Positions 1 to 64,000 of a stretch of DNA of 64,000 nt are shown here, in pieces. The stretch is from Onthophagus taurus. Lineage: Eukaryota; Arthropoda; Insecta; Coleoptera; Scarabaeidae. Position 1 is the first letter of the stretch; each line of letters opens with the position of its first letter. The notes under the pieces are model-generated. The model worked only from the letters and a program-made list of their open reading frames with translations. It did not search any database and was not told the DNA's origin. The DNA is taken from positions 10,044,001 to 10,108,000 of the forward strand of contig NC_091968.1 of NCBI RefSeq assembly GCF_036711975.1. The letters are read 5' to 3'. The position numbers and the translations under genes are program-made.

Positions 1-569
1 TCACTTGCATAGGGACCGCGGGGGTGAACTACCCACCAGTAGATTTTAATTACCCCTACCGCCCTTATTCGGTCGAAGATCCGAACCAAACTTTACACAA
101 ATCTTCTAGACTACATTAGAATCAAATATCCGTTAACAATTTTCACTTGCATAGGGACCGCGGGGGTGAACTACCCACCAGTAGATTTTAATTACCCCTA
201 CCGCCCTTATTCGGTCGAAGATCCGAACCAAACTTTACACAAATCTTCTAGACTACATTAGAATCAAATATCCGTTAACAATTTTGACTTGCATAGGGAC
301 CGCGGGGGTGAACTACAAACCAGTAAATTTTAATTACCCCTACCGCCCTTATTCGGTCGAAGATCCGAACCAAACTTTACACAAATCTTCTAGACTACAT
401 TAGAATCAAATATCCGTTAACAATTTTCACTTGCATAGGGACCGCGGGGGTGAACTACCCACCAGTAGATTTTAATTACCCCTACCGCCCTTATTCGGTC
501 GAAGATCCGAACCAAACTTTACACAAATCTTCTAGACTACATTAGAATCAAATATCCGTTAACAATTTT
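1..569. repeat. 142-bp satellite array A (4 units, runs off the left edge)
   Basis: Four head-to-tail units of 142 bp. The CACTTGCATAGGGACCGCGG or GACTTGCATAGGG unit start recurs at positions 2, 144, 286 and 428, and the last unit ends near 569. Units are nearly identical. The third carries a diagnostic variant in which the CTACCCACCAGTAG stretch is replaced by CTACAAACCAGTAA. The GC-rich part (GGGACCGCGGGGGTGAACTA) stands out against AT-rich surroundings. The array lies in the opposite orientation to the array at 2272-4240. It continues beyond the window start, so its real length is unknown. Confidence 0.95.
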
Positions 570-728
570 CAACGGTTTTGGAATGTATGTTATTTTAATA
601 TTATAAAACTACTTTGGTGGTTAGGGTGAAATTTCATCGCCTATTCACTCAAATAATTATTGTAGCAACATTGCTTTACATTGCTGAATATATTCTTAAC
701 AGCTATTTATTTTTTATATTTTAATATG

Positions 729-1545
729 CAGTGTGTTCCCGGATAGGTAAAACGACTTTTATAAAATTTAAAATTTTGTCGATATTAATTGTCATCTTTT
801 GGGATTTAGCCCTTCTTGGTTAAAAACTTATTTAGAACATATAAAAGTGAGTGTTGATACTGAAGCGAAAACTTCTTGTTCGTCAGGTAAAGTACCTTTT
901 CACTTTACAATATGCTAAAATGTTACTAAGAAATTTTATTCAGAATGAAAAGTTATGACCATATGCAAATTGTCGGAATCATCGGCCTACTTTGATAAAA
1001 CCCATTGTTTATTATTTTCGTCAATAGTACATTATAACGATTTCTTGTTTTGAGATTCAGATTGTTCGGGAGAAATAAACAAACCGTTCTTAAAATGTTC
1101 ACAAAAAATTAAGTGTTTATTCACCCACAAAAGAAGACAGTTAATCAGTTTCATCATAATTTTTTCTCGTATAGTGAACACTTCCTGCTGTAAGAAATCT
1201 TTTGATTAAACGCCAACAAGTACTTCTTTTAATTAATTTTAATTAATATTGTATTTAAAAAACACTTTAAGTTTACTAAATTACAGTTTGACAGATTAAC
1301 ATTGACAGGAAAGTAATTTTGTTTGATATGGATTTTTATCAAAGTTTTTCATTCTGAACAAAACTTCTTAGTAACACTTTCACGTACTGTAAACAGAAAA
1401 GGTACTTTAGCTGCCACAAAAAGAGTTTTTCTTTCACTGTCAAGGCTCACTTGTTTTTTAAAAATTGAAAATACGTTTAAAATTAGTCTTTAATCAAGCA
1501 GGGCTAAACCAAAAAATAGGTTGACTTTGATAAAAGTTATTAGCA
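729..1545. mobile_element. Degenerate fold-back MITE, same family as 52800-53490
   Basis: Starts CAGTGTGTTCCCGGATAGG, which resembles the CAGTGTGTCCCAGGATAG end at 52800. Inside, TGTTACTAAGAAATTTTATT followed by CAGAATGAAAA (about 920-952) is matched in inverse by the segment at about 1347-1379, so the element is a long imperfect inverted repeat. The motif TCAGGTAAAGTA is shared with the other copy. The right end is eroded and its coordinate is approximate. Confidence 0.55.
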
Positions 1546-1741
1546 CCTAACATGTTTCGTTTTCGACTTATTTTGATTTGAATTTCCTTTTGGCAAATTA
1601 TACTATATGCTACTTTTTATTATTATGCTCTATATAATCCCATATCTCAGCAACCTTCATTCGAAAATGCTCTAAATTGGTACGTTTACTCTTCAGATGT
1701 TGTCAAATAAATTATCATTTGTTTTATTACAGTATTACAGT

Positions 1742-1783
1742 ACCTGTATGCAGAAACCTGTATACAGGTTTCTGCATACAGGT
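1742..1783. repeat. Perfect 42-bp palindrome
   Basis: The first 21 bases (ACCTGTATGCAGAAACCTGTA) are exactly reverse-complemented by the next 21, with no spacer. A further CAGGTTTATATTACCGTTTC tail carries a partial repeat of the arm. It sits between the two inverted satellite arrays. The function is unknown; such palindromes can extrude as hairpins. Confidence 0.9.
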
Positions 1784-2271
1784 TTATATTACCGTTTCTG
1801 CATATTCAATGGTAAGTGTAAAGCGTATTTTAATTCTTTTATAAAAAAATTTGTTGTAATAAAATGTATTTAATTTTAATGATAACGTTATTACGAAATT
1901 AACAATAATAATTGTTTTTTATAAACATAGTAATAAATAACTTAGCAACATAAAAAGATAAATTCGCTGATAGCTCGCTACAGTAAAAAAATCGAAAATT
2001 TTAAATGGAACCCCTCAAATTTTTTTAGCCTACCAGAAGGGAATTTTATTCTCTACAAATTATCTATAAATATTCATATACTTATTTATTGTAGTTTCCC
2101 TAATATTGATAAATTTATCAAAATCATACATAGATTTCCAAAAACCATGTGTTTTTGTTAGAAGGCCATGACATTCTTATCTTTTGGTTTACTAGGTTTA
2201 ATTTGCCAAAAATACCAACAAGTAAATGAAACAATGAAAACAAAAATTAGATTTGGATAAAAAATATAAAT

Positions 2272-4240
2272 TCTACTGGTGGGTAGTACACCCCCGCGGT
2301 CCCTATGCAAGTGAGAATTGTTAACGAATATTTGATTCTAATGTAGTCTAGAAGATTTGTGTAAAGTTTGGTTCGGATCTTCGACCGAATAAGGGCGGTA
2401 GGGGTAATTAAAATTTACTGGTGGGTAGTTCACCCCCGCGGTCCCTATGCAAGTCAAAATTGTTAACGGATATTTGATTCTAATGTAGTCTAGAAGATTT
2501 GTGTAAAGTTTGGTTCGGATCTTCGACCGAATAAGGGCGGTAGGGGTAATTAAAATCTACTGGTGGGTAGTTCACCCCCGCGGTCCCTATGCAAGTCAAA
2601 ATTGTTAACGGATATTTGATTCTAATGTAGTCTAGAACATTTGTGTAAAGTTTGGTTCGGATCTTCGACCGAATAAGGGCGGTAGGGGTAATTAAAATCT
2701 ACTGGTGGGTAGTTCACCCCCGCGGTCCCTATACAAGTCAAAATTGTTAACGGATATTTGATTCTAATGTAGTCTAGAAGATTTGTGTAAAGTTTGGTTC
2801 GGATCTTCGACCGAATAAGGGCGGTAGGGGTAATTAAAATCTACTGGTGGGTAGTTCACCCCCGCGGTCCCTATGCAAGTCAAAATTGTTAACGGATATT
2901 TGATTCTAATGTAGTCTAGAAGATTTGTGTAAAGTTTGGTTCGGATCTTCGACCGAATAAGGGCGGTAGGGGTAATTAAAATTTACTGGTTTGTAGTTCA
3001 CCCCCGCGGTCCCTATGCAAGTCAAAATTGTTAACGGATATTTGATTCTAATGTAGTCTAGAAGATTTGTGTAAAGTTTGGTTCGGATCTTCGACCGAAT
3101 AAGGGCGGTAGGGGTAATTAAAATCTACTGGTGGGTAGTTCACCCCCGCGGTCCCTATGCAAGTTAAAATTGTTAACGGATATTTGATTCTAATGTAGTC
3201 TAGAAGATTTGTGTAAAGTTTGGTTCGGATCTTCGACCGAATAAGGGCGGTAGGGGTAATTAAAATCTACTGGTGGGTAGTTCACCCCCGCGGTCCCTAT
3301 GCAAGTCAAAATTGTTAACGGATATTTGATTCTAATGTAGTCTAGAAGATTTGTGTAAAGTTTGGTTCGGATCTTCGACCGAATAAGGGCGGTAGGGGTA
3401 ATTAAAATCTACTGGTGGGTAGTTCACCCCCGCGGTCCCTATGCAAGTTAAAATTGTTAACGGATATTTGATTCTAATGTAGTCTAGAAGATTTGTGTAA
3501 AGTTTGGTTCGGATCTTCGACCGAATAAGGGCGGTAGGGGTAATTAAAATCTACTGGTGGGTAGTTCACCCCCGCGGTCCCTATGCAAGTCAAAATTGTT
3601 AACGGATATTTGATTCTAATGTAGTCTAGAAGATTTGTGTAAAGTTTGGTTCGGATCTTCGACCGAATAAGGGCGGTAGGGGTAATTAAAATCTACTGGT
3701 GGGTAGTTCACCCCCGCGGTCCCTATGCAAGTTAAAATTGTTAACGGATATTTGATTCTAATGTAGTCTAGAAGATTTGTGTAAAGTTTGGTTCGGATCT
3801 TCGACCGAATAAGGGCGGTAGGGGTAATTAAAATCTACTGGTGGGTAGTTCACCCCCGCGGTCCCTATGCAAGTCAAAATTGTTAACGGATATTTGATTC
3901 TAATGTAGTCTAGAAGATTTGTGTAAAGTTTGGTTCGGATCTTCGACCGAATAAGGGCGGTAGGGGTAATTAAAATCTACTGGTGGGTAGTTCACCCCCG
4001 CGGTCCCTATGCAAGTGAAAATTATTAACGGATATTTGATTCTAATGTAGTCTAGAAGATTTGTGTAAAGTTTGGTTCGGATCTTCAACCGAATAAGGGC
4101 GGTAGAGTAAATTATAATCTACTGCGGGGTAGTTCACCCCCGCGGACCCTTTGCAAGCGGAATTTCTTTCGATAAATATACTTCTTATCATGCCTAGAAG
4201 GCGTATATAAAGTTTAGTTCGGATCTTCGAACCAATACGG
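2272..4240. repeat. 142-bp satellite array B, inverted relative to array A (about 13.5 units)
   Basis: Reverse-complement version of the array at 1-569. The CCCCCGCGG core recurs every 142 bp from 2291, 2433, 2575 and so on to about 4137. The unit near 2974-3030 carries the same CTGGTTTGTAGTTC variant as unit 3 of array A, so the two arrays share individual unit variants and not only a consensus. The rightmost unit (about 4105-4240) is diverged and fades out, as expected for the edge of an array. The open frame at 3900-4088 is a by-product of the repeat. Confidence 0.95.
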
Positions 4241-5532
4241 GAGCTGCAGCCAGTTATTTTAATTAAAATTGCTGATTGTACCTTGATATTAGTGATAAAT
4301 ATATTTTAATTTTGTCTAATTACTTTTAATATACTGTAATTAACTTCTTAAGTTGATAATGTAATGTTTCTTTGTTTGAAAAAATTGGGCCCCCGTGTGT
4401 CCGGTATTACGGACGTCTATGGGCGTTCGGGTATCATCGGAAATTTTTACTGCTATCTTTTACTGCTGTCTTCACACCGGTGGATATATGTTTATTAACA
4501 TTTTTTTTTGTAAGTGGATTAGCTATCATATGTCAAAGTTTAATGGTGAGCTGATAAATCATCCTGTATAAATCAATAAATGGCTAAGGTATAGATTAAC
4601 TTCAATAATTTCAATGATTTGTCATATACAGATAAAATTTGGTATACTGTGCTATTTTATAATGAAGAATCGGATAAGATGGGCATCCACAAACATCCCT
4701 TTTCGAGAAAATATATAATTTTAACTAACAATGGATAATAATGAAATACTAGTAATAACAGCTATGTTCCAAAAAGCGGCCCCGACTCGTATTCAAATGC
4801 ATTCAACTAAGAATAAAATCACAGAGTATACAGAGGCCGGACTCGGGCTAATAAAAGTGGCACTCCTATCTATCCTTGTTTAACTAATGAAAACTTCGTA
4901 TGGTACTTTCTCTCTCACATAAACTGAATCGATGTAGATGGCGGTAGTGTAGTGGATCGATAAATACGAGCGGGAATTTGAATGCTCGTTTGAATATAAG
5001 TCTCATTACTCTTTAACATATTTTTGTAATAACAAGTTCCAAAATATCAAAAATTTTCATCTCAAAACTTGAACAAGTTGTAAGATGAAAACAGTGATTT
5101 TTTGAACTTGTTATTAAAAAAACTAATAAAATATTATTAAATAAAAATGCAAACTTCAGAAGAACAAATCTATGTATATTTATAGACAAATATTTACATT
5201 TAATCGTTTTCATGGGGGCGTTTTTGTACAATAGTAAAGCATTTGCTTCAAGGCTAGAGGAAAACCCATGAAAAATTCTAACATACCATAAGTCAAATAA
5301 ATTTCTAGACAAATTTAGGAATACAAATTGCAGTTGCAAACAACAGATTTAAGAAGCCAGAATAAAAAAATTCTACAAAGCGACTAAAATTAGAAGTATT
5401 ACAGCGAAAACGAGCAGTAGACAGCATTAATGATAAAATGTTGTTTTACTTATAAAGTAATTATTGTTTTCAAATTAATAATTTATATAAACTTTAATAT
5501 TTCTTTTTATTTGTCTCTGTTCGTATCAAGTA
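4241..5532. other. Unassigned AT-rich region
   Basis: No coding signal could be supported. Short open frames at 4372-4554 and 5013-5339 have no recognisable domain and low-complexity composition. The segment ATCATCCTGTATAAAT near 4558 looks like one end of a small fold-back MITE of the type found elsewhere in the window, but I found no partner. Confidence 0.5.
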
Positions 5533-5672
5533 GAACAATATTTCAGCGACCAGAATAAATTATAACATAGCGACCAAGACGAGAATTAAAACAAAGCAAA
5601 AAGGAACAATATTTCAGTGAGTAGAATAAAGTAACAGAGCGACCAAGACAAGAATTAAAACAAAACAAAAAG
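5533..5672. repeat. Two-copy tandem repeat, unit about 70 bp
   Basis: GAACAATATTTCAG starts at 5533 and 5604, and a third partial start (GAACAAAATT) is at 5672. The units share GCGACCAAGACGAGAATTAA-type sequence with a few differences. It ends just before the stop codon of the putative small gene on the minus strand. Confidence 0.7.
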
Positions 5673-5704
5673 GAACAAAATTAAGTCTTGAATGTCATTT
5701 GTAG

Positions 5705-6283
5705 TTAATACTTCTTCAGGCAGACACATTCTGGTGTGCTTAACATATCTCTCAGTGGTTCTAATGTGGTTTTATTTTCATAATTCTTTTTAAGTCTCCG
5801 GATCTGTTTCTCTTTCTTCTTTAAAATTCGTCGCAGTGATTTATCTTTGATTGTTGCACTAGACTGGTTCTTCTTAAATACTGACTGTGTTGTTGGATTT
5901 GTAGCGGAGGGAGGTATGGCAGCGTCTTTTGTTATATTTAACTCCTATAAATATACAAAGTGTTATTTTATACACAAATCCGGTCGTTTTTGTTGATAAT
6001 TTTATAGTGATCATGATTTTATTTACTTAAATATATATTTTTTTGGTTTGTTGCACTTTTGTTGCACCATCAATAAACATGATTAAATGCTCACCTACAT
6101 TACAAAGTAAAAAAACCTTCTTCAGTAAAAAGTGATAATATATTAAAAAATAACAATAACCAGCACAGAAATTAATTAATATTTATTTCCGACAGCTCTC
6201 AGCATAATATGGTATCCTATCAATGTTACTGATAAAGTGAAAATAAAAGTAAAACTTACTATGACAGAATCCGTGGAACACAT
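5705..6283 (-). CDS. Putative two-exon gene, 87 residues, basic coiled-coil protein
   Basis: Exon 1 (6260-6283) starts at an ATG, reads MCSTDSVI and ends at a consensus GTAAGT donor. Exon 2 (5705-5944) follows a TATAG acceptor in phase 0 and reads to a TAA stop. The joined frame is open. Exon 2 is Ser/Thr/Pro-rich at first, then strongly basic and helical (KSLRRILKKKEKQIRRLKK, about residues 50-68), suggesting a short coiled coil or nucleic-acid-binding segment. The family is not recognised. Basic helices of this kind often follow THAP domains in P-element-like proteins, so a transposon remnant is possible. No expression evidence; the intron of about 315 bp and the signals are inference. Confidence 0.35.
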
Positions 6284-6344
6284 GGACCGGTGTTGCCGCA
6301 TTAGGCGTGTACACGAGCGAATCTCGTTTCGAATTTTTCGCTAG

Positions 6345-6500
6345 CTAGGTAGGCCTCTTAAGATCCTCAATATCCGCAGTAAATCGCGTTTTTATTATAT
6401 TAACAATCTTCGATAAGAATGATTCATTTCTAATCAGTTCATCAACTGATTCCTTAAACAAATCTTTAAGCTCACGTAAATTACCCTCCGTAAAACGCAT
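6345..6500 (-). pseudogene. LINE ORF1 N-terminal fragment
   Basis: Open frame of 51 codons starting MRFTEGNLRELKDLFKESVD and rich in charged helical residues, stopping at 6345-6347. Short amphipathic starts of this kind are usual for the ORF1 (gag-like) protein of insect LINEs, and LINE endonuclease sequence lies just upstream on the same strand. The assignment rests on style only; a chance ORF cannot be excluded. Confidence 0.3.
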
Positions 6501-6553
6501 TTTTTGATAAGATTTATTAACAGATCGTCACGAGGCAGTGAGAGTGACCTTAC

Positions 6554-7186
6554 TCAGTCAAGTGCATGACAAGAACTAATGATGTGACAATGAGTTTTAT
6601 TTAAGATATTTAAATCTCTCAGATGTTTCCAAATGTTACCCGGATCAGCACCGCAACGATACCGCAGATATGCCTTCTTTTCATGACAAACACTAGAGTT
6701 GACCAAATTGCGGAGCTGCCTAAAATACATAAAATCATTATGATTCGTAGAATGCTTAAATTTTCGGTAAGCTTTATTTCTTAGGTTCATCATAAATTTC
6801 AAATTCTCGGTTATCCACGGTGCGGGAGGCCTCGTGATACGTACAGTTTTTACAGGAGCATGAAAATCGATCAAACTTAACAAACCCGCATTTAAGAATG
6901 AAATTTTGTCGTCAATGTTATGCAACTCATAAATTAAATCCCAACCATAATTGCTAACATCAGCCTCAAATAAATCCAAGTTTATATTTTTAAGATTTCT
7001 AAATTGTTTATATTGATGGGGATTAGAATTTATCTTTCTCAGTCCGATGCTGCAGAAGACCAGGCATGGTCCGATATAGCTAGTGTTTCGTCAACAAGGG
7101 CATCCCGCACCGTTAATTCATTAGAAACAATAATAAAATCACCCTTGTAGGCTCTTGAACTGCTTGAGTCATATCCAAGGAGTCCA
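6554..7186 (-). pseudogene. LINE endonuclease C-terminal half plus linker to RT
   Basis: Continues the endonuclease at 21253-21795, from which it is separated by the 14-kb insertion. From 7186 downward it reads DSLDMTQAVQEPTR, then after a frame change DFIIVSNELTVRD and TLAISDHA (the SDH motif of APE-type LINE endonucleases), then the typical endonuclease-RT linker with PPAPWITENLKFMMNLRNKA. It stops at 6554, before any RT motif, so the element is truncated or interrupted at its 3' side. Frameshifts and stops make it inactive. Family: APE-type LINE, Jockey/CR1-like by style. Confidence 0.7.
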
Positions 7187-7560
7187 CACAGTAAAAACCG
7201 GCTTCTACTAATTTACTACAACAATGTAGTACTTTTTTTGTCGTAAAAACTGATACAATTGTATTAATTTCTAATACACCGTTTGTCGATATACACAGAA
7301 CACGATTGTACTGATTCTTAGCGCTTTGTAGTACAAAAATTGTGTTAGTATTTACTACAATGTATGGTATGCTGTCTTCAACGTGAATGAAAACAGCCGG
7401 TGTTAGTTTTTGATATTTTTTGTAGTAATATTTAAATAAAATTTGTTGTATATTTTTTGGTATTTTATGTAAAAAAACTTTAAGCGCGTTGTTCTTTTTA
7501 CTACAATTATTATACAATTCGTGTATGGTCCACATTACTATTGTGTGTAGTAAAATCACA
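7187..7560. repeat. Subterminal TACTACAA/TTGTAGTA-rich region, left end
   Basis: About a dozen copies of TACTACAA, TTGTAGTA and near variants in both orientations (for example TTTACTACAACAATGTAGTA near 7211, TTTGTAGTACAAAAATTG near 7334, TTTACTACAATTATTATAC near 7497). The same motif fills 20690-21252 at the other end. Subterminal repeats of one short motif are typical transposase-binding arrays. The open frame at 7113-7559 crosses the insertion border and is not a gene. Confidence 0.65.
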
Positions 7561-8389
7561 CACCGTCATGTGTAAAATAAGTTAGATTAACCCGTTTTTT
7601 GTAAGAAGACGCCCGCCAGTTTGACGCGTCTTCGACCGTTTATTCCCTATATTTTCTGTTCTGTTAACTTAGTTAACGGCGCGCGGCGTTAGTGGTCAGT
7701 GTTAAGAGCCCACTTTACCAGGTCGGTCAGTTTCTGAGGGGCGCAGACGACGGACGTTCGGAAGCAACGAGGCGGAGTTTGTTTTCTACTAGGCCCGACC
7801 CTTTATAGATAAAAAAAACATCGTGTTTATTTTATTACGATTCTTTTTCTCGTTGATGTTGTTAATGAAGAAATTAAACGACTTCTTCTAAATATTATTG
7901 TTTATTAACAATTTTTCTTAATTACGAATCACAATCAATCTTTTTATTGACTTTCCAATTTATTTATTATTTTAGTTATTATTTTGATTTTTTATTAATA
8001 ATCGTAGTCGTAGCCCACTTTTTTACTATGTTCGTTTTTTTTAAGTATTTTGGTTCACAACAATTTACATTACGCAAATATCAGTTTTTAATGCTTTTTT
8101 CGATATGAATAGAATATTAATTTTTTAATAGAAAAATTAGAGAAAGACGTTGAGAACATCTAAGATTGTGGGTTTATAATTCAATTCAATGTAAGGCAAA
8201 CATCAATTTCAAATGCAATAAATAATTTTGCGAATCATAAAACATTTATATCATTTTAAAACGAAAATAACATTGATAACTTCATTTTATATTAAAATAG
8301 ATATATTTGCAATACAGGGAATGTGAAAAGTTCGGTACAACATTTATAAATTATATCTTTGTTGTATTATTATGCGTTCGTTTGATATA
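7561..8389. other. Unassigned interior of the 14-kb element
   Basis: AT-rich, with a GC-richer patch at about 7600-7800 (GCGCGCGGCGTTAGTGGTC near 7679). No open frame or domain is supported. It could be promoter or leader sequence of the element. Confidence 0.4.
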
Positions 8390-8596
8390 CAGGTGTCTCA
8401 GAGTAATCGTGTAAGTAATTTTATTTGAAAACACAGGTAGTTACAAAAATTAAAGAAAAAATTTAATAGATGAATAAATGTGGTTTCTTGGCTGTGCAAA
8501 GCATATCCATTTTATGAATATTATTACTTTTCATTCTAACTTTTTGAATATTTCCGTTTAAAAAAATGGACTGCATGGATGGTCTGCATCACCTTG
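8390..8596. mobile_element. Small MITE with CAGGTG ends, TATA flanks
   Basis: Begins CAGGTGTCTCAGAGTAATCG and ends GCATCACCTTG, with TATA on both sides (8386-8389 and 8597-8600). Only the outermost bases are inverted; the interior is AT-rich and non-coding. Its ends match the CAGG(T/G)TG ... CACC(C/T)TG style of the larger fold-back elements at 54027, 59525 and 60737. Confidence 0.5.
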
Positions 8597-8698
8597 TATA
8601 AGTAAATGAAATAATATGTAATACCTAATTAATAATAATATTAAATAATGATTCAAGTATACAAAATATGGCTAATAGTGTAATAAATAAAACAGCCC

Positions 8699-9838
8699 TG
8701 AATAGAAAAATCTTTAGGAAATTTTAATTTGCCATCGTTGAATAGATGTAAGCTCTTAAAATTCGCTGGACACTTCACCTCGACGATGGCATTTTCGTTT
8801 TTTATTGTTTCATTTGGACTTGCAACTAAGAATCCATATATCTTACGAATGAATAGAGCTCAAGAATTTGCTAACAAGTACATTTAAGCATATTCAAGCA
8901 TATTTACTTTCAAATTTTTTTACTGCAAGCCATTCATAGTCTTGGCCATGTTTAGTGTTATTGTTTCTAGCAAATTTCGAGTACAAGATTGATTTAACTT
9001 TATTTAAGCAAGACGTGTCATTGCTCATCTTACATACATCACCAAATCTCGATGCAGTTAGGCACAGATACCTTTCTTGGATCCATTTCTGATTGATACT
9101 GTGTAATTTGTATTTTGTTTCTGTTAATGCATCCATCTTGCAAGTTTCCAATAAATTCTTCTTTCTTTTATATTCTTCATATGAAATGTCACTCATAACT
9201 TGAGTCATAAGTTATAACCGAATTGCTATCATTATCAATAGCAACATAACCCTGATCGGCTTTCGCTACCTACCTGAATTACCCTGTATACACAAGTATT
9301 TTATTTTATTGTATACAATTATTTTATAGCAGTACCACTCCGGATGATGCATCGTAATTGACGTTGTTCGAGCGTTTAGCGTTTACATCAGGCATCTGCA
9401 ATTAAGGTTATCATAGGAATTCAGTCATTATTTACTTCTCCTGAAGCTGTAACTAAATTAAATTCTTCTTCACCTGCGTTCTTCATAGACTGCCATGCTT
9501 AATCCATGACTTTGTCACTTATGGTTTCTTGATATTTTTGGAGTGTTTTTGTTAACATAAGTGGTATATCCACACATAACAATAATTCTTCAGTCTGTGT
9601 ATATCCGGTACCGACAGATAACAGAAACAATAGCAGAGTTTATCTCATAGACTCTTTGCTTTCTTCAGTGTAAAGCTTCTTTTTTATCCCGCACATAAAA
9701 CATAAAAGAAATGAGCTGTTAAGCCCTTCTTTTGACTCATTAATAAATTTAATGCGAGTTTTGTTGCAGTTGAATGGATTATTCTCCACCATCAGTATTT
9801 GGTTTTGCATCATTTGTATTATTTATCTTATGGTATTG
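8699..9838 (-). pseudogene. Mutator-like transposase with C-terminal YqaJ-type exonuclease, decayed
   Basis: From 9838 to about 9395 one frame reads ENNPFNCNKTRIKFINESK, a CxxC-like MCGIKKKLYTEE, TGYTQTEELL and IPMIT, interrupted by three stops. I recognise this as the N-terminal part of the insect Mutator-like transposase-domain proteins that carry a YqaJ nuclease domain. The middle, with the presumed transposase core, is largely missing and partly replaced by unrelated sequence (about 9215-9340). At 9208-8894 the frame reads ERYLCLTASRFGDVCK and KHGQDYEWLAVKKFE. After a frameshift it gives YGFLVASPNETIK and IVEVKCP, the acidic/Lys nuclease motif of YqaJ/lambda-exonuclease folds. Clearly inactive. 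It may belong to the 14-kb element or be a separate insertion. Confidence 0.6.
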
Positions 9839-9876
9839 CTTCAAATAATGTATCGTTTTAATTTTTACTGTGATGG

Positions 9877-10165
9877 TGTTGAATAATATAACGTATGTTA
9901 TAGCGCTGGTTAACACTTCTTCGTAACGAATAACGATTTGCTGGCTTTTGTTGTAACGAATTATTTATTAATTATAACGAAGGTACAACACGACTCAAAA
10001 CGACGCTCTTACAAAAATCTTATTGATAGTGACGCGCTTGTTGTCAACAACAACGAAAACAAAACAAAAACTTCTTATTGCTATGATTCTTGACAAATCG
10101 AAAAACTAATTTAAATACAAATAAAAAATGCAAAAATGTGTATAAACAAGATACAAATTACAACA
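9877..10165 (-). repeat. 3' LTR of BEL element 1
   Basis: Identical to 15689-15977 except for one base. On the minus strand it is preceded by the polypurine tract GGCGGGGGGCA (10166-10176). Confidence 0.93.
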
Positions 10166-10339
10166 TGCCCCCCGCCTTGAAAGGACTGCCTTTCAAAAAA
10201 AAAAAAAAAATTAGTGAGCATATGGGAGGGGGGAGCGCTAAAGAAAACATATTATAACAAATTATTTGATTGTCTATATCTAATAGACAATCACCTAAGG
10301 TAACAATAACAAAAAAAGTAAATAATATCAAAATTAGTA

Positions 10340-11374
10340 CTAATTTGTCATTGGAAGCGGGCAAAGTTTATTGGTTAGTCGCTTGATAATCCCGTTGGTG
10401 GTGCGTATGGTAGCAACTCTTGCAATACCATCGGAACCAGGGTGTAGAGCGATAACGCGACCATATAACCACTTCAATGTTGGTAAGTTGTCATCCTTTA
10501 CTACAACCAATTCATCAATTTTAAGATTCTCTGTTTTAGTTGACCACTTGGAACGGCGTTGGAGTTCCGAAATGTATTCCTTTGACCAACGCTTCCAAAA
10601 GTCTTGCTGAATTCGTTGCGTATATTGATAGTGGGACAGCCGATTTAACTTGACGTGATCCAGGCTTGGATCTGGTGGGGCCGAAAGCGTTCTCCCAATT
10701 AAGAAATGCGCAGGAGTTAAGGGTGTTAAATCATTGGGATCCGTGGACAAGGGTGACAAAGGGCGAGAATTTAGGATAGCTTCAATTTGAATCAACAGCG
10801 TATAAAATTGTTCAATGGTAAGTATTACATTGCCAACGACCCGCTTTAAATGATATTTGGTTGCTTTAACGCCTGCCTCCCATAAACCGCCGAAATGAGG
10901 CGAATTAGGGGGAATGAATGACCAATTAATCGACTCATTCTCAATCACATCGGTTAATTGATTGGAACCTTGTAGGAACGTTCCTAACTCGTGAAGCTCG
11001 CGATTCGCGCCGACGAAATTGGTACCGTTATCCGAAAAAATCTGAGACGGCTTTCCACGGCGACCAACAAAACGCCGCAGTGCTGCAATAAAACATTCAG
11101 AAGTCAAATCCGACACCAATTCAAGGTGTATAGCACGTGTTATAAAGCATACAAATAGACAAATATAGCATTTTGAAGTTTTAGAACCGCGACCTTTCCG
11201 ATCTTTCAAAAGAAACGGGCCAGCGTAATCGACGCCGGTGGTACTGAACGGAGGTGCTGGAGTAACACGTTGCGATGGTAAATCGCCCATAATAGGCTGC
11301 GACACCCGCGGTTTTACTCGAAAACAACGCATGCAATTAAAGATTACCTTTTTGGCAAGATTTCTCCCCCCCAA
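10340..11374 (-). CDS. BEL element 1 integrase region (continuation of Pol)
   Basis: The integrase inserts the cDNA into the host chromosome. This frame starts inside the zinc-binding domain (CMRCFR completes its Cys pair). The catalytic core follows, with D in VDYAGP, D in IFSDNGTNF and E in GLWEAGVK, the D,D-35-E triad. The C-terminal part is the DUF5641-like tail of BEL integrases (WKRWSKEYISELQRR and KLCPL). It overlaps the upstream 1361-codon frame by 38 bases and is out of frame with it. In this family Gag-Pol is one continuous protein, so the break at the run of seven C (11366-11372) is either a mutation or a base-calling error. Confidence 0.9.
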   Translation of the reverse strand: MGGRNLAKKVIFNCMRCFRVKPRVSQPIMGDLPSQRVTPAPPFSTTGVDYAGPFLLKDRKGRGSKTSKCYICLFVCFITRAIHLELVSDLTSECFIAALRRFVGRRGKPSQIFSDNGTNFVGANRELHELGTFLQGSNQLTDVIENESINWSFIPPNSPHFGGLWEAGVKATKYHLKRVVGNVILTIEQFYTLLIQIEAILNSRPLSPLSTDPNDLTPLTPAHFLIGRTLSAPPDPSLDHVKLNRLSHYQYTQRIQQDFWKRWSKEYISELQRRSKWSTKTENLKIDELVVVKDDNLPTLKWLYGRVIALHPGSDGIARVATIRTTNGIIKRLTNKLCPLPMTN

Positions 11375-14300
11375 TCGGCCAATACCGATCCCGTATTGAA
11401 GCTAGTAAATGTTGCGGACCTGCATGAAGAAGTTGTACGTGTTCGTGTTCGAAGATCAACCGCGTTAACACGTGTTTACTATGAAGTAGCATCGGGTGCT
11501 TTTTATCAACGTTATAAGACGAATTGCGTAATCGACCGCCTACGCGCATAATACCAGTGTGATCAAGAAATACGTTTAATTTAGTTAGTTCGTTTTTCTG
11601 CGGCAAACTGCCCTTGCCACTCAAATGATTGATTTCATCCTGAAATGAGTCTCGTTGACTACATTTGATTAGGTAAATTTGCGCTTCATTCAATTCCGAA
11701 CATTTTAAAGAACCCGTTCGTTTATCAGATTTATTTGAACAATTATTAATGAACCGCAGACAATATGCTATTACACGTTGTAGCCGAAATAGGGTAGAAA
11801 AGCGCGTGAACGGAATAACGCATTCTTCAATTATAGTAGCTTTTAGAACGTTAACCTTTATTTCCGGTAAACTTTCAGAACGAAACGTTCTACGTGGCCA
11901 TAACGACTCATCTTGCTTTAACCATACAGGACCACACCAATATATTGTTAAATCCGCGAGGGCTCCCGAGTCTATACCGCGTGAAACGGGGTCTGCGGGG
12001 TTGTGCTCGGTTGAAACGTAGCGCCAATCAGACGCTCTCGATAAGTCAAGAATTCGCGCAATGCGATTTCCTACGAATGTATGTGATTTACTAGGATCAG
12101 TTCCTAGCCATCCTATCAGAACACTAGAGTCAGTCCAGTACACTACTCTTTTAATTTCTAGATTTAAAGCTGCTCTAACTTTATTAACAAGATCGGTAAG
12201 TAACAAAGCACCAAGCAGTTCTAATCGCGGAACCGTAGTAGGTTTTATTGGAGCCACTCTGGATTTTGCGCATACTAATTGAACCGAACAATCATTATAA
12301 GAATTAGTAGCTCGTAAGTAAACACAAGCTCCGTATGCTTTAATTGATGCGTCTGAAAATCCATGTAGTTCAAATTCATTCGCATTTTTTAACGAAATAT
12401 GACGTGGAATTTCAATGGAATTTAATAGAACTAACATGTCACGAAATTCACACCAACGTGTGTAAATTTGATTTGGAAGTGAAACATCCCAATCCAATCC
12501 CTCCTGCCAAATGTGTTGAAGGATAATTTTGGCCCTTATGATAACAGGACTCAATAACCCTAACGGATCGAAGATTTGAGCTATCTCAGAAAGAATAGAT
12601 CGTTTGGTAACCCGTGTCATAGTTGTGTTTTTGCTAATGTTAAATTTAAAGACATCTTTCTGAGGATCCCACATCAGACCTAACGTACGCGTATTTTCCC
12701 TACGTCCCATGTCTATTATATCTTCCGCTCTACTATCTGATACACAACGTAATATTGCGGGATTGTTAGAAACCCATTTATGTAGCTTGAAACCGCCCGC
12801 ATTCAAAGTTAGTGATACTCCGTCAATAATGTACATAACTTTCTCAACTGAATCCGCTCCCGTAAGAAGGTCGTCTACGTAAAAATGATTCTTAATAACG
12901 TTAGCAATCACTGGATCGGAGCTTTCTAAACCTAACTGCTTTAAACAGCGAGTTGCTAGGTAACTTGCTGATGCTGTACCGTAGGTAATAGTGGTTAACT
13001 CGTAAACCTCTATTGGAAGATTTTCGGAATCGCGCCATAGAATACGTTGGAACCTTAATTGTTCCGTGTTAACGAGGCATGCACGATACATTTTTTGAAT
13101 ATCTGATACTACAACTATGCTATATTGTCTGTACCGGACTACAGCGCTAAATAGATCTGGTTGGATAGTAGGACCCACAACCTGCAGATCGTTAAAAGAA
13201 TAACCGGTGGATGTAGGGCACGACGCATCAAACACTACTCGTAACTTTGTGGTTGCGCTTTTTTCGTTTATAACACCATGGTGGGGTATATAGTAATTAT
13301 TTTTATCTGATTCCTGCGGCGATACTACCCTACGCATATGGCCTAATTCAGAGTATTCTCGCATGAATTCGCGATATTTATTACCGAATTCTGGTAATCG
13401 CTTGAATTTACGCTCCATACTTAGTAAGCGTGTTTTGGCATTGTGGTACGACTCGCCCAATTGATGAAGTTCTCCATCGATTGGAATTGTAACTATGAAT
13501 CGGCCGTCATCCGTTCGCGAGGTCGTTTCTTGAAAATGTTTCTCACAGAACGCGTCAGATTTCGATAGCGAAATGGGTACGTTCACCGACTCAACTTCCC
13601 AAAAACGCGTGAGTTGTTCGTGAAGTTTTGATGACTGTGCGTTTTGAACTAAATTGCACTGTATAGAAGGCACAGCGCTTGTTTGAACCGGACCTGAAAC
13701 AATCCACCCGAACCTTGTATTTTGTATAACCGGTCCATCATCTAATTTGATTTGACCTATGCACAACAATTCCCAAAAGTAATCTGCGCCTAGCAACATA
13801 TCAATACTATTTGGGTTATAAAACTCAGGATCAGCTAAGCGTAGGTGAGCAGGAATCTTTAACGAATTAACATCGATAGCGAACTGAGGCAAATTACTAG
13901 TAATTACTGGAAGGACAAGACACGTAACTTGAAGTGAAAAATTAGTACAATGCGAATGTATTTTTAGCAAACATGAACTAGAAATTGTAGATTTAGATTG
14001 TGTTATTCCCGTAACGCTGATATTTGTTTTTGTTTCAGGGAGATGCAACCTTTCGCGAAGATCTGTCGTTATGAAGCTACTTTGACTACCTGGATCTAGT
14101 AGTGCACGGAATGTGTGTTTCTTATTTCGCCGATCAAATGCATGTAAAGTGACAGTTGATAATAAAGTTTGTACAGTTGTTAATGAACTAGATGTGAGAG
14201 TTTGTAATTGTGTTGTTGGTGATTGTTGCGAATCTGAACGATTATATGTGATATGCAGAAGGGTGTGGTGTTTAGATTTACATTGTTTACATAGACCCGA

Positions 14301-15422
14301 CCTACATTGATTAATAAAGTGACCCAATCGAAGACAATTCATACAAAGTTTCAATTTTTTTACTTGCTCTATACGTTTTTGTATGTTAAGTTGAAGAAAT
14401 TCAGGGCAATGTTGAAGATTATGTTCGGCCTTGCACAAAACACATTTTATTGCATCTATCTGCCTTGAGACTACAAATGATCTAGCTTTAGTAGCTGACT
14501 GATGTTTAACTAATGATTTAGACGCCCCTTTATCTTCAAGTGATTCTAATAAATCAGCTCTACCTTTTAAGCAATCCAATAAATCGTCTAATGTGGGTTT
14601 ATCAATCTGTATTTTTTGATGTTCCCATTCACGGTTTGATTCGAAATCCAATTTAGTGGAAACTAAATATACAATTAATGTGTCCCATTTATCGGTGGGT
14701 TCCTTTAATGTGTTTAATGCACGTAAATGTTTGCGAATGTTATCAATTAAAGTGCGTATTACATTCGAGTTAACGGAAGTAATTCTTTCAATTTTAAAAA
14801 GTGCCTTAATGTGATTTTGCACTAATATTCGAGGGTTGTTATATCGACTGCAAACTAAATCCCACGCAACATCATAGTTTGTATTGGTAATTTCTAAACT
14901 CGCAATTACTTGTCGAGCTTCACCCGTTAAAGTTGATAACAAATAATGGAATTTTTGAACGTCATTCACGGCATGATTATTATGAATCAATGACTCGAAA
15001 ATATCGTGAAATTCCAGCCATGATTCGCTATTTCCATTAAATTTAGGTAAATCAATTACCGGTAACTTTACGCATTGCTCCGGAGCAGGACTGACAGTGA
15101 GAGAAGAATTGCGAGAATTTTTGCTATTTGTTAATATACGTTTGGCTTCCGCAGTGCTTGCGTAAAAAGCCGTCTCAAAATTTTCTCGTTCTAACGCTTG
15201 CACCTCCCCGTCGGCGCTTACTAAATCAATGTTCTCCTGAATGATTTCGAAATCACTAATTAAATTAAGTGCACGATCGTACCGTTGTTCCAACTCAAAA
15301 ACCCACGTCTGATCGAGACTACCCTTATCATCTAATTTCGATTTAGTAATAAATTTTGAAAAATTTGTTAGCTTGCCTTTGACAATGCCACGTTTTTTTA
15401 TTAAAGTTTCTATTTCCGACAT
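11337..15422 (-). CDS. BEL element 1 Gag-protease-RT-RNase H polyprotein
   Basis: Frame of 1361 codons. Gag (about residues 110-300) contains LPKFNGNSESWLEFHDIFES (DUF1759 type). Zinc knuckles follow (CVLCKAEHNLQHC, CMNCLRLGHFINQC, CKQCKSKHHTLLH; about residues 325-395). The aspartic protease has ALLDPGSQSSF near residue 440. RT has VVFDAS, DIQKMYRA and the catalytic FYVDDLLTG near 847. RNase H has LHGFSDAS, PRLELLGA and YWTDSS. The integrase zinc-binding domain begins at the end (HEHVQLLHAG). All catalytic residues look present. The frame ends prematurely just past WPIGG because of the C-run frameshift at 11366-11372. Confidence 0.93.
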   Translation of the reverse strand: MSEIETLIKKRGIVKGKLTNFSKFITKSKLDDKGSLDQTWVFELEQRYDRALNLISDFEIIQENIDLVSADGEVQALERENFETAFYASTAEAKRILTNSKNSRNSSLTVSPAPEQCVKLPVIDLPKFNGNSESWLEFHDIFESLIHNNHAVNDVQKFHYLLSTLTGEARQVIASLEITNTNYDVAWDLVCSRYNNPRILVQNHIKALFKIERITSVNSNVIRTLIDNIRKHLRALNTLKEPTDKWDTLIVYLVSTKLDFESNREWEHQKIQIDKPTLDDLLDCLKGRADLLESLEDKGASKSLVKHQSATKARSFVVSRQIDAIKCVLCKAEHNLQHCPEFLQLNIQKRIEQVKKLKLCMNCLRLGHFINQCRSGLCKQCKSKHHTLLHITYNRSDSQQSPTTQLQTLTSSSLTTVQTLLSTVTLHAFDRRNKKHTFRALLDPGSQSSFITTDLRERLHLPETKTNISVTGITQSKSTISSSCLLKIHSHCTNFSLQVTCLVLPVITSNLPQFAIDVNSLKIPAHLRLADPEFYNPNSIDMLLGADYFWELLCIGQIKLDDGPVIQNTRFGWIVSGPVQTSAVPSIQCNLVQNAQSSKLHEQLTRFWEVESVNVPISLSKSDAFCEKHFQETTSRTDDGRFIVTIPIDGELHQLGESYHNAKTRLLSMERKFKRLPEFGNKYREFMREYSELGHMRRVVSPQESDKNNYYIPHHGVINEKSATTKLRVVFDASCPTSTGYSFNDLQVVGPTIQPDLFSAVVRYRQYSIVVVSDIQKMYRACLVNTEQLRFQRILWRDSENLPIEVYELTTITYGTASASYLATRCLKQLGLESSDPVIANVIKNHFYVDDLLTGADSVEKVMYIIDGVSLTLNAGGFKLHKWVSNNPAILRCVSDSRAEDIIDMGRRENTRTLGLMWDPQKDVFKFNISKNTTMTRVTKRSILSEIAQIFDPLGLLSPVIIRAKIILQHIWQEGLDWDVSLPNQIYTRWCEFRDMLVLLNSIEIPRHISLKNANEFELHGFSDASIKAYGACVYLRATNSYNDCSVQLVCAKSRVAPIKPTTVPRLELLGALLLTDLVNKVRAALNLEIKRVVYWTDSSVLIGWLGTDPSKSHTFVGNRIARILDLSRASDWRYVSTEHNPADPVSRGIDSGALADLTIYWCGPVWLKQDESLWPRRTFRSESLPEIKVNVLKATIIEECVIPFTRFSTLFRLQRVIAYCLRFINNCSNKSDKRTGSLKCSELNEAQIYLIKCSQRDSFQDEINHLSGKGSLPQKNELTKLNVFLDHTGIMRVGGRLRNSSYNVDKKHPMLLHSKHVLTRLIFEHEHVQLLHAGPQHLLASIRDRYWPIGGEKSCQKGNL

Positions 15423-15670
15423 GATAATACGTAAAATGAACGCAACGCAATTGATTCAAATTTAAGCAAGGGAAAAGGAAATGGAAAAAAAGGATTATAT
15501 GCTTACGACACGCTCAAACTTAAAGGGGGATGCTTCCGGCCCGTGGATAACGTGTCCCGACGAAGGTTCTTCCGAATTTCCTTTGAATTCCAGCTCACCA
15601 AATTTTTCCTGTTTGTGTTGCTTGGCAACCACGACTGATGATAATCTCAAAAACGACGATAATTAATTTA

Positions 15671-15688
15671 ATCCGGCTCGAAGGACCA
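15671..15688 (-). promoter_or_regulatory. Primer binding site, tRNA-Tyr type
   Basis: The plus strand ATCCGGCTCGAAGGACCA equals the 3' end of eukaryotic tRNA-Tyr including CCA, directly next to the 5' LTR. The minus strand therefore carries its exact complement (TGGTCCTTCGAGCCGGAT). BEL element 2 has the same site with one mismatch. Confidence 0.8.
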
Positions 15689-15977
15689 TGTTGAATAATA
15701 TAACGTATGTTATAGCGCTGGTTAACACTTCTTCGTAACGAATAACGATTTGCTGGCTTTTGTTGTAACGAATTATTTATTAATTATAACGAAGGTACAA
15801 CACGACTCAAAACGACGCTCTTACAAAAATCTTATTGATAGTGACGCGCTTGTTGTCAACAACAACGAAAACAAAATAAAAACTTCTTATTGCTATGATT
15901 CTTGACAAATCGAAAAACTAATTTAAATACAAATAAAAAATGCAAAAATGTGTATAAACAAGATACAAATTACAACA
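15689..15977 (-). repeat. 5' LTR of BEL element 1
   Basis: 289 bp, TG...CA bounded in either orientation, followed by the GATGG target duplication (15978-15982). It contains promoter and polyadenylation functions in this class. Confidence 0.93.
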
Positions 15978-15982
15978 GATGG

Positions 15983-17276
15983 TTTATTCTTTTTAAACAA
16001 GTACTTGTTATGTGTGCCACAGTTTATACAATAAAATTAATAAAATTTAACTTACCTTTCTGAATGAATACATTTTTCAATTGAATCTCGGACTATAAAA
16101 TTTGAAATTTTACATTTTATAAAAATTTATATCGTAAATTATTACCGTCTATTACTCCTTTTTCGAGACCATCTTCAAATGCTAAGGGGTAGTTTTTTAG
16201 ATGAACATACTTACCCATCGTTTATAAAAACTTTACACAAACTAAATTAAACTAACACTAGTACACAATAAAATAACAATTATTGACTATAAACTCAAAA
16301 ATTTAGTTAAATTACACAATCATTAGTAGAAAATCACGGAAAATAAAGTTCAAAACGTACTTTTGGAAATGATTATTTTCTCTACCACATGAAAAAAGTA
16401 ATGTGATGAAGAGAGTCGATGTCAGCGCCGCTCAGTCGGCAGGAGGCGGGACTAACGCGGTGGTAATACTTCGTGGGAATCTTGACGGAAAATATTCATT
16501 TTTACGCTACCTTTTTGCAATTTTAGCAAATTACAAACTATTCCCTTATAACTAAAAATACTGACAAAATTTATTTGAAAAATATTACTATTTTCAAGTA
16601 TACTATCATGCAAGCTAAAAAAGAACGACCAAATTCTATAATATTGAGGGAAAACCCCCCTTTTTTTGGAAAACTTTAAAAATTTTCACCATGCGTTATG
16701 TAGAATTGCTAGAAGAAGCTATGTACAAAATTTCATCCAAATATTTTCATAAATAATGTATGTTTTTTGTAATTTGCCGAGCTGTATGGTAAAGTAGCCT
16801 CTTAAGATGTGTGACAACGTTAACAATATTCTCAGAGTATGGGAATTGTTTGATGTACTTGGAGAACGATTCAAAGGTAAGTAATGAGATTTATTTTCTT
16901 TTTTTTTTCTTACATTTGTTTCGGCCCAGAATTGAACGCTTCTCGGTGTAATCGATTTATGAAAATCGCGTTAAACTAAACATTTGTAGATAATCTGAAT
17001 AAAATTTTCGGCGGTTTATAAAAATATCAGAAAAGTGAAATGAAACAGCTATTTATCACGGAACTGTTGTCGGCAATTGTTATATAAAGTACTTTTCCGT
17101 TTTTTTTTGTTCTTTTCTGTTTCGTTATTCTCGTGTGCGCATCACGACACGGAAGATTACGCAATAAAGCGTTTTGTTATATTATTCTGTTGTAAATTAA
17201 ATGGTTGTTATAATTTCGGTCAAAATTTGTAACGCGGAGTGTATTGGTCAAAATTTCAAAGCTTCTAAACTCAGTC
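15983..17276. other. Unassigned interior of the 14-kb element
   Basis: No protein could be recognised and the frames are short. A GC-richer stretch at about 16400-16480 (GTCAGCGCCGCTCAGTCGGC) is isolated. A possible splice donor AGGTAAGTAATG near 16873 has no coding sequence around it that I can support. Confidence 0.4.
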
Positions 17277-17433
17277 AGGCCGCGTTTCCACTTGTCGGAT
17301 GTCGGACCCGACAAAATGTCGGATGTTCTAGTGGCATTTCGTTTTATATGGAACTGTTCACATTCATTCGACAAGTGAGAACAAGGACAGATCACAAACA
17401 GATCACGACATCCGACAAGTGGAAACGCGGCCT
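17277..17433. mobile_element. MITE with 28-bp inverted ends, Harbinger-like
   Basis: AGGCCGCGTTTCCACTTGTC followed by GGATGTCG at the left is matched by CGACATCCGACAAGTGG followed by AAACGCGGCCT at the right, with about 100 bp between. The GGCCGCGTTTCCAC end and possible TCA/TTA flanking triplets resemble PIF/Harbinger MITEs. It is non-coding; the open frames on both strands here arise from its symmetry. Confidence 0.65.
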
Positions 17434-18809
17434 TAGGATCACGACATCCACGTGTGCACGGCGTCAATAGATTTGGAGCGCCGTGGCGCCAAAAAAATTA
17501 AAAAAAACCCTTCTTGCATTCGTAAAGAAACACTTGCACGGGTTGTTACGTACCCAAGTAAATGTTAACTAATATTTTTCAATAGAAAATTTGAAATTAC
17601 CACACATTTAACATTTATGTGAATATCTGGGTTTAATCTCAAATAAAAATATAGCCATTAATTATCAATAATAATTACCAATTAATAATAGTAATTACCA
17701 ATTATCAACGTTCTTAATATTAAAAAAAAAATTGTTGAAATTAAAATTTCAGAACAGTGCGTCGACGTGGACGTTAACATTTTAAGATTTTGACGGATCC
17801 AGACGTGCATGAGCTAATTCCTAATGTAGGACTTAGAAGAAAATTTTTAAATAAATATAATATTTATAGGAGTACCTTAGGAAATAATAGCAATGTAAAG
17901 GTAGCAGGTGATATAATAATTTTTGTTCTTTGAAATAATATGTTTATTTTACTGCTCCAGTAAAACACGGACGCAACTGCAATTTTTTAGAAAATGAGTT
18001 ACTCGCCTAAACTAACGCAGAATATTGTTATTTATCCGCTAAAATTTGCTATTTATCCGCTAAAAAACGCCATTACCATTTATTGATGACAATTAGCCAA
18101 TTAAACTGTTAGAAACACACAAATTTAAAAAAAACGATTACGATTTTTGCGTCTCCTGTAAAATTTACCGATTTGCAGTTACGTCCATATTCTCCTGGGG
18201 CAGCGATATGTACTTATGTTACCGATTAGATCTATTGTACCAAAACTTCGATTTTTACATTTGATGAAATCTCTGGAGAAAAAAGTACGCTGTTTTTAAT
18301 GAGACCATCTTCAGAAAATCGATTTTTTAACACGTTAACCCATCTTTTGGCGTCCGAGGTCACAAATAATATATGTATTATTTCTTTTTTTAACTCAAAC
18401 GTTTTGTCATCAAAAGTTGATTATAATAATATTAATAAAAAGTGATTACTTTTGGATTTTCCGGACAATGAATAAACTTTTGTTTTCTAATGAAAAACCT
18501 TACTTTTGGATTCGTAATTTTTTTCTCTATTTCAAGATTCCATAATATGTAGAGTGTTCTACTGTATTTAGAAAACAAAAGATTTCCTATTTTCCAGAAA
18601 AACCAATAGTGATAATCAAATTCTGCTGACAAAATGGTAGAGTTGAAAAGAAAACAAAACACGATGAAAAGAAACCCAAATAATTCAAATCATTTCCGTT
18701 TAGGATACATTTAATGACGCCTGCGATCTTTTTGACGCAGCTTCGTTAACGTCCTCATCAGCGTCATCGGAAGTACTTGAAACAAGTGTTGAAGTGTCAG
18801 ATTCAGATG
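17434..18809. other. Unassigned, mostly non-coding
   Basis: AT-rich with no supported gene. The last 110 bp, on the minus strand, would encode an acidic tail (SESDTSTLV, SSTSDDADEDVNEAASKRSQ, then a stop). The solo LTR insertion cuts this frame, so it may be the end of a broken coding exon. Confidence 0.4.
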
Positions 18810-19345
18810 TGTTACCACCCCCGAGCGTGAGGTGGTAAGAGGCCCCCGAGTATATTCTCGGAGAAGGGTATTCTCCTCGGGTCCACTCTTTATAGGAGCC
18901 TCGTAACGTGGTTAAGTGTGTCAAAAGACAAGGGGGAAAGGATCAAGCGGCGGATGTCAAAAAAACAAAATACAAAAGATCAATAAAAACTTTGAATTAA
19001 TTAATGAGATACTTTAATTTAATTTCTTTTAAACACAAATCAAATAAACAAAAAGCAAAAAAAACAGTAAATATTTCTATCTCGTACTCACATAATGGTT
19101 TTTGGATTGATTGACACCTTTTTCTTCTGCTTTCTTCTCTTATTTTTCTCTTTTAATTTTTTTAGTCTTTTTCCACTTTTCACTCCCACACTTTACCCAT
19201 GCCTCTACTCTAACTCTCGACCACACTCTCTCTAACTTCTTCTTTTCTCTCCTCTTTTCGCGAATCCCTCATCCGTTGTCCCCACTCCCAAAATATTTCT
19301 GTACTTCCCCGAAACAAATATAGATATCTTTTCTGACTTGTTACA
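18810..19345. repeat. Solo LTR, 536 bp, TSD GATG
   Basis: Begins TGTTACCACCCCCGAGCG and ends TTCTGACTTGTTACA, flanked on both sides by GATG (18806-18809 and 19346-19349). The TG...CA ends and 4-bp duplication suit a Ty3/Gypsy LTR left by recombination between two LTRs. The interior has GAGTATATTCTCGGAG and pyrimidine-rich stretches but no gene. Confidence 0.7.
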
Positions 19346-19770
19346 GATGGTATAGATTGAAGCTATATCTAGGTATTGTGCATAGTTAAAATTCTTTTAC
19401 GTATGCTTTTAGAAAATAGAATAACAACAGTTTACAGACATCATGCTAGCATAGGCACCGATTATACACCTGTTTCTCTAACTGAAACAGGACAGGTATG
19501 ACATGTGTAAAGATAATCAAAGGGAAATATTCTAAGCAAAAATATACACTACGTTTTAGGATCTACTAAAAGTGCTTGATTGCACGGATGGGCAGATCAT
19601 TAAAGCAAGTTATGGTAACGGCAAACAATTTCTAAGATCCAAATTGTGTGATCTTATTATAAAAACGAATTAAAGAATGACATCAATAAGAAGTACGATT
19701 ACTACTTTATTATTGGGAAATTAAAAAATTATTTTATTGCTACTAATATTTTTTTATTTTGTATTTTAGA

Positions 19771-20434
19771 ATAAATGCGAGTAGATTTAGAGAATTGGCA
19801 CAGCAGATACACGATGTTTTTTTACACGAGCTTCCAGAAATTTACTACGTAGGCTACGTTCGCGATCCTATAACTTCCAAAACTTTTAAATTTTGCTAAG
19901 AATAAAAAAGACACATATTTACAAAAAATATTAAAAGAAAATGAAGGCATCTTAAAAATTGAAAGTTCACGTAAGCAAACAACATAGATCTAAATTGTAA
20001 TAATTATATATATGCTTTCTTAGGTTCGAGTGACGTTTTTATGCTAACAATACTACCATTGTTATTTTCCACTGTGAATGTCAAAAGCAAGAAACCCGGA
20101 ATTCACTGGAGACCTTCAAAAGTGGAGGTTCAAAATGGTTTTTTATTAGTTTTAAAAATGAGATATTTATTTATGGCTTTTGAAAATCGTTCCAAACGAA
20201 GAATGTTTTCTCTTATTACAGGATATATCTGATTTGGAGACGAAGCTAAAACAACGACGAGATAAATACGCAGTATACGGTTTAACAGCACAGCCCATTC
20301 CGGTCTTAGATATTGTTTATAAAAGTTATCCTAACTACGCCAGAATTGTATTGTTGTGTTGTAATATTTTGTTCTATAGGTTATGTTTCAAAGCTGACTT
20401 TGTTTCACAATTACGTCATTCTTTAATAAAATAA
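19771..20434 (+). pseudogene. Broken coding remnants of an unrecognised protein
   Basis: After an acceptor-like TATTTTAG (19769), a frame reads INASRFRELAQQIHDVFLHE then LPEIYYVGYVRDPITSK, stopping at 19897. Further on, 20041-20160 gives KKPGIHWRPSKVEVQNGFLL and 20215-20330 gives ISDLETKLKQRRDKYAVYG and TAQPIPVLDI. The composition is that of real, once-folded protein, but frames change and stops intervene. The RFRELA...YY pattern reminds me of uncharacterised insect transposon-associated proteins; I cannot name the family. It lies near the right end of the 14-kb element, on the strand opposite to the YqaJ pseudogene. Confidence 0.3.
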
Positions 20435-20689
20435 TTTAATAAAATAAAGTGTTTTTAATTATTTGTTTCCTCGCCAACAATGTTTTATCTTTCAGTTACT
20501 TTCAGCAACTTGTCATTTCCAGTTGCACATGTCAAATAATGCCGTCATATTTTTACAGATTTGACTGCATTATTAGACATGTACCTACGACCTGCAAATG
20601 ATAAGTTTCTGATGGTTTCTGATTCTTTGCGAGCAGAGTCAATAACAACAATTGAGTGTAAATTATGTACTTTTTATCCTAAATATTAC

Positions 20690-21252
20690 TACAAAATGTA
20701 TAAATTATTAGATTTAATTGTAGTATATTTTACTACAAGAGAAAACAAAAATACAACAATTATTGTGCATTGTGCATGTATTTATGGTTAGTATTACTAC
20801 AAAATTGTTACAAAGTTAAACATAATTATAGTAGATTTTACTACAAAGATAAGAGAAATTTAATAAATTTGTGTACAATGTGCTTTCATTTGCGGTAATT
20901 AATACTACAAAGTTTATAACATACTACACTTAATTGTAGTAGATTTTACTATAGAAATATTAAAATTAACTTTAATAAATAGTAACAAATTTATATTAAT
21001 CGTTGGGAGCATTACAATTAATTGTAATAAAAGCACCACATATTTGTAGTGAAGGTTACATTACACTAAATTTAGTTTTGACAAACTTCTGTGGTAGTAT
21101 TTAATATATATTGTGTGTATATGTGCCACATTATTTTTACTACAATACGATGCGGTCGATTACTACAATTTGCTCTTGTCCCCATTTTAGATGCAAACTG
21201 TAGTCGAAACCACTACAATTGTAGTACGTGTTACAACAATTTTTTTACTGTG
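20690..21252. repeat. Subterminal TACTACAA/TTGTAGTA-rich region, right end
   Basis: Many copies of TACTACAA and TTGTAGTA in both orientations (for example 20688-20696, 20720-20740, 20794, 20834-20840, 20937-20950, 21140, 21163, 21219), mirroring 7187-7560 at the left end. It ends ...TTTTTTACTGTG at 21252, the right terminal inverted repeat. Confidence 0.65.
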
Positions 21253-21795
21253 CAATAAGAGGTTGAACGACAGAACAGGAGGCGAGCCACGGTCCAACAA
21301 ATTGATATTAAAATCGCCCAAACATACCACGTGTGAACAGAGTTGTTTTGCCAGGATCAATGTCTCCTCCAGGTTCTCAAAAAATAAATCACCGACATAA
21401 TTCGGGGGTCTGTACACCACACCCACAGCCAAGACAGCACCTCTCGAACATAACTTAACCCAAACATGCTCGTAAGTACCGTTGTCTATTAAATTTAATT
21501 GTAAGACATCATATTTGAAATTTTTTCTAATATACAATCCCACTCCCCCTCCCCTGGCGCCGCGGTCCCTCCTCACGAAATTGTATCCCGTAAAATCTAC
21601 AACGTCATCGGCAATAGTCTCTGATAACCACGTTTCAGTAATAGCACAAACATCATAATTTCGCAAATATAATAAATCCTTAACCGATCCAAAATCAGAC
21701 ATAAGTGAACCCACATTCACATGCGCAAAAGTCACTGTATCATTCGCTAACATATTAAGAAACTTTTTATATAGAAACTGTAGATAAGTCAGCAA
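21253..21795 (-). pseudogene. LINE APE-endonuclease, N-terminal half
   Basis: Endonuclease that nicks target DNA for target-primed reverse transcription. The frame reads HVNVGSLMSDFGSVKDLL, AITETWLSE, RGGGVGLYIRKNFKY, GVVYRPPNY and CLGDFNINLLDRGSPP, i.e. the N, E(T), G/YRP and GDFN motifs in order. It is cut at FNLLL by the right end of the 14-kb element and continues at 7186. No promoter or ORF1 is visible upstream within the window. Confidence 0.85.
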
Positions 21796-22055
21796 TATTA
21801 GTAAGCAGGTTAAATAGGGTTATTAGCATGTAGAAGGAGAGTAGAATAAAATACCGTATTTTCTCGAATCTTATCCGCACTCGAATCTAATCCGCACCCC
21901 GATTTTAAAAATGCATAATGGTAAAAAAATTTAGTTTGCGAATGTAATCCGCATCTTTCTCTGAGCAATTCGACAACAACAAAATAATGCGATGCTTGTT
22001 GTTAACCATAAATATATCATAATAATAATATATTTATGCATAGTATACATATATA

Positions 22056-24485
22056 TGTTACAGGCCGTACATGAAATCAGACCGTAAGTATACGGTCTAG
22101 GCGGTATCTATACGGTCTAGATGGCACAGACCATATGGAAATGACGAGGTATTTTATATACGGACTAGACCATTTACATACGGACTACCGTAATTTAGAC
22201 TGTATGTTCAATCGCAAGTGTCTAGTTGCCGTTTAGTTTTTGTCTCGTTCTGCTCCAATTTACAAAATATTTTGCAGCAAAATAAGCACAGTGGTGACAT
22301 TCGTTAAAATTTAAACGTTTTTACTGTTTAATGCAATAGATTTCCACAATAGAATTACACAAACAAAGGTACGTTAATATTATAGTTACTGGTTACATAG
22401 TAATATAACCTAAAATTAAAAAAATAAAATAGGTTTTATGAACAACTGTATGAATGAAGAAAAGACGTTGCCGATAACAACCGCGGCTTAACGAGAGAAA
22501 AATATAGTAGTCTCATTAAAGAAGTAAAAATTGCTAATTCTGCTAAAAAAAAAGTCCAAGAATGCACTGGCTCTTAAAGCATTATGATGTGTTATCTGTT
22601 CAGGGGGTAGAAAAACTGATAGTGCCTCTTAACAATGATTTAGTTGATGTAATATATTACGTCCATGACGACGAGTTGTTTAACATCCTTCAAGAACTAC
22701 ACGCATCCACAGGTATGTTCTGTAATTGGAGTCATATATGGAGTAGGTAATTAATAAAATCACTTTTTACTTGCAGGTCATGGTGGTAGAGATCGCATGA
22801 TGAAAAAAACAAAGGAAAAATACAAGAATATAGTGCGTACTGAAATTTTATTATTTATTAACTTGTGCGCTCCATGTCAAATGAAACAAGAAAGGGAAAA
22901 GAAGGGAATTATATCAAAACCGATGATCTTCAATGATCTGAATTCCAGATGTCAAGTAGACTTAATCGATTATCAGTCGCATGCTGATGGTAAATACAGA
23001 TTTGTCCTGGTGTACCAGGATCACTTAACAAAATTTGTTATTCTGCGACCACTTGAAAGTAAACGCGCAGAAGAAGTCGTTTACCACCTTGTAGACATCT
23101 TCACCACTTTTGGGGCTCCTGTAGTTTTGCAATCTGACAATGGACGCGAATTTTGCAATAGAATTATTGAAGAATTAAAACGTTTGTGGCCTGAACTAAA
23201 ACTGGTCCATGGAAAACCGCGTCACAGTCAAAGTCAGGGTAGCGTCGAACGCGCTAATCAAGACGTGGAGAACATGTTAACAACTTGGATGTTGGAAAAC
23301 GAAACAGAGCATTGGAGTCAAGGTCTACGATTCATACAATTTATGAAGAACACATCTTTGCACTCTGGAATAAAAAGGGCTCCATATGAGGCCATGTTCG
23401 GGGACAAACCGAAAATTGGATTAAAAACTTCTAATATTCCATTAGAAGCAATGGATAGCGTAACAACCGAAGAAGATCTGGAAAATGTGATTAATTCTAT
23501 TCTGATTGAAAACACAGAAACCGTTCAACTGGAAACAGAGCAACCAGCGCTGGAAGGTGTTTCAACAGAAAAACATTTAGAAGAAGTGGTTACGTTGGTT
23601 GTTACTGACAACACACAAACCGGACAATCCCAATTGCACCAAACAGCAACGACCGAAAATGTACCACTAGAAAATAACAATAACACTCAAGCACTCTCGT
23701 ATGAAATATGCGGTAGTTGTTTCAATCCCACTAATCGTGATGCTTCACATGCTGAGAGCACGTCCATGGAAAATATTTGCAATTTTTGCAATAGAAACAT
23801 AGCAAATGCCAGAAAGGGCGCTTATGATGGATTACAAGCACAGGCAAAACGAATGAAATTAATATCAGATAGCACCCATCCAAAACCACAGATTGGATCA
23901 ACTGTGAGGATTCCTGTTCCAGATGTCGATCGTGGCAGGGGAGATGCTCGGTCAGTTTTAGCGGTAGTGTTAGAAGCTACAGAAGATGGTTTTTACCGCT
24001 TGGGTACAAAACTAGGAGTCATTTCAAAATACTACAGTCGTTCTGAATTTAGTATATGTCCTGCTAACATTTTGAAAATTGAAGAAATCACCAAAGATAA
24101 GGAAGTTTCTCTTAGATCGGTGGCTACAAGTCAATCTACTGGGCATGGGCAAGGTTTCAAAAAATGTTACTGTAAGACTAAATGTCAGTCAAACAAATGT
24201 GCTTGTCGAAAAAATAATGTATTATGTAACTCAAAATGTCACAATAGTCTAACTTGTACAAATAAATAAAAAATGCATTTTTTTCTTTGTTTAAAATATT
24301 ACAGTAATATGTATATTGTCTATTTGCAGATGGACCGTTTATAAATAGACTAGTCCTTTTTCAAACCGACTAGTCCGTTTATTAAAGAACAAGCTTCTTA
24401 CACATATAGACTAATAATTTCAGTCCATTTACATATGGACTAGTCCTTTTGTATACGGTCTTGTTTACATATATGGTCTGTAACA
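22056..24485 (+). mobile_element. Ginger DNA transposon, 2.43 kb, TSD TATA
   Basis: The left end TGTTACAGGCCGTACATG and the right end, reverse-complemented, TGTTACAGACCATATATG are terminal inverted repeats starting TGT, as in Ginger elements. They are flanked by TATA (22052-22055, 24486-24489). The subterminal DNA is packed with GTATACGGTCTAG and ATATGGACTAGTCC type repeats at both ends. It encodes a Gypsy-integrase-like transposase. Confidence 0.8.
22436..24269 (+). pseudogene. Ginger transposase (KRBA2-like integrase), nearly intact
   Basis: DDE recombinase related to Gypsy integrases. Exon 1 is about 22436-22712 and a 64-bp GT-AG intron lies at 22713-22776. Exon 2, from 22777, runs to the stop at 24269. 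The zinc-binding H2C2 spans the intron (HDDELFNILQELH, then CAPCQ). The core has D in RCQVDLID, D in LQSDNGREF and E in GSVERANQDVE. A glutamate-rich linker follows, with a CxxC region (CGSCFNPT, CNFCN). The C-terminus is a cysteine cluster (CYCKTKCQSNKCACRKNN). Exon 1 has an in-frame stop (near 22458) and a frame change at a run of nine A (about 22546-22554), so this copy is probably inactive. No such breaks are seen in exon 2. Confidence 0.8.
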
Positions 24486-24489
24486 TATA

Positions 24490-25975
24490 CATAAAATTAT
24501 TATAAATTAAGCCAGCACAAATTAGGCGGAGTTCAGGTGCAGCCGTAACAGCACCTGCTCTTCCACTCAAACCTAATAAAACTAATTCTAAATATACAAG
24601 AGAGAAAAAGAAAAGAAAAACGAAAAGAAAAACGAAAAGAAAAAGACCCGATGGTGAAATCATAATTAATTACTAAGCGTAAACTGCCCGATCCCTGTCG
24701 CCCTACAATGCATTCTAAATTTGAGACAAGCGGCCGTTCACTCTGTGACGAAACAACCTTGAAGAAATGCAACATTTTATAGTTGATGGCAAATCATTAA
24801 GAATATGTGTTATTTGGTATGAAAAGCATTTCTTAAATAGCTGGTGATGATGTATCGGCGGGGTAAGAGGGCCCTTGAATAGAATATTCAAGGTATGAAC
24901 ATCGGTACGAAATTTTATTTTATTGAACAAGTATGGAGGTTTCTTCAAAGTAATTATATTAAAGAACAAAACCGCCGAATGAAGTATGCGCCTGTTTTTC
25001 ATGTTGAGCCAACTCAAATCCTTTAATTTGTGCGTAACATGCTGACGTCCCCGTAACCCAAATATCAAGCGCAAACAAGAATTTTGAATTTTCAGAATTT
25101 TTTTCGTATTACTATACGAAATACACTGTCATACAATGTATCACAATAATTAAAATGCGCTAACACCAAGGCCTCGCACAAAAGCACCCTTGTTCTACGA
25201 TTGAGGAACGACCGACCGCCATAAATCAGCTTAAGAGCAGCATACGCGGAAGCAGTGCACTTATTGATGTGTTTATTAAAGTTTAAATTTTCGTCCAGTA
25301 AGACACCCAAGTTTTTCACACAATCCTTCAGCGGCAATACTTGATTGTTGACAACTATCTTGACCCGATCCCGAACAGAATTGTCACTTATCACCTTTCT
25401 TGGCCCAAATAAAATCAGCTCTGTTTTAGCAGCTTTAAGACAAAGGCAGTGACGCCTATCATCGACATCCGATGGCAGAAAAGTTATATATAACTGGGTG
25501 TCATCCGCGTAGAAATGATGATTACAACTTTTTATGTATCTGTTAAAATGCGATATGTAAAGTGAGTATAGCAGTGGACCCAAAATTGAACCCCGAGGAA
25601 CACCAGACGTTGTCGAAAGAAACGATGAAACGCGACCATTCACCTTCACGCACTGCATTCTGCCCGTCAAGTAACTGTGCAAGAACCCCGATGCAAGATC
25701 ATCAAACCCAACGTAGCGAAGCATGGCATACATCATGTCATGATTGATAGTATCAAAAGCCTTTGAATAATCTAAGAGACACATCAAAGTCAATTTTCCT
25801 TGGTCTGTGCTTCGTATGACATCGTCCACAATATTCGATAGAGCTGAATTACAGCCATAATGCTTTCTAAAACCTGACTGTGTAGGCGGTAAAAGGTTGT
25901 ATTCCGTAACATAGTCCTTTAATTGTAATTCGATTACTCTTTCTGTAATTTTAATACTAGGAAAGGTTGGACAAA
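24490..25975 (-). pseudogene. 5'-truncated LINE, RT domain and C-terminus
   Basis: From 25975 the frame reads KITERVIELQLKDYV, QSGFRKHYGC, LLDYSKAFDTINH, SGVPRGSILGPLLYSLYI and HFYADDTQLYI (catalytic YADD near 25515). After a short internal deletion it gives KTELILFG, then KNLGVLLDENLNFNKHI. A frame change leads to 25074-24715 with LSWLNMKNRRILH and TPPIHHHQLFKKCFSYQI. The 5' border joins the Tigger transposase at about 25976, as expected for a truncated LINE insertion. The 3' part holds an AAGAAAAACG purine-rich tract and ends AT-rich next to the Ginger TSD. Same LINE style as 53680-57099. Confidence 0.8.
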
Positions 25976-25977
25976 CT

Positions 25978-26420
25978 ACAATTTCCCAAAAGCACCTAAT
26001 GATTTTCAAAGAAATTTCAATTTGTCTCAAACTGTGAATGGCGACGAAATAGCAGTATATCTGGATATGCCTCCCAATTTCCTTAGAAACGAGTGGTTGC
26101 GAAAAATTGTGCATAACATTAGTATGCTAGCAGTAACAAGTGATAGGGAAAAATTGCTGTCATTATTAATATTAAGAAAAAAACCATTCTGAAATCCGAA
26201 AGACTTCCCGAATGACGTCTTAGTTAGGGCACAATAAAAGGATGAATAATGGAAAAGCTGATGATGGAATGGTTAAGACAAGTATGGAGTCGTAGACCAG
26301 GAACACACATGGAAAACGACCCCTGAAAACAATATTATAACATCATTTAAGAAGTTTTGTATAACCATTGCTTTGGACAGATCCGAAGATGACGTAATAT
26401 GGGCAGAAAATGATACATAA
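25978..26420 (+). pseudogene. pogo/Tigger DDE transposase fragment
   Basis: In one frame FNLSQTVNGDEIAVYLDMPP matches the NMDET...FDMP region of Tigger transposases, with the first catalytic D in NGDE. Then, across stops and frame changes, come DFPNDVLVRAQ, MEKLMMEWLRQVWSRRPG (the W-x-x-x-VW-RRPG region before the second D) and SFKKFCITIALDRSEDDVIW, the conserved C-terminal signature. The N-terminal CENPB-type DNA-binding part is absent. Inactive. Confidence 0.65.
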
Positions 26421-26604
26421 AAATGTAAATATCGTTCTAAAACCCTTAACAGCGTTATTGTTATAATGCGATTTTATTTTACTATTTTCCAAATCGCAAC
26501 TATACGACTGCGAATCTAATCCGCATTCGATTGTAATCCGCATTTGATTTTAGAGCATATAAAATTTGTAAAAAGGGTGCGGATTAGATTCGAGAAAATA
26601 CGGT

Positions 26605-26840
26605 AAGTCGTCGATGCGTTAACATGAAAATGTTAGTTATAAGTATTATTAAATAAACGCAGTTATCTAAAATCCAAAAAGCCTTCTTCTCCTCTCTCGA
26701 GGAATCTGGCATCATAAATAAGTTGATCATTACATGAGTATTAAATTATATGATTATGTAGTCTTACGTCGTTGGTTTAATGATTTTTGATTACAAGAAG
26801 AATCTTGCCGAGTTACCTTTTTACTACTAGTTTTTTTTTG
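26605..26840. other. Host-type AT-rich sequence upstream of the receptor locus
   Basis: No feature supported. Confidence 0.4.
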
Positions 26841-26954
26841 ATAGGCGCAGTAATTATGTTTGCAGATATTCAATTATATCGAAATCGATATAATTTCTTT
26901 GAAATGATCGCTTTATTAAGTGATTTTAACCAACTAAATTCCTCTTTAAATTAG
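26841..26954 (+). pseudogene. Odorant receptor exon fragment
   Basis: The frame reads AVIMFADIQLYRNRYNFFEM then IALLSDFNQLN before a stop at 26952-26954. It lines up with ISVNVQLVRNRHRLFKLINV then LSDVNQVE of the complete receptor that starts 670 bp downstream, so it is the transmembrane-2 region of a second, related receptor. No other exon of it was found in 26605-27510. It shows that tandem duplication of receptors happened here before decay. Confidence 0.6.
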
Positions 26955-27510
26955 TGTATGAAACTTATTGGGTTGGACTATAAAAATTTTATTAAAACAA
27001 GTCGGTAGTTTTCTTTGCTTTTAGCTTAACCCCAAAAAGGTTGAAATACAGATAGAAACTTAACATATCTTAAGGGGGTAATTTATGCAAATGAAAATGT
27101 GTGTTTAATCTTAAAATAAAGCCACAAATTTTGTTTTCATCTACAATAATTTTAATTAAATTTATACATAAACAGAAAATCAACCATATTAAAAAAATCA
27201 TACCGACTTTATTTATAAGAACTAAGAAACGACTTTTATCTTAAATTAAAGCATAAACTTTGATCTTCATGCCTATGTATAATAAGTAATACGAGTAATA
27301 AGAAAAATGTCAATGTTCAATTAAGGTAATAAACGGAAAATTGATTTTATTTTAATATGTAACTGTTATTAGACAATAATAAAAATAAATTATATCATCA
27401 AGCATCATTAAGCACAACTCAATACAAATACATTTTTAATACATGAACTACTTTCTTAATGATATTACGTTCCCAAACTTACCAGTTTCATTACTTCACC
27501 CGCCGTTAAC

Positions 27511-28877
27511 ATGTCGAAAACATTCGGGTTTTACCTTTTAGAAGAATATTTGCGAAAACACCACGCTTTGCCAATACCGCAAGGATTACACGGGTTCGGA
27601 CCAACAATTTTGATTGGTATAAATTTAATTTTAGGAAGTTACCCATTTATATCAAACATTATAAGTAGGAAATAAGCGCGAATTTGTACACAATTTTATT
27701 TACCTCTTAATCATTCCAGATTACAAAATTAATTTTGCGAAATGTTTATCCAATATGGAAATTTTTGCAATGGGACTATCAGTAATATCAGTTAACGTCC
27801 AACTAGTACGAAATCGACACCGCCTTTTTAAATTAATAAATGTATTGAGTGATGTTAACCAGGTGGAAATTCAAAGAATTAAAGGCGTTGAAACAAATTT
27901 AAAAATGTTGTTTAAAACGATTCGTTTCGCTTCATTTTTTGTCGCTTATTTTATGATGTATTATGGTTTGTTGAACGATGATTGCGGTTTAAGTGACTAT
28001 AAAAATTGTTTAGTTATTGAGTATTACGTTCCTTTTGGTGTGAGGTATTGGGTAATAACGTTAATATTGTTGTTTCAAGCATACACAATATATCTTACAA
28101 TAAATGGATTATTAATAGCGATAACGATGTGTTATTATATAATGAAGTTGTTGATTGTACGTATAGAGCACCTTAATGATATGGTAAAAAATACAAAATT
28201 AACTAGAAATAATAAAAGAAATTTTAAAAAGTTGCGACCCATCATTTTATATCATCAACGTATATTAAGGTGTTAACCTTTTTAAGTAATTATTTTTTTT
28301 AAGTAAAATATTTCAGGATGTTTCAATTTCTTAGTGATTACCTCAGCAGTTTTTTTATACTCACAAAATTTGGTACTATAGTTGTTCTTACTGTGACTAC
28401 TGTTAAATTTGTTATGGTAAGAATTAAATTTATTTTAACATGTTTTTGAATTAATCTAATATTTTTTTAGAGTAAGGACTCGACTAGTTTCTTAATGGCC
28501 ATAAGTTGCTTAGTAGGAATGTTTTCACCTCACTATTTTGTGCAGAAATTGACTACAGCGGTATGAATAATTTCTTTCTTTTTCCCACTATTATTAATTT
28601 AATCAAATTAATAGGCTGCTGGAGTGGGCGATGAAATATATAACCTTAATTGGTACGAAGCGGATGCATCAACGCGCAAAATCATTCTAATTTTTCTTCA
28701 AACAACTCAAAAACCACTCGCAATCGAGCTACCATTTTTCGGCCAATTCTCCCATGTTGCATTCGGAATTGTAAGTTGCAATTATCTCATTTTTAAATAA
28801 TACAATAAAAAATATTGTTTAAGGAATACAAGAGAGTTTACATTTTATATAATTGGATACTAACAATTATGAAATAA
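27511..28877 (+). CDS. Odorant receptor (7tm_6 family), complete, six exons
   Basis: Ligand-gated cation channel subunit of sensory neurons, working with Orco in the dendrite membrane. Exons: 27511-27664, 27720-28269, 28317-28416, 28471-28560, 28615-28770 and 28824-28877. All introns are GT-AG and 46-54 bp (55 for the first), and phases match throughout, giving 367 residues, slightly short of the usual 380-420. Seen: a YKINFAKCLSNMEIFAMGLS region, several hydrophobic segments, and LYHQRILRMFQFLSDYLSSF before TM5. The hallmark C-terminus is DEIYNLNWYEADASTRKIIL, QKPLAIELPFFGQFS, and a last exon YKRVYILYNWILTIMK with stop. Intron 1 depends on the start chosen at 27511; earlier in-frame sequence offers no better one. 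No disabling change is seen, so it is probably functional. Confidence 0.88.
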
Positions 28878-29081
28878 AAATTTATTGTAACGAATTTATC
28901 ACAAATATTCAGCACCTATATTTAGACGACACTTTTGATGTTTATGATTTAACGCTAAGCAAAGACCCCCCAAGCTAAAAGCACATATAATCAAACAACT
29001 AAAGTTCACAAGTTCTTCAAGTAAGCTCAAATAAGGTAAAGATCAAAAAGTTTTTATAAACGAAATTTTAATCGAGTTAAT
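28878..29081. other. 3' flank of the receptor gene
   Basis: Contains AATAAA directly at the stop (28873-28878) and further A-rich stretches; nothing else seen. Confidence 0.4.
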
Positions 29082-31150
29082 ATTTTAGGACATCTGTGAT
29101 TGATTATGTACTGGTGGATCAGGAAATGTGGGAGAGGTTGGAAAGGTTTAAAGTGGGAGAAGCGGTAGAGTCGGATCACCAACCGTTGGAGGTGGTGGTA
29201 AAGGGGGTGGACGGCAGAAGGCGAGCGGAACTGGGGAGCAAGTTCATCAGGACAGACTGGTCGGAAGAAGGGGTAGCATTCTACAGGGGAAACCTCGACA
29301 CTTGGCAACAGAAGATACAAGAGATCAATAGTTTGGAAGAACTTATCCAGGTAGTGAGGGAGGCAACACTGAAAAGGGAGTGTGTACGTAGGGGGGGCAG
29401 AGTAGGGAGGAACGACTGGTATGATGGCTAGTGCAAGAAGGCGAAGAGAGAGGCGAGAAGGAGGTTGAGGCAGTGGAGACGGGGGAAGATGGGGGTGGAT
29501 AGATATAGGGAGGCCAGGAGAGGATACAGAGAGTTATGCAGGAGAAAGAAAACAGAACTGAGGGAGAAGGAGGCGGCAGAGATTAGAGGGATAACAAGGG
29601 AAGGGGAGGTCTGGAGGTATCTGAAAAAGAGAATGAAGGGTAGGGAGAGGATAACCAGCGAAATACACATGACAGAATGGAAGAGGGTTTGGGAGGCTAT
29701 GAGGGAGATGGGGGAGAGGATATATCAGAAGAGGAGATGGAAGCAGTGCTTAGGGCATTGAAGAAGGGAAAGGCGCCAGGGGAAGATGGCATCCAGAACG
29801 AGGCATGGTTGGAAGCATCAAGGGTGGTGAGAGTGAAGTTGTTGGAGGGGATGAATAGCGTATGGAGAGGGGGTGGGATTCCGGAGGGATGGAAAGTGGG
29901 GGTAATTTGCCCAGTATATAGAAAGGGTAATAAGGGAAGGGTAGAGAGCTACAGAGGAATTAACCTACTAGACTCGACATACAAGGTATACACGAAGATA
30001 CTGCTGGGAAGACTGGAGGAGGAGATGGAGTTGGGGGAATTTTGCCGGATGGGCAGGCAGGCTTTCGGAAGGGAAGGGGAGCAATCGACAACGTGTACGT
30101 GTTGAAGCATCTGGCAGATAGAGAGCTGGATAAGAAGGGAGGGAAATTGTACGGCCTGTTTATAGATTTGAAGGCGGCTTTTGATACGGTGGATAGGGGA
30201 AAGTTGTGGGAGGAGATGAGGAGGAGGGGGATCACGGAATGTGGCAGCGAGGAAGATTATGTTTGAAGGTCTGGTTAGCAGTGTGATGATGTATGGAGCA
30301 GAGGTATGGGGATGGAGAGAGCAGGCAATGCTGGAGGACGTGCAAGTTAGATACTGGAGATGGGTGCTTGGGGTGGCGAGAGAAACACCGGGGTATATAG
30401 TGAGGGAAGAGGTAAAGGTGGATAAGGTCAGAGTGGAGGCGGGCAGGAGAGCAGTGAAATATGAAGAAAGAATAGAAGGGAGGCCAAACTGCGGGATCTT
30501 GGGGGAGTGTTGGAGGGAAATTAGAGAGGGAAAGATCAGATATGGGAAAGGAGACAGAGACAACTATTATAGACGAGCGGGCTACTCGGTAACTGAGATA
30601 AATAGTAGACGAAGGGTGGGTAGGGAGATGTGGAGGGAGTTGAGAGATAGGGACCGAGATGTGCAGAGACAGGAAAGAAGGACACAAATAAAAAAGGGGA
30701 GGTATAATGAAAGGTACAGAGACATAATTACGGAGGGGCTGCCTAGATACTTGTTATTGGAAGGAGATGAGGAAGGGAAGAAGTTGGTGGCTAGGTTCCG
30801 TTGTGGAAACGAGGAGAGAGCTAACAGATATTGGATGGCCGATGAGGAGAGGTGGTGTAGGCTGTGCAGGGAGGAATGGGAAACGTTGGAACATATGTTG
30901 AATGGGTGCAGTGAGTTGAGGGAGGAGGAGTTGGACCGAGGGCAGATCTTAGGAGAGGGGGGAGAGGGGAAACGATGGATGAGAATGGTTGTGGGGGTGA
31001 GGAGACAAAGGATGAGGGGATGATTGGGCCGAGGAGCCGAGGGTATGGAAATGGAGGAAGAGGGTAGAGGGTGAAAATAATATGTTTATAATATATATTA
31101 GAATGTATTAAGGGGAAAATTGTAAATATCAAAAACAATAAAAAAATGCT
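29082..31150 (+). pseudogene. LINE fragment, 5'-truncated and lacking the RT active site
   Basis: GC-richer, purine-biased DNA unlike its neighbours. The frame starts in the endonuclease end (SVIDYVLVDQEMW, VESDHQPLEV: the SDH motif), has an in-frame TAG at 29429, then a basic linker. After a frame change it reads KKGKAPGEDGIQNEAW, GWKVGVICPVYRKGNKG, YRGINLL, GQAGFRKGRGAIDNVYVLKH and LYGLFIDLKAAFDTVDRGKL. At about 30235 it jumps straight to KIMFEGLVSSVMMYGAEVWG, deleting palm motifs including the catalytic YADD. The C-terminus has a CCHC motif (CRLCREEWETLEHMLNGC). The many minus-strand frames here are shadows of this. It ends with an A-rich tail and TTATTATTATT. Confidence 0.8.
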
Positions 31151-31165
31151 TATTATTATTTTAGG

Positions 31166-31369
31166 ATGAATCATTTAGTTAGTTTTGCCCTGACATTGCT
31201 CTGCCTTTCGAAATCGGTCGTTGCAGTACCCATCATCAGCGAACCAAATTCGTTACAACAACTTTGTTATTATATTATGGATAACTTGAGATTAGAAGAA
31301 AATACGAGTAATAATGTCATAGTTAATTTAATTATTTTTGAAAAAAAAATTTTGAGTTGTAGGTGGTAA
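31166..31369 (+). CDS. Small ORF with signal-peptide-like start, uncertain
   Basis: 67 codons. It begins MNHLVSFALTLLCLSKSVVA, a plausible secretion signal with cleavage after VVA, followed by VPIISEPNSLQQ and an AT-rich, less convincing tail. A TTTTAG acceptor-like sequence precedes the ATG by two bases, directly after the LINE 3' end. It could be the first exon of a secreted-peptide gene or a chance frame. Confidence 0.2.
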   Translation: MNHLVSFALTLLCLSKSVVAVPIISEPNSLQQLCYYIMDNLRLEENTSNNVIVNLIIFEKKILSCRW

Positions 31370-31665
31370 ATTAAAAAACATAGTAAGGTTCATGTTCAGT
31401 ATATTTTTTATTTTGCATAGTGTGTATAGCTTGTTTGTGTTGGAAGATTTTTACGTTTGTAATCGCCATGTGCGTTAAGTCGACGAGACATATTTACCGG
31501 TTTCTAACGGATCGGATGTTACGAACAAGTTCAGTCTTATTCCAATACCTCGAACCGACCGCATGTATATCGTTCTATTTTAATAAATCACTTTACGAAC
31601 ACAGTGAATACGTATCAATTTCCTGTCAGGTTATGGACCCAGGGACATCCAGGGGCACACAGAGG
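31370..31665. other. Unassigned host flank of the hAT element
   Basis: A frame at 31420-31710 crosses the hAT border and shows no domain. Nothing else supported. Confidence 0.35.
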
Positions 31666-31818
31666 CAGCGTTGCCAGGTCAAAATTTTAAAACTTACTAG
31701 ATTGAACTGAAAAAAATCACTAGATTGACAAAAATTTCACTAGATTTTGAATGTGAAGAATGAAGATTTAAAAATAAAATAATTAGAAGTTTGTTTATAT
31801 TTTGTATTTAAAAGTAAG

Positions 31819-32121
31819 TGTGCGCTCCAAAAATACGAGCCACAATAAGCGATTGTGAAGGTGCTGGATACTCAATGAATTAATTAAAAAAAAATGATTC
31901 TAAATAAATTGTTTCTTTAATTAGTAACAAAGGTCGAAATAATAATAAATAAAATAAAGAAAAGAAAATTACTTTAGAAAATGCGGAAAGAAAGCGTAAG
32001 AACAAAACGAGACGATGCGGCACACGCGCTGCGAAACGCTCGAGATCGTGGTGAGTGAGATAATGCCCCCTGGCGGGGGTGGCGTGTCATATTTGCGGAA
32101 ATAGCTTAAGCGGGGCGAACA
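31819..32121 (-). repeat. 3' LTR of BEL element 2
   Basis: 303 bp, near-identical to 37715-38016. On the minus strand a GGCGGGTGAT purine tract precedes it. Confidence 0.9.
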
Positions 32122-32311
32122 ATCACCCGCCAAAAAATAACGAAAAGTTTTTTTTTTTTTTTACAACAATAAGAAATTGAAAATTTACAAAATTAAATAT
32201 AGTATAATGACAAAATGAACGTGAAATTACAACGATGCAAAAGAGAATAGAACAGGATTGAATTAATTAAAAATGTTACAATAATAATTAGATAACAAAC
32301 AGTTGTTGGGT

Positions 32312-34690
32312 TTACATTTCTGAAGGTAGTGGGCAGATTTTCGTTACTGGGCGTTGTAGTTCCCCTTGAGCGGTGCGGACGGTCACAACCTGAACGACGC
32401 CATCTAAACCGGGATGTGTTTGAATAATACGTCCCAACTTCCAACACCAAGGAGGCTGTTGATCGTTTTTTATTAGTACAACGGTGTTTAGCGGTATATT
32501 AGCTGTTGGAGTAGTCCACTTGGCCCTTTGCTGCAATGTGTGTAAATATTCTAAGCTCCACCTCTTCCAAAAATGTTGCATCATCTTCTGGAGCAAAGCC
32601 CATCTAGACAAATGGCCATTTGGGACATTCTGTAAATCGAGATTCGGAATTTCATTAGATGCTGGTGATAATGTAAGGAAATGACCAGGAGTGAGGGGCT
32701 GAAGGTCATTTGGATCGGATCCAAGTGGACATAGTGGGCGAGAATTAAGGATAGATTCAATTTGAGTAATTAAAGTATAAAGTTCTTCAAATGTTAACAC
32801 CTGGTCTCCAATAACCCTCTTCAAATGGGTTTTTGCGGACTTGACACCAGCTTCACTCAGTCCATTAAAATTTGGTGCCGCGGGAGGGTTGAATAGCCAC
32901 TCTATACCCAACGTTTCACCCGCCATTTGAGCGTACTCGTTTAATTGGCGGTATGCTCCCACGAAATTAGTGCCTTGGTCTGAAAACAGTCGAATACATG
33001 TGCCTCGTCGAGCAACAAATCGGCGTAAAGCGGCTAAGAAAGCTTCGGCGGTTAAGTCAGAGACTAATTCTAGATGAATAGCCTTGGTTGCAGCACAAAC
33101 AAAGAGACATATATACGCTTTAAAGGTTTTTGCTCCTCGATGTCTTCTGGCAGTTACAAAGAATGGGCCAGCATAATCAACACCAGCCGTAGTAAAGGCC
33201 TTCATCTGCTGTATTCTAAAAGTAGGCAAATCAACCATAAATGAATTGATTGATTTGGGACGTGCTCGAAAACATTTTAAACATCTGGATATCACTCTAT
33301 AAATTACGGTGCGAGGTGACATAATCCAGAATTGATTTGCTATCAGCGTATGTAACGTTCTATAACCAGGGTGCAAATTTTCTTGATGTAAGTGTTGAAC
33401 AATTAATTCGCTCAGACGATTTTTACATGGTAACAATATCGGATGTTTCGCATCGTAGACCAGATCAGAGTGTCTCAAACGTCCACCCACTCTAATCAAA
33501 TTTCCCTCGCCAATGAATGGTGCCAATTTACGATATGGTTTTGCGGGTAAACTACCAGTGTGTAAGCTTCGAAGGACATCCGGAAAGTGTTCCAATTGAA
33601 CTTGACGTGCCAAAGTATGAAGTGCGGTCTGCTTCTCCAACATTGATATAGGTAGACGGCGATGTTGATTCAATTTTCGACAACCTGCAACGAATCTGAA
33701 CACATAAGCTACTACATTTTTAATCTTACTTAGAGATGAACAGCGTTCCATCAATGTAAGTAAAAAGTTGTCGGTTTTCGTCGTTGTATTAACAGCCACT
33801 ACATGTTTCTCTTCGGGTAATTTCTCGGCAAGGGTTGCGATTACTTGGGTAGGCCAGTCGGACGATGGACATGATAACCAGACTGGACCATTCCACCATA
33901 ACTGACATCCAACCATTTCCGCCGGAAGTATACCACGGGATCCAGGATCCGCTGGATTATCCAATGATGACACGTGACGCCAACACTCGCCAGGTATTAT
34001 ATTTTGAATGTGGCTGGTGCGGTTGGCGACAAATGTCTTCCAACGATGTGGAGATGACTTCAGCCAACCCAAAACTATTGTGGAGTCACACCATGCGAAC
34101 ACCTTAGGTTGAGAGATGCAGGATAGATTGGAGATGAAAAACTCAGCCAAATCAGATAACAGAACAGCACCACAGAGTTCCAAGCGAGGTAACGATGTGA
34201 TTTTAAGTGGTGCTACTCTAGACCTTGCACAGAGAAAATTGACTTTAATAGAATTATCTGGTAATATTAACCTGAGATACGCCACCGCACAGTATCCGAC
34301 CATAGAGGCATCGAAAAATAAATGAAGTTCTATGGATCTATCATCTGCCAATTGAACAGAACGAGGTATTCTTAATTGTGATAACTGTGGCAGCTGCTCT
34401 TTGTATTGGATCCAATAAATTTTGATTTTTTCAGACGGTGTATCATCCCAGTCACACTTTTCCAGCCATAATTGCTGAATTAAATATTTTGCGGCCAATA
34501 TGCATGGTGTTATGAATCCCAAAGGGTCGAAAATACGGGCAATGTTTGAAAGTATTGCCCTTTTTGTGCACGGGTCATTTCTTGGAAGTTGAGAACCCAA
34601 AGGTGTCGATCGAAGGGTCCCAGTGAAGGCCCAAGACCTTGATAAAACCATTCTCAGCGTGATCGAGAGACACTGGGGAAGTAACACCAT
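32312..34690 (-). pseudogene. BEL element 2 Pol, RNase H and integrase part
   Basis: Carries the region after RT (ILSNIARIFDPLGFITP), RNase H (LHLFFDASMVGYCAV, PRLELCGAVLL, WCDSTIVLGWL) and the integrase zinc domain (HLHQENLHPGYRTLH, CLKCFR). The integrase core has D in GVDYAGPF, D in LFSDQGTNFVG and E in GLSEAGVK. It ends KICPLPSEM. The first about 35 codons are out-of-frame sequence; the true frame is entered from the upstream ORF through a frameshift at about 34575-34600. Catalytic residues are kept, but the protein is split, so it is treated as inactive. Confidence 0.88.
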
Positions 34691-37391
34691 CGGGACAGAC
34701 TCGCTTCATTAGTTTAGGACAATTGCTAGCCCACTTGGATAGTTCAAAACCACCCAATGAAAGTAATTTAATAATTTGTTCTTGTAGATGCAGCGCGTCG
34801 CGAACTGAAAAACTCCCGGTAACAACATCGTCTACGTACATATCGTTTATTAACACCTGAGAAGCCTCTGGAAATTCTGCCGCATAGAGCTTAGCTAGTT
34901 CCTTAATTGTGCGCAATGCCAAATACGGGGCAGAAGAAACACCATAAGTGACGGTATTGAGTTGACACTCACAAAGCTCATTTGTGTGATAGTTTCTCCA
35001 AAGGATACGTTGGAAATCTCGCTGATGGGAAATGAGTAAAATTTGACGATACATTTGCTTAATGTCGCAAATGAAGACGATTGGAAAGTAACGAAATTTG
35101 ATAAGTATAGAGCATAAATTGTTTTGTAATTTTGATCCAGTCAATAAAATATCGTTTAACGATAAGCCTGACTTAGTTTTGGCGGAGGCATCGAAAACAA
35201 CTCGGAGTTTTAAGGAATTGGGATTTAGGACGTAGTGGTGAGGGAAATAATAGGCGTTTTCATTGCGATAATCATCACTACATACTGGAGACATGTGGCC
35301 TTTAGCTAAATAATCTTCCATAAATATTTTGTATTTTTGAAAAATCTCCGAATCTTTGATTAATTTTCTCTCGAGATATAAATATCGACGATGCGCTTGC
35401 GTATAAGATTCACCTAGCTTGGGAGTAGGTGTACGAAATGGAAGTGAGACTATAAATCTTCCTTCAGAGGTGCGATTATAGGTAGATTGGAAATGTGCGT
35501 TACATTGACGATCTTCAGGATCTTCAGGAACGATCTCGCTCATTTGTTCCAGCTCCCAAAACTTGCGAAGGCATGAATCAAGTGATGGTTCAACCAATAA
35601 TGAAATGTTGGACTCTGGAAACGACGAATCAGCAGATCTTCCCGTCAATAACCATCCAAAAATAGAACCCAGGGCAGCCGGTTCATCCATGCCCCCAACA
35701 CGACGATCACCAGTAAGAATATATGGCACCAGTTCAGCACCCAATAGTATGTCGATTGGCCCAGGAGATGATTGAGTTTTAGATATATTAAGATCTTGCA
35801 AATGCGGATACGCAGAAACATCAATGGAGATACTGGGATGTTGTGAACAGATACGTTGACTGATTACAGCGGTGAAGTGTAACGTAGGTTGAAAGACATT
35901 GCACGGCTTGATATAGCATTCAACAGAGCCGTTGTTACAATTGGATGACATATTATTCAAACCCTCAATCGGTACAGAATGAATCGAGCGGACCAGTTGC
36001 AATCGCTTTTGAAGGTTTTCACTGATGAAATTGATCATACTGCAAGTGTCGATTAGAGCTCTGACTTTATGGTATTTTCCAAATCGATCCCGAACATCCA
36101 ATTCTGCGACCGGAAGTAAAATAGTAGCGACGGTATTGGTAGCAGAAGCGACAGTATGAGGTTGGGTTGACGTACCAGTTGAATTTGGATTTGGTGAAGA
36201 TTTGTCCAGCGGAGTTAAATTTAAATGTAAAAGCGTATGGTGTCGCTTATTGCAAATTCTACAAGTTTTATTTGAGTTGCATTTACTTGTATGATGACGG
36301 TATCCTAAGCAATTCTTGCAGAACTTATTGTCAGAAATGATATTAAACCGCTGTGAAGGAGACTTTTCGAGAAATTTATCGCACTGATAAAGGTTATGGT
36401 TCATTTTACATAAAATACAGCTTAGTTTTTGTTTTATTTCAGTAGCAAAAGTTGACGTGGACTTTAACGACGGCTTAGGTCCCTTGACTGACGATGTTAA
36501 TTTAACTGAATCTAAGGCCTTTGATTGATTCTCCAAAAAACTTATTAATTGGATATAAGTTAGGATTTCGAATTCACTATGTTCTGTTTCGAATTTTGTC
36601 TTAATTGACGTGTCTAATTTTTGCAACAAAAGATTAAATAATAAAAAATCCCAATCATCAACAGGAAAGCCCAGCGTTCTTAACCCTTCAACGTTCTCGG
36701 AAAAGGTGTCTATCAACATCCGATAGGCCCTAGCGGAACCTTCAGTTGATTGCTTGATTGTAACGCTTTGAATTTCATTATAATATAGAGTCGCCAGATG
36801 TCGTTTATTTTGATATCTAGTTTTTAAAGTTTTGAAGGCGATCGAATAATTTGCCTCCGTCATCGGCAAACCCTTTACAAGATGTAAAGCTTCTCCGGAA
36901 AGCGATGTTAAAAGATATTGGTACTTCGCTACCTCTGATAATGACTGATTTTCATGTACTAAAGATCGGTACAGATCGTAAAAGCTTGGCCAGCTCTTTT
37001 AATCGCCTGAGAATACTGGGAGCGAAATGTTATTCAATTTAGGAGAATTAATAGGTATAGGATGATCTTTTGGTTTGGAAGTTTCAGAGGAAATTCTATA
37101 ATTGACGGCTTTTATCGTAAAGTAAGATTCATCAGCTTGTTTACGTATAGCATCATGGGTATCAAAATCCGCCTCATCTATAAGCCCAATAACCTGATTG
37201 TGCACCGTTTTGAATTCTTTATATGTGTCTTCAGAGTCATTAGCACGGGCAATGAAAATTAATTTTAAATCATTACTGTCAGATACAGTATGAGCAGCAT
37301 CAGCCGTTTCAATTAAACGGTTAAGGCAACCGTTACGGCGTAAGATTAATTTTGAAAGTTTGTGATCAGCCATATTGACAATCTTCATCAA
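34575..37391 (-). pseudogene. BEL element 2 Gag-protease-RT part
   Basis: Begins near 37391 with the Gag leader (KLSKLILRRNGCLNRLIETA, ISLPVFSGD) and hits an in-frame TAA at 36996-36998, after which the same frame continues (SWPSFYDLYRSLVHENQ). Zinc knuckles follow (CILCKMNHNLYQC, CKNCLGYRHHTSKC, CRICNKRHHTLLH), then the protease (ALIDTCSMINFI, where DTCS replaces the more usual DxGS). RT has VVFDASAKTKSGLS, DIKQMYRQI and MYVDDVVTG (YVDD near 34825-34836). Frameshift near 34575. One stop, one frameshift and the odd protease motif all point to a dead copy. Confidence 0.88.
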
Positions 37392-37691
37392 TTTAAGAAA
37401 TGATCGACAGAAAAAAAAATAAAGAGCGAAAAATAATATAATGCAATGTTATATCTTCTCTTCAAAGATAGAAAAAAAATAATAAACGAAATAATTAATA
37501 TAATTTTATTTGTATATTTTTTTGTTCAGATTGACTTGAATTGCGATTTCAACAAACACCAGATGTGGAGCGATGCGAATCGAAAAAGAAGTAAGAGCAC
37601 GTGGTGTTGCGGGTAGGCGCAAATATATGATTGCAATTACTAAAATAAATTAAATAAAGGTATGCAAAGAACAATCGAAATGACACCAAGT

Positions 37692-37709
37692 ATCCGGCTC
37701 GAAGGATCA
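37692..37709 (-). promoter_or_regulatory. Primer binding site of BEL element 2, tRNA-Tyr type
   Basis: The plus strand ATCCGGCTCGAAGGATCA differs from the tRNA-Tyr 3' end by one base (T for C in the terminal CCA). Confidence 0.7.
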
Positions 37710-37714
37710 AAAAA

Positions 37715-38016
37715 TGTGCGCTCCAAAAATACGAGCCACAATAAGCGATTGTGAAGGTGCTGGATACTCAATGATTAATTAAAAAAAAATGATTCTAAAT
37801 AAATTGTTTCTTTAATTAGTAACAAAGGTCGAAATAATAATAAATAAAATAAAGAAAAGAAAATTACCTTAGAAAATGCGGAAAGAAAGCATAAGAACAA
37901 AACGAGACGATGCGGCACACGCGCTGCGGAACGCTCGAGATCGTGGTGAGTGAGATAATGCCCCCTGGCAGGGGTGGCATGTCATATTTGCGGAAATAGC
38001 TTAAGCGGAGCGAACA
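37715..38016 (-). repeat. 5' LTR of BEL element 2
   Basis: 302 bp partner of 31819-32121, followed by the GTAAG target duplication. Confidence 0.9.
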
Positions 38017-38225
38017 GTAAGTATGTATTGAAATTGTTACAAAAATTAAAACAAAAATATAATATACAAAAATATAAAAAAATATACCTCCAATATTTAA
38101 AAACAATAAAAAATAAAAATAACAGAAGATTATTCATATTTAAGGTTGATTAAAAAATAAACAAAAAAACTAGGTGATAATTTAGTCATACATATTATTA
38201 TTATGTTTTTTTATTAATTCATCCA

Positions 38226-40292
38226 TTATAGCAAAATCGTAACAATTTTTTCGGATATTAAAGTTTTAGAATGAAGAAGTCCTGCCAAAGTATTTGTGCT
38301 TAATCTGTTTCTTTGTTTTATTTTATTAATATTAATTGAACTAAAAACCCTTTCAACACAAGCACTGCTATGGGGAAGAACAAATAAAATACTGACCAAC
38401 TGTGAAAGTTGTGGGTATAACAAAGTGCCGTCGCCTTTTTTGAGGTTGCTAACTTCTTTCCAAAAATCTAACTCGTCCAATCCAAAATTAATTGAAGAAT
38501 ATTTTAATGATCGAAATTCTCGATCTACATCATTTTGATGTATTGCTAGATTCGAAAAATTAGCAAGTAATGGACCAAGACTATCAACTTCTGCAATGGA
38601 TGAAGGGTTTAAAACATTTAATGCTTTCAAAATTATTGCTTCTCGTGAGTTGAACGGGAATCGCTTGAAAATTTGATGGGCTGCTTCAGTGTAAAAATGT
38701 AGACATTTTAAACGAAAAGAATGTTTTACACTATCTGGTAGGCTAACATTTGCTAACGCTACTGCGACTTTCGGACCCATGTACAAGTGTAGTTTGTATT
38801 GTAGTTTGCTTAAATCAGTATTTTTTAAATACTCTGGTTTTATGTAATAACTTAACAATAATTTAAAACATTGTTCCATTCTTGGATAGAGTATGTGAAT
38901 CTTAGGCGCTTCAGCTTGAAATTCTAAATTTAAATCATTAAACGTAGGTAATACAAATTCTAAGAATTCTAAGTACAATTTATTAACAGGATTTTTAAGA
39001 TGTTCATATATTTCGAATGCACCAGAAACAGAATCAGAACATTCAGCTTGAAAATAAAGTTTTAGCGATTCAAATTGTTCTAAAACCCTTTGTACTACTG
39101 TATTTAAAGACAACCATCGAGTCTGGGAAGGGTGTAATATTTTGTGAGGTTTAACATTCAAAAATAATTGAAATTATTGAAATTCAGTTCTGCGTTTAAA
39201 ACTGTATTGCATGTAAGTGTATACACTTCTTAGTAATTTTTCAACATCATCGGGCAATGTTTGGTTAGATGAACATAGCGCCAGCGAATGGCAAACACAT
39301 TTCATTACAAATAAATGTGGAACATCTTTTAACAGTAATGTTTTTAAAGAATTTATATTTCCCATCATTGTGTTGGCACCATCCGCAGCAAAACCAACTA
39401 AATTTTGTTTATATGGCACATTATATTTGTTGAAAAAATTCGTAATTGAGTTATAAAGATTTTGAGCAGTAGCATCTCCTACCGGAATTAAAGCTAAAAA
39501 TTCGTCTTTTATTTTCAAATTCTCATTGTAACGAATAACAATAGTTAAATGTTTAACAGCCCAGCTATCAGTAGACTCATCCACTAGCATCGAAAATTTT
39601 TTCATCTTCAACTTTTCAACTAATATTTCGAAGTTGGTTTTTCCAATTACATTATTGATCAAAGCTGTGCATTTTGTTCTGCCACAAGACAATTTCCGAA
39701 TATATTCTATTCCGGAGAGAATTATAGATTTGACCAATTCTGTTAAATGATCAGATGTGTTAATTGATATATTATGTTCTGCTATGAAAGCAGCAATTCT
39801 AATTTCATTTTGTTTTAGAATTTTACCAGCAGTAGTAGTGAATTGAAAAGATTGTTTTGTTAAAGTAGGTTGATTTTTTACAGATGCAGCTGCTTGTTTA
39901 TGTTTATTTGAATCATTATATTTTTTAATAGCACCTAAACCACCTAAATAATCACTAGAACAAATCTTACATCTAAAATAATTGTTACCACGCTCGCTTC
40001 TTTCTATCCAATATTTAAAATTGTCCAGCTGTTCCCATTCGGGCTTATATTTTTGAATGTAGAACCGTCGTTTTTTCGAAATATGTGTATCTTCAGCATC
40101 GGTAAATGAAGTATTGGAAGACTCTAGATATTCAACGTCTAGATTTTGATTTCTTGTACTTGGCTCTGGACAAGATTCTCCTCTATTGGAAGATGTATCT
40201 TCTGAAGATGGACCAGCAACCACATTTTCGACACTTGTACGTGGTCCAAGAGACTCTGGTGATTTTCTTTTCGAAATTAAAAATCTTTTCAT
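38226..40292 (-). pseudogene. hAT transposase with a single in-frame stop
   Basis: Reads from MKRFLISKRKSPESLGPR through a Ser-rich leader and a BED-like zinc finger (FRCKICSSDYLGGLG...NKHKQA). The DUF4371-type core has MLVDESTDS, VGFAADGANTMMGN and MKCVCHSLAL, with PSQTRWLSL after the break. The C-terminal hAT dimerisation region is LPHSSACVERVFSSININKI then KQRNRLSTNTLAGLL, and it ends at 38226. One TAA at 39174-39176 splits an otherwise open frame of about 688 codons. A one-base reversal would reopen it, so inactivation is recent or due to a sequence error. Confidence 0.88.
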
Positions 40293-40552
40293 CCTGATTA
40301 GAATGAAAAGTAATTTATAAAATAGAACGGTAGATTTAATTTAATTAATTTTAGATTTTATTAACGAATAAATAATAAAAATGTATTAGTACTTTTATTT
40401 TGAGTTATCTTCCTATCAGATATTCAGATAGGATATAATACACGTATTATGGTCGAATAATTTTTTTAACACTGCTGTCAAGAAAATACAATTCTGCCCT
40501 GGTAACTTAAATTAAAGGTATCACAATTACCATGACAATTATTACTTCTACT
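40293..40552. other. hAT 5' untranslated region up to the LINE insertion
   Basis: Non-coding, AT-rich, between the hAT start codon and the LINE 3' end. Confidence 0.5.
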
Positions 40553-40772
40553 TATAATAATAATAATATAATATAATAATAAACCTTTATTGGCGACGTC
40601 ATACAATAGTATTTGCGCAAGTCAGAAAAGCGTATAATACATAACAAACAAAATAATAAAAAATACCTGTAACATTACCGCTAGTCAATTAACAACATTA
40701 AGAACATCTTAAAACTACATCTACAATAAACGACGGCACAAATCCGGACGAGTAAGGCATGCGAGATAAGGC

Positions 40773-43639
40773 CTATACTAGGTCATCAAAAGTGCTCAGA
40801 CAGTACTCTTCCACACTGTAGAATGCTCTCGCTAACAAGTAATTTCTGATCTTTGATTTAAAATTATTAATATCAAGTAATTTAATGGGATTAGGCAACA
40901 AATTAAAAAATTTAATTCCATAATAATTAGTGCCATCCCTAGCTCTTTCAGTGCGAGTATAATCAATCATGAGATTATCATGGTGTCTGGTTCCATAATG
41001 ATGGACCTCATCATGTCTTTTGAAATTCTGAAGATTTTTTTTAATGTAAAGGAGACAGTTAAATATATAAATACAAGGTAGAGTTAAGATTTTTAACTCT
41101 ACAAATTTAGCTCTACAACACTCAGCGAATTTTAAATTCGAAATCACTCTGATACATCGTCTCTGAGCGCTAAACACCCGAGCAGCATGTGCAGAATGAC
41201 CCCAAGCGAGAATGGCATATGATAAGTGAGCATGAAAATAACCATAGTATGCTGTCATAACTGTATTTACTGGAACGATATTAATTAAATTTCTAATACA
41301 GTAAATAATTTTGTTTAATTTACTAGTTGTTCGTATTGCATGCTCTTCCCATGTAAGTTTACGATCTAAATGAACTCCTAGATATTTGACAGTAAGGTTA
41401 TCAACATTATCACCTAGTGCGCGCAAAGAGAAGAGTAACCGCTGAGTCTTAAATTCATTTACGCTAAGCTGACTAGCTGAAAACCAGTCAAAAATGCAAC
41501 CCTGAGATCCAACCACCTCACTAAAAAGATCCGGCAAATTATCACTTATATTCACAGTGGTTGTGTCATCACCAAATAATATAATGTTACTTGACTCAGG
41601 AACGTTATCAGCTAAGTCATTAATAAATAATAAAAAAAGTATGGGGCCCAGCACAGACCCTTGAGGTACTCCATACTTAATAGATAATTTTGAAGATAGT
41701 CTATTTTTATAAATTACTTGTTGCAATCGATTTAATAAATAAGCTTTAAGCTAGTAGCAGAACCAGTATCAAAGCCAAAATTTTGTAATTTAATTAACAA
41801 TTGGTTATGAGATACGCAATCAAATGCTTTCGTAAGATCGTAAAAGGATGCCTGTGCATAATGTTTGTTTTCAAAACATTCGTTAACATATGAAACTAAT
41901 TTGCAAATTGCTGACGTAGTTGATTTATTTTTCCTAAAACCAAACTGTGACTCGTTTAGGAGGTTATTGGATTTAAGATACGCAATTAACTGGTTATATA
42001 AAACTATTTCGAAAATTTTACCCAAAGCAGGTGTAATTGAGATTGGTCTGTAATTTGAGACCTCATTAATTGACCCCCTTTTGAAAACAGGTACCACTTT
42101 ACTTATTTTTACGCAATCAGGGAAAATATAAACAGCAATACATTGATTAATCAGCTTAGCTAAGGGAATAATAATTAAGTTTTGAATAACTTTTATGATG
42201 TTCGGATTCAAACCATAAATATCTTTACTGGAAGTATTCTTAAGCGTAGAAATGACATTTCTCATGTCGTTAAACGATATTTCATGAAAATTGAACTGTC
42301 CCGAAAAAAAATTAACATTATCCGAACCTTTACTTTGATGTAGTGGAATATCAGAAAGTAGTTCTTCCGCAATATTGCAGAAGTAACTGTTGAAGTCATC
42401 CGCATTACATTCATTCACGCTATCAATAGCTCGCCTAGGGTTGTTGTTTTTGATAACATTCCACACAGCCCTCTGGGTATTTTTAGAATTAGAAATGTAT
42501 CTACTATTTGTTACTTTTTTATTTTTAAGTATAATTCTACGATAGTGCCTTCTACAAGTCTTTACACAGTCCCAAGGAATAAACTCTGGAAAGGATTTGT
42601 TAAGATCAGAAACCAAATTGAGCAGATCTCTAGCTAGTTTAACTTCGTTATTAAACCAGGATACATGATTAGTGTCGATGTCTTTACTATCGACAATTTT
42701 AGTTTTTAATTGAAAGCAAGAATTTAGAGCATCAGATAATAATTCAACAAATACTTTGAATTTAGTATTTACGTCAATATTCGATTGATTAATAAAGGAA
42801 AAATCAATTTTCTCAACAAAATTATAAAATTTTAGAAGGCCGTAGCGAGTAATTGGTCGATAACTAATTTTAGATTTAGATTTAGAGTAGCAATTAGCAA
42901 TGTTACACTCGAAAGAGATCGCCGAGTGATCCGACAAACATGGGTTCACCACCTTTACATTCCAAAGATTGGTATCAAGGTTAGTAAATACATTATCAAG
43001 GTAAGCGTTTAATCTGGAAGCTTCTTTCGTAGCTATGCTCAATCCGAATGATGAAAAAAGATCCCGCAATAGCCAAGACTCTTTAGAGTTTGATTCAAAA
43101 TGAACATTAAAGTCCCCAGACACCACAACACCTCTATCAAATGATAACCTCCCTAAAAGTTCTGATAATTTTGATAAATAAAGATGAAAATCTCCGTTAG
43201 GAGAGCGATAGACTGTCACGAGCTAAACACCGTTAACAAGCAAGCCTACAGCTTCAAAATCAATTTCCTTGGAAAAATACATTAAATCAAACGAAAATTG
43301 TTTAGGGGATATAGTTGTATAATTACTGTAAATGGCCACACCCCCATTCTTATGAACATGGCGACAAAAATTTGATGTATTAGCAAACCCATCTATTTTC
43401 AAAGAATTTATCTCATCATCTGACAACCAATGTTCATTAAAACACAGAATATCAAAATTATTATCTTTGGCAAAAATTTCAAGCTGCAAGCTTTTGCCAT
43501 TAAGACCCTGTATATTATAGTGTAAAATTTTAATTGTCTTTGACACGTCATCGTCGTCCGGATTAACAAACTTAACACTAATGTCATTATCATATACGCC
43601 ATAAACTAGTTTACTGTTACAATTGGATTTAGGTAGCAA
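40773..43639 (-). pseudogene. LINE ORF2: APE endonuclease and reverse transcriptase
   Basis: The endonuclease reads ILHYNIQGLNGK, CFNEHWLSDDE, GGVAIYSNY, then past an in-frame TAG at 43220-43222 VYRSPNGDF, VVVSGDFNVHF, LDNVFTN and LSDHSAISFE. RT reads KISKVVPVFKRGS, NYRPISITPALGKIFE, QFGFRKNKSTTSAI and YDLTKAFDCVSH. After a frameshift near 41730 it gives YGVPQGSVLGPILFLLFIND and an active site of IILFGDDTTTVN (FGDD where YADD is usual, near 41570). The C-terminus has YLGVHLDRKLTWEEH and YGTRHHDNL. It starts 34 bases inside the end of ORF1. One stop and one frameshift. Confidence 0.85.
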
Positions 43640-43867
43640 AAATTCTGATCAGAACAATCTATATTAATTAAATTAGGATGCAGATTTCGAGAAGCGCTGG
43701 ATATATTTAAGATAAGTTTACCTAGGTACATATACAATTTATTTTTACCACGGCCATTCATATGTAGTCCATGTTTAGTTTTATCTCGTGGTCCTAATAG
43801 TGAATTTGTCTCCAAAAAATGACAACGGCTTCTTATATTAACATTTACACTGAGGAATTGATATATC

Positions 43868-46800
43868 GCACCGCGGCAAGAACAGTGACATAACTCAAAA
43901 ATGCAGTATTTGGGAAATAACAAATAAGAGAAAACCATAAAACTTAAATTGCAATAGTGTAAGTTTCTGTTAAATTTCAGGTAAGTATTTTTGGCAGTAA
44001 ATTCTATTATATTCTAAAGAATAATATTAAGGATATGTAAATCAACTTTTGTTGGATTTTGTGGTGTTACCAGGTCAAAACGGGTGAGGTGTCTGAGTTA
44101 TGTCACTTTTCTTGCTTCTCCAAAATCTTTTTTTTGTTGTGACCTATCTATCAAGTATCACTTATGTCACATTTCAAACCTAAATTATAATATTTATTTA
44201 GCTTAATTAACCTCAGATTAGACTACTTATAATAAAAAAATAAGAAATTAACTGTTTTATTAGCTTATTTAAACTACAAATATTAAATGAACGTAAAGTA
44301 ATTAGTAAACAATTTACATAAACATCGATTCATAAATGGGCATTTTGTGGAGATAAGGTATTTAATATGAGCCTGCTTTGTAGCAGAGATTTCAATTTTT
44401 TTTTGTATGCCGAAACGTATTTTATTGTAGAGATGCTCTCTTGCTTTCTCCTGGTTTTATTATTTACATTGATTTGCGCATATTCTTTTTGTTTGTACGT
44501 AGTTTTCACAAAAAGAATGCCGGGGTCAGTCTTCTGCACTTTAATTACTTTTATGTCGGATATTTTTATCTGTTCGTGGTTTGATGTTTTGCTGTAGTTT
44601 GACCCTACCTGATGAGAGAGCTGTTTCAAATCTACAAAATCGTCATAACCCAATTCTGTTACTTTATACGGATTTCCTGTTTTTCTCGCAGACCGAATTA
44701 ATCTGACATAATCTGTGAGAATATAGATGTTGCCCGATTTCAGAGCTCGTTTAATTGACTTCTCTATGACAGAATGCACATTGTCCCCTTCATTTTGTGT
44801 GTGACCCCTGATAAGAAATTTATGTGTGATCGATTTGATTTTCAATTGTTGCACAGCGTACAGGTACATTGCCATTATAAATTTGTTCTTTTGCTGGCCG
44901 CAACAATTATCCGAGTAGAGTACAATTTCAAGGTTATCGTCGTTTTTAGTGTTAGCTTTTTCTTCTAAGTATTTCAGAACGCTAGAGCCGATTTCTATGG
45001 CACCCCGATTTCCTTGACCTTCATGCCAAAAAAAGCACTTGACGTAATCTGACTGAAGTTCGTTTACAGTTAAGTTGTAGCTGTTGATTTTGCTTTTATA
45101 ATAAAAGGTATTCGTATCCCCTTTTGGTGCTGGGAGCACAGCTTGAAGATCATAAGTGGCGACTATAATTTTTCCTTCGCTTTCTTTTGCTTTCTTTTTA
45201 TCCTCTTCTTTCTCTGCTCTTGACAAAACTTTCTCCTTTAAATGTTTATCGTATTTTTCTTGTATCGTTTTTTTTTCTTCTTTACTTGAGTTGTTATAGG
45301 AGCTGCATAATTCGCATTGATCTTTTTTTGGGGTAAAAAAAGAGATGTTAAAATTGCTGTTAAAAATTCGGGAATACATCGTGAGATTTGCAAATGGAAG
45401 GTTTTTTTCCCGGCGCTCGTTTTTGTAGTCGCGGTGTAAATCAGCCAAGCTTTTCCCACCTTCTATAAACTCCCGAGTAGTTTGCGCGCGCAGATAATGA
45501 CTGTCAATTCTTGGGATTGTATTAATATGAGCAATGACACTATCTTTTATTGCGGCATCTATTTTAGAGTGATGTCCGTGTTTTCCTCTGAGATCTTCTT
45601 GAAGAAATCCTTCGTTTAATTTGCTTATTACAGTCCTAATAGGTCGGTCATTGATGTCCAGTGTGGCTTTGAAGAAAAATTTGCAAACACGTACGTTTAC
45701 TTCGTTGATTACGAAATGGAATGCGTGGTTACATTGACGCGTACTTCCTTCTCTTTTGTACTGATACCGAGGTGTAACGGCGTTCATACTTCTACCGATA
45801 AATTCTCGATGGGATTTCAGACTGCCAAGTGACCAGTATTTGTTAAATATTTCGAGCCTTTTATTTTCTTCTATTTTCCTTGAGCATTGTTGTTTGCATT
45901 TTTCATTACACGCCGGACGTACCTTTCTTGCCTGCATTTCTGTTTTGCGAATTGATGATGATGTATAAGGTTTCCCAGTATTTCGGCGGAGTTTAGCTTT
46001 AGACTTTTTCCACTCAACCAGATTTGCTTTCCTTTTCTTCCCTTTTCTCTTGCGATCTGCTTGGGTATTCTCTGCTTTATCCTCTGTCTCGTTAGTGATA
46101 TTTTCATTCTCTTTCGATCTTGATGATCCCGACGCATTTTCAGAATCAGAAAATGAGGGCATAATATGAAAATGTGATTCTGCTGATTCTTGTTGTGGAA
46201 CACCTGATTTAACCCGTTGTAACCTCAATCGCATTGTATGCGGATTTTCAGTACGCTGCCATCTAGAGTATTGTATTCTTCTGTCGTTGTTTGTTTTAAT
46301 TTTCAGACTTTTATTGCCGGAGTTTCTATTAAGCGCTTCCGACCTTCTTTTAAGTCCTGTTTTAATGTCAGCAGTAGCAGCAATAGCTGCCACCATTTTC
46401 CTACCTCTGTATCCTTGCATAGGTTCCATACCAAGCCTAAAACAAACAAATTTTAAGCTACATTATTAATATTTAGTTCCTAAAGTTCTTTATTCAAAAT
46501 TACAAAGTTAGGTAAATACAGTGTAAGAAATACATTTAAATCAAGAAAAGTGACCCAACACAAAATACTGATACTTTCAGTCAGGAAAAGTGACACAAGT
46601 CGAAATAAAACAGTACAATAAAAAAGGTTTACAGATAATTTCAAAAAAAGTGACACTTTTTTACTTATGACTATTTTAATAATTATATTCCACTTACCTT
46701 GCTCAACGAAAACTGTCACAACTGAAAATATGTCGTTTATCTTGACCGAAACATGCACACTTTCTTGTAGCAACACTAAAGTGACACTGTTCTTGCCATA

Positions 46801-46974
46801 ATAAGTAATGAACTAGACTAAAACAAAACTGACATAACTGCCTTCTGACGGATAAATTATGAGTTTGAAATGTGACGTTTTTCTGCACGTCGGGGGCACA
46901 TCAGACCTATTTATTACTGACATAACCTCAAAACTGTCATTTTTTGAGTTGTGACACTATTCTCGCCGGGGTGC
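43868..46974 (-). mobile_element. 3.1-kb DNA transposon of an uncharacterised family, 8-bp TSD
   Basis: Flanked by a perfect 8-bp duplication GATATATC (43860-43867 and 46975-46982). Removing the element and one copy rejoins the LINE ORF1 frame. On the minus strand it begins GCACCCCGGCGAGAATAGTG then TCACAACTC; the other end, read inward, is GCACCGCGGCAAGAACAGTG then ACATAACTC, an imperfect inverted repeat of about 35 bp. AGTGACAC/AGTGACATAA motifs repeat in both subterminal regions (43890, 44098, 44165 and 46548-46960). One intact 699-codon gene. A 5' untranslated exon with donor GCAAGGTAAGT (46698) and acceptor TTGTTTTAGGC (just before 46429) is likely. Confidence 0.85.
44330..46429 (-). CDS. 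Putative transposase, 699 residues, DUF7869-like
   Basis: Intact frame. Residues 1-170 are basic and Ser-rich. A Cys cluster CNEKCKQQC lies at 174-182. Residues 190-262 (RLEIFNKYWS ... VRVCKFFFKATLDI) match the N-terminal motif of a large, poorly characterised insect family, and CELC is at 372-375. A predicted RNase H-like core follows: D427 in IIVATYDLQAVLPAP, WHEGQGNRGAIEIGS at 468-482, D507 in VLYSDNCCGQQKNKF, and GHTQNEGDNVHSVIEKSI at 542-559 with H543, E547, D549 and E556. The three acidic positions are candidates for metal-binding catalytic residues; this is inference. That it is the transposase follows from being the only gene between clean TIRs. I recall such proteins under a DUF7869-type label but could not check. 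Confidence 0.75.
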   Translation of the reverse strand: MEPMQGYRGRKMVAAIAATADIKTGLKRRSEALNRNSGNKSLKIKTNNDRRIQYSRWQRTENPHTMRLRLQRVKSGVPQQESAESHFHIMPSFSDSENASGSSRSKENENITNETEDKAENTQADRKRKGKKRKANLVEWKKSKAKLRRNTGKPYTSSSIRKTEMQARKVRPACNEKCKQQCSRKIEENKRLEIFNKYWSLGSLKSHREFIGRSMNAVTPRYQYKREGSTRQCNHAFHFVINEVNVRVCKFFFKATLDINDRPIRTVISKLNEGFLQEDLRGKHGHHSKIDAAIKDSVIAHINTIPRIDSHYLRAQTTREFIEGGKSLADLHRDYKNERREKNLPFANLTMYSRIFNSNFNISFFTPKKDQCELCSSYNNSSKEEKKTIQEKYDKHLKEKVLSRAEKEEDKKKAKESEGKIIVATYDLQAVLPAPKGDTNTFYYKSKINSYNLTVNELQSDYVKCFFWHEGQGNRGAIEIGSSVLKYLEEKANTKNDDNLEIVLYSDNCCGQQKNKFIMAMYLYAVQQLKIKSITHKFLIRGHTQNEGDNVHSVIEKSIKRALKSGNIYILTDYVRLIRSARKTGNPYKVTELGYDDFVDLKQLSHQVGSNYSKTSNHEQIKISDIKVIKVQKTDPGILFVKTTYKQKEYAQINVNNKTRRKQESISTIKYVSAYKKKLKSLLQSRLILNTLSPQNAHL

Positions 46975-47880
46975 GATATATCTCGATTAATTTTGTAAAT
47001 ATAATTGTCGTTGAGGTTTCTGGTTCCAGAACAGACATGAAAATAACATTAGTTATACTACTGACAGATCTAACTTTTTTTAGTACATCACTTGTAATCT
47101 TACAATTACTCAACGCGTTATTGCAACCTCCAAATAAGATCACAAAATCAGATTTAGTAAAATTAGCACATAATAATTCAATATCCTTAACAACTTCGTC
47201 AAGATAGGCATTCGGTTTACATATAGTAAGAATCTCAAACGTGCCAGGAAGATAATTACGTAGATAATCACTACCACTACGCGCGTGGCTGTCGCCCAGT
47301 ATTAACACCTTCGCCTTAGGGGTAAGACCCACAGGATTCGGTCCCTCCGCATGTACAACAGGAACAGAAGTTGCAGCCGCAGGAGGCAGTTCCAATGGTT
47401 TCTCATTGTCAGTTTCCGGTGCCAATGATTTCTTATTTAGCACGTCTGTCACCAATTCGGATTTTTACGGCACTTTTTTGATCGCGACTTTAATGACTTA
47501 GTCAATCTAATCTTTAAATATCCAATATCTTTCTCCAACTGGTCGATTTTATTAAGTAATTGTAAAGTTGATTGACTCTTTCGTACTTTTTTTAATTTTA
47601 CTTGTTTATGTTTTTTAGGTTTAGATTCGATAATAGTCTCGACGCTAGTACAACTGTTAAAAGAACCGTCAAGATCATCGTCAGAAACATGAATTACAGT
47701 TTTATGTATTTTAGTATTTAAAACACTCTTATCAATTCATGTTTGTTACCAGAAGAGTCAGCACCCAAATTATGAAGAATGTTTTTAAGTTGAATAAACT
47801 TTAAATCGTCTAGATTTTCCATTGTAAGAAGAAGGGAAATTAAGTTACTTTTAATTAATGCTTTAAAATTCTTATTAATT

Positions 47881-48618
47881 TCCTATTTTCTTTTATAATT
47901 ATGTATGATATGCGCGTAAAAGTGATCTTATTTTTAATACTTGTTGCTTTCGTCAATGTATAAACAATCTAGTTTTCTCGAAATAAACATTGAGACTAAG
48001 AAACGACGAATTAAAAAGTAAATGAACATTTCAAAATAATGCTGTTAATAATCCCGATATACCTACTTAAATTTATGATATATAATCGTCGAAATAAACG
48101 TACTATACATTTTTTTCAAATACAAAAATAATACTTACATTACAATTTACAATACACTATATTAACACTTCAGTCGCAATGTTAACAACACTGTGAGAAA
48201 TAAACAATGTGACAAAATCTGATTTGCAAATGATAAAAATTAGCTAGAGAGCTTCTATTTATAGCGTCGGGCAGTAAGTTTGACCGGGGAAAATACCTAT
48301 TTTGTGCTGTTTGTTTGTTAGGGAGTCGGGGGATTTACTCACGTACCCTTGTTTACAGAAACGTAAAATGCAGTTTTGCATGAATTTTAAATGTCTGACC
48401 GCCATCTGTTCATCACATCGCAAATTAATTTCTATTTTCATGTCTAAGTTTGCCACGAACATATTTTTTTCCTTCATTTTAATTTTTTTTTTCTATAAAT
48501 ATATTTTATTGGGAAAAAACACTAGAAATCTCTTTTTTGAGAAAAGTTTTCACTAAATCATTAGATTTACTAAAAAATCACTAGATATAATGAAATTTCA
48601 CTAGACCTGGCAACACTG
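47881..48618. other. 5' part of the hAT element
   Basis: Non-coding remainder of the hAT transposon between the LINE 5' end and the right terminal repeat (GACCTGGCAACACTG, 48604-48618). ACTAGA-type subterminal repeats lie at 48550-48605. The frames at 48259-48477 and 48302-48556 have no domain. Confidence 0.45.
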
Positions 48619-48784
48619 GGCGAGCGTTTCTATCAAAGGCAGACGGAATGATACATGTTCTGTCTTTGTCGTTACGAGTGTCGCGAAAGCGCATGCGTGA
48701 ACCGTAAGTTTTAAAGAGCCTGAAGTGTTTCGCGCGTATTTTATGCAGTTTGAAAATGTAATTATTGTAGATAATTTACTTTAA

Positions 48785-49696
48785 TTATAAATTCTTTATA
48801 ATTAATTCCTTTTGGACCCAGTCATGAACGGAATATTCACCTATAGCAAGTGTTTGAAGAAACATTTGTTTACAAACTTGCACTTTGTTCATATTTATTG
48901 TGAGAAAATATTTTAAGAAATATTTTCGCCTACTCTCAAAGCTTTTAGTATACGTTCTTTTTGTGCCAGTTTTTTCTATGTGATTGATCACAAACACTTT
49001 TCGTTGATCCCAATTCATTTCACTCCAGAATTTAGTAAATATGGCATTGCGCTGAACGTCATTAATTTCTGAACAATTCCTGGATTTTACTCTAAGGCAC
49101 TCTTTTGATTTGCAAGAAGAACCCATTTTTCTTGCTTCTTTTGGGACATTCTGTTTTACTTTACCTTCTTTAGTTCTGCTGTACCCCATGTACGCTTTTC
49201 CTTCCATTCGGCTCCTTTTTGCAGAATTTTTTACCCATTTATCAGGTTGAGCAGTAATACTTCTTTTCCTTCCTTCCGTTATATTGCCATGATTGATATC
49301 ATTTTCTGTTAATGTCTCATCCTGTTTTGTTTTTTCATCTTTTTCAGCATTATTTCCTTGCTCTTCGTCGCTCTCTGATGTACCATTTTCCTTTTTAGGT
49401 TCGTAGTCATCGTCATTAAAATCATTGTTAACACATTCTTCGTCTTTTCGTGCATCTAGCTCCAACATTTGAACATCTCTTAAATCCTCAATTATAATAT
49501 TTTCAACAGGTTGCAGATGGCTTATATCCTTCAGCTCCTCTAGCTTCAAATTCGTAATTACATTCAAATTAAATTAATACGCAAACAATGTTAGCATAGT
49601 AATGCAAAATAAATAAGTGCAAATATTTTTTGTTAAATATAATAGACTTCGTTGTTATACATAATAATTTAATATACTTACCTTAACTATTTCCAT
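48785..49696 (-). pseudogene. N-terminal half of a second DUF7869-like protein
   Basis: Exon 1 (49682-49696, MEIVK) ends at a GTAAGT donor. An in-phase acceptor (TTTGAAG) leads into LEELKDISHLQPVENI from about 49547. An acidic region follows (NNDFNDDDYEPKKENGTSES), then a basic region, then RNAIFTKFWSEMNWDQRKVF, KRTYTKSFESRRKYFLKYFL and VQVCKQMFLQTLAIGEYSVH. This has the same arrangement (IFxxFW, RKxF, R-rich, VCKxxFLxTL) as residues 190-262 of the transposase at 44330-46429, but in a clearly diverged sequence. It stops at 48785, before any catalytic region, so it is truncated, or further exons lie elsewhere or were displaced by the hAT insertion 170 bp away. Confidence 0.55.
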
Positions 49697-50259
49697 CACT
49701 CAGTAAATTTATAGATATCAAGTACTAGTTTAAACACACTTTTGACACAGAAATCCACACCAATATCAATTATTTTAATAAAACAATAACATTAGTTATA
49801 GCGGACACAGCCTACTACAACATTACTTTATTTTAACAACGCCTACTTTTTAATTATTTTTAAATCAAATTACCAAAATTGTTTCTGTAAACAATATTTA
49901 TTCATTTTTTATTGATTCAATTAAAAAACAATGTACTTTTAAACAAATACTATTTACAGTATTACAAATCAATTATTTTTTAAATAAATACCTTGTATAC
50001 CACAGTTTGACTTATACCAAATAATGCTTAAGAGGTATTCAAATTTTCATTGTGGTGTACGAGGTATTATTGTTTTCTTGTTGAGGTGCATTTGGGATAC
50101 GTGATGAAAGAAATCCCTTTTATCTAAGTAAATGCATATTTGTGGATTACTAGGTGTTACTAGTACTATGTATAATTCTGTAGATTTCATAAAAATATAA
50201 TAACACAATTTTGGATTTTTTGTGGGTTACAAGGCATTAGAATTTCACAGACGATATAT
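49697..50259. other. Unassigned AT-rich region
   Basis: No coding sequence or clear repeat. A loosely repeated ...GTGGTGTACGAGGTATTATTG / GTGGATTACTAGGTGTTACT / GTGGGTTACAAGGCATTAGA pattern at about 50050-50250 may be a decayed tandem repeat. Confidence 0.4.
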
Positions 50260-50392
50260 TATACAACAAGACGATCGAAAATACTCGATAATACGAGACG
50301 TATTGCCTGAAACACCACGAGACCGAAGGTCGAGTGGTGTTTTTTAAGGCAATACGTCGAGATTCGTGTATTTTCGATTGTCGTGTTGTATA
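50260..50392. mobile_element. 133-bp fold-back MITE
   Basis: The left arm TATACAACAAGACGATCGAA then AATAC and the right arm GTATTTTCGATTGTCGTG then TTGTATA are inverted. Inner arms GACGTATTGCCT and AGGCAATACGTC continue the pairing to a central GAGACCGAAGGTCGAGTGGT loop. It can fold into one long hairpin. Non-coding. Confidence 0.75.
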
Positions 50393-50517
50393 TGGCTAGA
50401 CTATTTCATGAATAAAAAATAGACATATTTTCAGAATTTTTATATTTTTTTAATAAATTACATTGATTGTTATGGAAACATGCATGGATGTCTCGAAATT
50501 AATTAAATGTCAAACAA

Positions 50518-50567
50518 GCGATAATACAAAGGTTCGTATTACAGCGATAATACAAAGGTTCGTATTA
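50518..50567. repeat. Two direct copies of a 24-bp sequence
   Basis: GCGATAATACAAAGGTTCGT followed by ATTA occurs at 50518 and 50544, two bases apart. An inverted partial copy (ATACGAACC...TATTAT on the other strand) gives local symmetry. It lies upstream of the Harbinger gene. Confidence 0.7.
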
Positions 50568-50779
50568 TCGTTCTCCATGGTTACGGCCAAATAACCGCTG
50601 AAATACTCGCAATTGACGGAAAACCGCGAATTCTTATTGGCTGTTAACGATATGAATGAAATAGTCATTATTATTCTGTTTATAGTGGAGCGTTGATATT
50701 AGCAACGATCCCTGCTTTGTAGGTGACATTTCATTTATTAATTACAAAAGCACTTAAGTAAAAATATTTTCTTTTTAAA

Positions 50780-52634
50780 ATGAGTGAGTTTGAAGAAGAT
50801 ATACTTTTAACTTCAAACGCTTTAAATTATTATATTGTTGAAACTGCAAATAAAAAGCGAAAATTGAACACACACCCTATAAATACCGAAAGGTATATGT
50901 TTGGAGAATTTCATCATCTTTACAAACACTTGAGAAAACACCCTGCAAAATTCATGGAATATATGAGAATGAGAATAGAGACCTTTGATTACATACTTTC
51001 GTACATTTCAGATGGGATTGAAAAAAGATGGAGAAATTGCCATAGTAGACCAATTTTATCCGAAGAGCGGCTAATGATTACAATCAGGCAAGTAAATGTA
51101 GTGATATTTTATTAAAATATTTACGCTAACACAAAAAAGATATAACAAAAATAAACTTTAGCTGAAATCCAGCACTTCACATGATGACTAGGTTAAATAT
51201 GAAATATCTAACATTCCATATTTAATTCAAATTCCATATTAAATTATAAGTATTTTTTAATATACATATTAATTTAATATATTAAAAAATAAATAATAAT
51301 TTAATTTTATATTTAACATATTTTTTAATTTTAAAGTATTTTTTTTTAAATATCTTCGCTTGGTTTTACGAATTCTTGAGTTAATTTCATTATCCTCATT
51401 CTGTATTCTAGCTTATCACAAGCTGAAAATGTTCTTACATGTGGTAGTAAGCTTTTAAAAAAATTCAAATCTTCATCATCTTCATTTTTATTTCTTTTTT
51501 GTACTAAAAACTATCGATCCTCTTGTGGAGATTGGATGATGTTGTCCACTGCCTGTTCATATTCGTCACTTTCATCTTCTATCAACTGGGATGACTCATT
51601 AAAAATATTTTCATCATTTTTGGGGAAATTGCCCTGCGATTTCCTATTAGTATACTGATCTTTTAAAAACAGAAAACTTTTAAAATACTTCCATTCTCCT
51701 CTATAACAATTTATTTGGGGATCTCCAGATTTCGGTTTTGGAATCGACGCCAAGGTAGTCCTAAATTTATCCCGTAATCTTTTCCATTTATTTCGTACTG
51801 CTGTCGCTAAAATAAATAATAAAAACTGAAAAGAAATAGTAAACAAATAAACTGAACAAAACGGTTTGTATTACATTACAGGTATTTATCGACTGGTCAA
51901 TCGTTTAGAAGTTTGGCCTTTAGTTTCCGGATGGGAGTTGCAACAATTTCAAGAATTGTTAGAGGAGTAGTTAAAATGATCTGGGAAACACTTCAACCGT
52001 TACACATGAAAATTCCCAGCGAACATGATTTTAGGAAAATAGCAGACGATTATTATAAGATTTGGAACTTCCCTAACTGCATTATCTCCATCGATGGGAA
52101 ACATATTAGATTAAACTGCCCTGCTCATTCTGGTTCAATGTTTTACAACTATAAACAATATTTTTCAATTGTTTTGCAAGGATTAGTTGATGCTAATTAT
52201 CGATTTATAAACATATTTTATCGATTTATTGATGTTGGAGGTTATGGCAAACAGAGTGATGGGGGAACTTTTAGGTCTTCAGCTTTGTTTTTGTACTTGT
52301 CGGATGGGCGACTAAACATTCCTAACGATTGTGCTTTACCAAACTCAGACATAACTGTACCCCATGTAATGATAGGTGATGAAGCCTATCCACTTCTCCC
52401 TAATCTACTGAAACCGTATAAAAGACAACAAATCGATGCAGAGATGAATACTTTAATGCTAGGTCATCAAGAGCACGAAGAACGGTTGAATGTGCTTTTG
52501 GAATTCTGTATACAAAATGGAGAATTTTAGGAACAGCGATACAAATATCTACGGATGTAGCTGATGAAATTGTAAAGTGCATTTGTTTGCTACATAACAT
52601 TATTATCGATAAAGAAGGCATTAAGCATCATTAG
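50780..52634 (+). pseudogene. PIF/Harbinger transposase (HARBI1-like), two exons, one frameshift
   Basis: Exon 1 (50780-51087) has FMEYMRMRIETFDYILSYIS and RPILSEERLMITIR. The intron 51088-51881 starts GCAAGT (a GC donor) and ends ACAG; only this splice keeps frame (R encoded across it). Exon 2 reads YLSTGQSFRSLAFSFRMG, then the DDE_Tnp_4 core with D in CIISIDGKHIR, D in FIDVGGYGKQSDGG, VMIGDEAYPL and, after a frameshift near 52438, RARRTVECAFGILYTKWRI (E) and IVKCICLLHNIII. It ends at 52634. All three catalytic residues are present; the single frameshift disables this copy. It integrates with the help of a Myb/MADF-type partner, see 51346-51806. Confidence 0.85.
51346..51806 (-). pseudogene. 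MADF-BESS protein antisense inside the Harbinger intron
   Basis: After an acceptor TATTTTAG (51807) the frame reads ATAVRNKWKRLRDKFRTTLA, SGDPQINCYRGEWKYFKSFL and FLKDQYTNRKS, the second half of a MADF DNA-binding domain. Then come an acidic stretch, an in-frame TAG (51508-51510), and DEDLNFFKSLLPHVRTFSAC then KLEYRMRIMKLTQEF, a BESS motif. Harbinger elements encode a second SANT/Myb/MADF-like protein needed for transposition, so it is probably the partner of the transposase. The exon with the start of the MADF domain was not found. Confidence 0.65.
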
Positions 52635-52799
52635 CAAAAAACAAGTACAACCAACGCAACACCACACCAAGTAATACCTAATACTAAAAGACCAAAAAAA
52701 GCTACTGAAAATATCCGCAATCTATTTAAAACTTATATTTGTCGTAATCCAATTTAAATAGTATAACTAGTCAGCGATATAGGAGATAGTATATGTATA

Positions 52800-53490
52800 C
52801 AGTGTGTCCCAGGATAGATGTTACAAGAGGTATAATGTCTTAAAAATTTTTGAATTTTATATTAAGGCTGAGGAATTAAGATCAACTCGCCCCTGATAGC
52901 GAAGCGAAAATTATTTTGAGTTCAGGTAAAGTAAGCTTTTATTCATGATACAGCAAAATATCATTAAAAAAACTTGTTCAGAATGAGAAATTATGGCACT
53001 ATACAAAATTTTAGAAAGATCCTACCTTGATTAATCCACCATATTTTAGATTAGATCAGAGTGAAGAAAAAGAAAATGCCATGAAAAAAGAAAATGACTT
53101 TAGTAGTCGCAAATATTGACAAATAAATTGTATTTTTCCTCAGTTTTAGTTCACATTTCAATTACTATACAATATTTATGTTATCTAACTAAAATGTGAT
53201 GGTTCAACCAAAGTAGATAGATTCTTCTGAAATTTTGTGTAAGACCTTAATTTCTCATTTTGAACAGCTTTTCTTAATAAAACTTTTCAGTATCATGATC
53301 AAAAAGATTACTTTACCTAAACTAAAAATAGTTTTCGATTCATTGTCAAGGCCGCCTTTGTTTTCAAAATATGAAAATATTTTTAAAATTCTGTTCACAG
53401 CAAGCAGGGGTAAATTCCTTAGCCTTAAAATTAATTTCTAAAATTTTTAAGTTATTATACCTCTTGTAACATCTATCCTGGGATACACTG
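52800..53490. mobile_element. 691-bp fold-back MITE, TSD TATA
   Basis: The left end CAGTGTGTCCCAGGATAGAT, then GTTACAAGAGGTATAAT, and the right end, ATTATACCTCTTGTAAC then ATCTATCCTGGGATACACTG, are inverted. TATA lies on both sides (52796-52799, 53491-53494). The interior is symmetric too (TCAGGTAAAGTAAGC near 52923 against CTTTACCTAAAC near 53312). Non-coding. An older relative is at 729-1545. Confidence 0.8.
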
Positions 53491-53599
53491 TATATGGGTA
53501 CGATCAACGTCTTCATTGAAAGTATGCAACCAACATCACAGTGCAATACGCATCTTACGCAAATCTCGTATTGCAATACCAATACTGTGATATTGGTTA

Positions 53600-53679
53600 C
53601 ATACATGTAATGATGACGTCGGATACGTAATTAATTAACACACTATATGTAGTAAGTGTAGCGTTCATTTAAATGTAAA
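53600..53679. repeat. Left piece of a tandem duplication upstream of MOCS3 3' end, copy 1
   Basis: GTCGGATACGTAATTAATTA then ACACACTATATGTAGTAAGT and GTAGCGTTCATTTAAATG match 57595-57650. Copy 1 was split here by the LINE at 53680-57099 and continues at 57100. Confidence 0.7.
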
Positions 53680-54026
53680 GTTTAAATAATTCTTAAAAAA
53701 ATATATTTGGAAAGTTTAATGGGGAAAGGTAACACTGCGAATACCTGGCATATGTTAAAAACGTCAAAGCTAATAAAAGCAAAGCACAAAACTTTACCGG
53801 ATCATTTACAAGATGCATCCGGTATTAACAACTACTTCATAGATGCAATACCGAATGTGCGCAGTGCTACTGATAATGATCTATATACCGGAATAAGTAA
53901 TTTAATTCAAAGCACTTTAAAGTTTTGCCCTGTGACCGAAACCGAAGTAGTTTTAGCTATTAAATCAATTAAATCAAAGTCGATGGGATCAGACGGTATC
54001 TCAGTCAAAATCAAAGAAATTGTATA

Positions 54027-54455
54027 CAGGTGTCCCGTATCTTCCGCATCAGAGCATTATACGGTTGTAGGATACATTATTCTGAAGCGATCTTTCTAAT
54101 AAAATTTTTTCGAAATGTTTATAATAACCGCACGGGAACTGTTTAAACGAACTGTTTTTCGTCCAATCAGCAGATCGCAATCAGACTCAGGTAATCGGTG
54201 CCACCCTCGGCCGGTCCGCTACGCCGATGATAACTCGTTTCCTACGTGTACTCACCAATGGATTCGTCACGCGAAGAGAAATAAACTTTTTCGATGAATC
54301 AAACTCGTCCGCTATTGGACAAAAGCGGATAACTTTAAATTGTTCCCGTGCGGTTATTATAAACATTTCGAAAAATTTTTATTAGAAAGATCGCATCAGA
54401 ATAATGTATCCTACAACCGTATAATGCTCTGATGCGGAAGATACGGGACATCCTG
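54027..54455. mobile_element. 429-bp fold-back MITE, TSD TATA
   Basis: CAGGTGTCCCGTATCTTCCG at the left and CGGAAGATACGGGACATCCTG at the right (one-base difference) continue inward for over 100 bp of inverted identity (for example CGAAATGTTTATAATAACCG against CGGTTATTATAAACATTTCG). TATA on both sides (54023-54026, 54456-54459). It is inserted in the RT-proximal part of the LINE. Frames at 54115-54297 and 54335-54517 are shadows of the symmetry. Confidence 0.85.
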
Positions 54456-54463
54456 TATATAGA

Positions 54464-54652
54464 AGCCGCATCGCCTATGTTCGCCCGTATACCGGTTTGA
54501 AGCCAACGCAAGGGCATTTGTTTGCAAACAAAATAGACCTTGGTCCTAGCGACAGTGGCGTGTACGAATTAGATGAAACTGGTCAGACTTTATCCAGTGG
54601 CGTATCCAAAGAGCATCCTAATTTCATATATAAAATTACAATCACAAATTAA
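54464..54652 (+). pseudogene. Unrecognised C-terminal exon-like ORF with 3' UTR
   Basis: An open frame of 62 codons without its own start: SRIAYVRPYTGLKPTQGHLF, ANKIDLGPSDSGVYELDETG, QTLSSGVSKEHPNFIYKITI and stop. The composition is balanced and protein-like, unlike the shadows. It is followed by AT-rich DNA with AATAAA (about 54768) as in a 3' UTR. It could be the last exon of an unknown gene or of another mobile element inserted in the LINE. Family not recognised. Confidence 0.4.
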
Positions 54653-55150
54653 TTGTTAAACTAACTACCAATTGAAAAGTTATTGCCGTAATAATTTTAT
54701 AAATTGTAGAATAATTTTTTTTCTATATCTTTGTCAAGTTTTAATAAGATTTTAAAGTATTAAACACAATAAATATAATCTTGTAATCTTTTAAATTAAT
54801 CAGAGGACCTAGAAACAATATACATACTTGGTAAACGATACAAGTATGTACTATTTTGATTGTTAAGTTCTATTTCTAACTAAAAGTAGTAGTATACTAA
54901 ATGTATAAATATACCTATATAAATAAAAATGAAGAAAAACGAATCGAAAGAAGAACGACTTTGAAGATTTATTGATTCGCAAATAGGATTCGTTATTTTA
55001 GTGTATGTCTTATTCTAGGGGCTAAAATAATATTCGGGAGTGTTCGGCGATAATCCGCCGATGGTCCGATCTGTGCACGTTCATTGTTTCAACTGGTTTC
55101 GACAAAGGTTGTTAGTAAACAAACCACGTGTTGCGTTGGCTTCAAGTTTT
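54653..55150. other. 3' UTR-like and unassigned sequence inside the LINE
   Basis: Contains AATAAA at about 54768 and a GC-richer stretch at 55030-55130 (GTTCGGCGATAATCCGCCGA near 55039) that may be another element end. The junction back to LINE coding sequence is near 55150-55190. Confidence 0.35.
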
Positions 55151-57099
55151 AATGTTTACAACTGCTTCTATACATACAATTTCTTTGGTCAAAATACTTA
55201 ATTTTTGTCTTCCTTACTTGCTTCCCATAGTCACTCATCTCATCAACTTCTGTATTGCAGATAGTGTATTTCCGGCTGCGTGGAGGTTGGCAGCTGTCCA
55301 CCCAATCCAAAGGTTGGTAACCCTATTCTTTTTTCTGATTTACGGCCTATCAGTATTTTGTCAGTGATGTCAAAAGTATTAGAAAAAGTAATTAACATGC
55401 AATTAAAGAAACACTTGGAGATAAATAAAATATTACCGGTTGTTCAGCCGGGATTTAAGGAGGGACACAGCTGCACTACTGCCTTGGTTAGTGTACTGGA
55501 CGACATTCTCTGTGCTACGGATAGAGGTTTGGTGACTGTGCTGGTTCTTTTAAACTACACAAAGGCTTTCCACACCGTAAATCACAGTCTTTTGCTTTCA
55601 AGTTTGTGCCATCTGGGTCTGGAGGAGACAGCGGTGAATTTTTTTCGTTCTTACTTGTCGGATCGCATGCAGTATGTCAGGCTATCGGGTGAGAATGTAT
55701 CTGGGACTCGGTATTTGAAATCCGGAGTTGCTCTGGGTTCTGTACTTTCACCAACGTTGTTTTCAATTTATACCTCGGCTCTTACATGAAGTTTTAAACA
55801 CTGCAAGGTTCATTTGTATGCGGATGATACTCAGGTATATATTTCCTCAAAACCTGACGAGTTGGGCCGTGCCATTGCAATTTTAAATGAAGAGTTGAAT
55901 AACGTGGTCTTGATGGCTAACCAGCACAGTTTGATCATCAATCCAAACAAATCAAAAGTAATGTTTTTTGGGCGACAAAAAGATACAATTGAGTTAGAAT
56001 CGCATGTTAAGGTTATGGTTGATGGATTAAGGCTTCCTTTAGTAAAAGAAGCTCGGAATTTGGGTCTGATAATTAACCAGGGAATGCGATTCCGGGGACA
56101 TATATCATCTATTTTACTATCTTACCTTGCTGTGTGATTCTTTAATATTATCGAAATTTAATTACGGGGATGTGATATATGGGTCCTGTTTATTGAAAAT
56201 TGATGAGCAGCGTATACAAAGGGTGCAGAACGCACGTTTACGATACATCTATGGCGTAAGAAAATTTGAAAGAATTTCTCACAGGTTAGGTGATGCTGGA
56301 TGGTTAAATATGTACAGAAGGAGAATCGCACATACATGCTTTTTTTATTATAAAATTATCAAAATGCAGAAACCAGAGTACCTCCTAAATAAGATACGAT
56401 ACCGTTCGGATGTTCATAATCTGAATCTAAGATTCAGGGGTTTACTTACCCCACCTACACATAGAACGTAGATATTTAAACGGTTGTTCAGTTATCAAAT
56501 AGTCAATTTATTTAATGTCATACCGGAAAATATCAAATTATTAACAGCATACTCCTTTAGAACACGCATACGCTGTGCCCTGTACGGGGAGCAACTTCAC
56601 CAAATCGATCAAAATTTGATTACTAGCAGAATAAATAGCGTACATGATTGGGTGGATTACCTCTAGTTCCTCTAGTTTTTCTAGTTTTAAGTACCCTAGT
56701 TTTAAGTTACCCCAACGTAATGAGCCTGTATTAATTTCATTAATGTTGTTAACTTTGTAATCGTTTATTTAGTTGGACGGATACGTTACATACAAACCGA
56801 GAGTTATAGACACTTTCTTTGTTTTCTTTTCTTTTTTTGTAAGTTTGTTATAATTATTGCTATTGGTGTTTATTCATTGATTTCATGTATTCTTTTTTTA
56901 TTTATTTTTTTTTGGGTAAAGTTTAAGCAGTGTTTGTCACTGAACTTCGCCCTTTTGTACCCTTCTCAACCCTTTTTGTTTGTTTTTTTTCTTCCGTTTT
57001 CGGGATATAACAATTAAGTTATTTTCTAATGTTCTAATGTTATTTTGAGTTATAATTATTGGGTACAAATAAAGACATTTATTATTATTATTATTATGT

Positions 57100-57777
57100 T
57101 GAGTACTTTGTGAAGGATCACATTAAATGATTATATTGTTCATTCCATTTGTGCGTTTTTGCACCAATTTTAGTATAAATATTTTTTATATTAAGCTTCC
57201 TACTAAAGTTGGTATTTGCTTAATTAAATAATTAAAACTTTCATCTTGATTCGATTTTAATTGGGTTTATCAAAAAAAATCAAAGGGTGTATTAAAACAA
57301 TTTTAATTTTAATGATAAGATACAAAAAAAAACTAACATAATTAAAAAAAAAATTAATATATAATGCAGAATCGAAGTATTTCGAATACGAATGCAATCC
57401 ACCTTTAACGTTTAAAAAAACAACGGGTAAGTTTCCGAAAAGTTCCCTCAATTTTCTCTGACCAATTAATACAATCCAGTAAAAGAATAAAAAAAAGTTA
57501 TAAGAGTAAACGTGACAGTGGTGAAATGTCATCTAGCCACGACAGATAAATTTTAATTATTTGATATGCATAATGTTCAACATTTAGAACAACGTCGGAT
57601 ACGATAATTAATTAACACACTGTATGTAGTAAGTGTAGCGTTCATTTACATGTTGAGTACTTTGTGCAGGATCACATTAAATGATTATATTGTTCATTCC
57701 ATGTGTGCGTTTTTGCACCAATTTTAGTATAAATATTTTTTATATTAAGCTTCCTACTAAAGTTGGTATTTGCTTAA
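57100..57777. repeat. Tandem duplication of the MOCS3 3' end and its flank
   Basis: TTGAGTACTTTGTG(A/C)AGGATC then ACATTAAATGATTATATTG and the following 100 bp occur at 57101 and again at 57651. The first continues as TAAGCTTCCTACTAAAGTTG into a copy of the last 100 bp of the MOCS3 coding sequence (57352-57461, minus strand, LRELFGNLPVVFLNVKGGLH) and breaks off at CAATTTT|CTCTG. The second continues into piggyBac at 57778, and its sequel is found at 63090 next to the real gene. The unit is about 0.55 kb. Confidence 0.8.
57352..57461 (-). pseudogene. Partial copy of the MOCS3 3' end
   Basis: Reads LRELFGNLPVVFLNVKGGLH then SYSKYFDSALY, against the same region of the gene at 63242-63350 (SYSKYVDSAFPIY). 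The stop codon region is altered and the upstream sequence is unrelated, so it cannot encode a rhodanese domain. Confidence 0.8.
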
Positions 57778-58111
57778 CCCATTTAGTCCCAAGCTGCTTT
57801 ATGTTTAAAAAAATTGATTTTTTATACTTTTCCTTAAGATAAGATGGAATGAAGAGTATAAAAATGTACACAGATGTTTGAAACAAAAAATTGTTTTTGA
57901 GATATGAGATGGTGCAAAAATGCACCACTGGTAAGATAAGTGAACAACAGCACACCAAAATTTTGATTATCATTTATTAACTAAGTAATAAATTAGTCGT
58001 AAATAAATAATAATACTAATACAACATTATACTAACAAATACCAACTTTAGTATAAAGTTTAATATAAAAAATATTTAAACTAAAATTGGTGCAAAAACG
58101 CACCAATGGGA

Positions 58112-59309
58112 TTAACAGTATAACGATTTATTGTGATAGTCCGTAAAACACTCTACCTGTAAATGAACATTACACTTATTACACATATGTATAGTATGTT
58201 TATGGCATATTTTACATCTTCTACGAGCTAAAATTGTCAAAAAATATCCGATGAACATGAGGATTTTTCACTATAGAGAGTAATTGCATAACTACTTCAC
58301 CACCCAAGCCTAATTTTGATTTTCCCGTTTTCATTGCGGCTCCAGCGTAAGTTTCAAAGTGAAATAAATATCCGTCAGATGAACATAAACACCAAAGTTT
58401 GAAACCGAATCTCACCGGTTTCCCCTTGATAAACATTTTACATGAATGGCGCCCAAAATATGGAACCATTTGTTCATCAATAGATAAATTGTGACTAAAA
58501 ACACCAAATTGTAAATTTTTTTTGTTTATAAGCTGAAGGAATGGTCCTATTTTTGCAAATTTATCAGATGGATCTAATAGAATATTATCTGATAAATGAA
58601 GGTTTCGTTTTATGTTCTGAAATGTATTACGACTCATGGTTTTTTTTGACAATTGATGAATTGTTGGTAATGTGTGATACCCAGAAAGTAAAAGAATACA
58701 TAAAAATTTTAATAATTGTTCTTTGTCTAAACGAAAGTTTGGTCGATTATTGTCGTGTGCGTATTTTAAAGAAAAGTTAATAATTAAATTTAGCATTTCA
58801 TCATCGAAATATAAAAAAAATAATTCCAAAGGCGTCTTTTCCACAAGTTTTTCTTGAAGAACATCATGATATAAAGATACGATTGATAATGCGGAGTGAG
58901 TGTGTAATCGATCTGACTTTTTTTCCATTTTATATCAAATCTATTTTCTTTTTCCTTCATAAGACGCCGTTGTTTCACCGCGAGGAACTCATCGTCTGAG
59001 GAATTGTATTCGTCTGCATTGGGTACTTGTACCTCGTAAGTACCGGCGATGTCTATGTCCTGAGGACAATTCATAGACGTTAAATTTTCGTCGTCTATAC
59101 GACATCCTCCTCATCTGTTAGGTAGTCAACCGGAGGAGGAATATAAACAGCATCCATGACGGCTAAAGTCAATATCGAATAAAAATAAATTTTAAACCAC
59201 AACAAAATAATAATATATAAGAATTACCTCCCTTTCTCTCTATTTCCAGTTCATTAACAATTTCTTCTAGAGAAGCATCTAATTCCCTTTTTGTGAGAAA
59301 CCGAGACAT
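58112..59309 (-). pseudogene. piggyBac transposase with the third catalytic region deleted
   Basis: The start MSRFLTKRELDASLEEIVNE (59309 down) is followed by a GTAATT donor and an exon with AVYIPPPVDYLTDEED, then acidic sequence with a frameshift near 59100 and another near 58930. The DDE_Tnp_1_7 core reads YAHDNNRPNFRLDKEQLLKF, SRNTFQNIKRNLHLSDN, LSIDEQMVPYFGRH (first D), KPVRFGFKLWCLCSSDGYL and IFFDNFSS (second D). The next about 150 residues are missing. The frame jumps to RRRCKICHKHTIHMCNKCNV then CFTDYHNKSLYC, the C-terminal cysteine-rich domain, and ends at 58112. Confidence 0.8.
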
Positions 59310-59524
59310 TTTGCACAAAAACACACTCTTAACGCAGTATTCCATAAATGACTAAATTCGTTCGGAAATTCACCTAACAGACGCGTCTAAACTGGTTTCA
59401 AATAATACGAAAGATCTAATCCTTATATCTCTTCATACATCGTCCCAATGGTGCGTTTTTGCACCATTAATGTTTCAAGTCGTATTTTCAGAATCCATAT
59501 TTTTATTTCGCGTTTCAAGATATA

Positions 59525-60565
59525 CTGGGTGATTCACATAAGAACCGACACAGAGCAGGGACATGTAGAGGACAATAAATTAAGATGATTTAACGCAATT
59601 TATCTCTATACTAAATTGTACCCCTGAGGAGTTATAGGCCTTCAAAGTTGGGTCTTAAATTTTTAAATCATCGTAATACATTAAGCTAGAAAAACCAAAT
59701 TTGGTATACGTTATGAGTGTACTGAAGGTATTAATTGGTAGCAAATTGAGACCAATTATGGAATTTCAAAGGATTGATTAAGGGTGATGGTCTCCTAAAT
59801 TTTGACAGATTTTTTTAACCTTTTGGTGGATTTAACACATTATTGCCTCATTTCATGTGGAATTTAATTCTAAAACTTTTTTTACTCTTATTATTTTTTA
59901 AAAAACATTGTCGTTTTCATAAAAAACTCAAATAACTAAAGACACGTATTTCGTTAATGCTACTTAAAATCATCGAAAATTCAGTAGTCGGCTGTGAAAT
60001 TGTACGTCAAACTTGACAAATAGGTTATAAAACCTTGTTGTCAAATAATTTTATAACCTATTTGTCAAGTTTGACGTACAATTTCATAGCCGACTACTGA
60101 ATTTTCGCTTATTTTAAGTAACATTACGAAATAAGTGTCTTTAGTTATTTAAGTTTTTTATGAAAACGACAAAGTTTTTTAAAAAATATTAAGAGTAAAA
60201 AAAGTTTTAGAATTAAATTCCACGTGAAATGAAGTAGTAATGTATAAAATCCGTCAACAGGTTAAAAAGATCTGTCAAAATTTAAGATACCATCATCCTT
60301 AATCAACACTTTGAAATGCCTCAATCGAGTTCAATTTGCTACCAATTAATACTCTTGGTACACTCATAACGTATACCAACTTTGGTTTTTCTAGCTTAAT
60401 TTATTACGAAGATATTGAACTTTTTAAAAATTTAAGAGCCAACTTTGAAGTCCTATAACTCCTCAGGTGTACAACTTAGTATAGAGGTAAGTTACTTTAA
60501 ATCATCTTAATTTATTGTCCTCTACATGTCCCTGCTCTGTGTCGGTTCTTATGTGAATCACCCTG
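59525..60565. mobile_element. 1.04-kb fold-back element with about 500-bp arms, TSD TATA
   Basis: CTGGGTGATTCACATAAGAA then CCGACACAGAGCAGGGACAT at the left is mirrored by ATGTCCCTGCTCTGTGTCGG then TTCTTATGTGAATCACCCTG at the right. The pairing continues nearly to the centre (TTTGACGTACAATTTCA on both arms near 60000-60090). TATA at 59521-59524 and 60566-60569. Non-coding. The arms differ by scattered substitutions, so it is not an assembly artefact of a perfect palindrome. Confidence 0.85.
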
Positions 60566-60736
60566 TATATGAGGAAAGTATGCACTAAAAACTTGCAAAT
60601 GAAAAAATTTTGAAGAATTTTATGTACTAAAAATAGTTTTATTTTCATTGTATATATTGAACGGAAACGTTCAATATAAAAGAATTGATGTAAATATGGT
60701 TTAAATAGCAAGAATTATGAAATATTTTGATATGTA

Positions 60737-62386
60737 CAGGGTGGGCAAATTTGGGTGTTATTATAGGCTATCTCAGAAACTATAAGAGATACGAAAAAAG
60801 TAGGTGCCATGTCCCTTTCTCTTTTTTCGAGACTAAGCCAATCCCGCAAACACCAAACCTCTATCTTCTTTTGTTTTTAAGTTATAGCCAAAAAGTCAAA
60901 TTTTCGTGATTTTAAAAAATGCTCATATTTCGTTTATTTTTGAAATTAGAGAAATGGGGTTGATACGTTCTTAAGACACTTTTTTAAGTAGAATATATTG
61001 CCGTTGAAAAGTTTTAAATATACTTGATGATTTTTGAGATATAACACAAAGTTGTGTTTTTTTAAATACAAACTATACTTGATTATGATGTTAAAGAAAA
61101 GAGCATATTTTTAGCTTTCCAATGATGTATCGCACGCATGATGTTTCTGCGGAAAATAAGCGTTAATTTTCAATTCGAAAATAGTAAGCGCGAATGTTCA
61201 AAATTTTGATTATAGTAGGCGTGTCCGGACAGTAAATACTACCTAGTGGCTATAATATATGGTTTTGCACGAATATGACAGAATAAAGTTGGTTTTGTAC
61301 CATTATTCAGGATAAGTTGGTTTTGTACCAACGAATAAAAACTTTGAATGGTTAATTTAAATTTCTCAGCATCTTATCGCTGACTTTGTTCACCAATAAA
61401 AAATGATTAGCATTTAAAGTTTGTTTATTAAAAATACAAGAAATGTATTAATTAATGAATAATTAAATATGGACAACTTCAGGAACTAAACAGTCATAAA
61501 CTGTCATCTTCTTCTACTCAACTTACTGGTTGTAAGATTAGAACAGTTCGGTATCAATGAATGAAATCTTCGGTAGTATTTTCCCAGTTTTCCCCAAACA
61601 TAAGATGTAGAAGTTTTTTGATATCAGCAATCTTTTCTTTTGAAATTGGGTGAGATAGAGGAAAATTAGGAATCATAAACTGGGAGCGGACTTTCCATTG
61701 AAACACCGTTTGAATGGGGATATGAAGACTTATGTATCATCTTCAAAGCGGACTCCAATATATTCTATATTTAATTTTATCGTTTTATTTAAAGATAATG
61801 CAGAACTTCTTAAACGGGAAACTCGTTTCGCAAAATTCATGAATGAAATGACAAGTAAACTCACGTTGCTATAGTAACTAAGTAGTATTTAGCGTTTTCC
61901 TCGCCTACTATAATTAAAAATTTGAATTTAATCTTTAATATTTTAAAAATTGAAAAATAACGCTTATTTTCCGCAGAAACATCATGCGTGCGATACATCA
62001 TTGGAAAGCTAAAAATATGCTCTTTTCAGTAATATCATAATAAAGTATAGTTTGTATTTAAAAAAATACAACTTTATGTTATATCTCAAAAATTATCAGC
62101 TATGTTAAAAATTTTTCAACGACAGTATATTCTACTCATAAAAGTGTCTTAAGAATGCATTAACCCCATTTCTCTAATTTCAAAAATAAACGAAATATGA
62201 GCATTTTTTGAAATCACTAAAATTTGACTTTTTGGCTATAACTTAAAAACAAAAGAAGATAGAGATTTGGTCTTTACGGGATTGGATTAGTCTCGGAAAA
62301 AGAGACCGGGACATGGCACCTACTATTTTTGTATCTCTTATAGTTTCTGAGATAGCCTATAATAACACCCAAATTTGCCCACCCTG
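60737..62386. mobile_element. 1.65-kb fold-back element with about 450-bp arms
   Basis: CAGGGTGGGCAAATTTGGGT then GTTATTATAGGCTATCTCAG at the left is mirrored by CTGAGATAGCCTATAATAAC then ACCCAAATTTGCCCACCCTG at the right. Arms pair from 60737-61200 and 61920-62386 (for example ATCATGCGTGCGATACATCA near 61980 against its complement near 61125). The centre is AT-rich with no ORF. TA flanks both sides. Confidence 0.85.
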
Positions 62387-62468
62387 TACAGCCTAACAAC
62401 CTTATACTGTTATCGTACAAACAGCTAACACCTTTAAATTTGGAAATGTATGGCTGTAATAGTATATT

Positions 62469-62588
62469 AAAAAACAAGTTTCGTAAGACACGCTTGAAAT
62501 GCACGAATTCAAGTTGAAAAACGAGTGGCGAAGCCACGAGTTTTTTAATGAATGAGTGCTTTAAGTCTTATGAAACGTGTTTTTTATG
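62469..62588. repeat. 120-bp hairpin MITE
   Basis: AAAAAACAAGTTTCGTAAGA then CACGCTTG at the left is mirrored by TCTTATGAAACGTGTTTTTT at the right. The centre CGAGTGGCGAAGCCACGAG is itself a hairpin. The central GGCGAAGCC/CGAGTGG style resembles the loop of the MITE at 50260-50392. Confidence 0.65.
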
Positions 62589-62933
62589 CTATTTTTTGTA
62601 ATTCGCGTTTTTATCCTTTTTTTTCTCAAAAATAAAATAAATTTTGACAATGTAGGGAAATAGGTATGTACCAGTTGGTAATACCGTAACACTTGATAAT
62701 AGAAATTTGAATTGACAATTAGAAACTGTCAAAACACAAAATGTATTCACCTGACAAAAATGTTTCATGTACACCTCCCAAAATAAGAGAAATTGCTCAG
62801 AGTTCAATGTCCTCATCATTGTGGACCTTGTATTCGATGCTAAGAACGCGTTTAAACATCCATAGACAAACATTGTCACATTGACAACTAGAAAAATTAA
62901 TGACCCAATGTCACCAACTTGAACTGGTTCCAT
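62589..62933 (-). CDS. Hydrophobic ORF, doubtful
   Basis: Begins MEPVQVGDIGSLIFLVVNVT then MFVYGCLNAFLA, one or two predicted membrane segments, and reads to WEVYMKHFCQ, where CAGGTGAAT would make a splice donor (about 62752). It could be a first exon of a membrane protein, perhaps a receptor. It is equally possibly chance. It lies between a hairpin MITE and the piggyBac end. Confidence 0.2.
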   Translation of the reverse strand: MEPVQVGDIGSLIFLVVNVTMFVYGCLNAFLASNTRSTMMRTLNSEQFLLFWEVYMKHFCQVNTFCVLTVSNCQFKFLLSSVTVLPTGTYLFPYIVKIYFIFEKKKDKNANYKK

Positions 62934-63241
62934 AAAATGTTACTAAAATCTCATTACAGCATCGGATGCTGTAAGGAGTCTCATTACAGCACCCGTTCGA
63001 GTACTGTTATAGCTTCCATTACCGTAGCGAATTACAAAAAATAATTTTATAAACGCTGGTGCGTTTTTACACCAGTGGGACTAAATGGGTTAAGCTTCCT
63101 ACTAAACTTGGTATTTGCTTAATTAAAACTTTCATCTTGATTCGATTTTAATTGGGTTTATCAATAAAAATCAAAGATGTATTAAAACAATTTTAATTTT
63201 AATGATAAGATACAAAAAAAACTAACATAATTAAAAAAAAA

Positions 63242-64000
63242 TTAATAAATAGGGAATGCAGAATCGACGTATTTCGAGTACGAATGCAATCCACCTTTAA
63301 CGTTTAAAAAAACAACGGGTAAGTTACCAAAAAGTTCCCTCAATTTTAAAACGGCTCGTTGCGAATCGTTTCCTCTGCGACAAATAACTAAAACGTTGTT
63401 TGATTTCCCGTTACAAGTCGAGGTAATTTTTAGTTTTAAATCTTCTAAACAATCGTTTCTTTGTATACTAGTGTAGGGATAATTATAAGAGTTAGGTAAT
63501 TTGCACATAATAAATTCGGTGATGGGTCGCACATCGATCAATAAATTATTTTCGTTTAATTTGTTTTTCAAATCGCGTACATCTAAATGATCCCTCTCAT
63601 CCAATAAATCAATATCGATGATTTTATCGTGTGATTTTGCACCGCAAAATTGTTCGTAATCAATTAAAGTTCCAATCGATGGGTTATCCCCGCAAATAGC
63701 ACATCGATTATTTTTCGTTCGCAATTTAATGTTTCTAAAAACCGTATCACAACCATCAAAAGTTAATAATTTCGCTGATAAAACCCCTTCCTCTCGAATT
63801 ATAATTTTAATAGTTTCCAATGCTTGTAAAACTCCGATCACCCCAGGAATCATTCCTAAAACTCCTCCATCTCCACAACTTGTAACAGTTTCAACTGGAG
63901 GTGGGACAGGAAATAGGCAACGATAACATGGTCCATTATCGTAATTATATACAGTTAATTGTCCCTCCATTTGTAAAGCACTCCCCGAAACTAACGGGGT
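63242..64000 (-). CDS. MOCS3: MOCS3/Uba4, adenylyltransferase and sulfurtransferase, C-terminal part
   Basis: E1-like enzyme that adenylates and then thiocarboxylates the C-termini of MOCS2A (molybdopterin synthesis) and URM1 (2-thiolation of wobble uridine in tRNA). The visible 253 codons run off the window (frame open to 64000: PLVSGSALQMEGQLTVYNYD). Seen: zinc-binding CYRC and CAIC pairs, the conserved Cys in TVTSCGDGGVLGMIPGVIGV, the helix QALETIKIIIREEG and DYEQFCG. The C-terminal rhodanese domain has LIDVRPITEF and the active loop VICRRGNDSQ, whose Cys carries the persulfide. It ends YVDSAFPIY at 63242. No intron in this part and no damage seen. The 3' flank is duplicated at 57100-57777 and interrupted by piggyBac. 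Confidence 0.95.
   Translation of the reverse strand, partial: TPLVSGSALQMEGQLTVYNYDNGPCYRCLFPVPPPVETVTSCGDGGVLGMIPGVIGVLQALETIKIIIREEGVLSAKLLTFDGCDTVFRNIKLRTKNNRCAICGDNPSIGTLIDYEQFCGAKSHDKIIDIDLLDERDHLDVRDLKNKLNENNLLIDVRPITEFIMCKLPNSYNYPYTSIQRNDCLEDLKLKITSTCNGKSNNVLVICRRGNDSQRAVLKLRELFGNLPVVFLNVKGGLHSYSKYVDSAFPIY

Follow-up and report, generated by a model that had tools for sequence, protein, structure and literature searches.

A 3109-bp element in the window, the 64,000-bp stretch of DNA analyzed here, is very probably a recently active cut-and-paste transposon, with a DUF7869 protein as its DDD transposase, an RNase H core within that protein, and a 4-bp stagger at an A/T-rich target. DUF7869, a Pfam domain of unknown function carried by "genes" of insects and other invertebrates, thus becomes a probable transposase. 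The candidate catalytic residues, ends and target now defined allow gene sets to be cleaned up and the enzyme to be assayed.

Ends, copies and target site duplication

The element begins with CGCACC on both strands and has ATAT on either flank. Its ends and the DNA next to them comprise the following features:

43867–46975, minus strand: transposon, 3109 bp, bounded by CG...CG; ends common to all seven copies with both ends located
43867–43901, plus strand: left terminal inverted repeat (TIR), matching the right one at 30 of 35 positions, as read from the sequence
46941–46975, minus strand: right TIR, likewise read from the sequence
43863–43866, no strand: left copy of the target site duplication (TSD), ATAT, 4 bp; net 4-bp gain over the uninterrupted LINE copies L085 and L086, and sister family (13 of 14)
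46976–46979, no strand: right copy of the TSD, ATAT, 4 bp; flanks of the copies, and LINE copies L085 and L086
43867–44316, no strand: left subterminal region, three GTGACA repeats, both strands counted
46416–46975, no strand: right subterminal region, five GTGACA repeats in the right 560 bp

A first-pass annotation had described a DNA transposon inserted in a LINE, with imperfect TIRs of about 35 bp. Both points hold, as inverted ends, a single open reading frame (ORF) and a LINE host are all present. It had also proposed a genome search with the element ends. In the element's own genome, of 290.8 Mb in 33 contigs, the left end matched 7 times and the right end 11 times, counting those of the window itself; of the right-end matches, 8 were at 96% identity or higher. 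Further copies were therefore found, and ATAT stands directly outside CGCACC at both ends in 7/7 copies with both ends located. The element thus extends, at either end, one base beyond 43868 and 46974, the boundaries first assigned. Five of the seven copies, compared pairwise, are 98.28–99.05% identical over their common parts; the C6 copy and the second C3 copy, whose ends are 5 and 7 kb apart, were left out of this comparison. Such near-identical copies make the element a candidate for activity assays. Apart from the seven copies with paired ends and a right end that stands alone, an end of this family with one or two mismatches occurs at 14 further places in the genome, possibly diverged or non-autonomous relatives.

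The element duplicates 4 bp of its target, ATAT, and not 8. Across its ends the window reads GATATAT[CGCACC...GGTGCG]ATATATC. The 8-bp TSD GATATATC of the first-pass annotation does stand on both sides here, but it combines the element's own terminal C or G with the AT run of the target, and the other six copies lack it on both sides. We used the left LINE flank as a query and found six further places in the genome, of which four were read. In L085 (99% identical to the flank) and L086 (98%), the LINE is uninterrupted and the site reads GATATATATC, which puts the flank gained on insertion at 4 bp, in a comparison of two LINE copies between which the length of the AT run could differ. L087 and L088 diverge right after the insertion site and are hence uninformative, and the other two matches end before it. 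With the sister family, described below, also at 4 bp, an element spanning 43868–46974 with an 8-bp duplication is almost certainly the wrong reading.

The argument that excision rejoins the frame of LINE ORF1 fails as well, because the frame is open across the site in both L085 and L086 (KINRDIYQFLSVNVN through GATATATATC). By eye, the right flank in the window is short of 2 bp and 5 bp that are present in L086. Adding the 2 bp that an 8-bp duplication removes in excess gives a total of 9, and this probably explains the apparent rejoining of the frame.

Within the window family, the AT runs leave TSDs of 0, 2 and 4 bp all possible, and for this reason we brought in a sister family with ends CGTCCCC. 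Its protein is 33% identical to the window protein over 502 aligned columns. It also matches a protein of Onthophagus taurus at 97% identity over 76%, which makes an Onthophagus dung beetle or a close relation the probable host. Allowing up to two mismatches, the genome contains the sister end CGTCCCCTTTCTCACGTAGTG 15 times in forward and 15 times in reverse orientation, and no match to its reversed-letter control. These ends gave 14 paired copies, with two ends lacking a partner among the matches. The 4-bp flanks are identical in 13/14 copies and comprise eight different sequences: ATAT six times, and TATT, AAAT, ATTT, ATCT, ATAC, AAAA and ACAT once each. The remaining copy reads ATAT/ACAT. 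The match is exactly 4 bp long in 12 copies and 6 bp in one, through an AT run like that of the window. Randomly re-paired flanks matched 3.6 times on average and never reached 13 matches in 200,000 trials.

These flanks bear on a shorter duplication, in which 2 bp (TA) would be duplicated beside a TIR beginning TCGCACC, or nothing beside one beginning ATCGCACC. All seven window-family copies have ATAT beside CG, and for the window insertion, with an empty site that is rich in AT, such a reading fits equally well. However, in the sister family the bases beside CG vary from copy to copy, yet the two flanks of a given copy agree over 4 bp in 13/14, a pairing that chance did not reproduce, and we consider the shorter duplication very unlikely.

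The 4-bp duplication also appears next to other CG-ended elements. In a family with CGACGCC ends, for which three of four listed end pairs were read, the flanks match at L051 (AGAT/AGAT) and L053 (ATAT/ATAT) and differ at L048 (ACAT/CACT). L045, with CGACC ends, has ATAT/ATAT. All four end types begin with CG. In the sister family, C precedes the duplication in 10/14 copies and G follows it in 12/14, giving a roughly palindromic consensus near AC-ATAT-GT; in the window family, C precedes it in 6/7 and G follows in only 3/7.

Counting both strands, GTGACA occurs 8 times in the 1010 bp of the termini (450 left, 560 right) but is absent from the 2099 bp between them. When the bases of the ends were shuffled, 0.29 copies were present on average and none of 2000 shuffles reached 8, for a motif and region limits picked after the sequence was seen. 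The repeats appear to resemble the subterminal repeats to which transposases bind.

The DUF7869 protein and its candidate catalytic residues

The element encodes one long protein on the minus strand, with these features:

44330–46429, minus strand: putative transposase ORF, 699 codons, DUF7869, from the ORF list and Pfam; last ~19 residues unlike two other copies
45155–46042, minus strand: likely DNA-binding part, residues 130–425; C174/C178/C182, H311, C372/C375 and H396 invariant
44735–45169, minus strand: predicted RNase H/DDE catalytic core, residues 421–565, b1-b2-b3-a-b4-a-b5-a, from an AlphaFold2 model and PDB matches
45149–45151, minus strand: codon of D427, end of strand b1; 79/79 rows in alignment A1 and 50/50 letters in A2
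44909–44911, minus strand: codon of D507, just after b4; 79/79 in A1 and 50/50 in A2
44783–44791, minus strand: codons E547-G548-D549, start of the helix after b5; E547 and D549 each 79/79 and 50/50

The single open 699-codon gene and its DUF7869-like product, both proposed earlier, are confirmed: the match to Pfam DUF7869 (PF25273) has an E value of 2.2e-12 and 47.4 bits against a gathering cut-off of 26. The RNase H-like fold proposed with them agrees with the AlphaFold2 model, which predicts RNase H/DDE topology for the catalytic domain. Structural matches of the predicted core were all retroviral integrases or mariner-type transposases among the 50 listed. In a Foldseek search, the single match reaching E 0.001 was an Argonaute domain, not a transposase. 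A PDB sequence search up to E 10 gave a single match, an unrelated enzyme at E 1.8.

That the DUF7869 protein is an RNase H-fold transposase of a defined transposon, a tie first drawn by the earlier annotation, is well supported. Alternatively, it might be a domesticated or passenger gene, and named relatives are indeed annotated as uncharacterised, hypothetical or unnamed proteins among the matches listed. However, its ORF is the only one above 110 codons in the element and is found again in dispersed copies that share these ends, and the predicted core is of DDE type, making a domesticated or passenger gene highly improbable.

Three of the acids named by the first-pass annotation, D427, D507 and D549, are present and conserved. 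The D427 position is H in one relative from the same genome, L041. E556, also named, does not stand as a general catalytic candidate, as it is kept in only 37/50 relatives and is S in a sister family that has transposed. D549 is the preferred candidate for the third catalytic acid and E547 the alternative; E547 lies two residues from D549 and is equally conserved, so that DDE as well as DDD would be compatible. D549xxH552 is present and invariant. Among the acids that follow it in the 50 wider relatives, E556 is kept in 37, E at column 1351 in 36, D at column 1356 in 40 and D at column 1359 in 42.

As a transposase, the protein would use a DDD-type RNase H core, with zinc-binding or winged-helix-like parts N-terminal to it for DNA binding. 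It would bind the GTGACA-rich subterminal DNA and the inverted ends, and cut at the CG ends. The excised ends would then be joined to a target that is rich in A/T and roughly palindromic, at cuts staggered by 4 bp, and repair would leave the 4-bp duplication.

The copy in the window was called intact, which is too strong. It is 20 bp shorter than the copies in C1 and C10 (3109 against 3129 bp), and the last ~19 residues of its protein differ from the C-terminus common to those two copies. P0001, a 77%-identical relative, resembles the C1/C10 C-terminus by eye. The window copy may therefore be defective at its C-terminus. Among the other copies, several contain stops or correspond to just a portion of the protein.

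The family is abundant in this genome. The PF25273 profile matches at least 150 places, all above the family cut-off (150 scored of 536 first-look candidates), and had no match in any of 14 control genomes. Among the matches listed, named relatives come from beetles, moths, butterflies, bugs, a fungus gnat and, outside the insects, a crab and gastropods. Pfam PF04236, the Tc5 transposase C-terminal domain, is carried by P0171 and P0176, which are related to the sister-family protein.

Superfamily placement

The element probably belongs to Sola, as a Sola2-like member, on features matched to the published description only. The Sola superfamily reportedly goes back to Bao et al. in 2009. We favor this placement because the candidate DDD acids and AT-rich 4-bp TSDs fit Sola as published, especially Sola2. 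Passages on Sola describe a DDD transposase, 4-bp TSDs, a size of mostly 2–9 kb and very variable termini (PMC10741241), and those on Sola2 of social amoebae describe AT-rich 4-bp TSDs, e.g., ATAT, AAAT and ATTT (PMC3627910). The TSD here is likewise 4 bp (7/7 ATAT, 13/14 in the sister family, two empty sites) and AT-rich, with ATAT throughout the window family and ATAT, AAAT and ATTT in the sister set. Furthermore, the candidate acids would form a DDD triad with D549 as the third, or DDE with E547, the ends vary in sequence and the size lies within 2–9 kb, in a comparison by description, not sequence; the Sola passages give no terminal sequence to set beside the CG ends. Unlike this element, the Sola2 elements in the passages of PMC3627910 are amoebozoan, have TIRs of 12–13 or 21 bp and are linked to Fanzor1. 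We saw no sign of Fanzor1 in the element, which has one ORF.

The DUF7869 transposases might instead form an undescribed DDD superfamily, unrelated in sequence to Sola. Its distinguishing marks would be termini with 5'-CG, subterminal repeats of GTGACA type, a 4-bp TSD and a roughly palindromic target resembling ACATATGT, and it would range over insects, crustaceans and molluscs, with at least 150 places in one beetle genome. Pfam offers only a domain of unknown function, the lone PDB sequence match is an unrelated enzyme, and DUF7869 is not named in the open-licence literature searched (one library only), though the link may still be published. However, the features coincide with those in the published passages on Sola, and Sola was among the DNA transposons found in all species of an arthropod survey according to its passage on the subject (PMC6327564), as expected for a family so common in insects. 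We therefore regard a separate superfamily as rather unlikely; if it were one, the DUF7869 family would add one more superfamily of eukaryotic DNA transposons. The first-pass annotation had called the superfamily uncharacterised. The target duplications of hAT, P, Mutator and piggyBac are indeed not matched, but its exclusion list omitted Sola, whose features in these published passages fit.

Unlike Tc1/mariner, which duplicates TA, the element has a 4-bp TSD, and five of the eight sister TSD types contain no TA (AAAT, ATTT, ATCT, AAAA and ACAT). Compared with Tc1/mariner and retroviral-type integrases, which have the DDE/D fold, the protein shows no useful sequence similarity to PDB chains and has an N-terminal region of its own. 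Like piggyBac and Kolobok, the element makes 4-bp duplications that are mostly A/T, but its target is not TTAA and its TSD sequence varies. It resembles hAT, P and MuDR as RNase H-fold cut-and-paste transposons, and the invariant D549xxH552 recalls their C/DxxH motif. The TSD of hAT elements is 8 bp. That of P elements is 7–8 bp (PMC5199201) and that of MuDR 7–12 bp (PMC10741241), in the passages on each; the 4 bp found here thus differ from the 7–12 bp of these three groups. In hAT, P, MuDR, Kolobok and Dada, the C/DxxH motif is described as lying between the second D and a conserved last E (PMC9587614); D549xxH552 is present here, and no acidic residue after it is invariant (best 42/50 relatives). 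For CMC (CACTA/Mirage/Chapaev), C(2)C and H(3-4)H are described between the second D and the last E (PMC12730594). We rejected CMC, as after D507 there are only the adjacent cysteines C509-C510, and H536, H543 and H552 are spaced 6 and 8 residues apart.

Neighbouring features of the window

The host LINE, at 41732–43639 and 46937–47455 on the minus strand, comprises an endonuclease/reverse transcriptase ORF (RVT_1) and a piece of ORF1. The ORF1 piece has SGNH similarity below the cut-off, and it is in ORF1 that the transposon is inserted. A 260-codon ORF at 48785–49567 on the minus strand resembles only the N-terminal part of the distant DUF7869 protein L041 (31%, E 1e-10, in a single comparison). 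It probably belongs to another family member, 2 kb away, either as a remnant or as a first exon. At 39174–40292, on the minus strand, there is a fragment with DUF4371 (E 1.2e-8), presumably of hAT type.
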